Positions 1-64,000 of a DNA stretch of 64,000 nucleotides are shown one piece after another (positions within the stretch are counted from its first letter, which is position 1; each line of letters starts with the position of its first letter). Source of the stretch: Pseudomonadota bacterium. Lineage in GTDB: Bacteria; Pseudomonadota; Gammaproteobacteria; Burkholderiales; Burkholderiaceae_C. A program made the translations under genes and the position numbers. The notes beneath the pieces were generated by a model. The model made no database searches. It was not told the origin of the DNA and worked only from the letters and a program-made list of their open reading frames with translations. The stretch spans positions 1-64,000 of the forward strand of contig JAUNUR010000010.1 of NCBI GenBank assembly GCA_030538085.1. The letters are read 5' to 3'.

Positions 1-119
1 CGCGGTGCGATCGGGTGCATAGCGCGCTCACCCAACAGGTGAATGTGATCGAAGCCGTGAAAGTCAGTGCTCATGCCGGTTGCCCAAGGATGGCGAACGG
101 TCAACTGCCGTTTCTAGGG
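1..119. repeat. Family G MITE-like element, right part (truncated by window edge)
   Basis: This stretch matches 55922-56040 at about 111 of 119 positions. It ends in the same inner sequence CAACTGCCGTTTCTAGG that forms the right terminal inverted repeat of the full copy. The left half lies outside the window. No convincing gene is visible in it. Confidence 0.8.
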
Positions 120-157
120 TCATGGCGGGATTTTCACCCGGCCTGCTCATGGCGCTG

Positions 158-577
158 CTACGCTGGCCTAGCGGGGCCGGACAGCCGCCACAGGCACATC
201 GCCGCGCACAGCCACTGCACGGCGTACATGACGGAACCCGCGCCGTGCCACAGGCGCAGGTTCTCGCGCGCGACGATGCGTGGCGCCACGGCAAACTCGA
301 TCAGCAGCGCGAGCAGCAGGCCGAGCACGATGAAGACAACGGGTGCCCGTGCTTTGCCGGCTGGCTCGATGGCCTGCTTCTTGTAGACAAGCAGCAGCAC
401 AACGCCGCAGACCACCGACACCCAGGCCTGCGCGGTGAACAGCCTGGCGGCCATGTTGCCCGCCATGGCCGGCGTGGGCAGGAACTTGAACAGCATCGGC
501 ACGGCCAGGAAACCGATGGCCGTCAGGCTGCCCCACCACAGGGCGGCGGCGAAGAGAGGCAGGCGGTGCTTCATCAT
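158..577 (-). CDS. DUF4149 (TMEM205-like) family membrane protein
   Basis: A 139-residue integral membrane protein of unknown function. Four hydrophobic segments are visible at roughly residues 8-30, 45-66, 78-98 and 113-134. The N-terminal stretch AALWWGSLTAIGFLAVPMLF is typical of DUF4149 proteins, which often lie downstream of greA in betaproteobacteria, as here. The codons read TTG ATG ATG AAG at the start. I chose the first ATG (577); the second ATG (574) is equally possible. It follows greA on the same strand, but a family E repeat fills the gap, so co-transcription is uncertain. The molecular role is not known. Confidence 0.8.
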   Translation of the reverse strand: MMKHRLPLFAAALWWGSLTAIGFLAVPMLFKFLPTPAMAGNMAARLFTAQAWVSVVCGVVLLLVYKKQAIEPAGKARAPVVFIVLGLLLALLIEFAVAPRIVARENLRLWHGAGSVMYAVQWLCAAMCLWRLSGPARPA

Positions 578-597
578 CAACCGCTAAAAAAACCAGC

Positions 598-706
598 GGC
601 CGCGGAGCAGGCCATGCCAGCGAATGCCATGCCCTCATCTCCACCGGGCATCGGCGTTGTTCCCCCCTCGCGCAGCAGAGGAGGGAAGGCGCCACAGGCG
701 CCTGAA
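598..706. repeat. Family E intergenic repeat, copy 1
   Basis: About 110 bp beginning GGCCGCGGAGCAGGCCA and containing GGCGTTGTTCCCCCCTCGCG then a GCGCCxCAGGCG hairpin. Diverged copies with the same order of blocks lie at 6262-6375 and 27424-27539. It fills the greA/DUF4149 gap. Confidence 0.8.
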
Positions 707-714
707 GGGGTGTG

Positions 715-1191
715 TCACACATACCTCACGGCGATGATTTCGTAGTGCCGTGCGCCGCCCGGTGCCTGCACCTCGGCCGTGTCGCCTTCTTCCTTGCCGA
801 TCAGCGCGCGGGCGATGGGGCTGCCGATGTTGATCAGGCCCTGCTTCAGGTCGGCCTCATCCTCGCCCACGATCTGGTAGGTCACTTTCTCGCCGGTGTC
901 CTCTTCCTCCAGGTCCACCGTGGCGCCGAACACCACCTTGCCGCCCGCGTCCAGCGCGGCCGGGTCGATGATTTGCGCGGCCGCCAGCTTGCCTTCCACC
1001 TCCTTGATGCGCCCTTCGATGAAGCCCTGGCGGTCCTTGGCCGCGTCGTATTCGGCGTTTTCGCTCAGGTCGCCCTGGGCGCGCGCCTCGGCAATGGCGT
1101 TGATGACCTCGGGGCGGTCCTTGGTCTTCAGGCGGTGCAGCTCCTGCTTCAGCTTCTCGGCGCCGCGCTTGGTGATGGGAAGGGTTGCCAT
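715..1191 (-). CDS. greA: Transcription elongation factor GreA
   Basis: GreA binds in the RNA polymerase secondary channel and stimulates cleavage of the backtracked transcript. The 158-residue length is standard. It opens [18 protein letters not shown] and has the N-terminal coiled-coil hairpin with the acidic tip (residues about 40-46, [11 protein letters not shown]). The C-terminal FKBP-like domain ends in [18 protein letters not shown] followed by a typical YEIIAV strand. In most relatives greA directly follows carB; here a plus-strand carbonic anhydrase gene and repeats lie between them. The ATG at 1191 is the only sensible start. Confidence 0.97.
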
Positions 1192-1237
1192 ATTAATTCA
1201 GATCAATTCAAATGCGCACTTCTTCACTAAAAAGAAG

Positions 1238-1265
1238 AAACCATCTGCGCGAGCGCAGATGGTTT
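1238..1265 (-). terminator. Perfect 13-bp inverted repeat, terminator-like on the minus strand
   Basis: The arms AAACCATCTGCGC (1238-1250) and GCGCAGATGGTTT (1253-1265) flank a 2-base loop. On the minus strand the stem is followed by a T-rich run (CTTCTTTTTAG). It sits between the starts of greA and the divergent carbonic anhydrase gene. It could therefore end leftward readthrough from carB or act in the greA leader. Confidence 0.5.
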
Positions 1266-1389
1266 CGGCTGACCGGGATTCTAAGGGTCTTGGGTCAGCC
1301 TTGGGTTTGGCGCATGTCGCCATTGGGAGGCACCCGTTTTCCCCCTGGTGCCAGTTTTTCATCACTTGCAGAAGGAAAGAAACCACACC

Positions 1390-2100
1390 ATGAACCTGCT
1401 GAACCGTCGCATGGCTCTGAAAACCGCCCTGGTCGCGTCGACCGCCGCCATGGCCAGCACCGCCTTTGCCCAGCAAAGCTGCGCCGTGCTGACCGGCGAG
1501 ACGCAAGCCGGCATCACGCCCGATGGAGCGATCAAGCTCCTGCAGGACGGCAACGCCCGCTTCGTCGCCGGCCAGTCGATCAACTGCGACCTGCTGCAGC
1601 AGGTGCGCGATACCTCCAAGGGGCAGGCGCCTTTTGCCGCCGTGGTGGGCTGCATCGACAGCCGCGTGCCGCCCGAGCTGGTGTTTGACCAGCGCATCGG
1701 CGACATCTTCGCTGCCCGCGTTGCTGGCAACTACGTCAACGACGACATCATCGGCAGCCTGGAGTTCGCCACCCAGCTGGCCGGCTCCAAGGCCATCGTG
1801 GTGCTGGGCCACAGTGAGTGCGGCGCCGTCAAGGGCGCGGTGGACGATGCCAAGCTGGGCCTGCTGACGGGTGTGCTGGCGCAGATTCGCCCCTCGCTGG
1901 CGAAGCTCAACTACGAGGGCGTGCCCAGCTCGAAGGACAAGGCGCTGGTGCAGCGCGTGGCCGAGCAGAACGTGCGCGACGCCGTGGCCAAGCTGACGGC
2001 GCGCAGCGAAGTGCTGGCCAAGCGCGTGCAGGCGGGCCAGCTGAAGATCGTCGGCGCCATGCACGACATCAGCACCGGCAAGATCCAATGGATGGCGTGA
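1390..2100 (+). CDS. Exported beta-class carbonic anhydrase
   Basis: Interconverts CO2 and bicarbonate. The 236-residue product shows the beta-class zinc site: C-x-D-S-R in VGCIDSRVPPEL and H-x2-C in LGHSECGAVKGA. The first 28 residues (NRRMALKTALVASTAAMAS.. ending AFAQ) form a signal peptide with a twin-arginine-like RR, so the enzyme probably acts in the periplasm. That is less common for the beta class. I chose ATG 1390, behind GAAGGAAAG, over an upstream ATG at 1348 because it places the RR at the N-terminus. It stands alone on the plus strand between carB and greA, which suggests an inserted gene. CarB uses bicarbonate, but an exported enzyme need not serve it. Confidence 0.88.
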   Translation: MNLLNRRMALKTALVASTAAMASTAFAQQSCAVLTGETQAGITPDGAIKLLQDGNARFVAGQSINCDLLQQVRDTSKGQAPFAAVVGCIDSRVPPELVFDQRIGDIFAARVAGNYVNDDIIGSLEFATQLAGSKAIVVLGHSECGAVKGAVDDAKLGLLTGVLAQIRPSLAKLNYEGVPSSKDKALVQRVAEQNVRDAVAKLTARSEVLAKRVQAGQLKIVGAMHDISTGKIQWMA

Positions 2101-2118
2101 CCACCGCCACCGCCTGAA

Positions 2119-2150
2119 GCGACAAAGCCGCCCACGGGCGGCTTTGTCGC
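2119..2150 (+). terminator. Strong hairpin after the carbonic anhydrase gene
   Basis: A perfect 15-bp inverted repeat: GCGACAAAGCCGCCC at 2119-2133 and its complement at 2136-2150, with a 2-base loop. It starts 19 bases after the stop codon. The T-run is short (TTTGTC within the arm), so it is a probable terminator without a classical tail. Confidence 0.65.
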
Positions 2151-2204
2151 GTCAGTGCACGTGTCAAGCCAAGCGCATCATGCGCATTGGCTTTCAACAT
2201 GACA

Positions 2205-2275
2205 AATGGCGCATTCGTCATTTGTCATGCGGCGCCAGCCACGGCCATTCGTCATCGTCTTGAGCGCAAAACGGC
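2205..2275. repeat. Family B intergenic repeat, copy 1
   Basis: Contains the family blocks TTTGTCATGCGGCG, CATTCGTCATCGTCTTGA and GCGCAAAACGG. It lies between the carbonic anhydrase hairpin and the carB stop codon. Related copies are at 33541-33613, 38673-38800, 43452-43519 and 62815-62899. Confidence 0.75.
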
Positions 2276-2285
2276 GTCAGGCCAA

Positions 2286-5567
<3,282 letters not shown>

Positions 5568-5577
5568 TTGGTGTGGG

Positions 5578-6216
5578 TCAGTAAAGCAGCTTGACCGGAA
5601 TGTGGCAGCGCAGGAAGGCGTCGGTCATGGCCTTCACCAGCAGCGCGTGGCCGGCATCGCGGCCGCGCTGGCGGGCGTCGGTGGCGTTGCGGGTGTGGGC
5701 GCCGAGCATGCGGTCAAGCCCGGTAGCCTGCCGCAGCGTGGAGAAGCGGGGTTCGGTGGCGAAGGCGGCCAGCGCGTCGACTTCGGCCGGCGTGGCGTCG
5801 GCCATGGTGGCGTGGCCTTGCGCGCCGGCCAGCATGGCGTTGCCGATCAGGCGGGCGGCGCCGGACTCCAGCACCTGCAGATCGGCCTCCAGCGTGGCCG
5901 TGTGGGTTTGTGCGTATTCACGCGCGGTCTGGCGTTGGCGCGGGGTAACGCTGCGCGAGGACAGCGCTTCGCGCATGCAGCCCATCTGCGCGTCGCTCAC
6001 CAGTGCAGCCTTCTCGGCCAGCGGCCAGCGCGGATCCTGCGCGGCGGCGTGGTCCATCAGGCGGCCAAGCGGCAGCAGTTGCACATAGGCGTCAGCAAAG
6101 CGCTCGGCGCGATCCACCGGGGCCTGTGGCGGCTGTGCGCAACCCGCTGCCAGCAGCGCAAGCGCCGGGCCGCAGCAGCGGCGCAGGCGTCGGCGCGAGA
6201 AGATTGCTGGCCGCAT
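5578..6216 (-). CDS. Putative lipoprotein of unknown function
   Basis: From ATG 6216 the product has 212 residues and begins [17 protein letters not shown] short hydrophobic segment and the lipobox LAAGC follow, so the mature protein would be lipid-anchored. The rest is Ala-rich and mainly helical, with no motif I recognise. An ATG at 6231 is possible; the longer frame up to 6387 runs into a family E repeat and is unlikely. The gene lies between a 120-residue unknown and carB (10 bp gap), so it is probably co-transcribed with the car genes. No link to carbamoyl phosphate synthesis can be shown from sequence. Confidence 0.7.
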
Positions 6217-6261
6217 GTCAGTTCTCTGCATCAGCGGCGCACAAAAGCCAAACCCTCGCAC

Positions 6262-6375
6262 GGCCGCGGAGCAGGCCATTCCAGCGAACGCCGTGGCCGG
6301 ACCTGCGCCGGCCACTGGCGTTGTCCCCCTTCGCGCAGCAGAGGGGGGAAGGCGCCGCAGGCGACTCAGGGGGGT
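6262..6375. repeat. Family E intergenic repeat, copy 2
   Basis: Shares GGCCGCGGAGCAGGCCA, ACGCCGTGGCCGG, GGCCACTGGCGTTGTCCCCC and a terminal CTCAGGGGGG with the copy at 27424-27539. It lies between two minus-strand genes of the car cluster and slightly overlaps the end of the 120-residue gene. Confidence 0.8.
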
Positions 6376-6383
6376 GCCCTCCA

Positions 6384-6746
6384 TCAAGCATGGCGGTCGT
6401 TCTGCAGCTTGTCGAGCAGGGCTTGGGCACGCTCAGGCGGCATGTTCTTCTGCATGAGCTGGATCACGCCGTCGCCTTCCACCATGGGGCGCAGCACTTC
6501 GGCTTCGGCGTCGTAGAACTTGGCGTCCCAGGCGGCCAGCTCGCTGGCGAAGGTTTCGTCGTCCCAGGTCTTGCCCTTGGCCAGCAGCGTGATCAGCGGC
6601 ATGGCCTTGTGCTCCATGAAGGACTTCTTGTAGGGCTTTTGCGACCAGCGGTCGGCGAACCATTCCTTGTGCGGCGGCGGCAGCGTGAGCATGCGCTTGG
6701 CAATGGCTTTTTCCAGCGCGGCCTGGGGAAATGCGTAGAGTTTCAT
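6384..6746 (-). CDS. Conserved-looking hypothetical protein
   Basis: 120 residues from ATG 6746, which lies 14 bp after the carA stop with GAGGAG in between. The protein starts MKLYAFPQAALEKAIAKRML, is rich in Lys, Trp and Met, and has no signal peptide or membrane segment. I do not recognise the family. Its spacing shows that it is transcribed with carA. The carA-unknown-unknown-carB order is a useful marker for related genomes. Confidence 0.75.
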   Translation of the reverse strand: MKLYAFPQAALEKAIAKRMLTLPPPHKEWFADRWSQKPYKKSFMEHKAMPLITLLAKGKTWDDETFASELAAWDAKFYDAEAEVLRPMVEGDGVIQLMQKNMPPERAQALLDKLQNDRHA

Positions 6747-6760
6747 GCCGTGGTCACTCC

Positions 6761-7954
6761 TCAATTGGTAGCTGCGGGCGCTTTACCGGAGCCAGCCTGC
6801 TCCATGTTCTTGATGAAACGGTCGAACAGGTAGCCCACGTCGTGCGGGCCGGGCAGCGCCTCGGGGTGGCCCTGGAAGCAGAACGCCGGCTTGTCGACAT
6901 AGGCCAGGCCCTGCAGCGTGCCGTCGAACAGGCTGGTGTGCGTGGCGCGCACGTTGGCGGGCAGGGTTTTCTCGTCCACCGCGAAGCCGTGGTTCTGGCT
7001 GGTGATGGACACGCGGCCGTCCTCCAGGTCCTTCACCGGGTGGTTGGCGCCGTGGTGGCCGAACTTCATTTTGTAGGTTTTGGCGCCGCAGGCCAGCGCC
7101 ATGATCTGGTGGCCCAGGCAGATGCCGAACACGGGCGTGCCGCTGTCGATCAGTTCGCGCGTGGCGGCGATGGCGTAGTCGCACGGCTCCGGGTCGCCGG
7201 GGCCGTTGGAGAGGAACACGCCGTCGGGTTGGTGCTTGAGCACTTCCGACGCTGGCGTCTGCGCCGGCACCACGGTGACGGCGCAGCCGCGCGCGGCCAG
7301 CATGCGCAGGATGTTCTTCTTGACGCCGAAGTCGTAGGCGATGACCTTGAAGCGCGGCTTGTCCTGCGTGCCGAAGCCGCCTTCCAGCGACCATTCGGTC
7401 TCGTCCCACTCGTACGGCTTCTGGGTGCTCACCACCTTGGCGAGGTCGAGCCCGACCATGGACGGTGCGTTGCGCGCCGCGGCCAGGGCCTCGTCGATGC
7501 GGGCCGGCGTGGCCTCTTCACCAGCCGCCAGGCCCACGATGGCGCCGCTCTGTGCGCCCTTGGTGCGCAGGATGCGCGTGAGCTTGCGGGTGTCGATGCC
7601 GGCAATGGCGACGGTGTTCTCGGCCTTCAGGTAGTCGCTCAGGCTGCGCTGGGCGCGGAAGTTGCTGACCAGCAGTGGCAGGTCCTTGATGATCAGGCCC
7701 GCGGCCTGCACCTGGCCGGATTCGACGTCTTGATCGTTGACGCCGACGTTGCCAATGTGCGGATAGGTCAGCGTGACGATCTGCTGGCGGTAGCTGGGAT
7801 CGGTCAGGATTTCCTGATAGCCGGTCATGGAGGTGTTGAACACCACCTCGCCCACGGTGGTGCCGGTGGCACCGATGGACTGGCCGATGAACACGCTGCC
7901 GTCGGCGAGCGCCAGGATGGCGGGTGGGAATTTCCCCTCGAGAGACGATAGCAC
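6761..7954 (-). CDS. carA: Carbamoyl-phosphate synthase small (glutaminase) subunit
   Basis: Hydrolyses glutamine and channels ammonia to CarB. The 397-residue product has the N-terminal CarA domain ([19 protein letters not shown] near residue 35) and a C-terminal class I glutamine amidotransferase domain. The latter has the nucleophile Cys in FGICLGHQ and the catalytic His in [12 protein letters not shown]. The start is GTG at 7954, behind GGAGAA. It is the first gene of the car cluster. About 160 bp separate it from the upstream trmH-type gene, so a promoter probably lies there. Confidence 0.97.
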
Positions 7955-8113
7955 TGGGTTCTCCGTGTGAGATTCGGTCGCCCGTGCACGCTGGCCGCAA
8001 CAACTCGCGCGGCAGCTCTCAGATAGACAAGGGGTGCTTTTGGTGCGGTCGGGCGACGCTGTTTCGAGAAAAGCCTCTGATTATAACGGCGCGCCTGCCC
8101 GAGAAATGTGCGA

Positions 8114-8890
8114 TCAGGCGCGAGAAACCCCGCTGGCGTGCAGGCAGATCGCCGCCGCGGCAGCCACGTTCAGCGACTCCTCACCGCCCGGCTGCGCGAT
8201 GCGCACGGCCTGCGCGGCGCGCGCGGCCAGCGCCGCATCCACGCCCTGCCCTTCGTGCCCCAGCACCCAGGCGCAGGGCCAGGGCAGCGCGGCGCCGTGC
8301 AGCCATTCGCCCTCGTGCGAGCTGGTCACCAGCAGAGGCACCTGCAGCGCCGCCAGGTCGTCGGCCACCAGCCCCTCGACCAGTCGCAGCCCGAAGTGCG
8401 CGCCCATGCCGGCGCGCAGCACCTTGGGCGACCACAGCAGCGCCGTGCCCTTGAGCGCCACCACCTGCGTGAAGCCGAAGGCCGCGGCGCTGCGCAGGAT
8501 GGAGCCGACATTGCCTGCGTCCTGCAGGCGGTCGAGCACCACGGTGGGCGCGTGCACGTCCAGCGTGGGCGCCTCGGGCAGGTCGAGCACGAAGGCCAGC
8601 GGAGCGGGTGATGGCAGGTCGCTGATGCCCTTCATCAGCGCATCGTCGATCACTACGTTCTTGATAGCTGCCTGTGCCATGCTGGCGGGCGCCAGAGGCC
8701 AATTCGACTCGGAAAATATACCGAGCGACGGCCGCCAGCCGCGCAGTAGCGCCGCGCTGCACAGGTGCTCGCCTTCGATCCAGACGCGACCCTGCTTGCG
8801 GTATTCAGCATTGCCTTGCGCCAGACGGCGCAAATCCTTCAACAACGCGTTGTCACGCGAAGTGATGCACTGCGGCTCTTTCACACTCAC
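8114..8890 (-). CDS. TrmH/SpoU family RNA 2'-O-methyltransferase
   Basis: A SAM-dependent RNA ribose methyltransferase; the target (23S rRNA or tRNA) cannot be told from sequence. The 258-residue product has the substrate-binding N-terminal segment ([15 protein letters not shown]) and SPOUT motifs: motif 1 [18 protein letters not shown], motif 2 VLGHEGQGV, motif 3 [18 protein letters not shown]. The GTG at 8890 overlaps the rnhB stop as GTGA, so the two are translationally coupled; a GTG at 8884 is an alternative. Around 8650-8725 the gene carries an AT-richer patch (TTGATAGCTGCC...CAGAGGCCAATTC) resembling a dispersed Comamonadaceae repeat. Confidence 0.9.
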
Positions 8891-9522
8891 GTGCGCTCCA
8901 CGGTTTGCAGCAGCGCCGCTGCCACGGGCGCAAAGCTGCGGCGGTGGTGCTCGCAGGCGCCGTGGGCGCGCAGCGCCGCCAGGTGCGCGGCGGTGCCGTA
9001 GCCCTTGTGCGCGGCAAAGCCGTACTGCGGCCATTGCGCGTCGACCTCGGCGCACCAGCGGTCACGGTGGACCTTGGCCAGGATGGAGGCGGCGGAGATG
9101 GCAGGCACCGTGGCATCGCCATCGACGATGGCCTCGGCCAGCACGCCCAGCGTAGGCAGGCGGTTGCCATCGACCAGCACCTTGGCTGGCGGCAGGCGCA
9201 GGCCCGCCACGGCGCGCTGCATGGCCAGCAGCGTGGCCTGCAGGATGTTCAGGCGGTCGATTTCCTCCACGCTGGCCTGCGCGACGGAGCAGCACAGCGC
9301 CTTGGCGCAGATTTCGTCGTACAGGCGTTCGCGCCTACGCGCCGTCAGCTTCTTGGAATCAGCCAGGCCGGCGATGGGCTGGCGCGGATCGAGGATGACG
9401 GCGGCCGCCACCACCGGCCCGGCCAGCGGGCCACGCCCGGCCTCGTCCACGCCGGCCACCAGGCCGGGCGTGTCCCAGTTGAGCGCACCCTGTTCAGCGC
9501 GCAAGAAGCGTTTCGATCGCAT
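8887..9522 (-). CDS. rnhB: Ribonuclease HII
   Basis: Removes ribonucleotides and RNA primers from RNA-DNA hybrids. The 211 residues have the usual motifs: [14 protein letters not shown] (catalytic Asp-Glu near residues 26-27), [22 protein letters not shown] (third carboxylate) and the C-terminal HKGYGTAAH. It overlaps lpxB by 29 bp upstream and the methyltransferase gene by 4 bp downstream. lpxB-rnhB-trmH is therefore one transcription unit, as in many betaproteobacteria. Confidence 0.97.
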
Positions 9523-10711
9523 CGGTGGCGAGTTGGGCGGTGTCGCGTTCCAGTTCGTGGTGCAGCGCGGTAAAGCGCTGCGCGGTGGCGGCGATTTTCT
9601 CAGGCGCGGCCAGCCAATCCAGCACGGCCTGCGCCAGTGCGGCGGGCGTGGCGGCGTCCTGTATCAGTTCGGGCACGACAAAGGGTGCGCCGGGCCGGTC
9701 GGCCCAGTGCTGCGGCGCCACGGCGGCGGGCCGGTGCAGCCATTCGCGCGGCGCGCACAACACGTTGGGCAGGCCAACCCAGGGCAGCTGGCGCTTGCCG
9801 CGCATCAGCCGGTAGCTGAAGCCCGGCATGGCGTAGGCGATCACCATGGGGCGCTTGAACAGCGCGGCCTCCAGCGTGGCGGTGCCGCTGGCGATCAGCG
9901 TCACGTCGCAGGCGGCCAGTGCGGCGTGCGACTGGCCTGGCACTACCTTCACCGCATGGCTCAGGCCGCTGGCGTGGGCAGCGGCCTGGAGAGCGGGCAA
10001 CAGGTGCGGCACCGCGGGAACTATGAATTGTGTAGCTGGCAACGCTTGCCGCACCAGCACTGCCGCCTGAAAGAACCTGGAACCCAGGTGCTTGACCTCG
10101 GCCGCGCGGCTGCCCGGCAGCAGGGCCACCACGGTGCCTTGCTCATCCAGCCCCAGCGCGCGGCGCGCGGCGGCGCGATCGGGCTGCAGGGGAATCACGC
10201 TGGCGAGCGGGTGGCCGACATAGGTGGCACCGATGTCGTGCTCGGCCAGCAGTTCGGGCTCGAACGGGAACAGGCACAGCACGTGGTCGGCGGCGGCTTT
10301 CAGCTTGGCCAGCTTTTCGGGCCGCCAGGCCCAGAACGAGGGGCTGACGAAGTGCAGCGTCTTCAGACCAGCGCTTTTCAGCCGCGCCTCCAGGTCGAAA
10401 TTGAAATCAGGCGCGTCGACGCCGATGAACAGATCGGGCCGCTCGCGCAGCAGGCGGTCGCCCAGTTCGCGCCGGATGCGCAGCAGCTCGGGCAAGCGCG
10501 GCAGCACCTCCAGGTAGCCGCGCACCGAGAGCTTCTCGACCGGCCACCAGGCGTCGAAGCCGCGCGCCGCCATGTGCGCACCGCCGATGCCAAAGGCTTG
10601 CAGGCCGGGCCAGCGCGCGCGCAGCCCGTCAAGCAGCAGGCCCGCCAGCAAGTCGCCCGAGGTCTCGCCAGCGACGAGGCCCAGGCGTGGTGATGCTGGA
10701 TGCGCGTTCAT
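9494..10711 (-). CDS. lpxB: Lipid-A-disaccharide synthase
   Basis: Joins UDP-diacylglucosamine and lipid X to give the lipid A disaccharide at the inner membrane. The 405-residue product begins with the diagnostic [15 protein letters not shown]. It carries the [14 protein letters not shown] block and the C-terminal [18 protein letters not shown] block. The usual upstream partners lpxD-fabZ-lpxA are absent, because valS occupies that position on the same strand. Near 10020-10075 an in-frame AT-richer patch (TTGTGTAGCTGG...) again resembles the dispersed intragenic repeat. Confidence 0.97.
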
Positions 10712-10749
10712 CGCTCTCGTGCTGCCATCACCGGCATGGGCGCACCCCG

Positions 10750-13700
10750 TCAGCCCAGCCGCTGGAGCTGGTCGTGGATTTTTTCCAGCGCGGCGCCGAA
10801 GTCGGCCACACGCTTTTTCTCCTGCTCGATCACGGCGGGCGGCGCCTTGGCGACGAAGGCCTGGTTGTTCAGCTTGCCGTTGGCCTTGGCGATCTCGCTT
10901 TCCAGGCGCGTGGCTTCCTTGCCCAGGCGCGCCTTTTCGGCGGCCACGTCGATTTCCATGAACAGCGCCAGCCGAGCGTCGCCCACCACCGCCACCGGCG
11001 CGGCCTGCGCGGCGGCGGCCCAGTCGGCCTCGCTGTCGAACACCTTCACCTCGCTCAGCTTGGCCAGCGCCTGCAGCACCGGCGCCTGCGCGCGGATGAA
11101 GTCGGCGTCACCCAGCGCGTACAGCGGCAGGCGCTGCGCAGGTGATACGTTCATCTCGCCGCGCAGGTTGCGGCAGGCGTCCACCAGGGCCTTCAGGCGT
11201 GCCACCTCGGCCTCTGCGGCCTCGTCGATGTTGGCGGCCTGAGCCTGGGGATACGGCGCGATGGCGATCGAATCGCCCGTTTTTCCCGCCACGGGTGCTA
11301 CCGCCTGCCACAGCGCCTCTGTGACGAACGGAATGATCGGGTGCGCCAGGCGAAGGATGGCCTCCAGCACGCGCACCAGCGTGCGGCGCGTGGCCCGCTG
11401 CTGGGCGGGGCTGCCGGTCTGGATCTGCACCTTGGCGATTTCCAGGTACCAGTCACAGTACTCGTTCCACACGAAGTCATAGAGCGTATTGGCGACCAGA
11501 TCAAGCCGGTAGTCCTCGAAGCCCTTGGCGACTGCCGCCTCCACCTTCTGCAGCCGGCTGACGATCCAGCGGTCGGCGGCGCTGCGCTCCAGGGCCGTGT
11601 CGCCTTCGATCCCGCCGCCGGGCCGCCCCAAGGCGGGATCAGCCCCCTCGGGGGGCAGCGAACCATGCGCAGCAGGGAGCGCGGGGGCCGGTTGACCGCA
11701 GTCGTGGCCTTCGCAGTTCATCAGCACGAAACGGCTGGCGTTCCACAGCTTGTTGCAGAAGTTGCGATAACCCTCGCAACGCTTGCTGTCGAAGTTGATG
11801 GTGCGCCCCAGCGTGGCCATGGCAGCGAAGGTGAAGCGCAGTGCGTCGGCGCCGTAGCCGGGAATGCCGTCGGGGAATTCCTTCTTCGTGTTCTCGCGCA
11901 CCTTCGGCGCCGTCTCGGGCTTGCGCAGGCCGGTGGTGCGCTTGGCAAGCAGCGGCTCCAGCGCGATGCCGTCGATCAGGTCCACCGGGTCGAGCACGTT
12001 GCCCTCGGACTTGCTCATCTTCTTGCCGTGCGCGTCGAGCACCAGACCGTGGATGTACACGTCCTTGAAGGGCACCTGGCCGGTGAAATGCGTGGTCATC
12101 ATGATCATCCGGGCAACCCAGAAGAAGATGATGTCGTGGCCCGTGACCAGCACGGAGGAGGGCAGGTAGAGCGACAGGTCTTCCGTCTGCTCGGGCCAGC
12201 CGAGCGACGAGAAGGGCACCAGCGCCGACGAATACCAGGTGTCGAGCACGTCCTCGTCGCGGGTCAGCGTGCCGCTGTAGCCGGCTTGCTGGGCCTTGGC
12301 GCGCGCCTCGTCCTCGCTGCGGGCGACGAACACCGCGCCATCGTCGCCGTACCAGGCCGGAATCTGGTGCCCCCACCACAGCTGGCGGCTGATGCACCAG
12401 TCCTGGATGTTGTTCATCCACTGGTTGTAGGTGTTCACCCACTGCTCGGGCACGAAGCGCACCGCGCCGCTTTGCACGGCATCAATGGCTTTTTGCGCGA
12501 TGCTTTTGCCCGTCTCGTCGGGCTTGCTCATGGCGACGAACCACTGGTCGGTCAGCATTGGCTCGATGATCTGGCCGGTGCGGGCGCAGCGCGGCACCAT
12601 CAGCTTGTGCTTTTTCGTCTCGACCAGCAGGCCCTGCGCCTCCAGATCGGCGACGATGGCCTTGCGTGCGGCAAAGCGGTTCAAGCCACGGAAGATCTCG
12701 GGCATGAGATCTGGTCTGCGTTCTTCGATCCAGTTGTAAAGTGAACCGTGCTCACTAAACGCGTCTTCTGAACCTTTGCCTTGATGCCATGTACTTCCGT
12801 TCGGCAATTGAAACGAACTGCCCGATGGCATTCGTAGCGCGGGGGCCACGGACATTGTTGCGTCGAGTGCAAGCACTGAGAGTAAAGGCAAGCCATGCCG
12901 CTGCCCCACCGCGTAGTCGTTGGCATCGTGCGCCGGCGTCACCTTCACCACGCCGGTGCCGAAATCCTTGTCCACGTAGTCGTCGGCGATCACCGGGATC
13001 TCGCGGCCCACCAGCGGCAGCGTGACCGACTTGCCGATCAGGTGCTTGTAGCGCTCGTCCTCCGGGTGCACCATCACCGCCACGTCGCCCAGCATGGTTT
13101 CGGGCCGCGTGGTGGCCACCACCAGCTTTTCGCCACTGCCGTCGGCCAGCGGATAGGCGATGTGCCACAGGAAGCCGTCCTCTTCCTCGCTCTCCACTTC
13201 AAGGTCGGACACGGCGGTCTTCAACTCCGGGTCCCAATTGACGAGGCGCTTGCCGCGATAGATCAGGCCCTGCTCGTACAGACGCACGAAGGTTTCGGTG
13301 ACCACCTTGGACAGCTTGTCGTCCATGGTGAAGTACTCACGGCTCCAGTCCACGCTGGCGCCCATGCGGCGCATCTGGCGCGTGATGGTGTCGCCGGATT
13401 CCTGCTTCCACTCCCACACACGCGCGACAAAGTTCTTGCGGCCCAGGTCGTGGCGGCTCTGGCCCTGCTCTTGCAACTGGCGCTCCACCACGATCTGCGT
13501 GGCGATGCCGGCGTGGTCGGTGCCCGGCACCCATGCCGTGTTGAAGCCCCGCATGCGGTGGTAGCGCGTGAGGCTGTCCATGATGGTCTGGTTGAACGCA
13601 TGGCCCATGTGCAGCGTGCCGGTCACGTTGGGCGGCGGCAGCTGGATGGCGAAGTTGTCGCCGCGCGCGGCGGCCTCGGCGTTTGGCGCGCCGGTGCCGC

Positions 13701-13821
13701 GCCAGCCGGCGTTGCCCAGTTGGTTCCGCTCCCACGCCGGGCCCCATTGCGCCTCGATGGCGGCGGGTTCAAAGGACTTGGACAGGGCGGCAAGGCCCGG
13801 TTGCGAGAGCTGTTCAGACAT
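10750..13821 (-). CDS. valS: Valyl-tRNA synthetase with two unusual in-frame segments
   Basis: Charges tRNA-Val and edits mischarged threonine. The product has 1023 residues, against about 940-960 for the family. The class I signature HMGH occurs in [21 protein letters not shown] in [13 protein letters not shown], and a C-terminal coiled coil covers about the last 70 residues. I chose ATG 13821 (MSEQLSQPG); the upstream extension is not conserved-looking. Two segments add length: an AT-rich stretch at about 12699-12885 in the editing-domain region, and a GC-rich palindromic repeat at 11598-11698 before the anticodon-binding domain. Both keep the frame and all core motifs are intact, so the enzyme is probably functional. 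Confidence 0.95.
11598..11698. repeat. Family F GC-rich palindromic repeat inside valS
   Basis: Inverted arms GATCCCGCC and GGCGGGATC flank GCCGGGCCGCCCCAA. They are followed by an AGCCCCCTCGGGGGGCAG hairpin and GGAGCGCGGGGGC. The layout is that of GC-rich intergenic repeats I associate with Comamonadaceae. Here it lies in frame in valS and encodes about 33 low-complexity residues. Confidence 0.7.
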
Positions 13822-14037
13822 GGTGGAGCGTGGCCCAGGGCCGCAGATGAAGGCGTGGCACGGAACGCGCACGCCTGGAGAGGGCGAAACCCTGAATTTT
13901 AAGATGCCGGGCGGTGCATGGGTAATCCACGCTTTCAGTGGCCAAAAATGGCGTTTGCGATGGAGTGTCAAGCGCGGGCAGCTATTCAATCAATAGTGAC
14001 CGGTGCGTGACCCGCGAATCGCGCCAGGCCGTGCATT

Positions 14038-14253
14038 ATTGGTATTTTCAATAATCACGACAGCGCGGGCCATCAGAAAAATCCCCTCACATTCCCTCGT
14101 CATTGCGGCGAAGGCCGCAATCCATGGGGCGTCACCTTGACACGGTATTGACCCGCAGACACCGCGTGGATTGCGGCCTTCGCCGCAATGACGGGATGAG
14201 GTGACGGCATTACATAGGCTTGTCCTGAATTACGAAACTCTCAATAGGTTCAA
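14038..14253. repeat. Family A MITE-like element, copy 1 (long-palindrome core)
   Basis: Written on the minus strand, it begins TTGAACCTATTGAGAGTTTCG. It has a core with two long inverted arms (TTGCGGCGAAGGCCGCAAT and its complement), then CGCGCTGTCGTGATTATTGA. It ends 15 bp before the start codon of the YeeE-type gene. The rest of the 13822-14267 gap shows no gene. Confidence 0.85.
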
Positions 14254-14267
14254 TAGAATCCCGCCCC

Positions 14268-15386
14268 ATGGCGACCCAGCCCGACATTGATCTGCTTGCG
14301 CGCACCGTGCTGCTGGGGGCTTTTGCGCTGTCCGCCGTGTTTGGCGCCATCGTGCACCGCACCAATTTCTGCACCATGGGCGCCATTTCGGACATGGTGA
14401 CCATGGGCAACGCCACGCGCCTGCGCCAATGGGCGCTGGCAGTGGGCGTGGCCATGGTTGGCTTTGGCGTACTGGCGGCGGGCGGCTGGGTGCGGGCGGC
14501 CGATTCGCTGTACGCCACGCCGCGCTGGATGTGGCTGTCGGCGCTGACGGGTGGCGCACTGTTCGGCGTGGGCATGGTGCTGGCATCGGGCTGCGGCAGC
14601 AAGACACTGGTGCGCCTGGGCGCGGGCAACCTGAAGGCGCTGGTGGTGTTCGTGGTCATGGCGCTGGCGGCCTACGCGACGATGCGCGGCATCACCGCCG
14701 TGCTGCGCGACCGCACGGTGGACCAGGTATTCGTCGCCTTCAACGAGCCGGCCACGCTGGGGCATCTGACCGCTGCGGCGGCGGGGTGGCCCCTGGGCAC
14801 GACGTTGCTGGGCGCGGCACTGCTGGTCGGCCTGCCGCTGATGGCGTGGGCGCTGGCCGGGCGCAATTTCATCAACGGCAACAACCTGCTGGCGGGGCTG
14901 GGGGTGGGCGGCGTGATCGTTGCCATGTGGTGGCTGAGTGGTCACGCCGGCTACCTGAGCGAGCACCCCGAAACGCTGGAGGCGGCTTACCTGGCCACGC
15001 GCAGTGGCCGCATGGAGGCCATGACCTTCACCGGCCCGCTGGCCCACACCATCGACTGGCTGATGTTTTTCAGCGACAGCAACCAGCGCCTGAGCCTGGG
15101 CGTGGCCTCGGTAGCGGGCGTGGTGGTGGGCGCGGGGCTGCATGCGCTGCTCAGCGGCCAGTTCCGCTGGGAAGGCTTTCGTGCCACGGAAGACCTGGTC
15201 AACCACCTGATCGGCGCCACCCTGATGGGCGTGGGCGGCGTGACGGCGCTGGGCTGCACCATCGGGCAGGGTTTGAGCGGCGCCTCCAACCTCAGCCTGA
15301 CCAGCTTCACGGCGGTGGCCGGTATCGTGGGTGGCGCCGTGGCGGCGCTGAAGTACCAGATGTGGCGGCTGGAGCGGTCGGCATGA
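14268..15386 (+). CDS. YeeE/YedE family (DUF395) sulfur-type membrane transporter
   Basis: A 372-residue polytopic membrane protein. The family imports thiosulfate or related sulfur compounds, and some members are linked to selenium. Both half-repeats carry the conserved Cys motifs: HRTNFCTMGAISDM near residue 27, ASGCGSKTLVRLGAGNLKAL near 104, and ALGCTIGQGLSG near 328. About ten hydrophobic segments are visible. The ATG at 14268 starts 15 bp after a family A repeat. It overlaps tcdA by 4 bp (ATGA). The substrate is not determined. The nearby selenium locus makes selenium uptake possible, but tcdA and tRNA-Lys lie between. Confidence 0.88.
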   Translation: MATQPDIDLLARTVLLGAFALSAVFGAIVHRTNFCTMGAISDMVTMGNATRLRQWALAVGVAMVGFGVLAAGGWVRAADSLYATPRWMWLSALTGGALFGVGMVLASGCGSKTLVRLGAGNLKALVVFVVMALAAYATMRGITAVLRDRTVDQVFVAFNEPATLGHLTAAAAGWPLGTTLLGAALLVGLPLMAWALAGRNFINGNNLLAGLGVGGVIVAMWWLSGHAGYLSEHPETLEAAYLATRSGRMEAMTFTGPLAHTIDWLMFFSDSNQRLSLGVASVAGVVVGAGLHALLSGQFRWEGFRATEDLVNHLIGATLMGVGGVTALGCTIGQGLSGASNLSLTSFTAVAGIVGGAVAALKYQMWRLERSA

Positions 15387-16171
15387 CCGAAGTCTCGGAG
15401 CAGCCAGACGTTGAGCGTCGCTTCGGCGGCTTGGCGCGCCTGTATGGCGCGCAAGGAGCCGAGCGCATCCGCCAGGCGCACGTGGCCGTGGTGGGCATCG
15501 GCGGCGTGGGCTCGTGGGCAGCCGAGGCGCTGGCGCGCAGCGGCGTGGCGCGCATCACGCTGATCGACCTTGACCACGTGGCCGAATCCAACGTCAACCG
15601 GCAGATTCACGCGCTGACCGGCACCATCGGACAGGCCAAGGTGCAGGCCATGCGCGAGCGCATCGCGCAAATTCATCCTGGCTGCATGGTCAATGGCGTG
15701 GAGGAATTCGTCGCACCCGCCAACTGGCCCGGCGTGCTGCCCGCGCCGCCCCATGCCGTCATCGACGCCTGCGACCAGGTGGCCGCCAAGGTGGCGATGG
15801 CAGCCTGGGCGATGGGGCGGCGTGCCTGCTTCATCACGGTGGGCGCGGCCGGCGGCAAGCGGCTGGGTGAGCGCGTGGAGATCGCCGACATCGCGCAGGT
15901 CACGCACGACCCGCTGATCGCGCAGTTGCGCTACCGGCTGCGCCGCCATCATGGCGCGCCCGCGGGTGGCCGGCGCATGGGTGTTGCCGCCGTCTTCAGC
16001 CGCGAGAACGTGGCGCTGCCGCAGGCCTGTGGCGTGGATGGCGATGTGGATGGCTCCCTGAACTGCCACGGTTACGGCTCCACGGTGGCGGTCACCGCCA
16101 CGTTCGGTCTGTGCGCGGCTGGATGGGTTCTGGATCAAATTGCACAAGACGCCGCGAAAATCGCGCTATAA
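15383..16171 (+). CDS. tcdA: tRNA threonylcarbamoyladenosine dehydratase (TcdA/CsdL)
   Basis: ATP-dependent cyclisation of t6A to ct6A at position 37 of ANN-reading tRNAs. The 262-residue product is an E1-like ThiF-fold protein: the nucleotide-binding loop VAVVGIGGVGSWAAEALA is near residue 37, followed by the acidic strand ITLIDLDHVAESNVNRQ. Its C-terminus has the SLNCHGYGSTVAVTATFG segment typical of TcdA. The start overlaps the stop of the transporter gene as ATGA. tRNA-Lys(UUU), itself an ANN-reading tRNA, lies 43 bp downstream; this may be coincidence. Confidence 0.92.
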   Translation: MTEVSEQPDVERRFGGLARLYGAQGAERIRQAHVAVVGIGGVGSWAAEALARSGVARITLIDLDHVAESNVNRQIHALTGTIGQAKVQAMRERIAQIHPGCMVNGVEEFVAPANWPGVLPAPPHAVIDACDQVAAKVAMAAWAMGRRACFITVGAAGGKRLGERVEIADIAQVTHDPLIAQLRYRLRRHHGAPAGGRRMGVAAVFSRENVALPQACGVDGDVDGSLNCHGYGSTVAVTATFGLCAAGWVLDQIAQDAAKIAL

Positions 16172-16214
16172 TGCAAGGCTTTCCAGCGCGCTGCCAACTC
16201 GGCGCGAGGGGTGT

Positions 16215-16290
16215 GGGACGTTAGCTCAGCCGGTAGAGCAGCGGACTTTTAATCCGTTGGTCACAAGTTCGAATCTTGTACGTCCTACCA
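16215..16290 (+). tRNA. tRNA-Lys (anticodon TTT)
   Basis: A 76-nt cloverleaf with encoded CCA. The acceptor stem GGGACGT pairs with ACGTCCT (one G-U pair). The D arm contains AGCTCAGCCGGTAGAGC. The anticodon arm is GCGGA-CTTTTAA-TCCGT with TTT at 16248-16250, and the T arm contains GTTCGAATC. Confidence 0.98.
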
Positions 16291-16310
16291 AAACACGGCT
16301 CCAAGCCTAA

Positions 16311-16345
16311 AAAGCCCGCTACACAAAAAGTAGCGGGCTTTTTTG
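16311..16345 (+). terminator. Rho-independent terminator after tRNA-Lys
   Basis: The stem AAAGCCCGCTAC/GTAGCGGGCTTT has a 7-base loop and is followed by a T-run (TTTTTTG). It starts 20 bases after the tRNA. Confidence 0.93.
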
Positions 16346-16781
16346 TTTTTCATGTGGTGACAGTTTGGCGCCGCTTGGGCTGTGCCCGAACGGTGCCGCG
16401 TGAAGCTCACCCGCCCACCGGCGCAGGCAGTCGACCTGCTTCAAACGCCGGCCGCCGGCGCGAAGGCCAAATGCGCCAACTGCGCCGCCTTGGCAATGTG
16501 CCCCTCCGACAGGACGAAGGATTGGATTGAGGTGGTAACTCCTTGACGGGAAACGGCCCGTCGGATGCCGCTGTTTTAGCGTGCACTGTTACGGCCACAC
16601 ATCGGGAAACAGCGTCCTGCGCTGACGGGATGTACGCAGGATATGAATTGCCCTATGCGGCTGATTTCATAAGGGTTTTTGCATGCGGGCTGCCGTTTTT
16701 TCGCTTTTAGACTCGATTGCATGGGCGCCTGCGTGCACGTGTGAGGCGATCACGCGCGCCTATAAGAAGGAGTGACATCCC
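16346..16781 (+). promoter_or_regulatory. Leader region of the formate dehydrogenase operon, no assigned gene
   Basis: About 435 bp between the tRNA-Lys terminator and fdnG. It must contain the operon promoter, but I see no clear FNR box, sigma-54 -24/-12 element or NarL site. The ribosome site AAGGAG lies at 16767-16772. A short frame from GTG 16382 to TGA 16546 would encode 54 residues with a KCANCAALAMC cysteine cluster. It lacks a good ribosome site and may be chance. Confidence 0.4.
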
Positions 16782-19700
16782 ATGGACATGAATCGACGGC
16801 AGTTCTTCCGCGTCAGTGGCGCGGGATTGGCTGCATCAAGCCTGGTGGCGCTGGGTTTTTCACCCACAGCCGCGCTGGCCGAAACCCGCCATTACAAGCT
16901 GGCGCGTGCCACCGAGACCCGCAACAACTGCACCTATTGCTCGGTGGGCTGCGGCCTGCTGATGTACAGCCTGGGCGACGGTGCCAAGAACGCACTGGGC
17001 GACGTGATCCATATCGAAGGCGATCCCGATCACCCGGTCAGCCGTGGCAGCCTGTGTCCCAAGGGCGCTGGCTTGCTCGACTACGTACACAGCCCCGCGC
17101 GCCTGAAATATCCCGAAGTGCGCGAGCCGGGTAGCACCGAATGGAAGCGGATCAGTTGGGACGATGCAATGAATCGCATCGCCAAGCTGATGAAGGAAGA
17201 CCGTGACGCCAATTTCGAGGCCACCAATGCGGCCGGGCAAACGGTGAACCGCTGGCTCTCTACTGGTGTGCTGGCCGCGTCAGCCTCGTCCAACGAAGCA
17301 GGCTACATCACGCACAAGGTGATGCGCAGTCTGGGGATGCTTGTATTCGATAACCAGGCACGTGTTTGACACGGCCCGACGGTAGCCGGTCTGGCTCCGA
17401 CGTTTGGCCGAGGCGCGATGACCAACCACTGGGAGGACATCAAGAACGCCGATTTGGTCCTGGTCATGGGTGGCAATGCCGCCGAGGCGCACCCTGTTGG
17501 CTTCAAGTGGGCCATTGAGGCGCGCAATAACAACAAAGCCCAGCTCATCGTGGTCGACCCGCGCTTCACGCGTTCGGCTGCCATGAGCGACTTCTACGCG
17601 CCGATCCGCGCGGGTACCGACATCGCCTTCCTGGGCGGCGTCATCAACTATTTGTTGTCCAACAACAAGATCCAGACCGAATACGTGCGCCACTACACCA
17701 ACGCGCCGTTCATCGTCGGCGAGGGCTACGACTTCAAGGACGGGCTGTTCAGCGGCTACGACCCCGAGAAGCGAAGCTATGACGCCAAGGCCTGGGCCTA
17801 CGAGATGGATGGGGAGTTCGCCAAGGTCGACATGACCATGGAGAACCCGCGCTGCGTGCTGCAGATCATGAAGCGGCACTATGCGTCGTACACGCCCGAA
17901 ATGGTGAACAAGGTGTGCGGCACGCCGGTGGATGCCTTCAATCGCGTGTGCGAGGCCATCGCCAGCACGGCCGAGACCAGCCGCGTGATGACGATCCTGT
18001 ACGCGCTGGGTTGGACACAGCACAGCGTCGGCTCGCAGAACGTGCGCGCTGGCGCCATCGTGCAACTGCTGCTGGGCAACATCGGCATTTCGGGTGGCGG
18101 CATGAACGCGCTTCGCGGCCACAGCAACATCCAGGGCCTGACCGATCTGGGGCTGCTGTCCACCAGCCTGCCGGGCTACCTGAGCCTTGCCCGCGACAGC
18201 GAGCAGGATCTGGAGACCTACTACCGGCCCCGCGCGGTCAAGCCCGTGCGACCGGGCCAGATGAGCTACTGGCAGAACTATCCCAAGTTCTTCGTCAGCT
18301 ACATGAAGGCCACCTACGGCGCCGCCGCCACGGCAGGCAACCAGTGGGGTTATCACTGGCTGCCCAAGTGGGACACGATGTACGACATCCTGCGCGCCTT
18401 CGAGATGATGAACCAGGGCAAGCTCAACGGCTACATCTGCCAGGGCTTCAACCCGGTGGGCTCCTTCCCCAACAAGAAGAAGATCATCGCCGGTCTGTCC
18501 AAACTCAAGTTCCTGATCACCATCGACCCGCTGAACACCGAGACCTCGGAGTTCTGGAAGAACCACGGCGAGTTCAACGACGTCAAGAGCGAGGACATCC
18601 AGACCACGGTGTTCCGTCTGCCGTCTACCTGCTTTGCCGAGGACGAAGGTTCAATCACCAACTCAAGCCGCTGGCTGCAATGGCACTGGCGGGCCGCCCC
18701 ACCACCGGGCGAAGCCAAGACCGACATCGACATCATGGGCGATCTGTTCGTCCGTATGCGCGCGCTCTACCAGAAGGAAGGCGGTGCGGTGCCCGAGCCG
18801 ATCATCAACCTGAGCTGGCCCTACAAAGTGCCGCACATGCCGGGGCCGGACGAACTGGCCAAGGAATACAACGGCCGCGCGCTGACCGACCTGACCGATC
18901 CCAACGACCCCGGCAAGGTGCTGGTCAAGGCTGGCGAGCAGGTGTCGGGCTTCGGGCAATTGCGTGACGATGGCAGCACCGCCAGCGGGTGCTGGATTTA
19001 CGCCGGCGCCTGGACCCAGGCAGGCAATCAGATGGCCCGGCGCGATAACACCGACCCTTGGCACGATGGGCAGACGCCCGGCTGGGCATGGGCATGGCCG
19101 GCCAACCGCCGCATCCTTTACAACGGCGCTTCAGCCGACCCCACCACAGGCAAGGCGTGGAATCCGCGCCGCCCGCAAGTGCAATGGGGTGGGAAGGCGT
19201 GGGCAGGCTCGGACGTGCCGGACATCGCCGCCACTTCAGACCCGACGAGCGAGGGCGCCATCCGTCCATTCATCATGACGGCCGAAGGCGTGGCGCGCTT
19301 GTTCGCGCCCAGCGGCATGGCCGAGGGCCCACTGCCGACGCACTACGAACCTTTCGAGTCGCCACTGGAGGGCAACCCGGTCTACCCGGCCAACCCGGCA
19401 GCGCGTGCCAACCCGGCAGCGCGCGTGTTCAAGGGCGATATGGAGGCGTTCGGCACAGCCAAAGAGTTTCCCTATACCGCCACCAGCTACCGCCTGACCG
19501 AGCATTTCCATTACTGGACCAAGAACGCCCAGTCCAACGCCATCGTGCAGCCCGAGCAGTTCGTGGAGATCAGCGAGGCACTGGCCAAGGAAAAGGGGAT
19601 TGCCAATGGCGACAAGGTGAAGGTCTCGTCCAACCGCGGCTTCATCAAGGCCGTGGCGGTGGTCACCAAGCGCATCCCGGTGCTCGATTGCGGTGGTACC

Positions 19701-19853
19701 AAGGTGCATACCGTCGGCCTGCCCAACCACTGGGGGTTCGTCGGTCAGACCAAGCCGGGCTATCTGGTGAACACGCTGACGCCCTTCGTGGGTGATGCCA
19801 ACACGCAGACCCCCGAGTACAAGTCGTTCACCGTGAACATCGAGAAAGCTTGA
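16782..19853 (+). CDS. fdnG: Formate dehydrogenase major subunit, selenocysteine-containing (UGA at 17367-17369)
   Basis: Oxidises formate at a molybdenum or tungsten bis-pterin site on the periplasmic side; FdnH and FdnI pass the electrons to quinone. The full product is 1023 residues, read through an in-frame UGA at codon 196. This is the same position as selenocysteine in the E. coli FdnG/FdoG enzymes. A bacterial SECIS hairpin follows at once. The N-terminus is a twin-arginine signal (NRRQFFR...AALAE). Cluster ligands are C50, C53, C57 and C92. Conceptual translation without Sec gives two open frames, 16782-17369 and from 17370 onward. The C-terminal molydopterin dinucleotide-binding domain is intact. 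RBS AAGGAG. The fdo and fdn paralogues cannot be told apart here. Confidence 0.96.
17367..17402 (+). promoter_or_regulatory. Bacterial SECIS element and Sec UGA codon
   Basis: Counting the U of UGA as 1, the hairpin has a left arm at 17377-17387 and a right arm at 17393-17402 around the loop GGTCT. There is a bulged U at position 17 (17383), and G23-U24 sit in the apical loop. These are the positions recognised by SelB in the E. coli fdhF element. The sequence directly after UGA, CACGGCCC, is also shared with it. Confidence 0.93.
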
Positions 19854-19863
19854 GGAGCACGGC

Positions 19864-20802
19864 ATGTCATCTCTTCAATCCCTCGACATCGCCAAGCGTT
19901 CGGCCACCACCACCGCCACGCCGGACGCGCGCGGTCGCATCCCCGAAGTCGCCAAACTGATCGACGTTTCCAGTTGCATCGGTTGCAAGGCCTGCCAGGT
20001 CGCGTGCATGCAGTGGAACGACTTGCGCGACGACGTTGGTACCTGCAACGGCACCTACGACAACCCGGTCGACCTCACGCCCCAGTCGTGGACGGTAATG
20101 AAGTTCTCCGAGGTCGAGGTCACGCCCGGCCGGCTGGAGTGGCTGATCCGCAAGGACGGCTGCATGCACTGCGAGGACCCAGGCTGCCTGAAGGCCTGTC
20201 CCTCGCCCGGCGCCATCGTCAAGTACGCCAACGGCATCGTTGACTTCATCAGCGAGCACTGCATTGGCTGCGGCTACTGCGTCAAGGGTTGCCCGTTCGA
20301 CGTGCCGCGCATCAGCACGAAGGACAACAAGGCCTACAAGTGCTCGCTGTGCGCCGACCGCGTAGCCGTCAGCCAGGCCCCAGCCTGTGCCAAGGCCTGC
20401 CCCACCGGCGCCATCCGCTTCGGCAGCAAGGAAGACATGCTGGCCTACGGCGACGGCCGCGTCACCGAGTTGAAGACGCGCGGCTACGAGCAGGCCGCCG
20501 TCTACAACCCGCAGGGCGTGGGCGGCACCCATGTCATGTACGTGCTGCAGCACGGCGACAAGCCCGAGTTGTATGCCAATCTGCCCAAGGACCCGAGCAT
20601 CAGCCCAATGGTGGCGCTGTGGAAAGGGTTGGCCAAACCCGTGGCACTGGCCACCATGGTCGGTGCCGCGCTGGTGGGCTTCTTCCACCACATGAAGCAA
20701 GGCCCCATGGAAGTGCCCGAAGAAGACGAGGATTACGTCCAGGACGATCAGCCCAACGTGGTCGGGGACGATGGCCGCCTCACCCGCCAGCAGGAGTCGT
20801 GA
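19864..20802 (+). CDS. fdnH: Formate dehydrogenase iron-sulfur (beta) subunit
   Basis: Carries electrons from the FdnG active site to cytochrome b. The 312-residue product has four ferredoxin-like Cys groups: [37 protein letters not shown] and CSLCADRV...CAKACP. One C-terminal membrane anchor lies near residues 262-282 ([16 protein letters not shown]). It has no signal of its own, as expected for export with the Tat-dependent FdnG. It starts 10 bp after fdnG behind GAGGAG and ends 4 bp before fdnI. Confidence 0.96.
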
Positions 20803-20806
20803 CGCC

Positions 20807-21466
20807 ATGAAAAAGCTCTATATCCAGCGCTACACCGACAACCAGCGCATCAACCATTGGCTGGTGGTGGTTCTGTTCGGCTTCGCGGGCTTCTCCGGTC
20901 TGGCGCTGTTCCACCCCAACCTGTTCTTTCTCACGCAGTTCTACGGTGGCCCGCAGTGGACGCGCATCGTGCACCCCTACTTCGGCATCGTGTTGTTCCT
21001 GCTGTTCCTGGTGATGTTCATCGGCTTCTGGCGTCGCAACATCTGGCGCCGCGAAGACACGCAGTGGGTCAAGGCCGCGCCCGACCTGGTGTTGCATGCC
21101 AACATGACCCAAATGCCGCCAGCGCACAAGTACAACGCCGGGCAGAAGCTGGTGTTCTGGCTCATGACGTTCAGCCTCATCGTGCTGCTGGTCACGGGCC
21201 TGCTGTTCTGGCAGGACTGGTTCGCCGCCAGCGTGCCGATCCCGGTGCAACGCATGGCCGTGCTGCTGCACGCCGTGGCTGCCTTCGTCATGTCGCTCAC
21301 CGCCGTGGTGCACATCTACGCCGCCATCTGGGTCAAGGGCACGCTGCGTGCCATGACGCAGGGCACGGTGACTGCGGGCTGGGCCAAGCACCACCACCCG
21401 CTGTGGTATCAGGACAAGATCGGTCAGGCTCAGGCTCGCGCCGAAACCCGGCCGGAACACAGTTGA
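20807..21466 (+). CDS. fdnI: Formate dehydrogenase cytochrome b (gamma) subunit
   Basis: Membrane subunit that anchors the complex and passes electrons to the quinone pool via two haems b. The 219 residues contain four hydrophobic helices, near 18-38, 58-78, 113-133 and 150-172. Histidines sit in INHWLVVV, IVHPYFGI and VLLHAVAAFVMS plus VVHIYAAIW as likely haem ligands. The ATG at 20807 lies 4 bp after the fdnH stop; the longer frame from 20771 overlaps fdnH and is unlikely. Confidence 0.95.
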   Translation: MKKLYIQRYTDNQRINHWLVVVLFGFAGFSGLALFHPNLFFLTQFYGGPQWTRIVHPYFGIVLFLLFLVMFIGFWRRNIWRREDTQWVKAAPDLVLHANMTQMPPAHKYNAGQKLVFWLMTFSLIVLLVTGLLFWQDWFAASVPIPVQRMAVLLHAVAAFVMSLTAVVHIYAAIWVKGTLRAMTQGTVTAGWAKHHHPLWYQDKIGQAQARAETRPEHS

Positions 21467-21535
21467 GCACCACGTTGCTATGCTTACGATAGCTATCAGC
21501 GATTATTCCACAAGGGCTAAGGGCTTTTTTTGCTC

Positions 21536-22552
21536 ATGAACCCAAGCACCGGCACCCGTCTGCGCACGCCTGAGGAAATCGCCCTGCGTGCTGGCGTGGA
21601 CTTTCCGCGCCTGCTACCGCCTGGCTCCCAAGTGTTCGCCGACCGCGCCGTGCGCCTGCGCCAACTGGCCGCCGGCCATGCCATGCGCGACTACCTGTTG
21701 CTGATGGCACTGGTCTGCGAGGCGCAGCACGCCCGCCTGCAGAGGTATCCCGCCGTGCCGCTGCCTGACGCAGCGCAGGCCGATGCCGCAGCAGCGACCG
21801 GCCAGCCGCTGCTGGGCGCGACCACATGGGTGCCGGCGGCTGTGTGGCGCGACGAGTTGCGTGCGTTGCTGGATCATGTGCTGGCGCGCCTGCCGGCCGA
21901 CAGCCCCGCGCGCGCTGGCGTTCAGGCCGCCCGCGCGCTGGATGACGCCACCCTGCAGCGCCTGGCCGAGCGGCTTCTGGCCGGCGTGCCACTGGGGCTG
22001 GACTTGGCTACTGCCCCCTTGGTGGCGACGGGTCTGCAATTGCACTGGACGCACCTGGCCAGCGCCACCGCCGCCGCCCTGCCCGGCGCCTTCGGCATTC
22101 CAGACGACGCCACGCGCTGCCCTTGCTGCGGCAGCCTGCCCACGGCCAGCATCACCCGTATCGGTGGCGACCAGGAAGGGCACCGTTACCTGCATTGCGC
22201 GCTGTGCAGCACGCAGTGGCACATGGTGCGCGTGAAGTGCACGCATTGCCTAGGCACCGGCGGCATCCACTACCAGTCGCTGCAGGCGCTGGCAGAAAGC
22301 GATGGTGTCGCCAAGCGCGATGCCGTGCAGGCCGAAACTTGCGACACCTGTGGCCATTACCTGAAGATCGCCCACATGGACAAAGACCTGCACGTCGAAC
22401 CCATGGCCGACGACCTGGCCACGCTCACGCTCGATCTGCTGGTGTCCGAAGCAGGTTTTCAGCGCCACGGCACCAACCTGCTGCTGCTGTTCGGCGACGG
22501 TGAAAGTGAAGGCGGCGCGCCGCCACCCGACGAAGAACGAGGGCGACGCTGA
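21536..22552 (+). CDS. fdhE: Formate dehydrogenase accessory protein FdhE
   Basis: Needed for maturation of respiratory formate dehydrogenases. The 338-residue product has an N-terminal helical part and a rubredoxin-like C-terminal part with four CxxC groups: CPCC, CALC, CTHC and CDTC. The ATG at 21536 is preferred over TTG 21530. Its stop overlaps the selA start (TGATG), coupling enzyme maturation to selenocysteine synthesis. The 70-bp gap before it holds a GATAGCTATC-type patch shared with other AT-rich patches in the window. Confidence 0.93.
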   Translation: MNPSTGTRLRTPEEIALRAGVDFPRLLPPGSQVFADRAVRLRQLAAGHAMRDYLLLMALVCEAQHARLQRYPAVPLPDAAQADAAAATGQPLLGATTWVPAAVWRDELRALLDHVLARLPADSPARAGVQAARALDDATLQRLAERLLAGVPLGLDLATAPLVATGLQLHWTHLASATAAALPGAFGIPDDATRCPCCGSLPTASITRIGGDQEGHRYLHCALCSTQWHMVRVKCTHCLGTGGIHYQSLQALAESDGVAKRDAVQAETCDTCGHYLKIAHMDKDLHVEPMADDLATLTLDLLVSEAGFQRHGTNLLLLFGDGESEGGAPPPDEERGRR

Positions 22553-24009
22553 TGGCGCGGCCCCCCGAATCCGTGGTCCACGGTTCGCAGGCCCCCTCAG
22601 ACGAGACGCCCCGCGCCCAAGCCAAAGACCTGCCCGCCATCGACCGCCTGCTGCGCCTGTCCAGCGTGGGCGCACTGGTCGATGAACACGGTCACACCCT
22701 GGTGGCCGATACGGCACGCGCCCTGCTTTCTGAACTCAGAACAGCCGCGGTCGCCGGTCGGCTTTCGCAATCAGCGATCGAATCTGAAGCGTTGACACGG
22801 ACTTTGCACACGCGCGTGCAGACCCGCCTGGTGCCGCGCATGCGCAGCGTGCTCAACCTGACGGGTACCGTCATCCACACCAACCTGGGCCGCGCGCTGC
22901 TGGCGGATGAAGCGCTCAAACACCTGCTGGCCGTGATGCAGGCGCCCAACAACCTCGAATACGACCTGGCCACCGGCAGCCGCGGCGACCGCGACAGCAT
23001 CGTCGAAAACCTGCTGTGCGAGCTGACCGGCGCCGAGGCGGCCACCGTGGTCAACAACAACGCCGCCGCCGTGCTGCTCACCATTGCCGCGCTGGCACGC
23101 GGCAAGGAAGTCATCGTCTCGCGCGGCGAACTGGTCGAGATCGGCGGCGCCTTCCGCATGCCCGATGTGATGGAAAGCGCGGGCGCCAGGCTGGTCGAAG
23201 TCGGCACCACCAACCGCACGCACCCGCACGATTACGAGCGCGCTATCAACGAGCGCACCGCGCTCTTGATGAAGGTGCACACCAGCAACTACGCCGTGCA
23301 GGGCTTCACCAGCGCCGTCGATGAAGCCACGCTGTGCGGCATCGCCCACGCGCGCGGTCTGCCCGTGGCCACCGATCTGGGCAGCGGCGCGCTGATCGAC
23401 ATGGCCGCCTATGGCCTGCCGCGCGAGCCGACGCCGCAGGAGATGCTCAAGGCCGGCTGCGATGTCGTCACTTTCAGTGGCGACAAGTTGCTCGGCGGCC
23501 CGCAGGCCGGGCTGATCGTGGGCACGAAAGAAGCTGTGGGCCGCATTCGCAAGTTCCCGATGAAGCGCGCGCTGCGCATGAGCAAGCTGCCGCTGGCCGC
23601 GCTGGAAGCGACGCTGATGCTCTACCTGCGCCCCGAGCGGCTGGCGCAAGACCTGCCCACCCTGCGCCTGCTGACGCGCCCGCTGGCCGACATCGAGGCC
23701 ACCGCCCGAGCCGTGCGGCCCGAGCTGCAGGCGGCGCTCAGCGCCCGCTACACCGTGGAATGCGTGCCGTTGCAAGGCCAGATCGGCTCCGGCTCGCTGC
23801 CGGTCGAACGCCTGCCGTCGGCCGGCCTCGCCATCGCGCCGGTCGAGAAAAAAGGCAGCGGCCGCGCGCTCGATGCGCTGGCCGCCGCACTGCGCCACCT
23901 GCCCACCCCGGTCATCGGCCGCATCGCCGACGACCGCCTGATTCTGGATTGCCGTTGTCTGGAGGATGCCGACAAATTGACGAATCAAATCCCACTCTTG
24001 TCCTTGTAA
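22552..24009 (+). CDS. selA: L-seryl-tRNA(Sec) selenium transferase
   Basis: PLP enzyme that converts seryl-tRNA-Sec to selenocysteyl-tRNA-Sec using selenophosphate. The 485-residue product has the SelA N-terminal domain and the PLP lysine K312 in FSGDKLLGGPQAG. It also has TGTVIHTNLGRALL and EYDLATGSRGDR, typical of the family. It overlaps fdhE by one base. selD is not in this window. Confidence 0.97.
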   Translation: MARPPESVVHGSQAPSDETPRAQAKDLPAIDRLLRLSSVGALVDEHGHTLVADTARALLSELRTAAVAGRLSQSAIESEALTRTLHTRVQTRLVPRMRSVLNLTGTVIHTNLGRALLADEALKHLLAVMQAPNNLEYDLATGSRGDRDSIVENLLCELTGAEAATVVNNNAAAVLLTIAALARGKEVIVSRGELVEIGGAFRMPDVMESAGARLVEVGTTNRTHPHDYERAINERTALLMKVHTSNYAVQGFTSAVDEATLCGIAHARGLPVATDLGSGALIDMAAYGLPREPTPQEMLKAGCDVVTFSGDKLLGGPQAGLIVGTKEAVGRIRKFPMKRALRMSKLPLAALEATLMLYLRPERLAQDLPTLRLLTRPLADIEATARAVRPELQAALSARYTVECVPLQGQIGSGSLPVERLPSAGLAIAPVEKKGSGRALDALAAALRHLPTPVIGRIADDRLILDCRCLEDADKLTNQIPLLSL

Positions 24010-24046
24010 AGATTAGCTGGTCAGCTACTAAAAAAGGAGTTTTCGC

Positions 24047-25429
24047 ATGACCCTCGATCGTCGCCATTTCATCGCCGGCCTGGCCGGCACAGCCGCGCTG
24101 GCCGGTTGCGCCAGCGCGCCCTCGGGCCTCAAGTCGGCCCCTCTCCCCGCCTTCATCGGCCAATCCACGCAAACACTGCTGCCGCGCGGCAAGGCACCGC
24201 GCGTCGTCATCTGCGGCGGCGGTTGGGGCGGCCTGACCACGGCCGCCAACCTGCGCAAGGAGGCCCCGCAGGCCGAAGTGGTGCTGATCGACCGCAACCC
24301 GCAGTTCTTCTCCAGCCCCCTGTCCAACATGTGGCTGGTGGGCATGCTGGATGGCGAACTCCTCACCCAGGACTACCTGCGCGTGTCCGAGCAGTTGGGC
24401 TACCGCTTCGTGCAGGCCGAGGTGCAGGCCATCGATCGCACGCAGCGCCGCGTCACCACCAGCCAGGGCACGCTGGACTACGACTGGCTCGTCATCGCCC
24501 CCGGCATCCGCTACAACTACGAGAGCTGGTTCGGCAACGACCGCGCCGCTGCCGACGCCACGCGCGCCCGCTTTCCCAGCGCCTACGCCAGCAACAGCGA
24601 GTTCCTGGCCATCAAGCGCGCGCTGCAGGGCTTCAAGGGAGGCGATCTGGTCATGAACCTGCCGCCACCGCCGCAGCGCTGCCCGCCCAGCCCCTACGAA
24701 CGAGCTTGCCTGATCGCCTGGTATTTCAAGACGAACAAGATCAAGGGCCACATCACCATCCTCGACCACAAGCCCGCCATCGCCCCCATAGGCCGCGGCT
24801 ACCGCGCCGCGTTCGACGAGTTGTACAAGGACTTCATCACCTACGTGCCCAACGCGCATGTGCAAGAGGTGGATCCGTTCAACAAGCGCATCCGCACCGC
24901 CGCCGGCGACCAGCGCTTCGACCACGCCATCCTGATGGCGCCGCACAAGGCGGGCGACCTGGCCTGGCTGGCAGGCACCGTCAGCCACAGCAGCGACGGC
25001 TGGGCCGACGTGGACGAGATCACGATGCAGGTCAAGGGCGACGAGCGCGCCTTCGTCATTGGCGACGCGATCGCAGCCGTCTCGCCGCTGCCGTTCCGCT
25101 ACTACCCCAAGAGCGCGCACGTGGCCAACCGCCTGGGCCGCATCGTGGCCTACCAGATCGCCGAGAAGCTGGCCGGCCGCGCACCTGAGAAGCGCCTGCC
25201 CGACAACCTGTGCTACATGGTCGTCAACGGCTCGCCGGGCCAGGCGCTGAACGTGCAGTTCGACTACAGCCTCGACGAGCAGGGCCGCGTCAAGCAGGTA
25301 CAGCGCGACTTCAACGAGCGCACGCCCGAGCTGTTTAAGGACGACTTCCGCTGGGCCGACTTCATGTTCGCCGAGATGTTCGGCGGCATCGCGCCGCCGG
25401 TGCTGCCGCTGCCGGCCTATCGGGCCTGA
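24047..25429 (+). CDS. Flavocytochrome c sulfide dehydrogenase-like flavoprotein (FccB/SoxF family), Tat lipoprotein-like
   Basis: 460 residues. The N-terminus has [10 protein letters not shown] plus a lipobox (ALAGC), so export through Tat with lipid anchoring is likely. FAD binding: [17 protein letters not shown] near residue 52 and [10 protein letters not shown] near 340. Both redox cysteines of the sulfide dehydrogenase family are present: C212 in RCPPSPYER and C389 in DNLCYM. The last ~75 residues match the FCSD C-terminal domain. No cytochrome partner lies nearby. It sits between selA and selB with RBS AAAGGAG, 37 bp after selA, so it is part of the sel operon. Sulfide, polysulfide or a selenium analogue as substrate is an inference. 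Confidence 0.85.
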
Positions 25430-25456
25430 GCAGAAGCCCCTCGCAATCGACCGCCC

Positions 25457-27385
25457 ATGATCATCGGCACCGCAGGCCACATCGACCACGGCAAGACCAC
25501 GCTGGTGCGCGCGCTCACCGGCGTGGACACCGACCGTCTGCCTGAGGAGAGAAAACGCGGCATCAGCATCGAACTGGGCTACGCCTTCCTCGGCACGCCG
25601 GATGGTGGCCGCATCGGCTTCATCGACGTGCCGGGGCACGAGCGCCTGGTGCATACGATGGTTGCCGGCGCCAGCGGCATCGACTTCGCGCTGCTGCTGG
25701 TGGCCGCCGACGACGGCCCCATGCCGCAGACGATGGAGCATTTGGCCGTGCTGTCGCTGCTGGGCATCACACGCGGCATCGTCGTCATCACCAAGGCTGA
25801 CCGGGCCGATGCCCCGTGCATCGACGCGGTGCGCACCGAAATGTCGGCGCTGCTGGCACCCACGCCGCTGGCAAACGCGCCGGTCATAGCAGTTTCGGCG
25901 CAGACCGGCGATGGCATCGACGAGCTGCGCGCTCTTCTTTTTGAAGCTACTCTCTCAATATCGGCAGCGGCTACTGGCCTGTTGGGCTCACATGCTTTTC
26001 GACTGGCCGTTGACCGCGCCTTCACTCTGCAAGGCACCGGCACCGTCGTCACCGGCACCATCCATGCAGGCCGCGTGCATGTGGGCGACGAACTGGCCAT
26101 CGTGCCCGGCACGCGCCATGCCCGCGTGCGCAGCCTGCACGCGCAGAACCAGCCGGTCGAAGCCGCCCTCGCGGGCCAGCGCTGCGCCGTGGCGCTGGCG
26201 GGCGTTTCCAAGGACGAGGTAGCGCGCGGCCAGTGGCTGTGCGATCCAGCCGTCACCATCGCCACTGATCGGCTGGACGCGCACCTCACGCTGTGGCATG
26301 CCGAGGCGAAGGCACTGCGCAGCGGCACGCGCGTGCAGGCGCACATCGGCGCGGCCCACGTCAACGCCACCGTCGCCGTGCTGGCGGCCGATGGCTCACC
26401 CGATGCCAAATCCGACGCCCTGGCGCCAGGCGCCAGCGCGCTGGTGCAACTGGTGCTGCAAGCCCCCGTGGCCGCCTGGTATGGCGAGCGCGTGGTGCTG
26501 CGCGATGCGTCGGGCAGCCGCACGCTGGCCGGCGGCATGGTGCTCGATCCGTTCGCGCCCACGCGCTACCGGCGCACGCCGCTGCGGCTGGCTGAACTGG
26601 CGGCGCTGCGGCAGCCGACCATCACCGAGCGCATTCCAGCACTGATCAACGTGGCGCCATACGGTGTCGATCTGGCACGCCTGGCCGCTGCGCAAGGCTT
26701 GTCGGCCCCGCCCAATGACTTCGTGCCTCAAACTGCACTGATACAGGCAGGGCAAGCGCTGGGCGCTGCACAATTAGAAGCATTCGGCGTTGCCACATTG
26801 GCCGCGCTGCAACGCTTTCACGAGCAACAACCCGACGAACTGGGGCCCGACGGCGCACGCCTGCGCCGCTTGGCCGCGCCGCGCCTGCCGCAATCGCTGT
26901 GGCTGGCTTTGCTGGACCGGCTGGCGACCGATGGCATCTTGGTATTGCATGGTGCCTTCGTGCACCTGCCCACGCACGGCACTCAACTCACCGCCACCGA
27001 AACACGCATTGCGCAAAAAGTGGCGCCCGCGTTGATCGAAGCTGGTTTCGAGGGCGCCTGGGCGCGCGACCTGGCGAAGGACGCTGGCGAAAGCGAGCCG
27101 CTGGTGCGCACCACGCTGGCCCGCCTGGCGCGACGTGGCGAGTTGCACCAGATTGTCAAGGACTTGTACTACCCACCCGCCACCCTGCAACGCGCGGCCG
27201 CGCTAGCGCGCCAGGTGGCGGCCGAGCACAGCGGCGACGTGCTCGCCGCCCAGTTCCGCGATGCCACCGGCCTGGGCCGCAAGCGGGCGATTCAGATTTT
27301 GGAATACTTCGACCGCGTCGGCCTCACGCGCCGCGTGGGCGACGTGCACAAGCTGCGCGCCGATTGCACGCTGTTCATGCCATGA
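25457..27385 (+). CDS. selB: Selenocysteine-specific elongation factor SelB
   Basis: GTPase that brings Sec-tRNA to UGA codons followed by a SECIS hairpin. The 642-residue product has G1 [14 protein letters not shown]3 [12 protein letters not shown] and G4 [10 protein letters not shown]-Tu-like domains II-III follow to about residue 350, then C-terminal winged-helix repeats that bind the SECIS. The last helix motif is [21 protein letters not shown]. It is 27 bp after the flavoprotein gene. A small AT-richer patch at 25925-25985 encodes an unusual Leu/Ser-rich stretch in the G domain. Confidence 0.97.
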
Positions 27386-27423
27386 TTCACGTAGAACAGA
27401 TTCCCTTGGCGATTTCCTCGAAT

Positions 27424-27539
27424 GGCCGCGGAGCAGGCCACCCCAGCCAACGCCGTGGCCGGGCTTGCACCGGCCACTGGCGTTGTCCCCCCTCCCGCGG
27501 AGGGAGGGGGGAAGCGGCGTCAGCCGCTCAGGGGGGAGT
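27424..27539. repeat. Family E intergenic repeat, copy 3
   Basis: Very close to the copy at 6262-6375 (shared ACGCCGTGGCCGGxCxTGCxCCGGCCACTGGCG blocks). It fills the space between selB and selC, 9 bp before the tRNA. Confidence 0.82.
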
Positions 27540-27548
27540 TCTTATTCC

Positions 27549-27644
27549 GGAAGGGCAACCATCCTGGTGGGTGGGCCGGGCTTCAAACCCGGTGGGTGGC
27601 GCCATGCGTCGCCGGGTGGGTTCGACTCCCATGCCCTTCCGCCA
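27549..27644 (+). tRNA. selC: tRNA-Sec (selC, anticodon TCA)
   Basis: A 96-nt gene with an 8-bp acceptor stem (GGAAGGGC with the closing GCCCTTCC) and GCCA encoded at the end. The anticodon stem GCCGGG/CCCGGT holds the loop CTTCAAA, with TCA at 27583-27585. The long variable arm and the T loop GGTTCGACTCC are clear. It decodes the UGA in fdnG. Confidence 0.97.
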
Positions 27645-27652
27645 GAGTTGCC

Positions 27653-28108
27653 ATGCCATCTGATCACGCACCGCCACATCTGCATTACCTGATGGCGCAT
27701 CAGGTCTGGGCGCGGGTGGAAGGCGATGGCACGGCCACGGTGGGTATCACGCAACTGGGTATCCGGCTGGGCGGCGAGGTCTACATGTGCCGTGCCAAGC
27801 GCGTGGGCACCGACGTGGCACAAGGAGGAACCATCGCCGTCGTTGAACTTTCGAAGTCCGTGGTGGCAGTCAAGTCTCCCGTCAGCGGCACGGTAATGGC
27901 CGTCAATGAACTGCTCGAAGAACAACCGGAGCATATTCACCTGGATCCCTGGGGCCGGGGCTGGATCGCCCGCCTGCGGTTAAGCGACTTCAAGTCCGAC
28001 CGCTCGGCGCTGATCACTGGTGATGCCGTCGCACCCGCCATGGCCCACCAGGCCTGGTTGCACCGGCTGGAACTGGTGCCCGCCACGACCCCGGCAACCA
28101 AGAAATGA
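27653..28108 (+). CDS. GcvH-like lipoyl-domain protein in the selenium locus
   Basis: 151 residues from ATG 27653; an in-frame ATG at 27692 (MAHQVW) is also possible. It has the GcvH fold signature with the lipoyl-lysine position kept: K68 in VVELSKSVVAVKSPVSGTV aligns with the ESVKA lysine of GcvH. The N-terminal WARVEGDGTATVGITQLG matches the GcvH beta-sheet. A C-terminal tail of about 25 residues is extra. No gcvP or gcvT is near. It begins 8 bp after tRNA-Sec and ends 7 bp before the DsrE-like gene. GcvH-like proteins with DsrE partners occur in sulfur-oxidising (sHdr) systems, so a sulfur or selenium carrier role is inferred. Confidence 0.82.
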   Translation: MPSDHAPPHLHYLMAHQVWARVEGDGTATVGITQLGIRLGGEVYMCRAKRVGTDVAQGGTIAVVELSKSVVAVKSPVSGTVMAVNELLEEQPEHIHLDPWGRGWIARLRLSDFKSDRSALITGDAVAPAMAHQAWLHRLELVPATTPATKK

Positions 28109-28115
28109 GCTGACG

Positions 28116-28511
28116 ATGGGCTTTGTTGAACACAGCTTGGACGGTATTGCCATCTTGCTCTGGGCAGCCGATCCGGCTCGGCCTGAAAAACTGGCCACGC
28201 CGTTTTTTCACGCCACTGCGGCGGCGGCCATGGATGCGCGAGTGGAAATGTATTTCACCGCAACCAGCGTGCACCTGCTGATGCCTGGCGTGGCGGATGG
28301 ACTGCGCGCCAGCCCGCTGGTGAACAAGACGATTGGCGACAACCTGCGAGAAGCCGCGGCCCTGGGTGCGCGCTTTTTTGTCTGCTCCGATGCGCTGCAC
28401 GCACAAGGGTTGGAGGCCTCGCGCTTGATTGCCGAATGCAGCGGACACGGCGGTGCCGTGCAGTTCATGGCTCGGGCACTGGATGCACGCTGGCGTGCCC
28501 TGGTGTTTTGA
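28116..28511 (+). CDS. DsrE/DsrF-like family protein
   Basis: 131 residues from ATG 28116. The single-domain Rossmann-like fold starts GIAILLWAADPA. Cys90 in ARFFVCSDALHAQG stands where sulfur-carrying DsrE/TusD proteins have their persulfide cysteine. The family relays sulfane sulfur between proteins. It lies 7 bp after the GcvH-like gene. Its TGA stop is part of the TTTTGAACCTATTGAG end of a family A repeat. The selenium or sulfur link comes only from context. Confidence 0.8.
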   Translation: MGFVEHSLDGIAILLWAADPARPEKLATPFFHATAAAAMDARVEMYFTATSVHLLMPGVADGLRASPLVNKTIGDNLREAAALGARFFVCSDALHAQGLEASRLIAECSGHGGAVQFMARALDARWRALVF

Positions 28512-28797
28512 ACCTATTGAGCAACCCAACCCCATCAGCAGGGCCGGTGTACCTGAAGAAAATCAATGACTTACAAAACGTTTTCTTGAGAGAGTTTCGT
28601 CATTCAGGACAAGCCTATGTCATGCCTTCACCTCATCCCGTCATTGCGGCGAAGGCCGCAATCCACACGGTGTCCGCGGGTGAATGCCGTATCAAGGTGA
28701 CGCCCCATGGATTGCGGCCTTCGCCGCAATGACGAGGAAACGTGAGGGATCTGATGTCCCGCGCTGTCGTGATTTTTGAAAACCTCTATAGGTTGAA
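28509..28797. repeat. Family A MITE-like element, copy 2, with a 69-bp insert
   Basis: The left end TTGAACCTATTGAG begins in the DsrE-like stop codon. Compared with the copy at 14038-14253, about 69 bp (28522-28590) interrupt the left end, flanked by TTGAG on both sides. Then follow GAGTTTCGTCATTCAGGACA, the two-arm palindromic core, CGCGCTGTCGTGATTTTTGA and the right end CTATAGGTTGAA. No gene is visible up to 28907. Confidence 0.8.
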
Positions 28798-28907
28798 ACT
28801 GCTCCACCTCTCCGAGGCGCGAATCTCCGCCAAAACAGTGCGACCGCTTTGGAGAGGTAAGCATGCCCATCAATTTTTTTGGCGCGGGTGATTGGCGTGG
28901 CCCGTGC

Positions 28908-29837
28908 TCATATGGCGGGAAGTGTGCCGTCCCGCCAGCGGGTGGCCCATTCGGCCACCCAGCTTGCCAGCAAGTCGGCAACGGCGGTATCCACTGGCTG
29001 GCTGGACAAACCCAGCGTTGACGCGGCCCGTGCCAACGCGGTACCGGGCTGGTCAATATCCAGCGCCTGCGCGCCGTTTTGCTTGCTCAGCTTGTGGCCG
29101 TCGGCGGCCAGCACCAGCGGCGTGTGAAGGTAACGCGGCGTGGGCAGACCGAGCGTGCGTTGCAGCAGTATCTGGCGCGCGGTGTTATCGGTCAGGTCCT
29201 GGCCGCGCACCACATGGGTGACGCCCTGCGCGGCGTCGTCCACCACCACCGCCAGCTGATAGGCCCACAGGCCATCTGCCCGCAACAGCACGAAATCGCC
29301 CACTTCGCGTTCAACGTCCTGCCGCTGCGCGCCGCAGCGGCGGTCGTTCCACTGAATGACTGGATCGGGTGCGCTGGCCCCGTGTCGCAGCGCGTGCGTG
29401 GTGTGCAACCGCCAGGCGCGGGCGGGTTGCCGCCGTGGGCCGCCGTGCTCGGGGCGGCAGGTGCCGGGATAGGGCAGTTCGGCGCCACGCACGCGGGTGA
29501 TGCCACGCTCGGCCTGCGCTTGCGCGATGTCCTGGCGCGAGCAGGCGCAGGGGTAGGCAAGCTCGGCGGCGGCCAGCCGATCCAGTGCCGCGCGGTACAG
29601 GTGGGTGCGCCGGGATTGCCAGACCGGCGGCGCATCGGGCAGCAGCCCGCAAGCGGCCAGTTGTTGCAGGATCAGAACGTCGGCGCCGGGTACGCAGCGG
29701 GGTATGTCCACGTCCTCGATGCGCACCAGCCATTGCCCGCCATGCGCGCGCGCATCCAGCCAGCTGGCCAGCGCCGCGACCAGCGAGCCGGCATGCAGCG
29801 GCCCAGTGGGCGAAGGAGCGAAGCGGCCGAGGTACAT
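28908..29837 (-). CDS. gluQ: Glutamyl-Q tRNA(Asp) synthetase
   Basis: Attaches glutamate to queuosine in the anticodon of tRNA-Asp. The 309-residue product resembles the catalytic half of GluRS without the anticodon domain. It starts with [16 protein letters not shown] (HIGH-like) and has KLSKQNG as the KMSKS-like loop. The Cys/Tyr zinc site is visible as [10 protein letters not shown]...YPGTC. A queC gene for queuosine synthesis lies 10 kb away at 39781-40548. Family C repeats lie just upstream of its start. Confidence 0.93.
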
Positions 29838-29847
29838 GGGTTGCGCG

Positions 29848-30010
29848 TTTGGCGTTCAACGTGTGAGAAAGGTTCAGCGTTCGGCGTTGAGCGTTTGGCG
29901 TGAAATGCGGGGAACTCTGTGACGCTGCGCTTCTAACCCGCTCAACGCTCAACGCTCAACGCTCACCGCTCAACGCGGGGCACTCAACGCGGGACGCTCA
30001 AGGCTCAACG
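29848..30010. repeat. Family C degenerate tandem heptamer repeat, copy 1
   Basis: Many copies of GTTGAGC/GCTCAAC occur in both orientations, for example CAACGCTCAACGCTCAAC at 29943-29960. The first half (29848-29905) carries GTTGAGCGTT-type units and the second half their complements, so the region can fold on itself. It also supplies the last codons and stop of the next minus-strand gene. Confidence 0.75.
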
Positions 30011-31065
30011 ATTCGCAGTGCCAGCTCCAGCCCGGACACGAAGGCATCTTCCACCCGCTGGCCAATGCACCAGTCGCCGCACAGGCCAATGCCCAGCGTG
30101 TCGTGCCACAGATAGTGCTGGCCCAGCGGTTTCAGGGTTTGCGACTGGTGCCACAGCACGGCCTGGGCCAGCGCGGGCGTGGCGCGAATGCCGGTGATTT
30201 CGGCAAAGGCCTTCAGCAGCTTGCCGGTCACGCGGGCGGGGTCGTCGTGCGCGTGCTCGCTCGACCAGGCACGGCTGGCGTGCACCACCCAGCGCTCGAC
30301 CTGCGTGCGCCCGGGCTTGGACGATTCGCGTGCCAGCCAGGCCGCGCGGTGGTGCGTGCTGCGCGCGGCGTTCCATTGCGGCCCCAGCGTTTGCAGGCCG
30401 GGCTGCACCGCGTTGGGGAAAGCCACCATCAAGGCCCAGCAGGGCGCCATTTCCACGGCCGAAAGCGGCTCGGCCAGATGCGCGAGCTGCTCCGAAGCCA
30501 GCAGCAAGAGGCGTGCGTCGTGTGAAGGCAGCGCCAGCACCACGGCGTCGAAGCCAGCATGTACCGGGTGCTTGCCTTCGCCGTCCTGCACGTGCAGTTG
30601 CCAGCGTTCGGGCGTGAGTGTGTCGCGGGCGATGCGCGCCACGCGCGTGTCCAGGTGCAGCGCGCCGGAGTCTCGCAGCGGCTCGGCCCAGCGCTGGGGC
30701 AGCTGGCGCATGGCCGGCACCGCCAGCCAGTGGGCTTCGCGCGGAGGCGACGCGGCTTCGACCACGCGGCCACGCTCGTCCAGCACGCGCACGGCGTTGA
30801 CGCTCCAGGGACGTACCACGTCCGGCGCGGTGGTCTGCAAGGCGGTGGAAAAACGCGGGTCGCGCACCGTGAAGTACTGCGCGCCGGTGTCGAAGCCGCC
30901 AAAGGGCGAGTCCTGCGTGGCCAGCCGCCCACCCGGCTCGGGCGCGGCCTCGAACACCTGCACGCCGTGGCCGGCGTTGAGGAGCGTGCGTGCGCAGGCC
31001 AGGCCGGCGATGCCGGCGCCGATGACGGCGAATTGACGGCGCGAGGGGTGGTGCGATGAGGCCAT
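29998..31065 (-). CDS. FAD/NAD(P)-dependent amine-oxidase/renalase-like oxidoreductase
   Basis: 355 residues. The dinucleotide-binding loop is FAVIGAGIAGLACARTL, followed by FEAAPEPGGRLAT (GG-doublet motif), and the C-terminal FAD block is GIGLCGDWCIGQRVEDAFVSG. This matches renalase-like, single-domain amine oxidase flavoproteins; the substrate is unknown. The final residues and stop (GTTGAGCCTTGAGC) come from family C repeat units, so the native C-terminus may have been altered. It lies 9 bp after the LysR gene on the same strand. Confidence 0.85.
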   Translation of the reverse strand: MASSHHPSRRQFAVIGAGIAGLACARTLLNAGHGVQVFEAAPEPGGRLATQDSPFGGFDTGAQYFTVRDPRFSTALQTTAPDVVRPWSVNAVRVLDERGRVVEAASPPREAHWLAVPAMRQLPQRWAEPLRDSGALHLDTRVARIARDTLTPERWQLHVQDGEGKHPVHAGFDAVVLALPSHDARLLLLASEQLAHLAEPLSAVEMAPCWALMVAFPNAVQPGLQTLGPQWNAARSTHHRAAWLARESSKPGRTQVERWVVHASRAWSSEHAHDDPARVTGKLLKAFAEITGIRATPALAQAVLWHQSQTLKPLGQHYLWHDTLGIGLCGDWCIGQRVEDAFVSGLELALRIVEP

Positions 31066-31074
31066 GGCGCAACT

Positions 31075-32010
31075 CTACATGCTGCCGTGCTGCTCCAGCA
31101 GCGCACGGCGGGTGACGGGGTGCTCCAGCCGCGCGAGCCACCAGCTCAGCGCCTGGCCCGGACTGGCTTTGGCGCGCCAGGCGTAGCTGAGCTGGGCGAC
31201 ACGGGTGCTGCGCTCCACCCGCCGCGCCACCAACCGGCCGGTGGAGAGGTAGGGCCGCGCGATGGGCTCCGGCAGAAAGCCCGCGCCCAGCCCGCGCAGG
31301 TGCGCATCAAGCTTGGCCGCGAGGCTGGACACGGTGAAGGTTTCCTGCCCCATCAGCAGGCCGAAGGATTGCGTGGCGCCGCTTTGCAACGAGTCGGCCA
31401 CCACGATGCCGCGGTGCTTGAGCAGCTCCTCGTCCGACAGCGGCTCGGGGGCCTGCGCCAGCGGATGGTGCGGCGCCACGGCGTACACGAAGCGCACTTG
31501 CCCCAGCGGCTTGGCGCGCAGGTTGGCGGCGCTGGAGGGCTCCAGGATGACGCCGAGGGCCAGATCCGCCCTGCCCGAGGTAAGAGCGCCCATGGTGCCG
31601 CTGAGAATTTCCTCGCGCAGACGCAGGCGGGTGGGCGGGGCGAGATTGAAGAAGTCGCAGCACAGCTCCATCAGGGCCGAGTGCGAGATCAGGCCGTCGG
31701 CGGCGATGGTCAGCTCGGGCTCCCAGCCGGTGGCCACGCGCTTGACACGGTTGACCACCGCATCCACCTCCTGCTTCAGGCGTTCACCCTGCGCCAGCAG
31801 TTCGGCGCCGGCGGCTGTGGGGCGCGCCTGGCGCGAACTGCGGTCGAACAGCAGCACGTCCAGCGCGTCCTCGATCTGGCGCACGCGGTAGGTCAGGGCG
31901 CTGGGCACCATGCCCAGCACGCGCGCCGCCGCCGCGAAGCTGCCGGCCTTGGCGATGGCGTTGAGGATGCGGAAGGCATCCGGGGTCAGCACGTCGGACG
32001 GTTCGGGCAT
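31075..32010 (-). CDS. LysR-family transcriptional regulator
   Basis: 311 residues with an N-terminal winged helix (DAFRILNAIAKAGSFAAAARV, residues 11-31) and a C-terminal effector-binding domain. It is divergent from a pirin gene over about 100 bp, the typical layout for a LysR regulator and its target. The neighbouring pirin-doxX genes are therefore its likely targets. The effector is unknown. The FAD oxidoreductase follows it on the same strand. Confidence 0.92.
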   Translation of the reverse strand: MPEPSDVLTPDAFRILNAIAKAGSFAAAARVLGMVPSALTYRVRQIEDALDVLLFDRSSRQARPTAAGAELLAQGERLKQEVDAVVNRVKRVATGWEPELTIAADGLISHSALMELCCDFFNLAPPTRLRLREEILSGTMGALTSGRADLALGVILEPSSAANLRAKPLGQVRFVYAVAPHHPLAQAPEPLSDEELLKHRGIVVADSLQSGATQSFGLLMGQETFTVSSLAAKLDAHLRGLGAGFLPEPIARPYLSTGRLVARRVERSTRVAQLSYAWRAKASPGQALSWWLARLEHPVTRRALLEQHGSM

Positions 32011-32113
32011 ACGCGCCTCATGAGTTCAATTTTTTTGAATGATGCCATCAACGGCCTGCGATTTCAAAAGGTGGCCCGGCCCCTAAAGTACAGGTCATTG
32101 AAGGAGTTCACAC

Positions 32114-32815
32114 ATGATCAAGATTCGCAAATCCCAGGACCGCGGCTACGCCGACCATGGCTGGCTCAAGTCGTACCACAGCTTCTCGTTCGCGGGCTAT
32201 CACGACCCGGCCCACATGGGCTGGGGCAACCTGCGTGTCATCAATGAAGACCGCATCGCTCCCGGCACCGGCTTTGGCGCCCATGGTCACCGCGACATGG
32301 AAATCATCAGCTACGTGCTTGAAGGCAATCTGGCGCACAAGGACAGCATGGGCAACGTCAAGGGCATTCCGCCCGGCGACGTGCAGCGCATGAGTGCCGG
32401 CAGCGGCGTGATGCACAGCGAGTTCAACCACGCGGTGGGGCAGACCACGCACTTTCTGCAGATCTGGATCGAACCGAATGTGACCGGCATCGCGCCCAGC
32501 TACGAGCAGAAAACGGTGCCCCCGGCGGACAAGCGCGGCCAGCTGCGGCTGGTGGCGGCCAATGAACCGAGCGCCGATGCCGTGAAGATTCATGCCGACG
32601 CGGCGCTGTACGCCGGCCTGTTCGATGGCGCAGAAAGCGCGGAGTTGACCATCGACCCCGGGCGCAAAGCCTACGTGCACCTGGTGCGCGGCGAGCTGAG
32701 CGTGAACGGCCAGCGTCTTGGTGGTGGCGACGCCGCGCTGATCGAGCAGGAAAGCCGCATCCGCCTGGACGGCGGCCACGATGCCGAGGTGCTGGTGTTC
32801 GACCTGGCGGCCTGA
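32114..32815 (+). CDS. Pirin family protein (YhhW-like bicupin)
   Basis: 233 residues in a double cupin. The N-terminal cupin carries the metal ligands (FGAHGHRDMEIISYVLEG and SGVMHSEFNH), like quercetinase-active YhhW. RBS AAGGAG precedes ATG 32114. It is divergent from the LysR gene and upstream of a DoxX gene, so it probably forms part of a stress-responsive pair. The TGA stop is followed directly by the family D end GAGGCTGCCCCCAAACTCC. Confidence 0.92.
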   Translation: MIKIRKSQDRGYADHGWLKSYHSFSFAGYHDPAHMGWGNLRVINEDRIAPGTGFGAHGHRDMEIISYVLEGNLAHKDSMGNVKGIPPGDVQRMSAGSGVMHSEFNHAVGQTTHFLQIWIEPNVTGIAPSYEQKTVPPADKRGQLRLVAANEPSADAVKIHADAALYAGLFDGAESAELTIDPGRKAYVHLVRGELSVNGQRLGGGDAALIEQESRIRLDGGHDAEVLVFDLAA

Positions 32816-32947
32816 GAGGCTGCCCCCAAACTCCTCGCGCCGCGCTTGCCCCCGGTCTCGGGTGCCCTGTTGTTTGCCTGCGCCGTCCCCAGCGGAGGCG
32901 GCGCGGCCTGGCTGTGCCTGCCGCTGGCACGGGCTGGGCAGATGAAC
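32816..32947. repeat. Family D repeat, copy 1 (single end)
   Basis: Begins at the base after the pirin stop with GAGGCTGCCCCCAAACTCC, then TCGCGCCGCGCTTGCCCCCG and GTCTCGGGTGCCCTG. These blocks also occur in the copy at 48898-49059 in the opposite orientation. Confidence 0.7.
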
Positions 32948-32987
32948 CAACTTTCACACATCCATTTTTTATTTCTAGAGAATCATC

Positions 32988-33404
32988 ATGAATCTGAACG
33001 CATTGCAAAACCCCCTGTCCCTGCTGGGCCGCCTGCTGCTGGCCTACGTTTTCATTCCCGCTGGCATTGGCAAGCTGGGCGCCGGCTTTGCTGGCACCGT
33101 GGGCTATATCGCCTCCAAGGGTCTGCCGATGCCCGAGGTGCTGGCGGTGCTGGCCATCGCGGTCGAGATCGGCGCGGGCATTGCACTGCTCATCGGCTTC
33201 AAGACCCGCTGGGCGGCTTTGCTTCTGGCCTTGTTCACGCTGGGTGCCGCCGTGTTCTTCCACAACTACTGGGGCGTTCCGGCTGACCAGCAAATGGTGC
33301 AAAAGCTGATGTTCACCAAGAACCTGGGCATGGCCGGTGGTCTGCTGGCGTTCGCGGCGCTGGGTGGTGGTGCGCTGGGGCTGGATGGGCGTCGCCGCGC
33401 CTGA
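32988..33404 (+). CDS. DoxX family membrane protein
   Basis: 138 residues with four hydrophobic helices and the DoxX signature LGRLLLAYVFIPAGIGKL. Family members are linked to redox and sulfur stress; no activity is certain. It follows the pirin gene after a family D repeat, and the pair may respond to the divergent LysR regulator. Confidence 0.9.
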   Translation: MNLNALQNPLSLLGRLLLAYVFIPAGIGKLGAGFAGTVGYIASKGLPMPEVLAVLAIAVEIGAGIALLIGFKTRWAALLLALFTLGAAVFFHNYWGVPADQQMVQKLMFTKNLGMAGGLLAFAALGGGALGLDGRRRA

Positions 33405-33469
33405 TGCCGTTTCGCGTTCAAAACGGTAGCTTTTGATGAATGACGTCGCCGCTGCGTGGCGTCATGAGA

Positions 33470-33532
33470 TCAATGCCGTGTCCAGGTGGCGCCCCATGGA
33501 TGGCGGCCTTCGCCGCAATGACGGGGAGTGAC
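33470..33532. repeat. Family A core fragment
   Basis: Contains only one arm of the family A core: GGCGCCCCATGGATGGCGG, then CCTTCGCCGCAATGACGGGG. No terminal AACCTATTGA sequence is present. Confidence 0.6.
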
Positions 33533-33540
33533 AAAGAAGA

Positions 33541-33613
33541 CATTCGTCATTTGTCATTTGTCATGCGGCGTCAGCCGCAGTCATTCGTCATCGTTTTGAA
33601 CGCAAAACGATAT
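33541..33613. repeat. Family B intergenic repeat, copy 2
   Basis: Contains CATTTGTCATGCGGCG, GTCATTCGTCATCG and TTTTGAACGCAAAACG, as in the other copies. A shorter related piece, TTTCGCGTTCAAAACGG, is at 33410-33426. Confidence 0.75.
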
Positions 33614-33719
33614 GAGGCGCCTTCGCATCGGGGGGTAGCGCCGAGCCCGCAAAACTCCAACCGACAACGCACCGAGCGCACATCCTCGGGAAACCACGGC
33701 CTCGGGCAACGCGCGTCGC

Positions 33720-33737
33720 ATGACACATTTACGACAC
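33720..33737 (-). promoter_or_regulatory. Putative Pho box upstream of ugpB
   Basis: Read on the minus strand, GTGTCGTAAATGTGTCAT agrees with the PhoB consensus CTGTCATAAATCTGTCAT at 15 of 18 positions. A further half-site, GTGTCATAAA, lies at 33742-33751 on the plus strand. The site is 68 bp before the ugpB start. The E. coli ugp operon is PhoB-controlled. Confidence 0.55.
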
Positions 33738-33804
33738 TTCCGTGTCATAAAGGCATGCCATGCTGCACGCCTTCCCTGTCCCGCCTTCCTCTGGAGATTC
33801 TTCA

Positions 33805-35115
33805 ATGCGCATCCAACCCACCATCATCGCCCTCGCCCTGGGCACCGCCTTTGCCTTGCCCGCGCAGGCGCAAACCGAAATCCAGTGGTGGCACTCCATG
33901 GGCGGCGCCCTGGGCGAGTGGGTCAACGACCTGGCCAAGGAGTTCAACGCCAGCCAGAACCAGTACAAGATCACGCCCACCTTCAAGGGCAGCTACGACG
34001 AGTCGATGACCGCCGCCATCGCCGCCTTCCGCGCCGGCAACGCGCCGCACATCCTGCAGGTGTTCGAGGTCGGCACCGCCACCATGATGGCCAGCAAGGG
34101 CGCCATCAAGCCCGTGGGCGAGGTGATGAAGCAGGCCGGCGTGCCGTTCGACCCCAAGGCCTACGTGCCCGCCGTGGCTGGCTACTACACCGCCCCCAAC
34201 GGGCAGATGCTGAGCTTCCCGTTCAACAGCTCCACGCCAGTGTTCCACTACAACAAGGACGCCTTCAAGGCCGCCGGCATCGACCCCGAAAAGCCGCCAA
34301 TGACCTGGCCCGAAGTGGCCAGTGCCGCCGCCAAGCTCAAGGCCAGCGGCCACAAGTGCCCCTTCACCACCAGCTGGATCAGCTGGACGCAGCTGGAGAG
34401 CTTCAGCGCCTGGCACAACGTGCTGTTCTCCAGCCTGAACAACGGCTTTGGCGGCATGGGCACGCGCCTGGCGTTCAACACGCCGCTGCATCAGCGCCAC
34501 ATCGAGAACCTGGGCAACATGGCCAAGCAGGGCCTGTTCGTCTACAAGGGCCGCGGCAACGCGGCCGATGCCACTTTCGTGTCGGGCGAATGCGCCATGA
34601 CCACCGGCTCGTCGGCGCTGTACGGCAACGTCACGCGCAATGGCAAGTTCGCCTACGGCATCGGCACCCTGCCCTACTACCCCGACGTGCCGGGCGCACC
34701 GCAGAACACCGTGATCGGCGGCGCCAGCCTGTGGGCCATGGCCGGCAAGAAGCCCGATGAATACAAGGGCATCGGCCAGTTCTTCGCCTTCCTGAGCCAG
34801 CCCGAGGTAGCAGCCAAGAGCCACCAACGCACCGGCTACCTGCCGGTGACCATCAAGTCGTTCGAGCTGACCGACCAGTCGGGCTTTTACAAGAAGAACC
34901 CCGGCACCGACGTCAGCGTGACGCAGATGATCCGCAAGACCACCGACAAGTCGCGCGGCGTGCGCCTGGGCAACTTCGTGCAGATCCGCACCATCATCGA
35001 CGAGGAGCTGGAAGGCGTGTGGGGCGGCAAGAAGTCCGCCAAGGACGCGCTCGACGCCGCCGTGAAGCGCGGCAACGAGCAGCTGGAGCGCTTCCAGAAA
35101 GCCAACCGCGGCTGA
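33805..35115 (+). CDS. ugpB: sn-glycerol-3-phosphate ABC transporter, substrate-binding protein
   Basis: Periplasmic binding protein for glycerol-3-phosphate and glycerophosphodiesters. 436 residues, matching the family (E. coli 438). The signal peptide MRIQPTIIALALGTAFALPAQAQ is followed by the conserved TEIQWWHSMGG. RBS CTGGAG precedes ATG 33805. It heads a ugpB-GNAT-ugpA-ugpE-ugpC-ugpQ cluster. A hairpin just after the stop probably keeps its level above the membrane components. Confidence 0.95.
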   Translation: MRIQPTIIALALGTAFALPAQAQTEIQWWHSMGGALGEWVNDLAKEFNASQNQYKITPTFKGSYDESMTAAIAAFRAGNAPHILQVFEVGTATMMASKGAIKPVGEVMKQAGVPFDPKAYVPAVAGYYTAPNGQMLSFPFNSSTPVFHYNKDAFKAAGIDPEKPPMTWPEVASAAAKLKASGHKCPFTTSWISWTQLESFSAWHNVLFSSLNNGFGGMGTRLAFNTPLHQRHIENLGNMAKQGLFVYKGRGNAADATFVSGECAMTTGSSALYGNVTRNGKFAYGIGTLPYYPDVPGAPQNTVIGGASLWAMAGKKPDEYKGIGQFFAFLSQPEVAAKSHQRTGYLPVTIKSFELTDQSGFYKKNPGTDVSVTQMIRKTTDKSRGVRLGNFVQIRTIIDEELEGVWGGKKSAKDALDAAVKRGNEQLERFQKANRG

Positions 35116-35127
35116 TGCACCCGCGCC

Positions 35128-35165
35128 GCAGGCCGGCCCGTGCCACCCGCGCGCGGCCGGCCTGC
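35128..35165 (+). terminator. Hairpin after ugpB
   Basis: An 11-bp perfect inverted repeat (GCAGGCCGGCC/GGCCGGCCTGC) is followed by GTATTTTC. It starts 12 bases after the ugpB stop. It looks like a partial terminator or mRNA-stabilising hairpin. Confidence 0.65.
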
Positions 35166-35242
35166 GTATTTTCAAAACCCACGCCCCAACGAGGCGCCAT
35201 CAACTACCATTTCAATCGTTCACGGAAACAGGCCACTTAACC

Positions 35243-35527
35243 ATGCCTACCCTGCGCAAGAACACTGAACGCCAACGCTACGAAATCCTGACCGACGGCG
35301 GCGAGGTGGCCGGCTTTGCCGACTACCACGACCAGGACGGCGCCGTGGCGATGCCCCACACGGTGGTCGAGCCCGCGCACGAAGGCCAGGGCCTGGCCGG
35401 CCAGTTGACGCGCTTTGCCCTGGACGACATCCGCGCCAGCGGCCGCAAGGTGGTGCCCCAGTGCAGCTACGTGCGCGCCTGGATCAGCCGCCACCCGGAC
35501 TACGCCGACCTGCTGGCGGCGCCGTGA
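35243..35527 (+). CDS. GNAT-like N-acetyltransferase (YjdJ/NATD1-type)
   Basis: 94 residues, the size of minimal GNAT domains. The acetyl-CoA-binding motif is HEGQGLAGQLTRFALDDIR (residues 46-64), followed by GRKVVPQCSYVRAWISRHPDY. Its substrate is unknown. It interrupts the ugp operon between ugpB and ugpA, which is unusual. No role in phosphate uptake can be inferred. Confidence 0.88.
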   Translation: MPTLRKNTERQRYEILTDGGEVAGFADYHDQDGAVAMPHTVVEPAHEGQGLAGQLTRFALDDIRASGRKVVPQCSYVRAWISRHPDYADLLAAP

Positions 35528-35649
35528 GCGGCGTGCAACTCGGCACCATTTAGAATCAAACTCCGCACCACACCAGCGTATATAGCTATATAAAATATAG
35601 CATTGCAACGCTCTTTCGCCATCAGACACCCTCGACATACAAGCCACCC

Positions 35650-36531
35650 ATGGAAAAGCGCGTCCGCTTCAAATCCGCCTGGCTGCCCTGGCTGCTGGTG
35701 GCGCCGCAAATGGTGATCGTGGGGATGTTCTTCTTCTGGCCGGCGGGGCAGGCGCTGTACCAGAGCCTGTTGCAAGAAGACGCGTTCGGCACCAGCCGCG
35801 AATTCGTCGGTCTGGCCAATTTCGAGCGGCTGTTTTCCGACCCGACCTACCTCAACTCATTCAAGATCACGGTGATTTTCTCCGTGCTGGTGGCGGTGAT
35901 CGGCATCAGCGTGGCACTGCTGCTGGCCGTGATGGCCAATCGCGTGGTGCGCGGCGCCACCGTGTACAAGACGCTGCTGATCTGGCCTTACGCCGTGGCG
36001 CCCGTGGTGGCCGGCGTGCTGTGGCTGATGATGTTCCAGTCGCCCTGGGGCGTGGTGTCCTACGCCTTGCAGGCCATGGGCTACGAATGGAACCACCTGC
36101 TCAACCCCAACCATGCCATGGCGCTGATCGTGCTGGCCGCGGTGTGGAAGCAGGTTTCCTATAACTTCCTGTTCTTTCTGGCCGGGCTGCAGTCGATCCC
36201 CAACGCCGTGATCGAGGCCGCCACCATCGACGGCGCCACGCCCTGGCGGCGCTTCTGGACCATCGTGTTCCCGCTGCTATCGCCGACCACGTTTTTCCTG
36301 CTGGTGATGAACGTGATCTACGCCTTCTTCGAGACCTTCGCCATCGTCGATGCCGCCACCCACGGCGGGCCGGGCAAGGAGACCTCGATCCTGGTCTATC
36401 GCGTGTACTACGACGGTTTCAAGGCGCTGGACATGGGCGGCTCGGCGGCGCAGTCGGTGGTGCTGATGGCGATCGTGATTTTGCTGACGGTGTTTCAGTT
36501 CCGGTTCGTGGAAAAGAAAGTGCAGTATTGA
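35650..36531 (+). CDS. ugpA: sn-glycerol-3-phosphate ABC transporter permease UgpA
   Basis: Inner-membrane permease. 293 residues with six hydrophobic helices and the EAA loop [14 protein letters not shown] near residue 190 that contacts UgpC. Upstream lies an AT-rich palindrome (TATATAGCTATATA, near 35579) that may hold a secondary promoter after the GNAT gene. Confidence 0.95.
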
Positions 36532-36532
36532 T

Positions 36533-36642
36533 GTCGAATGACAGAATGACTTCGCCGCTGCGCGGCTTCAATGACGGAATGACTGCCATGCTTCATGGCG
36601 CGCAGCGCCGTCATCGAAGCGCAGCGAGATCATTCCGTCATC
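36533..36642. repeat. Family B-like variant repeat in the ugpA-ugpE gap
   Basis: Built of GAATGAC/GTCATTC units in both orientations (CAGAATGACTTCGCCGCTGC, GACGGAATGACTGCC, GCAGCGAGATCATTCCGTCA). It resembles the TTCGTCATTTGTCAT modules of family B but lacks the GCGCAAAACGG end. Confidence 0.55.
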
Positions 36643-36658
36643 GGTGGAGTGCTGCCGG

Positions 36659-37513
36659 GTGATCGAACGCCGCCCCGCCCTCGACTTCGTCGCCCACGCC
36701 GTGCTGATCGCCGGTGTGCTCGTCGTGGCGTTCCCGGTCTACCTGGCTTTCATCGCCAGCACACAGACGGCGCAACAGATCGCCACCAGCCACCCCATGT
36801 CGCTGCTGCCGGGCGACAACGTGCTCAACAGCTACCGGCTGGCGCTGTGGGGCGGCAAGGTGGAAGGCGGCGGCACCATCGCCGCCGGCTGGCCGATGCT
36901 GTGGGTGAGCTTCGTCACCGCCATGGTCATCGCCCTAGGCAAGATCGCCATCTCGCTGCTGTCAGCCTTCGCCATCGTCTACTTTCGATTTCCGTTCCGA
37001 AGCCTGGTGTTCTGGATGATCTTCATCACGCTCATGCTCCCGGTGGAGGTGCGCATCGGCCCGACCTACCAGGTGGTGTCGGATTTGAAGATGCTGAACA
37101 GCTACGCCGGCCTGACGGTGCCACTGATCGCCTCTGCCACCGCCACCTTTTTGTTCCGCCAGTTCTTTTTGACGGTGCCCGACGAACTGGCCGAAGCCGC
37201 CCGCATCGACGGCGCCGGGCCGATGCGTTTTTTCAAGGACATCCTGCTGCCGCTGTCCAAGACCAGCATGGCCGCGCTGTTCGTGATCCAGTTCATCTAC
37301 GGCTGGAACCAGTACCTGTGGCCGCTGATCGTGACCACCAGCGAGGACATGTACCCCATCGTGCTGGGCATCAAGCGCGCCATCTTCGGCGAGATCTACA
37401 TCGAATGGAACGTGGTCATGGCCACCGCCATCCTGGCGATGCTGCCGCCAGCGGCGGTGGTGGTATTGATGCAAAAATGGTTTGTCAAGGGACTGGTCGA
37501 TACGGAGAAATGA
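36659..37513 (+). CDS. ugpE: sn-glycerol-3-phosphate ABC transporter permease UgpE
   Basis: Second permease, 284 residues from GTG 36659, behind GGTGGAG. The alternative GTG at 36644 would add five residues. Six helices are visible, with the EAA loop [17 protein letters not shown] near residue 180. The product ends LVDTEK. Family C repeats follow within 15 bp. Confidence 0.94.
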
Positions 37514-37519
37514 CGCTGT

Positions 37520-37606
37520 CAGGTTGAGTGTTCGGCGTTGAGCGTTGAGCGTGAACACCGGCCTTCTCCCACGCTCAACGCCGAACGCTCAACGCCCAAC
37601 CTCAAC
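37520..37606. repeat. Family C degenerate tandem heptamer repeat, copy 2
   Basis: Units GTTGAGCGTTGAGC at 37536-37550 and their complements (CGCTCAACG, CGAACGCTCAACGCCCAAC) at 37571-37601 form a potential long hairpin between ugpE and ugpC. It ends a few bases before the ugpC start codon. Confidence 0.75.
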
Positions 37607-37607
37607 A

Positions 37608-38630
<1,023 letters not shown>

Positions 38631-38672
38631 ATGCCCGTTCATTGGCGGTGGCTAGCCCGGCACAGGAAACCA

Positions 38673-38800
38673 CTGATACCGTTTTGCGTTCAAGACGATG
38701 ACGAATGACCGCGGCTAACGCCGCATGACAAATGACAAATGACAAAGAATTCATTTGTCATTGAAGCGCAGCGAAGTCATTTGTCATTTGTCATTCGTCA
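38673..38800. repeat. Family B intergenic repeat, copy 3 (extended)
   Basis: Reverse orientation: CCGTTTTGCGTTCAAGACG, ATGACGAATGACCGCGGC and CGCATGACAAATGACAAATG. Then AATTCATTTGTCATTGAAGC and further TTTGTCATTTGTCATTCGTC units follow. It fills the ugpC-ugpQ gap. Confidence 0.8.
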
Positions 38801-38820
38801 TTTTTAAAAGCCCATTCGAC

Positions 38821-39570
38821 ATGCAACCCAACACCCACGCCCCCTGGCCCTACCCCTTCTGGATCGCTCACCGCGGCGCTGGCCACCTGGCGCCCGAGAA
38901 CACGTTGGCCGCCTTCCGCCTGGGCGCCGCGCATGGCTATCGCATGGCCGAATGCGATGCCAAGCTGTCGGCCGACGGCGTGGTGTTCCTGTTGCACGAC
39001 ACCACGCTGGAGCGCACCACCAGTGGTCACGGCACGGCGGGCGATCTGTCCTGGTCCGCCCTCTCGCAACTTGATGCTGGCGGCTGGCATTCGCGCGCCT
39101 ACGCGGGCGAGCCGGTTCCCACGCTGGAAAACCTGTCGCGCTGGTGCCTGGCCAACCGCTGCCACCTGGACATCGAGATCAAGCCCACGCCCGGCTTGGA
39201 AGAAGCCACTGGCCGCGCCGTGGCCGAACTGGCCGCGCGCCTGTGGCAAAGCGCGCCCATGCCGCCGCTGCTGACCTCTTTCCGCCCCGAATCGCTGCAA
39301 GGCGCGTTGGCCGTGGCGCCGCAACTGCCGCGCGGGCTGCTGCTGGACACGCTGTGGGACGGCTGGGCCGGTATCGCCACACGGCTGGGCTGCGCCGCCA
39401 TCATCTGCAACCACGCGCTGTGGGACGAGGCGCTGGTGGCTCGGGTACACGACATGGGCATGCGTGCCCTGAGCTACACCGTGAACGACGAATGGGCCGC
39501 CCAACGCCTGATCGCCCTGGGCACCGACGGCATCGTGACGGACCGGGTGGATCTGTTCAGTCCGGCCTGA
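38821..39570 (+). CDS. ugpQ: Glycerophosphodiester phosphodiesterase
   Basis: Hydrolyses glycerophosphodiesters to glycerol-3-phosphate and alcohols. 249 residues in a TIM-barrel GDPD: WIAHRGAGHLAPENT holds the catalytic His and Glu, and ECDAKLSADGVVFLLHD holds metal ligands and the second His. There is no signal peptide, so it acts in the cytoplasm on UGP-imported diesters. ATG 38821 (MQPNTHAPWP) is the start; the upstream frame is repeat sequence. Confidence 0.94.
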   Translation: MQPNTHAPWPYPFWIAHRGAGHLAPENTLAAFRLGAAHGYRMAECDAKLSADGVVFLLHDTTLERTTSGHGTAGDLSWSALSQLDAGGWHSRAYAGEPVPTLENLSRWCLANRCHLDIEIKPTPGLEEATGRAVAELAARLWQSAPMPPLLTSFRPESLQGALAVAPQLPRGLLLDTLWDGWAGIATRLGCAAIICNHALWDEALVARVHDMGMRALSYTVNDEWAAQRLIALGTDGIVTDRVDLFSPA

Positions 39571-39620
39571 CGGCGCACGCGCCAGAACCAGACCGGCGTC
39601 CGGCCTTGGCGCCAGTGTGC

Positions 39621-39770
39621 TGTCCCGCAAATAGTTGCATGAAATGAAATCGATGCATTCGCTTGCAGGGCAAGGCGCAAAACGCAGCGATACCGGGTGG
39701 TATCGCGAGGATTTGCAACGCCGCCATGCGAGCGAAGGCGCGATTTCATATGCAAATTATTTGCGGGGCA
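39621..39770. repeat. Family H MITE-like element (150 bp)
   Basis: Left end TGTCCCGCAAATAGTTGCAT; right end, complemented, TGCCCCGCAAATAATTTGCA, giving imperfect terminal inverted repeats of about 28 bp. The interior has GATACCGGGTGGTATCGCG, a hairpin. It lies between ugpQ and queC, which point at each other. Confidence 0.75.
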
Positions 39771-39780
39771 GCACACCGCA

Positions 39781-40548
39781 TCACCCCCCGTGCCCGTCGC
39801 CCCGCTGATCCTGGTCTTGCCAGCGTGCCCACCCAGCCGCGCGCAGCATGCAGGCAGGGCAGGTGCCGCAGCCATAGCCCCAGGGGTGGCGCTGTGTGCG
39901 CTCGCCCAGGTAGCAGGTGTGCGTGTGCTCCACGATCATCCGCACCAGGGCATCACCGCCGCCAGCCGCGTCGCCCTGTTGGCCCAGCGCATGCGCCAGC
40001 CGCCAGGTGGCGGCCTTGTCGATCCACATCAAGGGCGTTTCGACCAGAAAGCGCCGGTCCATGCCCAGCGACAGCGCCAGCTGCATGGCTTTCATGGTGT
40101 CGTCGCGGCAGTCGGGATAGCCGGAATAGTCGGTCTCGCAGACGCCGGTGACGATCACGTCCAGCCCCCGGCGGTAAGCCAGCGCGCCGGCGAAGGTCAT
40201 GAACACCAGGTTGCGGCCAGGCACGAAGGTGTTGGGCAGCCCGGCGCGCTCCATCTCGAAAGCCATGTCGCGCGTGAGCGCGCTGTCGCTGATCTGGCCC
40301 AGCACTGCCAGGTCGATCAGGTGGTCTTCCCCCAGCCGCGCCGACCAGGCCGGAAAACGCGCCCGCAACTCGCGCAGCACCTCGCCGCGTTGCCGCAGCT
40401 CGACACGATGGCGCTGGCCGTAGTCGAAGCCGATGGTTTCCACCCGCTCGTGGCGCGTCAGCGCGTGGGCCAGGCAGGTGGTGGAATCCTGGCCGCCGGA
40501 AAACAGCACCAGGGCGCCGTGATGTGGCGTGGAATCAGATGATTGCAT
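39781..40548 (-). CDS. queC: 7-cyano-7-deazaguanine synthase
   Basis: ATP-dependent conversion of carboxydeazaguanine to preQ0 in queuosine synthesis. The 255-residue product has the PP-loop [16 protein letters not shown], the [15 protein letters not shown] segment, and a C-terminal zinc site formed by CYLGE...GCGTCPAC. The C-terminal tail is longer and hydrophilic. It pairs functionally with gluQ at 28908-29837, which acts on queuosine in tRNA-Asp. Confidence 0.96.
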
Positions 40549-40610
40549 GGTCTTGGCGGGCTCTGGCCCCGTGAATCCGCGCCGTCAAAGCGCTCGGAAG
40601 CAACTCGATT

Positions 40611-41246
40611 TCACGCACCATCCAGCGCGCTGAGGTACTGCGCCACCCGTGGCCGCACGCGCATCGGCCGGCTCTTGATGACGGTGCCGATGTTGACGAA
40701 ACACAGGGCCTGTTCGTCGGCGTGCAGCCCGAACAGGGTGCGCAGCGGCGTTGACGCCAGCGCCTTGCCGCTGGTCAGCGCGCCGCCAAAACCCTGTGCG
40801 TGCGCCATCAGCAGCATGTTCTGCACCGCGCAGCCCGCCGAGACGATGCGCTCGTGCGGCTCGATCTCGGCGTCATCGTCGCGCAGGCGCACCACCGCCA
40901 GCAGCAGCAAGGGGGCGCGAAAGGCTTTTTCGCGCGCCTGCTCTATCTGCCGCGCCGTGGCGGTGGCATCGCGCTCGACCAGCGCGGCGGCGAAGGCATC
41001 GGCCAGCCGTCCGCGCGCCGGGGCGGGCACCTCGATGAAGCGCCAGGGCAACAGCTCATGGTGGTCGGGCGCGCTGGCGGCGGCCCCCAGAATGGCCTGC
41101 GCCTGCGCGGCGTCCGGCCCCGGATCGCCCAGGCGCTTGGGCAGGATGGTCTGGCGGGTATGGATCAGCGCGTGCGCCAGCTCAATGACCTCGGGCGGGC
41201 GCGGCTCGCCCAGCGGCGCGGGTTCGGACGGCGTGGAATGAGTCAT
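40611..41246 (-). CDS. Nitroreductase family protein (YdjA-like)
   Basis: 211 residues from ATG 41246. An FMN-dependent NADPH oxidoreductase fold: TRQTILPKRLGDPGPDAAQ with ILGAAASAPDHHELLPWRF near the N-terminus (FMN contacts), and the central VSAGCAVQNMLLMAHAQGFG. This matches the small YdjA group; the physiological substrate is unknown. It stands alone 62 bp upstream of queC on the same strand. Confidence 0.9.
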   Translation of the reverse strand: MTHSTPSEPAPLGEPRPPEVIELAHALIHTRQTILPKRLGDPGPDAAQAQAILGAAASAPDHHELLPWRFIEVPAPARGRLADAFAAALVERDATATARQIEQAREKAFRAPLLLLAVVRLRDDDAEIEPHERIVSAGCAVQNMLLMAHAQGFGGALTSGKALASTPLRTLFGLHADEQALCFVNIGTVIKSRPMRVRPRVAQYLSALDGA

Positions 41247-41409
41247 GGCGGCAAGCGTAGCGCATGGCTGACGAGCGGCGGCGCGCCATACCCTGATCGG
41301 ATGGACGTAGCACCGATGCACGCGCCCTGTTTGACGGGCATCAATAAACAGAGCCCCTGAAGCAGGTAACTTATCACGCTGTCATCGTTGCAAGTTATGG
41401 AAGTTCGCC

Positions 41410-41718
41410 ATGTCGCTCGCCAAAACCGAAAAAGGCCGTGAAGCGCTGGCGCAGCGCGGGTTGTTGTCGCGCCGCGAGCGCCAATTACTCATTCTGTGCG
41501 ATGCACAGCGCACGCAGGACGATCTGATGCGCATGATGGGCGTGGAAATCGCCGAGGACATCGAGCGCCTGGAAGAAGCCGGGTTGCTGATGTTCATCAC
41601 GCCATCGCTGCGCCGCGTGGCCGAGTTCTCCGACACGGGCACGATCGAATTCCCGCTGACGCGCCCACAGGCCGAGACCAGCAGCCTGTCCGCCGGATAC
41701 AGCCTGCAGACAGACTGA
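41410..41718 (+). CDS. Small hypothetical protein with winged-helix-like sequence
   Basis: 102 residues. The stretch from residue 17 to 60 (GLLSRRERQLLILCDAQRTQDDLMRMMGVEIAEDIERLEEAGLL) reads like a short winged helix with a PilZ/HTH-domain-like N-terminus. The C-terminal 35 residues are polar. There is no signal peptide. No operon partner exists: it is convergent with nnrS. I cannot assign a function. Confidence 0.65.
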   Translation: MSLAKTEKGREALAQRGLLSRRERQLLILCDAQRTQDDLMRMMGVEIAEDIERLEEAGLLMFITPSLRRVAEFSDTGTIEFPLTRPQAETSSLSAGYSLQTD

Positions 41719-41798
41719 GCCGAGCCCGGACGCCCTGCGGCGTTGCCCAGGAAATCGCGCTCCCATCCACCGGTTGGGTTGACACGGGGCTGAAGAGG

Positions 41799-43145
41799 TC
41801 AGCCCGCCTTGCCGTCGACACGCGGGCGGCCATACCAGTTGGCGTAACGCGCCGCCCACACGGTGATGATCACCGTCCACAGCATGGCGGCCAGCGCGGT
41901 CACCCATTGCGGCATGCCTTGCACCGCCGCCACCAGCCGCACGCCCACGGCCACCTGCAACAGCCAGAACATCACCCACACCGGGTTGTCGGCCACCAGG
42001 GCGCGGCCACTGTGGCCGCACGATACGCGCGTGACCATGGCGATCATGATCGAGCCCAGAAACCCCATGCCCAGCGCGTGCAGCGCGCCCAGCCCCAGCA
42101 CCGCCTGGCCGGTGGCCAGCCACAGCCCTTGTGAAACGGCGCTGTACAGCAACGCCAGCCCCAGCCAGACAAAGCCCACGTGCAGCATGGCCAGCAGGCG
42201 GATCTTCAGGCTTTGTACCAGGCCCCACACCACCGCCAGCCACAGCAGCACGCCGCCAGCGGCCAGTTCCACCGCGATCACCAGCACCGTCCAGGCCGGC
42301 CAGGCGTCGGCGCTGGGCGCGGCGTAATCCACCCACAGCGCCAGCACCTCGAACACGGCCACGCCCAGCATCAGCCACAGCACCCAGAACGGCCGCCAGA
42401 TATCAATCATGGGCAGCACGTTGGAGGTGAAGAACGGAATCATGCGATGGGCCACGCTGACGTAGGTGACGACGATGAAGCCCCACAGCGCCGTGCGCAC
42501 CAGCACCAGCGCCAGCGCGTCCTGGCCCAGCCCCATCGCGCCGCCCGCGCCCGCCAGGCACAGCACGCCAACGATGCCGCCAATGCCCACCGCCTTGGCA
42601 TGCACGCGGTCGGGCACCTGGCTGGCGCTGATCAGGCGCCAGAACAGCGCCACCATCCACGCCAGGCCCACGGCGGCCAGCGCCAGCCCGGCCAGCGCCG
42701 CCACCGCGTTCAGGTGCGCGCCGGCCAGCCACAGCAGCCAGCCGCCCGCCTGCAACAGCAGGGGCGCCAGCAATTGCGTGGCCGCCAGCGGCGGCACGCG
42801 CAGCCAGTTGGGCCCGGCGGTGAACAGAAAACCCGAGAAAAACAACGGCATGAAGCCAAACACCATCGCGGTGGCGTGCGTTAGCGTGGGCGATACCGCA
42901 TACCCTAGGCCGAACCAGCCGTGCACCCGGTCTTCCTGCACCAGCCACCACCACCCGCTGGCCGCCACCAGCACCACCATGGCCAGAAAAAACCCCAGGC
43001 GGTGGGGCGCCGCCATCAGCATGGGCAGGCGCCACGGCCCCGTCACCGGCGCCGGCCTGCCCGTCCGCGCGGGCGGTGCCGGTGGTGCGGCACGCACGGG
43101 AATCTGGGGCTGGGCAGTGGGGCTTGGTGGCGTTCGTTCAGTCAT
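41799..43145 (-). CDS. nnrS: NnrS family haem-copper membrane protein
   Basis: 448 residues with about 12 membrane helices. It carries the family's HRLGFFLAM near residue 47, and MVFGFMPLFFSGFLFTAGPNW near residue 95 with HATAMVFG upstream. NnrS proteins protect against nitrosative stress during denitrification. No denitrification genes are in the window. The N-terminal 40 residues are Pro/Ala-rich and probably cytoplasmic. Confidence 0.93.
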   Translation of the reverse strand: MTERTPPSPTAQPQIPVRAAPPAPPARTGRPAPVTGPWRLPMLMAAPHRLGFFLAMVVLVAASGWWWLVQEDRVHGWFGLGYAVSPTLTHATAMVFGFMPLFFSGFLFTAGPNWLRVPPLAATQLLAPLLLQAGGWLLWLAGAHLNAVAALAGLALAAVGLAWMVALFWRLISASQVPDRVHAKAVGIGGIVGVLCLAGAGGAMGLGQDALALVLVRTALWGFIVVTYVSVAHRMIPFFTSNVLPMIDIWRPFWVLWLMLGVAVFEVLALWVDYAAPSADAWPAWTVLVIAVELAAGGVLLWLAVVWGLVQSLKIRLLAMLHVGFVWLGLALLYSAVSQGLWLATGQAVLGLGALHALGMGFLGSIMIAMVTRVSCGHSGRALVADNPVWVMFWLLQVAVGVRLVAAVQGMPQWVTALAAMLWTVIITVWAARYANWYGRPRVDGKAG

Positions 43146-43326
43146 GGGAAGCTTGTACGTTGTCTGGCAAAACCCTGACCATGACCCGGGTCAAACTTGC
43201 ACCGCTACGCGTGTGCAAAAGGCTGGGGATTACCCGCGCGCTACAAATTCGTGAGTCTACCGCGCTTGCCCGTCAACGCCATGACTATGATCCTGGCAAC
43301 GGCGCCGACATTCATGCGCATTGGCT

Positions 43327-43451
43327 TTCAACCTATTGAATATTTCGTAATTCATGACACGCTGCTTGCCCTCACCCCAACCCTCTCCCAAAGGGAGAGG
43401 GGGATTTCTTTCTGATGGCCCGCGCTGTCGTGATTTTTGAAAACGTCAATA
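43327..43451. repeat. Family A MITE-like element, copy 3 (short GGGAGAGGG core)
   Basis: TTCAACCTATTGAATATTTCG...TTTTTGAAAACGTCAATA surrounds a short core, CCCTCTCCCAAAGGGAGAGG. It is nearly identical to the copy at 44929-45060. The right end is degenerate. It lies upstream of the flavoprotein gene. Confidence 0.88.
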
Positions 43452-43519
43452 AAAAACGGGGCATTTGTCATGCGGCGCCAGCCGCGGTCATTCGTCATCG
43501 TCTTGAACGCAAAACGGTA
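43452..43519. repeat. Family B intergenic repeat, copy 4
   Basis: CATTTGTCATGCGGCGCCAG, GTCATTCGTCATCGTCTTGA and ACGCAAAACGG directly follow the family A copy. Confidence 0.8.
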
Positions 43520-43542
43520 TCCGCACGCACACCGCGCCGCCC

Positions 43543-44910
43543 ATGCCCACACCGCCAATTGCCACCCGCTTGCCCGCCGATACGGCGACGGTCATGACCG
43601 CCCAGGTCGCCATCATCGGCGCCGGCCCGGCTGGCCTGATGGCGGCCGAGGTGCTGTCCGCCGCTGGCGTGGCGGTGCACGTGTTCGACGCCATGCCCTC
43701 GGTGGGCCGCAAATTCCTGCTGGCGGGCAAGGGTGGCCTGAACCTGACGCATGCGGAAGCGTTCGACCACTTCGTCACGCGCTACCACGCGGCGCAAGAC
43801 CGGGTCGAGCCCTGGCTGCGCGACTTCGGCCCGCAACAGGTGCGCGACTGGGCCGATGGCCTGGGCGTGCAGACCTTCGTCGGCACCTCGCGGCGCGTGT
43901 TTCCGGCCGAGATGAAGGCCGCCCCGCTGCTGCGCGCCTGGCTGCGCCGCTTGCGCCACCCACCGTCTGGCGGCGTGCCGGTGCGATTCCACATGCGGCA
44001 TCGGTGGCTGGGCTGGCAAGACCCGCCAGACACCGCGAATGACCAGCACGCCGATGCATCGCCCACCCGCAGCGCAATCACCTTCCATCTTGAATCCCCG
44101 GCTGGCCCGGTACGGGTACAAGCCCTGGCCGCCGTGCTGGCGCTGGGCGGCGCCAGCTGGCCGCGCCTGGGATCGGACGGCGCCTGGGCGCCACTGCTGG
44201 CCGCCCACGGCGTGCGGGTGATGCCGCTGGTGGCCGCCAACTGCGGCTTCGACGTGGCCGGCCCGGACGATGCGGGCTGGACACCATTTTTCAGTCAGCG
44301 CCATGCGGGCCACCCTTTCAAGTCGGTCGCCATCCGCGTGCAGGACGCGGCGGGCCAGGTGCTGTTTCAGCGCCTGGGTGAATTCGTCGCCACGGCCACC
44401 GGCGTGGAAGGCAGCCTGATCTACGCCGCCAGCCACCTGCTGCGCGAGCAGATCGCCGCGCATGGCCGCGCCACGCTGTGGCTCGACCTGCTGCCCGCGC
44501 GCACGCCCGAACAGGTGCTGGCCGCGCTGAAAACACCTCGCGGCACGCAAAGCCTGTCCAACCACCTGCGCCGCCAGCTGGGGCTGGAAGGCATCAAGAC
44601 CGCTCTGCTGAACGAGTTGCTGCCCCGCCAGACGCTACAAAACCAAGAGCTATTGACCCAAGCCATCAAAGGGCTTCCGATTGATTTAATCCGAACCCGC
44701 CCGGTGGCCGAGGCCATCAGCAGCGCTGGCGGCGTGGCCCTGGACGAGCTGGATGACGGCCTTCAGCTGCGCCGCCTGCCCGGCGTGTTCTGTGCTGGCG
44801 AAATGCTCGACTGGGAAGCCCCCACCGGCGGCTACCTGCTGACGGCCTGCCTGGCCAGCGGCGTGCGTGCGGCGCGCGGCGTGCAGGGCTGGCTTGCCGG
44901 GCAACGGTGA
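43543..44910 (+). CDS. YhiN/BaiN-type (HI0933-like) flavoprotein
   Basis: 455 residues from ATG 43543. An internal ATG at 43594 (MTAQVAIIG) would put the FAD loop AIIGAGPAGLMAAEVL right at the N-terminus and may be the true start. SVGRKFLLAGKGGLNLTH is the family signature. The C-terminus has GVFCAGEMLDWEAPTGGYLL. It belongs to the proteobacterial subgroup named TIGR03862; no reaction is known for it. Near 44634-44690 there is an AT-richer patch (CTACAAAACCAAGAGCTATTG) like the dispersed intragenic repeat. The gene is flanked by two nearly identical family A elements. Confidence 0.9.
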   Translation: MPTPPIATRLPADTATVMTAQVAIIGAGPAGLMAAEVLSAAGVAVHVFDAMPSVGRKFLLAGKGGLNLTHAEAFDHFVTRYHAAQDRVEPWLRDFGPQQVRDWADGLGVQTFVGTSRRVFPAEMKAAPLLRAWLRRLRHPPSGGVPVRFHMRHRWLGWQDPPDTANDQHADASPTRSAITFHLESPAGPVRVQALAAVLALGGASWPRLGSDGAWAPLLAAHGVRVMPLVAANCGFDVAGPDDAGWTPFFSQRHAGHPFKSVAIRVQDAAGQVLFQRLGEFVATATGVEGSLIYAASHLLREQIAAHGRATLWLDLLPARTPEQVLAALKTPRGTQSLSNHLRRQLGLEGIKTALLNELLPRQTLQNQELLTQAIKGLPIDLIRTRPVAEAISSAGGVALDELDDGLQLRRLPGVFCAGEMLDWEAPTGGYLLTACLASGVRAARGVQGWLAGQR

Positions 44911-44928
44911 CTGCCAGCCCACGCGCCC

Positions 44929-45060
44929 TTCAACCTATTGAATATTTCGTAATTCATGACACGCTGCTTGCCCTCACCCCAACCCTCTCCCAAAGGGAGA
45001 GGGGGATTTCTTTCTGATGGCCCGCGCTGTCGTGATTTTTGAAAATCTCAATAGGTTCAA
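44929..45060. repeat. Family A MITE-like element, copy 4 (short GGGAGAGGG core)
   Basis: TTCAACCTATTGAATATTTCG at the left and GAAAATCTCAATAGGTTCAA at the right form the terminal inverted repeats. The interior matches the copy at 43327-43451 base for base over about 110 bp. The right end supplies the stop codon of nrdJ. Confidence 0.92.
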
Positions 45061-48000
45061 CCGCAACTGCCCACGAACCCGCACTGGGTGCAGTAGTCGC
45101 ACCCGTCCTTGCGGATCATGGCGTGCGCGCCGCATTCGGGGCATTTCTTGCCAGCCATGACGCCCGTGGGCACCATGGCGGCGGGCTCCATGCGGGGTTC
45201 GACGGCGGGCAGCTCGTCCATGTCGAACAGCGACCCCTGCGCCGCCAGCGCGCGCTGGGCGATCAGGTTCTCGATGGCGTAGCCAATGGCCGCCACCTCG
45301 CTGTCGTGCCAGCGCGGCACGTGGACGCCATCGGCCTTTTCGTAAGTGCCCAGGCGCACCGGGCCACGGTCCCAGGTGACCTTGCGCATGTCGGACAGCG
45401 CGCGGTCAAGAAAGCCGCCACGCGCGGCCAGGCTGAGCATGCGCATGGTGGCGGTGATCCACTGCTGCGACTCGCCGCTCTGGCCCACGGGCATGAAGAA
45501 TTCAATGGCGCGCTCCACCGTGCCCTTGCCGTCGGCCGTGGGCACCGGCAGGAACGAGACGATCAGGTACAGGCGCTGCTGGCCTTCGTGCGTCCAGTAT
45601 TCGATCTTCTCGGTGACCGAGGGCAGGCCGCCGGAGGGGCGCTTCTCGATCACCGTGCGCATGGGGTCGTAGGGCACGGCGGGCGTGGGCGCGGGCACGT
45701 TGGGGGCCGGCGCCGCCGACGGCTCATCCTTCTTGGCCGGCGTGGTCTCCAGCACCGCGCCCAGGATGCTGTTGGGGCGGTAAGTGGCCAACCCCTTCAG
45801 CCCCGCCGACCAGGCCTGGCGGTACAGGTCCTTGAAGTCGTCGTAGGGGTAGTCCTCGGGAATGTTCACCGTCTTGCTGATGCTGGTGTCCACGTAGGGC
45901 TGCACCGCCTCCATCATGGCGACGTGATCCTGCGCGCTCATCTGCAGCGCGTTGACGAAGTAGTCGGGCAGCTTGTCCACGTCATCGCTCGACACGGTGC
46001 CATCGACCAGCGAGCGGTACAGGCGGAACGCATGGTCTTCCACCGTGTAGCTGCTCTTGCTGCCGTCGGCCTCGCGCTTGTTGCGCGTGTAGCCCCAGCT
46101 GAAGGCCGGCTCGATGCCGTTGCTGGCGTTGTCGGCGAAAGCCAGGCTGACGGTGCCGGTGGGCGCGATCGACAGCAGGTGGCTGTTGCGGATGCCGTGC
46201 TGGCGAATGTCGGCCTGGAGGTCGGCGGGCAGGCGGCTGGCGAAGGTGCCGGCTTTCAGGTAACCGTCGGCGTTGAACTTGGGGAAAGCGCCTTTTTCCT
46301 TGGCCAGCTCGATCGACGCGCGGTAGGCCGCGTCGCGCATGCGGCGCGCGATCTGCGTGGCCAGCTCGCGGCCCTCGGCGCGGTCGTAGCGCAGCTTGAG
46401 CAGGGTCAGTGTGTTGCCCAAGCCCGTGAAACCCACGCCGATGCGCCGCTTGTCGGCCGATTCGGCGCGCTGCTGCTCCAGCGGCCAGAAGGTGACGTCC
46501 AGCACGTTGTCGAGCGCGCGCACCTGCGTGGCCACCACCTGCTCGAAGGCGTCGAAGTCGAACACCGGCTCGCCACCCACGCCAAACGGATGGCGCACGA
46601 AATTGGTCAGGATGATGGGGCCGAGGTCGCAGCAGCCGTAGGGCGGCAAGGGCTGCTCGCCACAGTTGTGCACGTACAGGCCGTTGGCGTCGAAGGCGTG
46701 CACGTCGGCCACGGTGACGTCGTAGACGTCTTCATGGCCCTCGGGCGTCAGACCTTCAACGGTGGCGACGAACCGCTCACGATTCAGGCGGCGCTGGTAA
46801 CCGCCCATGGCGCGGTCAAGGGCAGCCGCCTTCGCTTCGTCGGCAAAGCCCACGCGTTCCGCGAACTCGACCAGGTTGTCGCCGCTGATGACCAGTTCGT
46901 GCTGCGCGGCCACGACGTAGAACGCCTGACCGCCCTGCCCGTTGGGCAACACGCGCTTGCCACCCGGCCGACGCTGGTTGTAGATCGTGCTGACGATGCC
47001 CAGGCGCAGCAGCATCCGCTGCACGGCCTGCAGGTTGGCCAGGTCGCTCTGTGCCAGGCGCACGCTGACTCCCTTGGTCTGCGTACCCTGCACGGAGCCG
47101 TCGCTGTCGAACATGCCGCGCAGCAAGCCGGCATGGAACCCACTGCTGGTGCATTCCAGCGCGGGCGTCAGCCCTTTCGCCCCCGGCGCCATGCCGTAGT
47201 GGAGCGCCAGGTCGCGCAGGGCTGTCGATGCCATCCGAACTTCGCCACGGTCGGCCAGCGGACGCTGCCAGCCGGCGAAATCCGACCGGTGGGGCAGTGT
47301 CTGCGCGGCCGCCAGGGCCGCAACCATCACGCCCGTGGGTGACGACAGGGGAGCACCGTTCGCGACCGTCTTGAAGCGCTCGTCCCAAATCGACAGGACG
47401 GCTTTGTCGGCTTTCAGCACGCCATCGCCAACCAGCAGCCCCAGCAAGTAGCCCTCGGCCTCCGTCCCTTTGCCGTCCCAGCCGCCCATCTCGCGATGGT
47501 TATGCAGCACGACTTCATCGCCGGGTTGCAAATGCTGTGCCTGCACCCACTCGGTGCGCATCAGATAGCGCGTCCGTTTGGCCACACGGCGAATCTTGTG
47601 ATCGCAGGTCAGTCGCAGGCTCTGACCTTCGACCGTGCGCAGCTCCAGCACGGGGCGGTGACCGGTGCGGAAGAAGCCGCGGCTCAACACGGGATAGGCC
47701 GCACCATCCACCACGGCGGTGAACGGCTGGCCGATCAGGTCCTGCACCTGCGCGGGACCGCCCTCGGTCATCACCCAGGTGTCGGCGGTAACGCAGGGGT
47801 TGGTCGCCTCGATGGTCTCGCAGTAGTTCAGGTTGTTGTCGCGCCCGATCTGGTCGAGGAACAGGATGCCCGGCTCGGCGAAGTCGTAGGTGGACTTCAT
47901 GATGGTGTCCCACAGCTCGCGCGCGGGCAGTTTGCGGTACACCCACAGGCCGTCGGCGCGCTGGTAGCCGCCTTGCTCCAGCACCTTCTGGCCGGGCTTG

Positions 48001-48686
48001 GCCTTGTGCGCCAACTCCCAGTCGGCGCCGTCGGCGACGGCCCGCATGAAAGCGTCGCTGACGCCCACCGACACGTTGAAGTTGTTCCAGCGGCCCGGCG
48101 TGCGCTTGGCGGTAATGAACTCGATCACGTCCGGGTGGTCGATGCGCAGCACGCCCATCTGGGCGCCCCGGCGCGCGCCGGCGCTTTCGACCGTGGAGCA
48201 GCTCTGGTCGAACACGTTCATGTAGCTGCACGGGCCGCTGGCGATGCTGTGCGTGCCCTTGACGTCGGCGCCCTTGGGCCGGATGCGGCTGAAGTCGTAG
48301 CCCACGCCACCGCCCCGGCGCATGGTTTCGGCGGCCTCGCGCAGCGCCTCGTAAATGCCGGGATAACCGTCGTCGTCGTGGCCCTGGATGGCATCGCCCA
48401 CCGGCTGCACGAAGCAGTTGATCAGCGTGGCCTGGATGTCGGTGCCGGCGGCGCTCATGATGCGGCCCGCGCCGATGGCGCCCGCCCACAGGTTGCCCAG
48501 GAACTTCTGCTCCCATTCGGCGCGCAGTTCGGGTTTTTCAACGCTGGCCAGCGCGCGCGCCACGCGGCCGTATAGCTGGTCCAGACTGGTTTCGCCGGGC
48601 TTGAAGTATTTCTCGGCCAGTACGTCGTGGCAAATGGGCTGCACACCCGGCAGCTGCTGTGCTCCGGGCAGGGAATCTCGTTTCAT
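45057..48686 (-). CDS. nrdJ: Adenosylcobalamin-dependent (class II) ribonucleotide reductase, intein-containing precursor
   Basis: Reduces ribonucleotides using a B12-derived radical. The precursor is 1209 residues; removal of the 377-residue intein gives an 832-residue enzyme. Features: [35 protein letters not shown] (first redox Cys), and [12 protein letters not shown] with the thiyl-radical Cys directly after the intein. The zinc-ribbon C-terminus is [10 protein letters not shown]...[11 protein letters not shown] 48686 follows a GGAGTGAG site; an upstream ATG at 48725 is less likely. The last codons and TGA are fused to the family A repeat. A B12-independent nrdAB operon lies 10 kb away. 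Confidence 0.95.
46665..47795 (-). mobile_element. Intein in NrdJ with LAGLIDADG homing endonuclease domain
   Basis: 377 residues (311-687 counted from the upstream ATG 48725). It starts [13 protein letters not shown] (block A, Cys1). Block B is LRLTCDHKI, with the conserved His, and it ends [19 protein letters not shown] (blocks F and G, terminal Asn), followed by Cys+1. The endonuclease core has two dodecapeptides, [11 protein letters not shown] and [10 protein letters not shown], with both acidic residues present. Both splicing and homing residues look intact. Confidence 0.95.
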
Positions 48687-48897
48687 GGGCTCACTCCGGG
48701 GGATCGACGCTGCCGACGTCCACACGCAGCCGGCAGCGGAACGGCCAATTCTTGCATCAAAGACGCCCCCTCATTCAAGGCGTGGATGTGATAGTCCCCC
48801 GCTTTGCTACCAACAAAATAGCTGCATCCGATGAACCAATCTGAGGTTCCGGCCTATTTTTTGGTGAACAAAATCATGCGTTGGCAACGGGCTCTCG

Positions 48898-49059
48898 GAG
48901 ACTGTCCTCAAATTCATCGCGGTAAGCGATTGCCCCGGATCGGGTGTCCTGCAAGGCGCATTTCGCAGCCAATAGCTTGTGCTATTGGCAAGGGATGCAA
49001 CGCCGCAGGGCGCCCGAGACCGGGGACAAGCGCGGCGCGAGGAGTTTGAGGACAGCCTC
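48898..49059. repeat. Family D MITE-like element, full copy
   Basis: 162 bp with terminal inverted repeats of about 23 bp (19 matching): GAGACTGTCCTCAAATTCATC at the left and, complemented, GAGGCTGTCCTCAAACTCC at the right. The interior has AATAGCTTGTGCTATTGGC (hairpin) and GCCCGAGACCGGGGACAAGC. The right end abuts the stop codon of sstT. The remaining gap (48687-48897) shows no gene. Confidence 0.82.
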
Positions 49060-50313
49060 TCAAACCTCGGCCAGCCGAGGCGGCACCAGCGGCGCGGGCG
49101 CGGGTGGCGCCAGCGCGGCGGCGGTGAACAGCACGTCGGTCGACGAGTTGAGCGCCGTCTCGCACGAGTCCTGCACCACGCTGACGACAAAGCCTATCGC
49201 CACCACCTGCATGCCCACGTCGGTGGGCATGCCCAGCAGCCCCGTGGCCAGGGGAATCAGCAGCAGCGAGCCACCCGCCACGCCCGATGCGCCGCAGGCC
49301 GCCAGCGTGGACACCACCGACAGCAGCAGCGCCGTGCCGAAATCCACCCGCACGCCCTGCGTGTACGCCGCCGCCAGCGCCATGACCGAGATGGTGATGG
49401 CCGCGCCCGCCATGTTGATGGTGGCGCCCAGCGGGATAGTCACCGAATACGTGTCCTCGTCCAGCCCCAGGCGCTGGCACAGCGCAAGGTTGACGGGGAT
49501 GTTGGCCGCCGAGGAGCGGGTGAAAAAGGCCGTCACCCCGCTTTCGCGCAGGCAGGTGAACACCAGCGGAAACGGGTTGCGCCGCGTTTTCAGCCACACG
49601 ATCAGCGGGTTCATCACCAGCGCCACCACCAGCATGGCGCCCACCAGCACCATCAGCAGCCGCGCGTAGCCCAGCAGCGCGCTCAGCCCCGCCGTGGCCA
49701 GCGTGCCCGCCACCAGCCCGAAAATGCCCAGTGGCGCCAGGCGAATCACCCACTGCACGATGCCCGACAGCGCATCCGCCCCGTCCAGCAGGACTTGCTG
49801 CGTGGTGTCGCTGGCGCGGCGCAGCGCCAGGCCCAGCCCCACGCCCCAGGTCAGCAGGCCGATGTAGTTGGCCTCCAGCAGCGCCTTGACCGGATTGGTG
49901 ACCGCCGACAGCAGCAGGTTCTTCAGCACCTCGCCAACCGCCTGCGGCGGCACGCCCTCGCCCGGCGCCGTCAGCACCAGCGTGGTGGGAAACAGAAAAC
50001 TCGCCGCCACGCCGATCAGCGCCGCGCCAAAGGTGCCCAGCACGTACAGCGCCAGCACCGGGCGCACCCGCGTTTGCTGCCCGCGCTTGTGCGAGGCGAT
50101 CGACGCCGCCACTAGCACCAGCACCAGCACGGGCGCCACCGACTTGAGCGCCATCACGAACACGTCGCCCAGCAGCGCCGCCGCGCGCGCGCCGGCAGGC
50201 CACGCCAGCGCCAGCACGATGCCCAGCAGCATGCCAATGAAAATTTGCAGCACCAGCGGCACCCGGTGCATCCGGGCCCACGGGCTGCTGGAAACGGAAG
50301 AAGTCGATTGCAT
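49060..50313 (-). CDS. sstT: Serine/threonine:Na+ symporter (SstT)
   Basis: 417 residues of the dicarboxylate/amino acid:cation symporter family. About eight helices are visible, plus the re-entrant loops. Key motifs are [18 protein letters not shown] and [23 protein letters not shown], matching SstT rather than GltP/DctA. Start ATG 50313 ([10 protein letters not shown]). Its stop codon (GTTTGA) is directly followed by the family D end. Confidence 0.94.
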
Positions 50314-50525
50314 GCGAAAGTTTCTGATCGCGCCGCGGGCCACCGCCCGCCGCGCGCACGAGGACTGAAAAGAGCGCTATTTTCACCGAGCATGCGGGCC
50401 ACGCCCAGGCGCTGTCGCGTGGACGGCATCACGGACACATGCCCGGCCATCGGCCGCCGCGCCTACAATTCGCGCTTCACGCTGGCGCCCGCGCCGGCCC
50501 GTTCACCAGCCTCTGGACAGATACC

Positions 50526-50924
50526 ATGAACCGCTGCTCGAAACCCCTCGCCACTCTGCTTTTTGTAGCCGTCAGCGCAACCCTAACAATGGCTGGCGCC
50601 ACTTTTTCCACCGAAACACAAGCCCAGCGCATGTTTCCGCAGAAGGTGCAGCGCGGCAAGATCACCTTCGTTGGCGCGCGCGAGGTGGTGCTGAACGACA
50701 AGACCGAGCGCCTGGCCCCCGGCGCCGTGGTGCGCACCGAGCGCAACACCATCGCCCTCACCGGCAGCCTGCGCAACCAGACCTTCCTCGTCAATTACCT
50801 GCGCGATCCGGCTGGCCTGGTACGCGAGGTCTGGATCCTGACGCCCGCCGAGGCCGAGCGCCCCGTGCGCCGCGGCCAGCCAATGCCGTCCAACGCCGGC
50901 GATTCGCCCCTGTACGCCAACTGA
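50526..50924 (+). CDS. Exported hypothetical protein upstream of miaB
   Basis: 132 residues. The signal peptide is residues 1-33 ([17 protein letters not shown], then TQAQR). The mature part is a small basic beta-rich domain ([37 protein letters not shown]) ending in a polar tail. I recognise no family. It lies 128 bp upstream of miaB on the same strand. Localisation would be periplasm or outer surface. Confidence 0.8.
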
Positions 50925-51052
50925 GCGCCAACCGAGCGCCCGCCCGCGCCCACCACGCACTGACCGCCAGCGCGCGTGATGGCGCGGCACGCCGCCGCCA
51001 GCCGCCCACCCATTCCTCGCTTTTTCCCCGCCTTTTTCCAAGGAGACAAACC

Positions 51053-52396
51053 ATGTCTCGCAAAGTCTTCATCAAGACCTTCGGCTGCCAGATGAACGAG
51101 TACGACTCGGACAAGATGGCCGACGTGCTGGACGCCGCCCAGGGCTATGAGCCCACCACCAACGTCGACGAAGCCGACCTGATCCTGTTCAACACCTGCT
51201 CGGTGCGCGAGAAGGCGCAGGAGAAGGTGTTTTCCGACCTGGGCCGCGTGAAGCACCTCAAGAAGAAAGGTGTGCTGATCGGCGTGGGCGGCTGCGTGGC
51301 CAGCCAGGAGGGCGAGGAAATCATCAAGCGCGCGCCCTACGTGGACGTGGTGTTCGGCCCGCAGACCTTGCACCGCTTGCCCGAGCTGCTCTCCCAGCGC
51401 GAGCAGCAGCAACAGCCGCAGGTGGACATCCGCTTTCCCGAGATCGAGAAGTTCGACCACCTGCCGCCCGCGCGCGTGGAGGGCGCCAGCGCCTTCGTCT
51501 CGATCATGGAAGGCTGCTCCAAGTATTGCAGCTACTGCGTGGTGCCCTACACGCGCGGCGAGGAATTCAGCCGCCCGTTCGACGACGTGCTGACCGAAGT
51601 CGCCGGCCTGGCCGACCAGGGCGTGAAGGAGGTGACGCTGCTGGGCCAGAACGTGAACGCCTACCGCGGCAAGATGGGCGACACAGACGACATCGCCGAT
51701 TTCGCTCTGCTGATCGAGTACGTGGCCGAGATTCCCGGCATTGAGCGCATCCGCTACACCACCAGCCACCCCAACGAGTTCACCAAAGCCTTGATCGACG
51801 TGTACGACAAGGTGCCGCAGCTCGTCAGCCACCTGCACCTGCCCGTGCAGCACGGCTCCGACCGCATCCTGATGGCGATGAAGCGCGGCTACACCGCCAT
51901 GGAATACAAGAGCATCGTCCGCAAGCTGCGCGCCGTGCGGCCCGACCTGAGTTTGTCGAGCGACTTCATCGTCGGCTTTCCGGGCGAGACGGAAGACGAC
52001 TTCGGCAAGATGATGAAGCTGATCGACGACGTGGGCTACGACGCCAGCTTCTCCTTCATCTTCAGCCCGCGCCCCGGCACGCCAGCGGCCAACCTGCACG
52101 ACGACACGCCGCACGAGGTGAAGCTGAAGCGTCTGCAGCACCTGCAGGCCACCGTGGAGCAGAACGTGCGCGCCATCGGCGCCAGCCGCGTGGGCACCGT
52201 GCAGCGCATCCTGGTCGAAGGGCCGTCGCGCAAGAACCCCGCCGAGCTGATGGGCCGCACCTTCTGCAACCGCATCGTCAATTTCGACGGCGGGCCGCAC
52301 TCAGGCCGCCTGGTGGGCCAGATGATCGACGTGACCATCACCGAGGCGCTGCCGCATTCGCTGCGGGGCGCCGTTCATGCCGTGGAGCGCGGCTGA
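51053..52396 (+). CDS. miaB: tRNA-2-methylthio-N6-dimethylallyladenosine synthase
   Basis: Radical-SAM methylthiotransferase acting on i6A37 in tRNA. 447 residues: N-terminal UPF0004 domain ([34 protein letters not shown] hold three cluster Cys), radical SAM motif [17 protein letters not shown], and a C-terminal TRAM domain. RBS AAGGAG precedes ATG 51053. Confidence 0.98.
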
Positions 52397-52414
52397 GCCA
52401 ACCGCCTCACCCGC

Positions 52415-54712
52415 TCAAGCCGCCCGCGCCGCGCGCAACTCCCGCGCCGCCGCCACCATGTGCCGCAGCGCGGGTATCACCTCGTCCCACTGGCGCGTCT
52501 TCAGGCCGCAGTCGGGGTTGACCCACAGGCGCTCTGCCGGAATGCGCTCGGCGGCCTTCTTCATCAGCGACACGATCTGCGCCTGACTCGGGATGTTGGG
52601 CGAATGGATGTCATAAACGCCGGGGCCGATCTCGTTGGGATACCTGAAGTCGTCGAATACGTCGAGCAGTTCCATGTCGGAGCGGCTGGTCTCGATGGTG
52701 ATGACGTCCGCGTCCATGCCGGCAATCGCGTCGATGATGTCGTTGAACTCCGAGTAGCACATGTGGGTGTGAATCTGCGTCTCGTCGCGCACGCCGTTGG
52801 CAGCGATGCGAAAGCACTCGATGGCCCAGTCCAGATAGTCCCGCCACCGTGACTGGCGCAGCGGCAGCCCCTCGCGCAGGGCGGCTTCGTCGATCTGGAT
52901 GATGCGCACGCCGGCGCGCTCCAGATCCAGCACCTCGTCGCGGATCGCCAGCGCCAGTTGCCGGCAGGTGTCGGCGCGCGGCTGATCGTCGCGCACGAAC
53001 GACCAGTTGAGCATGGTGACGGGGCCGGTCAGCATGCCCTTCATCGGCTTGCTGGTCAGCGACTGGGCGTAGCGGGTCCACTCCACCGTCATGGCGCGCG
53101 GACGGCGGATGTCGCCAAACAGGATGGGCGGCTTGACGCAGCGCGAGCCGTAGCTTTGCACCCAGCCGAACTGGCTGAATACATAGCCCTCCAGTTGCTC
53201 GCCAAAGTATTCGACCATGTCGTTGCGCTCGGCCTCGCCGTGCACCAGCACGTCCAGGCCCAGGGTTTCCTGCTCGCGCACGCCGCGCGCGATTTCGGCG
53301 CGCATGGCCGCCTGATAGGCCGCGTCGTCCAGCCGGCCCACCTTGTGGTCGGCGCGCGCGGCGCGGATGTCGGCGGTCTGCGGAAACGAGCCGATGGTCG
53401 TCGTCGGGTAGACCGGCAGCTTCAGGATGGCCGCCTGCTTGCGCGCGCGCTCGGCGTGGGCGCTTTCGCGCTGGCCCATGTGCGCGCCCACGCGCGCCAC
53501 GGCTTCGGCCACCCGCGGGTGGTGCACGCGCGGCGAGGCGCGGCGCGCGGCCAGCGCGGCGGCGTTGGCCGCCAGTTCGCTCTTGACCGCGTCGCGGCCC
53601 TGGCGCAGCGCGGTCGCCAGCACGCGCAGTTCATCAAGCTTCTGCAGCGCGAAGGCAAGCCAGGGTTTGACCTCGGCATCCAGCTTCTGCTCCTGCGCCA
53701 GATCGACTGGCACGTGCAGCAGCGAGCACGAAGGCGCGATCCACAGCCGCTCGCCCAGCCGCCCGGCCAGCGGCTCCAGCCAGTCGAGCGCGGCGTTCAG
53801 ATCGGTCTTCCAGATGTTGCGGCCATTGATCACGCCCAGCGACAGCACCTTGTGCTCGGGCAGCACGTTCAGCAGGGGCTGAAGATCGTCCTGGCTGGTG
53901 CTGGCGTCGATGTGCAGGCCGGCCACCGGCAGATTGGCGGCCAGGTAGCGGTTCTCGGCCAGAGGCCCGAAATAGGTGGTCAGCAGAATCTTGGCGCGGC
54001 AGGGCTTGAGCTGGTGGTAAGCCAGGTTGAAGGCGTGTTGCCAGTCGGCATCCAGCTCGGTGACGAGGATGGGCTCGTCCACCTGCACCCATTCGGCGCC
54101 GGCGCCGGCCAGGGTATCGAGCAGCTCGGCATAGACGGGCAGCAGGCGCTCCAGCAGCGCCAGCTTGTCGGAGCCGTCCTTGGCCTTGCCCAGCGCCAGG
54201 TAGGTAACGGGGCCGATGATGACGGGCTTGGCCCGCACGCCCTGCGCCCTGGCCTCGGCCCACTGCACCAGCAAGCGCGAGGCGTCCAGGGCGAAGGTGG
54301 TGCCCGCGCTGAACTCGGGCACGATGTAGTGGTAGTTGGTGTCGAACCACTTGGTCATCTCGCCGGCGGCGATGCCGCCGCAGCAGCCGGCATGCTCCTC
54401 GGCCGACGCCGCCGACCGGCCGCGCGCCACGCGGAAATAGTTGTCCAGCACGCCGCCATGAAAACCGCGCGCGCGCTCGGGCAAGTTGCCCAGCGTGAAG
54501 CTCATGTCCAGCACCTGGTCGTAGAACGAGAAGTCGCCCACCGGTACCCAGTCGAGCGCGGCCTGGTGGCCCCAGTGACGCTGGCGCAGTCGCGCGCCCT
54601 TCGCCATCAGTTCATCGGGCGATGCCTGTCCTTTCCAGTACGACTCCAGCGCGAATTTCAGTTCGCGCCGCGCGCCGATGCGCGGAAAACCCAGGTTGTG
54701 CGTGGTGACCAT
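52415..54712 (-). CDS. metE: Cobalamin-independent methionine synthase
   Basis: Transfers methyl from methyltetrahydrofolate polyglutamate to homocysteine without B12. 765 residues: N-terminal barrel starting [21 protein letters not shown]-terminal barrel with the zinc ligands in [11 protein letters not shown] and [16 protein letters not shown] 54712 (MVTTHNLG) is the standard start. It is divergent from a metR-type gene. No cobalamin riboswitch is seen in the 116-bp gap, unlike nrdA in this window. Confidence 0.98.
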
Positions 54713-54768
54713 GTGCGTGACTCCGGTGGATGGTGTGTTCAAAAGGCGATGAAGCGGTTGATGATCGG

Positions 54769-54815
54769 CTCACCAACCCATGAAGTAAAATGGTCTTTTC
54801 TCACCAACCCATCAA
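54769..54815. promoter_or_regulatory. Direct repeats in the metE-metR gap (putative MetR operator)
   Basis: CTCACCAACCCATGAA (54769-54784) and CTCACCAACCCATCAA (54800-54815) are spaced 31 bp apart, three helical turns. They lie between the divergent genes, the place where MetR binds in other bacteria. The sites do not show the enteric TGAA...TTCA pattern clearly. Confidence 0.45.
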
Positions 54816-54828
54816 TTTTGCTCATACC

Positions 54829-55746
54829 ATGCTGGAGCGCATCCACCTTGCCATCGTGCTCGAAGTGGAGCGGCAAGGCTCGCTGACCGCCGCCGCCGGC
54901 GTACTGTGCCTGACGCAATCGGCCCTCAGCCACAGCATGAAAAAGCTGGAGCAGCAACTGGGCACCGCCGTGTGGCTGCGCGATGGCCGCGGCCTGCGGC
55001 TGACGCAGGCCGGCCAGCACCTGCTGGGCGTGGCGCGGCGCGTGCTGCCGCAGCTTGAGCGCGCCGAGCAGCGCCTGCGCCAGTACGCGGCGGGCGAGCG
55101 CGGCACGCTGCGCATCGGCATGGAATGCCACCCCTGCTACCAATGGCTGCTGAAGGTCGTGTCGCCCTACCTGGCCGCGTGGCCCGACGTGGACGTGGAC
55201 GTGAAGCAAAAATTCCAGTTCGGCGGCATCGGCGCGCTGTTCGCCTACGAGATCGACCTGCTGGTCACGCCCGATCCGCTGTACAAGGCTGGTCTGCATT
55301 TCGAGCCGGTGTTCGATTACGAGCAGGTGCTGGTGGTCGCCCGCGCGCACCCGCTGGCCGCCACGCCCTACGTCAAGCCGCGCCAGTTGGCCGACCAGGT
55401 GCTGATCACCTATCCCGTGGAGCCCGAGCGGCTGGACGTGTTTAGCCAGTTCCTGCTGCCCGCCGGCATCGCCCCGCGCCGCCACAAGACCATCGAGACC
55501 ACCGACATCATGTTGCAGATGGTCGCCAGCGGCCGTGGCGTGGCCGCGCTACCGCGCTGGCTGGTGCGGGAATACGCGCCTCAGCTTGACCTGGTGCCGG
55601 TGCGCCTGGGCGCGCGCGGCATCGCCAAGCAGATTCACCTGGGCGCGCGCCGCGCCGATCTGGAGGCCGACGGCGCCGGCAGCGACTACCTGCGCGCCTT
55701 CATCGCGCAGGCGCGCCAACTGCCGGCGACCGCCCCCGTGGTTTGA
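54829..55746 (+). CDS. metR: LysR-family regulator MetR
   Basis: 305 residues. The N-terminal winged helix LTAAAGVLCLTQSALSHSMK lies near residues 18-37, and the C-terminal periplasmic-binding-like domain senses homocysteine in the family. I preferred ATG 54829 (MLERIHLAI), which matches MetR N-termini; 54790 is an alternative. The divergent position to metE supports the assignment. Confidence 0.9.
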   Translation: MLERIHLAIVLEVERQGSLTAAAGVLCLTQSALSHSMKKLEQQLGTAVWLRDGRGLRLTQAGQHLLGVARRVLPQLERAEQRLRQYAAGERGTLRIGMECHPCYQWLLKVVSPYLAAWPDVDVDVKQKFQFGGIGALFAYEIDLLVTPDPLYKAGLHFEPVFDYEQVLVVARAHPLAATPYVKPRQLADQVLITYPVEPERLDVFSQFLLPAGIAPRRHKTIETTDIMLQMVASGRGVAALPRWLVREYAPQLDLVPVRLGARGIAKQIHLGARRADLEADGAGSDYLRAFIAQARQLPATAPVV

Positions 55747-55802
55747 TGCCAAATCGGGCGTTGGCCTTTGTCTGTCCAGGGTAATCAGCTATCAATTTCA
55801 TT

Positions 55803-56040
55803 GAACCTAGAAACGGCAGTTGGATGCGCCCGAGCGTGCCGTGATGGGCGTGCCAGGCAAGGCGCGAGGACGCGGCAGGCTCGTGCCTGCGAGGACGAGC
55901 AACGCCGCATGGCGCGGCCAGCGCGGTGCGATCGGGTGCATAGCGCGCTCACCCAGCAGGTGAATGTGATCGAAGCTGTGAAAGTCAGCGTTCATGCGGG
56001 TTGCCCAAGGATGGCAAGCGGTCAACTGCCGTTTCTAGGT
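55803..56040. repeat. Family G MITE-like element, full copy (238 bp)
   Basis: A perfect 19-bp terminal inverted repeat, AACCTAGAAACGGCAGTTG, and its complement at 56022-56040. A 72-codon minus-strand frame spans much of it, but it has no recognised domain. The flanks (TTCATTG / GATATC) show no clear target duplication. A second copy starts the window (1-119). The rest of the 55747-56142 gap shows nothing else. Confidence 0.9.
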
Positions 56041-56142
56041 TGATATCAAAGGCGCTGACCGCACGCATCGAGAGCTGGAGAGACCCGCGTCATCGGCTTC
56101 TTCTGCGTCCTCCGCGTCTGCTGTTCATCCCCGTGAACCCCG

Positions 56143-57561
56143 TCACCCCGCGTCCGAAAACCCATAGGGCGTGAACCGGCTCTGGTTTTCGTCCACTTCC
56201 AGCGCGCGGCCAATGAAGGGAAAGGCGCGCTGCGGACAGTGCTCGCGCTCGCACACCTTGCAGCCCATGCCGATGGGCGTGGCGGCCTCGGGGTCGGTCA
56301 GGTCCAGCCCCTTGGCATAGACCAGCCGCGATGCGTGGCGCACGTCGCACCCCAGGCCAATGGCGAACACCCTGCGCGGCGCGCTCCAGCCGCGCGCGCC
56401 GCTGGACACGGAGCGGGCAATCCACAGATAAGTGCGCCCGTCGGGCATGCGCGCCACCTGCCGCAGGATGCGGCCCGGCTGGCTGAAGGCTTCGTACACG
56501 TTCCACAGCGGACAGGTGCCGCCGGCGCGGCTGAAGTGGAAATGCGTGGCCGATTGCCGCTTGCTGATGTTGCCCGCCCGGTCCACGCGCACGAAGAAAA
56601 AAGGCACGCCCGGCGCGCCCGGGCGTTGCAGGGTGGACAGGCGGTGGCACACGGTCTCGAAGCCGACGCCAAAGCGCTGGCCCAGCAATTCAATGTCGTG
56701 GCGCAGCGTGTCCGCCGCATGCCGGAAGTCGGCATAGGGCAGCAGCAGCGCACCCGCGAAGTAGTTGGCCAGGCCGGCGCGGGCCAAGCGGCGCGAGGCC
56801 GCGTCACCACCGAAGGCCGGTGTGTCGATCAGGCCGTCGATGGTCTGCCCATACTCCAGCAGCGCCAGTTGCGTTGCCAGTTGAAACGACTGCCGCGAAG
56901 GCTCCAGCGCGTCGGCCAGGTAGAGCTGGCGCGCCGCCGGGTCGAAGCGGCGCTTGGCGGCGTGCGCATCCCGCGTGTGCATCACGCGCACGCCATGGTG
57001 CCGATGCAGCCGCCGCGAAAGCCATTCGGCCAGGTGAGCGCCCCGCGCCCGCGCTTCATCCGCCAGCGCCTCGGCGGCGCGGTCCAGCGGGTCGAAGTGG
57101 TTCTGGTGCGCGAAGAAGAAGTCACGCACCGCCTCGAACGGCATGGCACGCGACGCCACCGTGTCGGCGCGCTCGTCGCCCAGGCGGAGGGCCATGGATT
57201 CGACACGTTCCCGCGCTTCCACGCCGCGACGGTGCAGCGCCACCACGGCCTGCGCCAGCGCGGGCATCTGCGTGGCCACCTCGCGCAGCTCCGGCAGCGT
57301 GATGGGTGGGGCGGCATCGGCCAGCGCCTCCTGCATGGCGACCACCAGCCGCGCCTCCTCGTCTTCCGAGAACTGCTGCAAATCCACCCCGAGTACCCGG
57401 TTGATCTTCAGCAGCACCGCCACCGTGAGCGGGCGCTGGTTCCGCTCCAACTGGTTGAGGTAGCTGGGCGACAGGCCCAGCGTCTGCGCCATGGCGATCT
57501 GGGACATGCCGTGCTCGGCGCGCAGGCGGCGCAGCTTGACGCCCATGAAGGTTTTTTTCAT
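56143..57561 (-). CDS. ScfR/RamB-type XRE regulator (short-chain fatty acyl regulator)
   Basis: 472 residues from ATG 57561. The N-terminal helix-turn-helix is MSQIAMAQTLGLSPSYLNQLE (residues 19-39 region), followed by an ImmA/IrrE-like domain around residues 150-290 with the helix LANYFAGALLLPY. The C-terminal DUF2083 domain has CKVCEREHCPQRAFPF. Relatives (RamB, PrpR-like, ScfR) control propionate, acetate and glyoxylate genes in response to acyl-CoA. No prp or ace genes are adjacent; a thioesterase gene is divergent. Confidence 0.9.
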   Translation of the reverse strand: MKKTFMGVKLRRLRAEHGMSQIAMAQTLGLSPSYLNQLERNQRPLTVAVLLKINRVLGVDLQQFSEDEEARLVVAMQEALADAAPPITLPELREVATQMPALAQAVVALHRRGVEARERVESMALRLGDERADTVASRAMPFEAVRDFFFAHQNHFDPLDRAAEALADEARARGAHLAEWLSRRLHRHHGVRVMHTRDAHAAKRRFDPAARQLYLADALEPSRQSFQLATQLALLEYGQTIDGLIDTPAFGGDAASRRLARAGLANYFAGALLLPYADFRHAADTLRHDIELLGQRFGVGFETVCHRLSTLQRPGAPGVPFFFVRVDRAGNISKRQSATHFHFSRAGGTCPLWNVYEAFSQPGRILRQVARMPDGRTYLWIARSVSSGARGWSAPRRVFAIGLGCDVRHASRLVYAKGLDLTDPEAATPIGMGCKVCEREHCPQRAFPFIGRALEVDENQSRFTPYGFSDAG

Positions 57562-57594
57562 CACCGCGGCCTTGCATCACCCCGGACAGGGGTT

Positions 57595-57687
57595 TTCGCA
57601 AAGTTTGCAAATTCATTGATGTTCATTGGCACGACTTCGCTTTTTCAGCACTTGAGCTTGCTCATCGTTCTGCGTAAATTGCGAACC
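57595..57687. promoter_or_regulatory. Putative operators of the ScfR-type regulator
   Basis: Two related palindromic sites lie in the divergent gap: TTCGCAAAGTTTGCAAA at 57595-57611 and CTGCGTAAATTGCGAACC at 57670-57687. RamB/ScfR-type regulators recognise TTTGCAAA-like sequences. Confidence 0.5.
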
Positions 57688-58071
57688 ATGACATTTCCCC
57701 ACGGAACCCTTCAACTGCACGAGCTGGTGCTGCCCGTGATGGCCAATCACCACGGCACGCTGTTTGCCGGCCAGGGCCTGCAACTGATGGCCAAGGCCGC
57801 GTTTCTGTCCGCGCGCGGCCTGGCCAGGCGCGAGGTGGTGATGGCCGGCGTGACCGGCATCGACTTCATGGCGCCGGTGCCCGTGGGCTGCACGCTGACC
57901 CTGCGCGCCTGGATCAGCCGCGTGGGCCGCAGCTCGATGACGGTATGCGTCAACGGGCTGACCGAGGCCCCTGGCGCGCCGCGCGAAGAGGCGCTGAAGG
58001 GCGTGTTCGAGATGGTGGCGGTGGATGCCCGGGGCCGCCCTGTCGCCATCGAGGCTGGCTACATCCATTAG
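57688..58071 (+). CDS. Acyl-CoA thioesterase (hotdog fold, YciA/BFIT-like)
   Basis: 127 residues, single hotdog domain. ELVLPVMANHHGTLFAGQGLQLM is the family's substrate-helix motif, and GVTGIDFMAPVPVGCTL the following strand. It hydrolyses acyl-CoAs. It is divergent from the ScfR-type regulator, with TTTGCAAA-like sites in the gap, so it is a likely target. An upstream ATG (57619) would add 23 residues. Its TAG stop runs into a family D end. Confidence 0.88.
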   Translation: MTFPHGTLQLHELVLPVMANHHGTLFAGQGLQLMAKAAFLSARGLARREVVMAGVTGIDFMAPVPVGCTLTLRAWISRVGRSSMTVCVNGLTEAPGAPREEALKGVFEMVAVDARGRPVAIEAGYIH

Positions 58072-58110
58072 AGGCTGTCCTCAAACTCCTCGCGCCGCGC
58101 GCATCGAATC
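58071..58110. repeat. Family D repeat end, copy 3
   Basis: GAGGCTGTCCTCAAACTCC then TCGCGCCGCGCGCATCGAA. The first G is the last base of the thioesterase TAG stop. No second end is visible before the glutaredoxin gene. Confidence 0.7.
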
Positions 58111-58119
58111 AGGGCGCCA

Positions 58120-58395
58120 TCACGCCGCCACTTGCCGTGCCGCCGCTTGCCGCACGCTGGCTTGCAGCATGTGGCGCAGCGCGTCGTATCCCCCCACGTG
58201 GGTGGCGGCGCCGTCGCGGCGGACGAAGATCTGCGGCAAGCTGCGCACCGGCTGACCCACCTTGGCCTGCAACTCTTCCAGGCTGATGTCCTGCCCCAGC
58301 GCGTGGTACTCGAACTTGATGGACTGGATTTGGCACAGCATCCTGGTCTTGTCGCAGTCAACGCAGTTGTCCTTGCCATAAATGATGATTTGCAT
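58120..58395 (-). CDS. Glutaredoxin, probable electron donor for class I RNR
   Basis: 91 residues: MQIIIYGKDNCVDCDKTRML has the CxxC redox pair (C11, C14), and LPQIFVRRDG with HVGGYDALR is the glutathione-binding TVP-like/GGY region. It follows nrdB by 38 bp on the same strand, so it is the natural reductant for NrdA, in the way NrdH or grx genes sit in nrd operons. Confidence 0.9.
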   Translation of the reverse strand: MQIIIYGKDNCVDCDKTRMLCQIQSIKFEYHALGQDISLEELQAKVGQPVRSLPQIFVRRDGAATHVGGYDALRHMLQASVRQAAARQVAA

Positions 58396-58433
58396 GTGTC
58401 GTGTTCTCCTGGGTGGGTCAAAAAAATGGGGGT

Positions 58434-59531
58434 TCAGAAATCGTCATCGAACACCAGGTCCTTGTCGGTGCGGCGCATCACACCCACCTTGTAGGCCGCG
58501 ATGTCCTGCTCCTGCGGCGATGCCTGGGTGCTGGAGATGTTGAGCCACTTCTCCATGAACTTGAGCGGATTGACGGCGGGCAATGCATGCTTGCCGGCGG
58601 CGATGCCCAGCGTTTGATACACGTCCTTGGCGCAGTACCGGGTCCAGGCCGACAGGCGCTCGGCGTTCATGCCGACCAGCTCTCGCCCCTCGGAGAACAG
58701 GTAGTCGATCCAGCGCAGCTCGCTGTCGATGACCTCCTCGATCATCCGTTCGATCTGGTCGCGGCACTGGGCGAACGCGGCCTGCCCGCGCTCGGTGGCC
58801 AGTTCGTTGCGCAGCACCGCGCGGTCGAGTTCGGCGTGGATTTCCAGCTCGTCCTGGGCGATCTTCTGGATCGCCTTGCCGATCGGCTGGAACAGCCCCG
58901 TATCGCAGATGGCGAAGGTCACCGCGAAACTGGCCATGAACTGGATACGCTCCATGCAAAACAGCGCGACCACCGTCATGAACACGGCGTTGTAGGTGGC
59001 CTGGTCGTTGGGCAGCAGGCCGATGGCGTACTTGTGCGATGCCTCGTAGCCGTCGGCGAAAGCGCGGGCGACTTCGGCCAAGCGCTCATGCGCTTCCTGC
59101 ACCCGCAGGATCTCGTCGAGGATCACCGATGGATCGTCGAACGAGTTGCGCACGATCTCCGAATAGGTGGCCGCGTGCACTACCTCGTTGTCGGAGATGC
59201 GCTGCCAGCAGGCCCACAGCTCGCTGGAAGTGATGAACGGCGCCAGCACCGGGGCAATGGCGCGCGAGGCAACGGAATCGGCCTCCCACTGCCAGGCCAG
59301 GGTCTTGATCATCATGTCGTAAGTGGCGCGCGAGCATGACTTGAAGTCAGCGTTGCAGGATGAGTAGTCGAACTCGTTCTCGTCCCAGTCGAGCGATTTC
59401 TGCGCCTTGTAGAGCTTCCAGATCTCGGGGTAATGGCGGTTGACGGTGTCGAACAGGCCAGGCTTTTCGCCCAGGAACAGCAGCGGTTTTTCGTAGTCGG
59501 TCTTGGCGTAGTTGAATACGGTGTCGGTCAT
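58434..59531 (-). CDS. nrdB: Class I ribonucleotide reductase, small (radical) subunit
   Basis: 365 residues from ATG 59531, 8 bp after nrdA. The helical ferritin-like fold carries the metal ligands in DNEVVHAATYSEIV and AQDELEIHAELD; the tyrosine in ATYSEIV and the FSCSRATYDMMI region match this group. The C-terminal tail ends DLVFDDDF, which binds NrdA. Sequence style is of the phage-like/NrdB group, not the enteric one. Confidence 0.95.
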   Translation of the reverse strand: MTDTVFNYAKTDYEKPLLFLGEKPGLFDTVNRHYPEIWKLYKAQKSLDWDENEFDYSSCNADFKSCSRATYDMMIKTLAWQWEADSVASRAIAPVLAPFITSSELWACWQRISDNEVVHAATYSEIVRNSFDDPSVILDEILRVQEAHERLAEVARAFADGYEASHKYAIGLLPNDQATYNAVFMTVVALFCMERIQFMASFAVTFAICDTGLFQPIGKAIQKIAQDELEIHAELDRAVLRNELATERGQAAFAQCRDQIERMIEEVIDSELRWIDYLFSEGRELVGMNAERLSAWTRYCAKDVYQTLGIAAGKHALPAVNPLKFMEKWLNISSTQASPQEQDIAAYKVGVMRRTDKDLVFDDDF

Positions 59532-59539
59532 GGTCTCTC

Positions 59540-61978
59540 TCACAGGGTGCAGGCTTCACAGTCGCTGGCTTGCAGGGCCGCCGCCAGTTCCTCTGGGCGG
59601 GCCTTTGGTATCGCCAGTTCCAGCTGGCGCATGCCGGCCGAGGTCTTCTGGTTCATGTAGTACTTGGACTTCAGGCCCAGGCGCACGCGGTACAGGTAGT
59701 TCTCGATCAGCTCGGTGGATTCGATGCACTCGTCACCGATGACCTTGCGATAGAAGTCCGCCGAAATGCCCTGGTCGGTCCACTTCTGCACGATGGCGTA
59801 CAGCTCGGTCATGTCGCGCGCGGGAATGTCCCAGGCCGACTGGTAGGCGGCGCCCAGCGCGTCGCCCTCCGGCGCGGCCCAGTAGTTGACGCGCTGGTTG
59901 TCGGTCTTGATCAGCGTCAGCTCGCGGATCGGGTACAGCCCGTTGGTGGTGCCTGAGGCGTTGGCCGATGTCTCGGTGGGCATGTGCGCCACCAGCACCG
60001 AGTTGCGGATGCCGCCGTTGGCGACGATGTCCGCGCGCAGCGCCTCCCAGTCGTAGCGGTTGTCGAACGCGGCGATCTTGTCGACGTTGCGGTTGTAGCT
60101 GTCCAGCGGCAGCCAGCCTTGCGGCCAGCGGGTCTTGTGCATCCACGGCGCGTTGCCCAGTTCCTTGCCCAGGCGCAGGCTGGCGCGCAGCAGGTGGTAG
60201 TAGTGGCGCTCGGCGACCTGGTGGATGAACCGCTTGCCCTCGGCATCGGTGTAGCGCTGGCCGCTTTTCGCCATCAGGTGCGCCAGCCCGAGGATGCCGA
60301 CGCCGGCATTCAGGCGGTTGCGGCTGGTCATGCCCACCTGCGGCAGCTCGTAGTGCGCCAGGTGGATGCACTTGTCGATCATCAGCAGCGCGTAGTAGGC
60401 GACTTCTTCGTACTGCGCCTCCGACTCGATGTTGGACACGACGATGCCGGCCAGGTTGCAGGTCGCCACCTCCGGCGACGAGCGGCGCACGATGCGCTCG
60501 ATGGGCACGCCGTCCAGCACGTCGCCCTGCACCAGGTCGTCGGGCCAGACCGGGCCGCGCTGGGTGGCAACCCGCGCGCCACCGGCAAGCGTGCGCTGCC
60601 GGCCGTCGATCAGCTCGACCACGACGAAGGAGATGTCGCCTTCGGCGTACAGCTCGGTGATGTGGTTGTACGGCGCGGTCGGCAGGGCGATTTCGGAGCA
60701 CAGGTTGGACGAGTAGATGGTGTCCTTGAACGGCGTGTGGCGGTTCATCTCGGTGAGGTTGTGCTCGTAGACGCGCCCCGTTTCGTTCCACTCGTTGCTC
60801 GCCGTGATCAGCAACTCGCGCGCACTGGCCCATTGCTTGTCGAAAGCATCGTCCTGCTCGTAGCGCGCATAGAGCGCCTCGAAACGCGCTTCATCGCCGC
60901 TGTAAAGAGCGGCCTGCAGATCGGGCGCGGTGTGGCAGTTGAACAGGAAAACGTCCTCGTTGCGCGCCACCTTGCGCGCGAAGAAGCGGTTGCCGCCCCA
61001 GGAGTAATCCATGCCGCGGATCTTCTTGTCCTCGGTGGACATCGGGTTCTTCAGCCGCAGCAGCGTGTCGACTTCCGGGTCGAAGATCGGGAAATAGGTG
61101 GTGCAGGCGCCGCCGCGGCCGTTCTGCAGGTTGGACTTGACCTCGGCCACCAGCGCCCGGTAGTACGGCAGCTTGCCCTGGTGACGGATCACGCCGCCGC
61201 GCACCGGATCGTTGATCGAGCGTGTCTGCATGTGCGCGCCGATGCCCGCGCTCATGTAGGTCATGGTGTTGGCGATGTGGTTGCCCACCGCGATGGAGCG
61301 CGCATTGTCGTCCACCGTGTACAGGCAGCAGCTCGCGTAACCGCGCAGCGGCGTGCCCAGGTTGACGTGGTTGGGCGTGGGCGCGTTGATGCGGTTCTTC
61401 GACAGGTGCTCGTAAAAACGCCCCACGTCGTGCATGCGCCGCTCGCGCGGCTGGTCCACCGCCAGCGCCATCGCCATGCGCATGTAGATGAACTGGGGCG
61501 ATTCGTGATACACGCCCTGCACGCGGTCGGCGATCGCGTACTTGGTCAGGTGAGTGTGCAACTGGTAGTGGGCGTATTCAAAATCGCGCTCGTGGTCGAT
61601 CAGGCTCTCCACCCGCGCGTATTCGGCCTCTGAATAGTCAAGCGCCTCCATGAAGCCCATCTGCTGCAGCTTGCGATGCAGGGCCAGCACCGTGGGGCGG
61701 TCGTTGCGGTAGAGATCCTTGCGGATCAGCGTGGCATACAGCCGCCCGGCCATGCGGTTGTACGACCAGGAGTCGAAGTTCAGGCAGGTGCGGATCAACT
61801 GCTGCTGCAAGTCGCGCGAGCTGGCGACGGTGGACATGGCCGAAACGGTTTCGAGCACCGCCGACGGCCAGTCCACGGCATCGCCCAGAGTCTGGGCAGC
61901 CCACTGACCCCACTGATTGAGTTTGGAAGGCGTGAACGGCTCGGTGTGGCCGTCGCGCTTGATGATGGTTTCCAGCAT
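59540..61978 (-). CDS. nrdA: Class I ribonucleotide reductase, large (catalytic) subunit
   Basis: 812 residues. An N-terminal ATP-cone (MLETIIKRDGHTEPFTPSKL) gives dATP control. The first redox Cys is in YASCCLYTVDDN and the radical Cys in SNLCSEIALP; the partner is in EVATCNLAGIV. The C-terminal pair DCEACTL exchanges with glutaredoxin. Compared with E. coli NrdA, about 54 extra residues (60473-60634) lie between SNLCSEIALP and the ATCNL strand. The gene is first in nrdA-nrdB-grx, behind a cobalamin riboswitch and NrdR boxes. Confidence 0.95.
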   Translation of the reverse strand: MLETIIKRDGHTEPFTPSKLNQWGQWAAQTLGDAVDWPSAVLETVSAMSTVASSRDLQQQLIRTCLNFDSWSYNRMAGRLYATLIRKDLYRNDRPTVLALHRKLQQMGFMEALDYSEAEYARVESLIDHERDFEYAHYQLHTHLTKYAIADRVQGVYHESPQFIYMRMAMALAVDQPRERRMHDVGRFYEHLSKNRINAPTPNHVNLGTPLRGYASCCLYTVDDNARSIAVGNHIANTMTYMSAGIGAHMQTRSINDPVRGGVIRHQGKLPYYRALVAEVKSNLQNGRGGACTTYFPIFDPEVDTLLRLKNPMSTEDKKIRGMDYSWGGNRFFARKVARNEDVFLFNCHTAPDLQAALYSGDEARFEALYARYEQDDAFDKQWASARELLITASNEWNETGRVYEHNLTEMNRHTPFKDTIYSSNLCSEIALPTAPYNHITELYAEGDISFVVVELIDGRQRTLAGGARVATQRGPVWPDDLVQGDVLDGVPIERIVRRSSPEVATCNLAGIVVSNIESEAQYEEVAYYALLMIDKCIHLAHYELPQVGMTSRNRLNAGVGILGLAHLMAKSGQRYTDAEGKRFIHQVAERHYYHLLRASLRLGKELGNAPWMHKTRWPQGWLPLDSYNRNVDKIAAFDNRYDWEALRADIVANGGIRNSVLVAHMPTETSANASGTTNGLYPIRELTLIKTDNQRVNYWAAPEGDALGAAYQSAWDIPARDMTELYAIVQKWTDQGISADFYRKVIGDECIESTELIENYLYRVRLGLKSKYYMNQKTSAGMRQLELAIPKARPEELAAALQASDCEACTL

Positions 61979-62079
61979 ATGTGTCCTGGAATCGAAACCG
62001 CCAGGACATGCATGCCTGGCGGCTTCTCAGCCGCATGCCTGCTCCCTCGCGCAGGGCCAAAAGGCCAGGACTCACACGG

Positions 62080-62123
62080 AAAAAAGCGCGCGCCGCCAGG
62101 CACAAGCCCTGGCTTGCGGCGCA
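62080..62123 (-). terminator. Intrinsic terminator of the riboswitch expression platform
   Basis: On the minus strand GCGCCGC..CCAGG / CCTGG..GCGGCGC forms a long stem ending in TTTTTTCC. It lies between the riboswitch and nrdA, about 100 bp before the start codon, which fits B12-induced termination. Confidence 0.75.
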
Positions 62124-62154
62124 CCTTCCCGCGAAAGCACTCACCCGCACTGGC

Positions 62155-62352
62155 GGTATCCGCCCAGTGTGTCGGCAGGTCTTCGGACTCCGTGGACACG
62201 GGGCTGAATGAAGCTCAGACCCACCTACCGCGCCCCGCTTCCCAGGCGCCAGGCCCAGTGCTGTTGAAGCGTTTCGTTCCCACTTACCGCTGCGGGGCAG
62301 CTCCGGACTTGCACCGGATTCCCTTCTTTCGATCCGCCACCGAACCGGCGCA
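62155..62352 (-). ncRNA. Cobalamin (B12) riboswitch upstream of nrdA
   Basis: On the minus strand the order of conserved blocks is GGGAATCCGGTGCAAGTCC, GGAGCTGCCCCGCAGCGG, TAAGTGGGAACGAAACGC, a variable P6-P8 region, then GAGTCCGAAGACCTGCC (62174-62190) and ACACACTG. These are the hallmark B12-box segments. Its target is the B12-independent reductase, so expression should fall when B12 is present. Confidence 0.95.
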
Positions 62353-62363
62353 GATACCGACGG

Positions 62364-62411
62364 CCACAATATATAGTGTTTTCATGATATTGAAAACACT
62401 ACATGTAGTAT
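62364..62411 (-). promoter_or_regulatory. nrdAB promoter with tandem NrdR boxes
   Basis: Two 16-bp sites resemble the NrdR consensus ACACWATATWTAGTGT: CCACAATATATAGTGT (62364-62379) and ACACTACATGTAGTAT (62396-62411). They are spaced 32 bp start to start (three helical turns). On the minus strand TTTTCA (62391-62396) and TATATT (62368-62373) are 17 bp apart and give a plausible -35/-10 pair inside the boxes. Confidence 0.8.
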
Positions 62412-62574
62412 TTTCGCCGTCCGCGCTCATGAAAGAGAGGCCCGCCGCGATGAGCCTTTGCCCGAAAGTGGCGCCCTGGCGTTCGGCAAAGCCGCCGCCA
62501 CTGCAGAACAGCATCGAACCTGACCCAGTCATTTGATGCAAGCTCTTGATTCAAAAGCCCATCGACTTCTGCGC

Positions 62575-62793
62575 ATCTATTGAAAATTTCGTAATTCAGG
62601 GTAAGCATATGTAATACCTTCACGTAATCCCGTCATTGCGGCGAAGGCCGCCATCCACACGGTGTCCGCGGGTCAACACCGTGTCAAGGTGACGCCCCAT
62701 GGATTGCGGCCGTCGCCGCAATGACGAGGGAATGTGAGGGGGGGTTCTGATGGCCCGCACTGTCGTGATTTTTGAAAATATCGATAGGTTGAA
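62575..62793. repeat. Family A MITE-like element, copy 5 (long-palindrome core)
   Basis: CTATTGAAAATTTCGTAATTC at the left, the two-arm palindromic core (CATTGCGGCGAAGGCCGCC and TTGCGGCCGTCGCCGCAATG), CGCACTGTCGTGATTTTTGA and GATAGGTTGAA at the right. Confidence 0.87.
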
Positions 62794-62814
62794 TCGCCTG
62801 CGGTGGCCTTTCAT

Positions 62815-62899
62815 ACCGTTTCGCGTTCAAGACGATGACGAATGACCGCGGCTGGCGCCGCATGACAAATGACAAAGAATTCATTCGTCATTTGTCATC
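62815..62899. repeat. Family B intergenic repeat, copy 5
   Basis: CCGTTTCGCGTTCAAGACG, ATGACGAATGACCGCGGC and CGCATGACAAATGACAAAG, then TTCATTCGTCATTTGTCATC; the same order as at 38673-38800. With the family A copy it fills the gap to the next gene; no gene is seen at 62412-62916. Confidence 0.8.
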
Positions 62900-62916
62900 T
62901 CAAAAGCCAAGGCGCA

Positions 62917-64000
62917 TCAAATCAGCCCCACCACTGCCTCACCCATCTCCGTTGTCGACGCCTGCCCCCCCAGATCCGGCGTACGTGGGCCCTGGGCCAG
63001 CACCTGCTCGATGGCTTTCAGGATGGCATCGTGCGCTGCCTGCTCGCCCAGGAATTGCAGCATCAACGCGGCCGACCAGATCATGGCGACGGGGTTGGCG
63101 ATGTTCTGGCCGTAAATGTCGGGCGCGCTGCCGTGCACCGGCTCGAACAGGCTGGGAAACCGGCGCTCCGGGTTCAGGTTGGCCGACGGCGCCAGGCCAA
63201 TGGTGCCAGTGCAGGCCGGGCCCAGGTCGCTCAGGATGTCGCCGAACAGGTTGCTGGCCACCACCACGTCGAAGCGCTGCGGCTGCAACACGAAGCGGGC
63301 GGCGAGGATGTCGATGTGGTGCTTCTCCACCGCCACCCGCGGGTAGTTCCGCGACATGCGGTCGGTGCGGCCATCCCACCACGGCATGGAAATCGCGATG
63401 CCGTTGCTCTTGGTGGCCACGTCGAGCTTGCGGCGTGGGCGGGCGGCGGCCTGTTCGAAGGCGAACTTGAGCACCCGGTCGGCGCCGAAAGCGCTCATCA
63501 CCGTTTCCTGCACCACGATCTCGCGCTCGGTGCCGGCGTACATCACGCCGCCCAGGTTGGTGTACTCGCCCTCGGTGTTCTCGCGCACGACGAGGAAGTC
63601 GATCTCACCCGGCTTGCGCGGCTTGCCATCCGGGCCGACCAGTGGGCAGGGCACACCCTCGAGCAGACGCACCGGGCGCAGGTTGATGTACTGGTCGAAC
63701 TCGCGGCGGAATTTCAGCAGGCTGCCCCACAGTGACACGTGGTCCGGCACCGCGCTCGGCCAGCCGACGGCGCCAAACAGGATGGCGTCCATGCTTTCAA
63801 GCTGCATCTTCCAGTCGGGCGGCATCATGTCGCCCGTCCTGGCGTGGTAGTCGCAACTGGCCCATTCAATGGGCACGAGGTCGAGCTTGAAGCCGAACTT
63901 GTGCTGAACGACCTTCAGCGCGCGCAGCGCCTCGGGCATGACCTCGTTGCCGATGCCATCGCCCGGAATGACGGCGATGCGGTGCGTACGGTGGGGGGTG
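62917..64000 (-). CDS. Tartrate/3-isopropylmalate-type dehydrogenase (TtuC-like), 5' end cut by window
   Basis: NAD-dependent oxidative decarboxylase family. The frame is open to the window edge: 20 codons before ATG 63939 read HRIAVIPGDGIGNEV, the true N-terminal motif, so the start lies beyond 64000. Visible: LRPVRLLEGVPCPL, DFLVVRENTEGEYTNLGG (substrate loop), ATKSNG, and LFGDILSDLGPACTGTIGLAPSAN with metal-binding Asp. The EGEYTNLGG loop and overall length suit tartrate/D-malate dehydrogenases rather than LeuB. Confidence 0.9.
   Translation of the reverse strand, partial: TPHRTHRIAVIPGDGIGNEVMPEALRALKVVQHKFGFKLDLVPIEWASCDYHARTGDMMPPDWKMQLESMDAILFGAVGWPSAVPDHVSLWGSLLKFRREFDQYINLRPVRLLEGVPCPLVGPDGKPRKPGEIDFLVVRENTEGEYTNLGGVMYAGTEREIVVQETVMSAFGADRVLKFAFEQAAARPRRKLDVATKSNGIAISMPWWDGRTDRMSRNYPRVAVEKHHIDILAARFVLQPQRFDVVVASNLFGDILSDLGPACTGTIGLAPSANLNPERRFPSLFEPVHGSAPDIYGQNIANPVAMIWSAALMLQFLGEQAAHDAILKAIEQVLAQGPRTPDLGGQASTTEMGEAVVGLI

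Follow-up and report, generated by a model that had tools for sequence, protein, structure and literature searches.

Why should a bacterial selenocysteine (Sec) locus carry an FCSD-like flavoprotein, a GcvH-like protein and a DsrE-like protein, which an earlier note on this DNA had proposed as a selenide or perselenide path to SelD/SelA? The window considered here is the whole stretch of DNA analysed, 64,000 nt in length (contig JAUNUR010000010.1 of assembly GCA_030538085.1, Burkholderiaceae_C, positions 1 to 64,000), and its genes were compared with those of related genomes.

Gene order and the FCSD-like flavoprotein

The genes of the locus all lie on the + strand, in the order fdnGHI-fdhE-selA-FCSD-like-selB-tRNA-Sec-GcvH-like-DsrE-like, with intergenic gaps from selA to the DsrE-like gene of 37, 27, 163, 8 and 7 bases. 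The part of this order that starts at selA had been described in the earlier note and was confirmed by profile matches, ARAGORN and Rfam. That note had overlooked the fdnG(Sec)-fdnH-fdnI-fdhE-selA run of which the sel locus forms the tail. The features are as follows:

16782..19853, + strand: fdnG, alpha chain of Sec-type formate dehydrogenase-N (FDH-N) (TIGR01553, 1433.2 bits; one TGA inside)
17364..17422, + strand: SECIS_3 selenocysteine insertion element (Rfam RF01989, 77.3 bits, cut-off 63)
19864..20802, + strand: fdnH, iron-sulfur chain (ORF; same place in relatives)
20771..21466, + strand: fdnI, cytochrome b chain (ORF extent, the true start probably lying downstream of the ORF start; same place in relatives)
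21530..22552, + strand: fdhE-like maturation gene (ORF; same place in relatives)
22552..24009, + strand: selA (TIGR00474, 589.5 bits, cut-off 267.9)
24047..25429, + strand: FCSD-like flavoprotein (PF21706 FCSD_central, 83.3 bits, cut-off 27)
25457..27385, + strand: selB (TIGR00475, 465.5 bits, cut-off 242.25)
about 27484..27514, no strand: GC-rich hairpin in the 163-base gap between selB and tRNA-Sec (sequence)
27549..27644, + strand: tRNA-Sec, selC (ARAGORN; RF01852, 82.4 bits, cut-off 47)
27653..28108, + strand: GcvH-like lipoyl-domain protein, GcvHL (PF01597, 99.8 bits, cut-off 22.2)
28116..28511, + strand: DsrE-like protein, DsrEL (PF02635, 28.5 bits, cut-off 22.7)

The in-frame TGA of fdnG (17367-17369) is flanked by ORFs on both sides, and selA, selB, tRNA-Sec and a SECIS-bearing target together make this a selenocysteine operon, with selD present in the genome. 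The names fdnH and fdnI, assigned largely by position, are putative, as is that of the fdhE-like gene, whose stop overlaps the selA start (22552). The hairpin core occurs a single time in the window (pattern scan, up to 4 mismatches). A YeeE/YedE-type transporter (14268-15386) was rejected as a member of the locus after tblastn gave no match in 120 related stretches, many of which run out within a few kb on the 5' side of fdnG or are truncated at contig edges.

The flavoprotein matches solved FCSD chains (5n1t_A, E 6e-48; 1fcd_A, E 2e-36), and the two cysteines pointed out in the earlier note, C212 and C389, line up with cysteines in these chains that we take to be the FCSD redox pair; both are kept in 17/17 flavoprotein rows. 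Its first 21 residues show, by eye, a Tat motif and a lipobox, and a Tat-type RR is found in 15 of the 17 rows; neither of two Tat models reaches its cut-off (14.5 vs 22.7 and 13.5 vs 16.7). Export via Tat is thus predicted as probable, in which case the flavoprotein could not pass selenide to SelD/SelA in the cytoplasm. Among loci showing both selA and selB, it lies between them in a minority (14/66 named and 7/33 sampled loci), and in relatives the FCSD-like gene accompanies TlpA/transglutaminase-like or putative selenate-transporter genes. Since it is both infrequent and probably exported, a single unit of flavoprotein, GcvHL and DsrEL is rejected. The FCSD-like gene would instead be a separable accessory, whose probably exported product would act in chalcogen redox chemistry in the periplasm.

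Distribution of the GcvHL/DsrEL pair

The residues on which the earlier note based its reading of the other two proteins are likewise present. K68 of GcvHL aligns with a lysine of solved GcvH, the motif around which we take to be the lipoyl motif, and is kept in 79/79 rows; C90, the candidate persulfide/perselenide cysteine of DsrEL, is kept in 81/81. GcvHL carries an extra cysteine, C46, in 69 of 79 rows, and no other Cys in invariant or nearly invariant columns (alignments A2, A5). DsrEL (131 aa) gives DsrE-type matches only, that to PF02635 being weak, and its sequence at C90 is of the C(S/T)DAL type in 15 of 17 rows, with CADAL and CSMAL in the remaining two and CGXC in none.

In a family sample of 150 genomes, 39 with SelA over cut-off and 111 without, the pair was identified in 17, every one of them with SelA (17/39 vs 0/111; Fisher 5e-12, a value that ignores kinship). 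A scan of named genomes retained 80 DsrEL loci: selB and tRNA-Sec lie within the stretch in 72, GcvHL is present in 78, and GcvHL is found within 1.5 kb 3' of tRNA-Sec in 66 (within 300 bases in 58 of these). Confinement to this strain, which the earlier note had named as fatal to its idea, is therefore not the case for the pair, and its tracking of SelA, together with recurrence of the order in dozens of genomes, indicates that the arrangement is more than chance.

There are exceptions to this arrangement. SelA is present in six of the eight genomes whose named locus has no selB in the stretch, and in three of these six (L086, L142 and L145) the pair has really been relocated away from the sel genes, since their 20 kb stretches are complete. 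One genome (L161) has DsrEL without GcvHL, SelA or SelD over cut-off, and another (L109, a MAG with a 3.7 kb contig beginning 81 bases before DsrEL) has no SelA or SelD over cut-off. Dissemination on plasmids was rejected, as DsrEL had no match in 72,556 plasmid records. More distant DsrEL relatives have a match in 63 of 274 genomes of the class; in 20 of their stretches (31-42% identical) neither selA nor selB was found and no GcvH-like gene adjoins DsrE, the sole GcvH-like gene (L200) lying about 6 kb away.

GcvHL could in principle be no more than an additional GcvH for glycine cleavage, with DsrEL as an unrelated neighbour, given its PF01597 match, its lipoyl motif, and the proximity of the pair in G026 and in Brachymonas loci L142 and L145 to an ORF that we take to be glyA. 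This is very improbable: GcvHL falls under both NCBIfam GcvH cut-offs (99.9 vs 117 bits for PRK01202; 83.2 vs 115.85 for TIGR00527), so that by score it fails as a GcvH equivalog, the same genome holds a separate GcvH (41% identical), and GcvHL lies within 900 bases of DsrEL, centre to centre, in 74/80 named loci.

The pair is dispensable, as it is absent from 22 of the 39 SelA-bearing genomes and changed presence at least five times on the FDH-N operon tree (gains and losses not being told apart). Such a pattern, and the broad uses of DsrE and lipoyl domains, would suit a module of general use in thiol/persulfide redox or stress, riding with the fdn-sel operon and holding no specific Sec or molybdenum job. 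We consider this improbable, because the intact pair is found in none of the 111 genomes without SelA and SelA is still there where the pair sits away from sel.

Selenium or sulfur for the molybdenum site

We propose that GcvHL and DsrEL form a two-protein cytoplasmic chalcogen relay serving Sec-dependent FDH-N production, a reading to which we give a probability of about one half. In this scheme C90 of DsrEL would hold the chalcogen in persulfide or perselenide form. The chalcogen would then pass to, or be reduced by, a lipoyl arm of GcvHL, whose K68 is presumed to be lipoylated, and that arm would release selenide or sulfide to a next enzyme. Between the two elements we favour selenium, heading to SelD/SelA to meet the high demand of FDH-N, by odds of about 60:40 against sulfur bound for the molybdenum site. 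The dN/dS of 0.08-0.33 in 11 comparisons is counted in support of the relay.

Selenium is favoured by genes of a TIGR04553-like 'putative selenate' ABC transporter in the same operons, identified in 15/80 named loci, with the binding protein over cut-off in 6/6 scanned loci (356-396 bits, cut-off 250). The 'putative selenate' label of TIGR04553 is itself a hypothetical assignment. Conversely, the pair is found in 0 of the 97 genomes that have SelD over cut-off without SelA, and is thus not required for selenide supply in general, which weakens a general SelD feeder role. The selenide path of the earlier note is accordingly retained in part: the selenium/Sec link of the pair is supported by its co-occurrence with SelA and by the putative selenate transporters of relatives, while the flavoprotein drops out and simple feeding of SelD is weakened. 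The three SelA-bearing genomes without FDH-N over cut-off also lack the pair; Sec and FDH-N are inseparable as the tracked trait, as just one FDH-N genome lacks the TGA (G126) and just three SelA-bearing genomes lack FDH-N.

These absences would also suit a relay that brings sulfur to the molybdenum site of FDH-N for its sulfido ligand, overlapping or replacing the persulfide function of FdhD and involving no selenium chemistry. Among the 37 genomes in which FDH-N alpha scores over cut-off (20 without and 17 with the pair), FdhD with a CXXC motif is present in 20/20 pair-less and 7/17 pair-bearing genomes (Fisher 5.6e-5, again ignoring kinship). Of the remaining pair-bearing genomes, six have just an FdhD-like protein that lacks CXXC and four give no FdhD match at E 0.001; none of the 37 lacks both the pair and CXXC FdhD. 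This distribution makes sulfur for the molybdenum site a live rival, as does the reported need for FdhD, with the desulfurase IscS as sulfur source, for active FdhF in E. coli (PMC6239281) and the description of C. jejuni fdhD as essential in FDH biogenesis (PMC11237541). A procedure for in vitro sulfuration is on record for R. capsulatus FDH (PMC12140954). However, a tree of 36 operons offers just five independent contrasts, of which three agree, none opposes and two come out tied under most ways of pairing (p 0.25 by sign test, consistent in direction and underpowered), and seven genomes carry both the pair and CXXC FdhD. Furthermore, CXXC is described as non-essential and FdhD and FdsC as able to replace each other (PMC6239281), so that, on this account, the four genomes with no FdhD at all are the only hard cases. 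As the bis-MGD binding of FdhD also has no counterpart recognised in the pair, and the selenate-type transporter genes point to selenium, we regard a purely sulfur-based role as unlikely.

Returning to the relay that we prefer, these two small genes beside Sec genes in many Burkholderia-relatives may feed selenium or sulfur into FDH by an undescribed route; no prior description of the pair in Sec operons was found in the literature searched. A more specific form, in which a lipoyl swinging-arm protein and a DsrE-type carrier act as a dedicated selenium (or molybdenum-site sulfur) donor for Sec-FDH, able to make CXXC FdhD or all FdhD dispensable, is tentative. If true, lipoate, at work in 2-oxoacid, glycine and sulfur oxidation, would gain a part in the maturation of selenium or molybdenum enzymes, a role for which we know of no published case. 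It is only partly understood how selenide gets to SelD while sparing the cell its toxicity, and likewise how FDH acquires its sulfido ligand. A module of two genes that is conserved and linked to Sec use (17/39 SelA-bearing genomes) is small enough to delete and bears on both questions, genomes with Sec-FDH-N and no recognised FdhD being a ready natural experiment.

Comparison with known systems

A close parallel to GcvHL is LbpA of sHdr sulfur oxidation, likewise a GcvH-like lipoyl protein with its lysine kept and clustered with DsrE-like sulfurtransferases (PMC6067878). LbpAs are described there as having two strictly conserved Cys near the N and C ends, some archaeal ones excepted (PMC6067878); GcvHL lacks such end cysteines, carrying the mid-chain C46 instead, and is not an LbpA by this criterion. 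Genes for LbpA stand alongside hdr-like genes and one for a dedicated lipoate ligase; the recognised neighbours of GcvHL are fdn/sel genes, no hdr-like gene being recognised among them. With GcvH of glycine cleavage it shares the domain family and lipoyl lysine, and differs in its sub-threshold scores, its motif VVEL(S/A)KS and C46.

DsrEL resembles YedF/FdhU, a selenium-linked family of SirA plus DsrE domains whose member FdhU is linked to formate dehydrogenase, in tying a DsrE-type domain to selenium use (PMC5322559). As YedF is described with an N-terminal SirA-like domain and a CGXC motif in its DsrE domain (PMC5322559), and DsrEL has neither, its assignment to YedF is rejected. The sulfuration chaperones FdhD and FdsC possibly overlap with the pair in sulfur donation during FDH maturation (PMC6239281), but belong to different families, their bis-MGD site going unrecognised in GcvHL and DsrEL. 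Finally, the flavoprotein shares with FCSD flavoproteins the FCSD_central domain, both cysteines and probable export, and is unlike them in sitting between selA and selB, where the window ORFs include no gene for a partner cytochrome c subunit.

The selenocysteine locus and its residues

On one strand, the window carries a run of fdnG, fdnH, fdnI, fdhE, selA, an FCSD-like flavoprotein gene, selB, tRNA-Sec and the genes of a GcvH-like lipoyl-domain protein (GcvHL) and a DsrE-like protein (DsrEL), together the pair; fdnG has an in-frame TGA, and fdnH, fdnI and fdhE are presumed names, given by position.

14268-15386, +: YeeE/YedE-type sulfur transporter gene (PF04143, 194.3 bits), about 1.4 kb 5' of fdnG
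17364-17422: SECIS_3 element of fdnG
24047-25429, +: FCSD-like flavoprotein gene
27653-28108, +: GcvHL gene
28116-28511, +: DsrEL gene
62157-62376, −: cobalamin riboswitch (103.9 bits)

The transporter gene had no match among 120 related stretches. The earlier note had located the genes and candidate residues of this locus correctly: K68 of GcvHL aligns with the lipoyl-motif lysine of solved GcvH chains, C212 and C389 of the flavoprotein align with cysteines of solved FCSD chains, and C90 is found in DsrEL. SelD lies away from the locus (420.5 bits vs cut-off 125), as does a second, separate GcvH, 41% identical to GcvHL.

Distribution of the pair and of the flavoprotein

The family sample comprised 150 genomes from 141 genera, 133 of them at least 90% complete, and SelA was above cut-off in 39. 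DsrEL, called at E below 1e-20, was identified in 17 genomes, with GcvHL adjoining it in every case, in G141 as a divergent copy (33% identical). Four weaker DsrE matches, of E 1e-4 to 1e-6, were left aside: G101 has two of them, G141 and G042 one each. The co-occurrence proposed as a check in the earlier note is borne out for the pair, which is carried by 17/39 SelA-bearing genomes vs 0/111 others (Fisher 5e-12, kinship uncorrected). G107, without SelA, has just a 42-45 residue piece of DsrEL; the 42-residue fragment at L220:2813-2938 (−; 86% identical), in a genome without SelA, looks decayed following loss of Sec use.

A second scan, of named genomes partly overlapping the sample (e.g., L101/G146 and L127/G013; G146 and the window's genome are listed under one genus), gave 126 relatives, and the best 80 of the 126 loci were analysed. 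Among these 80, selB and tRNA-Sec are present in the same 72, selA in 66 and GcvHL in 78, at most 900 bases from DsrEL centre to centre in 74; GcvHL lies within 1.5 kb 3' of tRNA-Sec in 66, and within 300 bases in 58 of those. Across the window and named loci, K68 is retained in 79/79 and the extra cysteine C46 in 69/79 GcvHL rows, and C90 in 81/81 DsrEL rows; dN/dS of GcvHL, DsrEL and the flavoprotein against four near relatives was 0.08-0.33 (11 comparisons).

Eight of the 80 stretches show no selB (L086, L096, L109, L140, L142, L143, L145 and L161); SelA is encoded elsewhere in six of these genomes, and none was found in those of L109 and L161. The stretches of L096, L109, L140 and L143 end at contig edges; those of L086, L142 and L145 are complete over 20 kb without selB, and the pair has therefore moved. 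Because of the displaced loci with SelA elsewhere, and of G026, where the pair is about 17 kb away from selA, the pair is seen to be able to relocate as one unit, remaining with SelA.

The flavoprotein, which the earlier note had joined to the pair, does not behave as one unit with it, lying between selA and selB in just 14/66 named and 7/33 sampled loci that show both genes (window excluded); in L157 an FCSD-like gene is instead 3' of DsrEL. A separate component of the locus, it is probably exported: by eye, its N-terminus ([21 protein letters not shown]) shows both a Tat RR and a lipobox. The RR is retained in 15/17 rows (the remaining two have shortened starts); two Tat models scored below their cut-offs (14.5 vs 22.7 and 13.5 vs 16.7). 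TlpA-like and transglutaminase-like genes, with or without FCSD, occupy the selA-selB interval in 5/66 named and 6/33 sampled loci, and those of sel loci have Tat-like starts by eye. Outside the sel locus, an FCSD relative about 50% identical occurs in eight genomes, seven with SelA, and a ninth (G133, 63%) is without SelA; ORFs that we take to be soxZ-like lie nearby in both stretches examined (L221 and L224), with a presumed soxY-like ORF in L224. An FCSD-like relative (L082:7686-9017, +; 61%), in a genome without SelA, adjoins an ORF that presumably encodes DsbD.

Selenium or sulfur as the proposed cargo

SelD was above cut-off in 135/150 genomes, 38 of them with SelA (G116 has SelA, with SelD not above cut-off), and the pair was found in 0/97 genomes with SelD and without SelA. 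Of the delivery to SelD/SelA proposed in the earlier note, plain feeding of SelD is thus weakened, while the selenium link retains suggestive support from TIGR04553-like genes, present in the same direction in 15/80 of the best named loci. They lie 3' of dsrEL in ten (L103, L115, L149 and L159-L165), eight starting within 165 bases of it and those of L103 and L115 at about 0.7-0.8 kb, and between selA or FCSD and selB in five (L091, L108, L112, L146 and L150). The model scored 356-396 bits vs cut-off 250 in the six loci scanned (L161 and these five); the other nine genes were called by tblastn alone. Since the NCBIfam name, 'putative selenate ABC transporter substrate-binding protein', is itself hypothetical, these genes are suggestive of selenium, and their position in or 3' of sel operons is useful support for that name. 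L161, which has the dsrEL-transporter order and no GcvHL, comes from a MAG without SelA or SelD above cut-off. In L155, transglutaminase-like and TlpA-like genes precede selD, whose position fits the genome's SelD match (433 bits).

Some sel operons also hold a cassette of a FadE16-like (Rv1679 family) protein, an Rv1680-like binding protein and an AurF-type protein whose N-terminal part is weakly TusA-like, 3' of selA in L074, L079, L107, L115, L131 and L144 (L079 and L131 are apparently one genome) and 5' of FCSD in L108, where selA is beyond the stretch. For the FadE16-like and the Rv1680-like kind, a single protein each was scanned and fell short of its model's cut-off.

A lead towards sulfur rather than selenium, in which the pair would overlap with FdhD in FDH-N maturation, comes from the 37/150 genomes with FDH-N alpha above cut-off (36 with one in-frame TGA, G126 without), sorted by FdhD, with the CXXC region inspected in the 33 having FdhD sequence. 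CXXC FdhD is present in 20/20 pair-less genomes and in 7/17 pair-bearing ones (G013, G030, G053, G067, G111, G127 and G144). Six others (G000, the window's own genome, G015, G036, G091, G129 and G146) have only a GCGQG form below the FdhD cut-off, in G000 within a second operon, where it accompanies a gene that we take to be formate dehydrogenase-like and whose start resembles a Tat signal. The last four (G026, G095, G140 and G141), listed as 99-100% complete, have Sec-type FDH-N yet no FdhD match at E 0.001, and 0/37 genomes miss both the pair and CXXC FdhD. Fisher tests, uncorrected for kinship, gave 5.6e-5 for CXXC FdhD vs pair (37 genomes), 0.036 for the four complete absences and 0.019 within the 24-operon clade. 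Mapping the pair onto a quick 36-operon tree that leaves out G126 takes 5 changes; of the independent contrasts, 3 agree with the FdhD pattern, 0 oppose it and 2 are ties under most pairings (p 0.25). In PMC6239281, FdhF activity required FdhD, the CXXC of FdhD was reported not to be essential, and FdhD and FdsC to be interchangeable.

Proposed mechanism and known systems

Overall, a chalcogen-carrier mechanism of DsrEL and GcvHL for FDH-N appears most likely. C90 of DsrEL would act as the carrier, a role in keeping with the DsrE-type sulfurtransferases; a dihydrolipoyl arm on K68 of GcvHL would reduce or accept the chalcogen from C90, and GcvHL would then supply selenide (or sulfide) for the making of FDH-N. 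The relay target is inferred, with the selenium reading favoured over the sulfur one at about 60:40.

Among the full-text matches listed for Sec paired with any of GcvH, lipoate-binding protein and DsrE, for selenium paired with lipoylated or dihydrolipo-, and for Sec combined with selB, fdhE plus Burkholderiales, none dealt with the pair by its title or the opening of its abstract. Words beginning GcvH, lipoyl or flavoprotein do not occur in the available text of a selenium gene survey (PMC5322559) and two reviews (PMC9312934 and PMC13188914). The genes named in that part of the survey are YedE, YedF, a LysR and DUF3343, and the carrier role suggested for GcvHL draws on its likeness to LbpA, as described in the accessible portion of PMC6067878.
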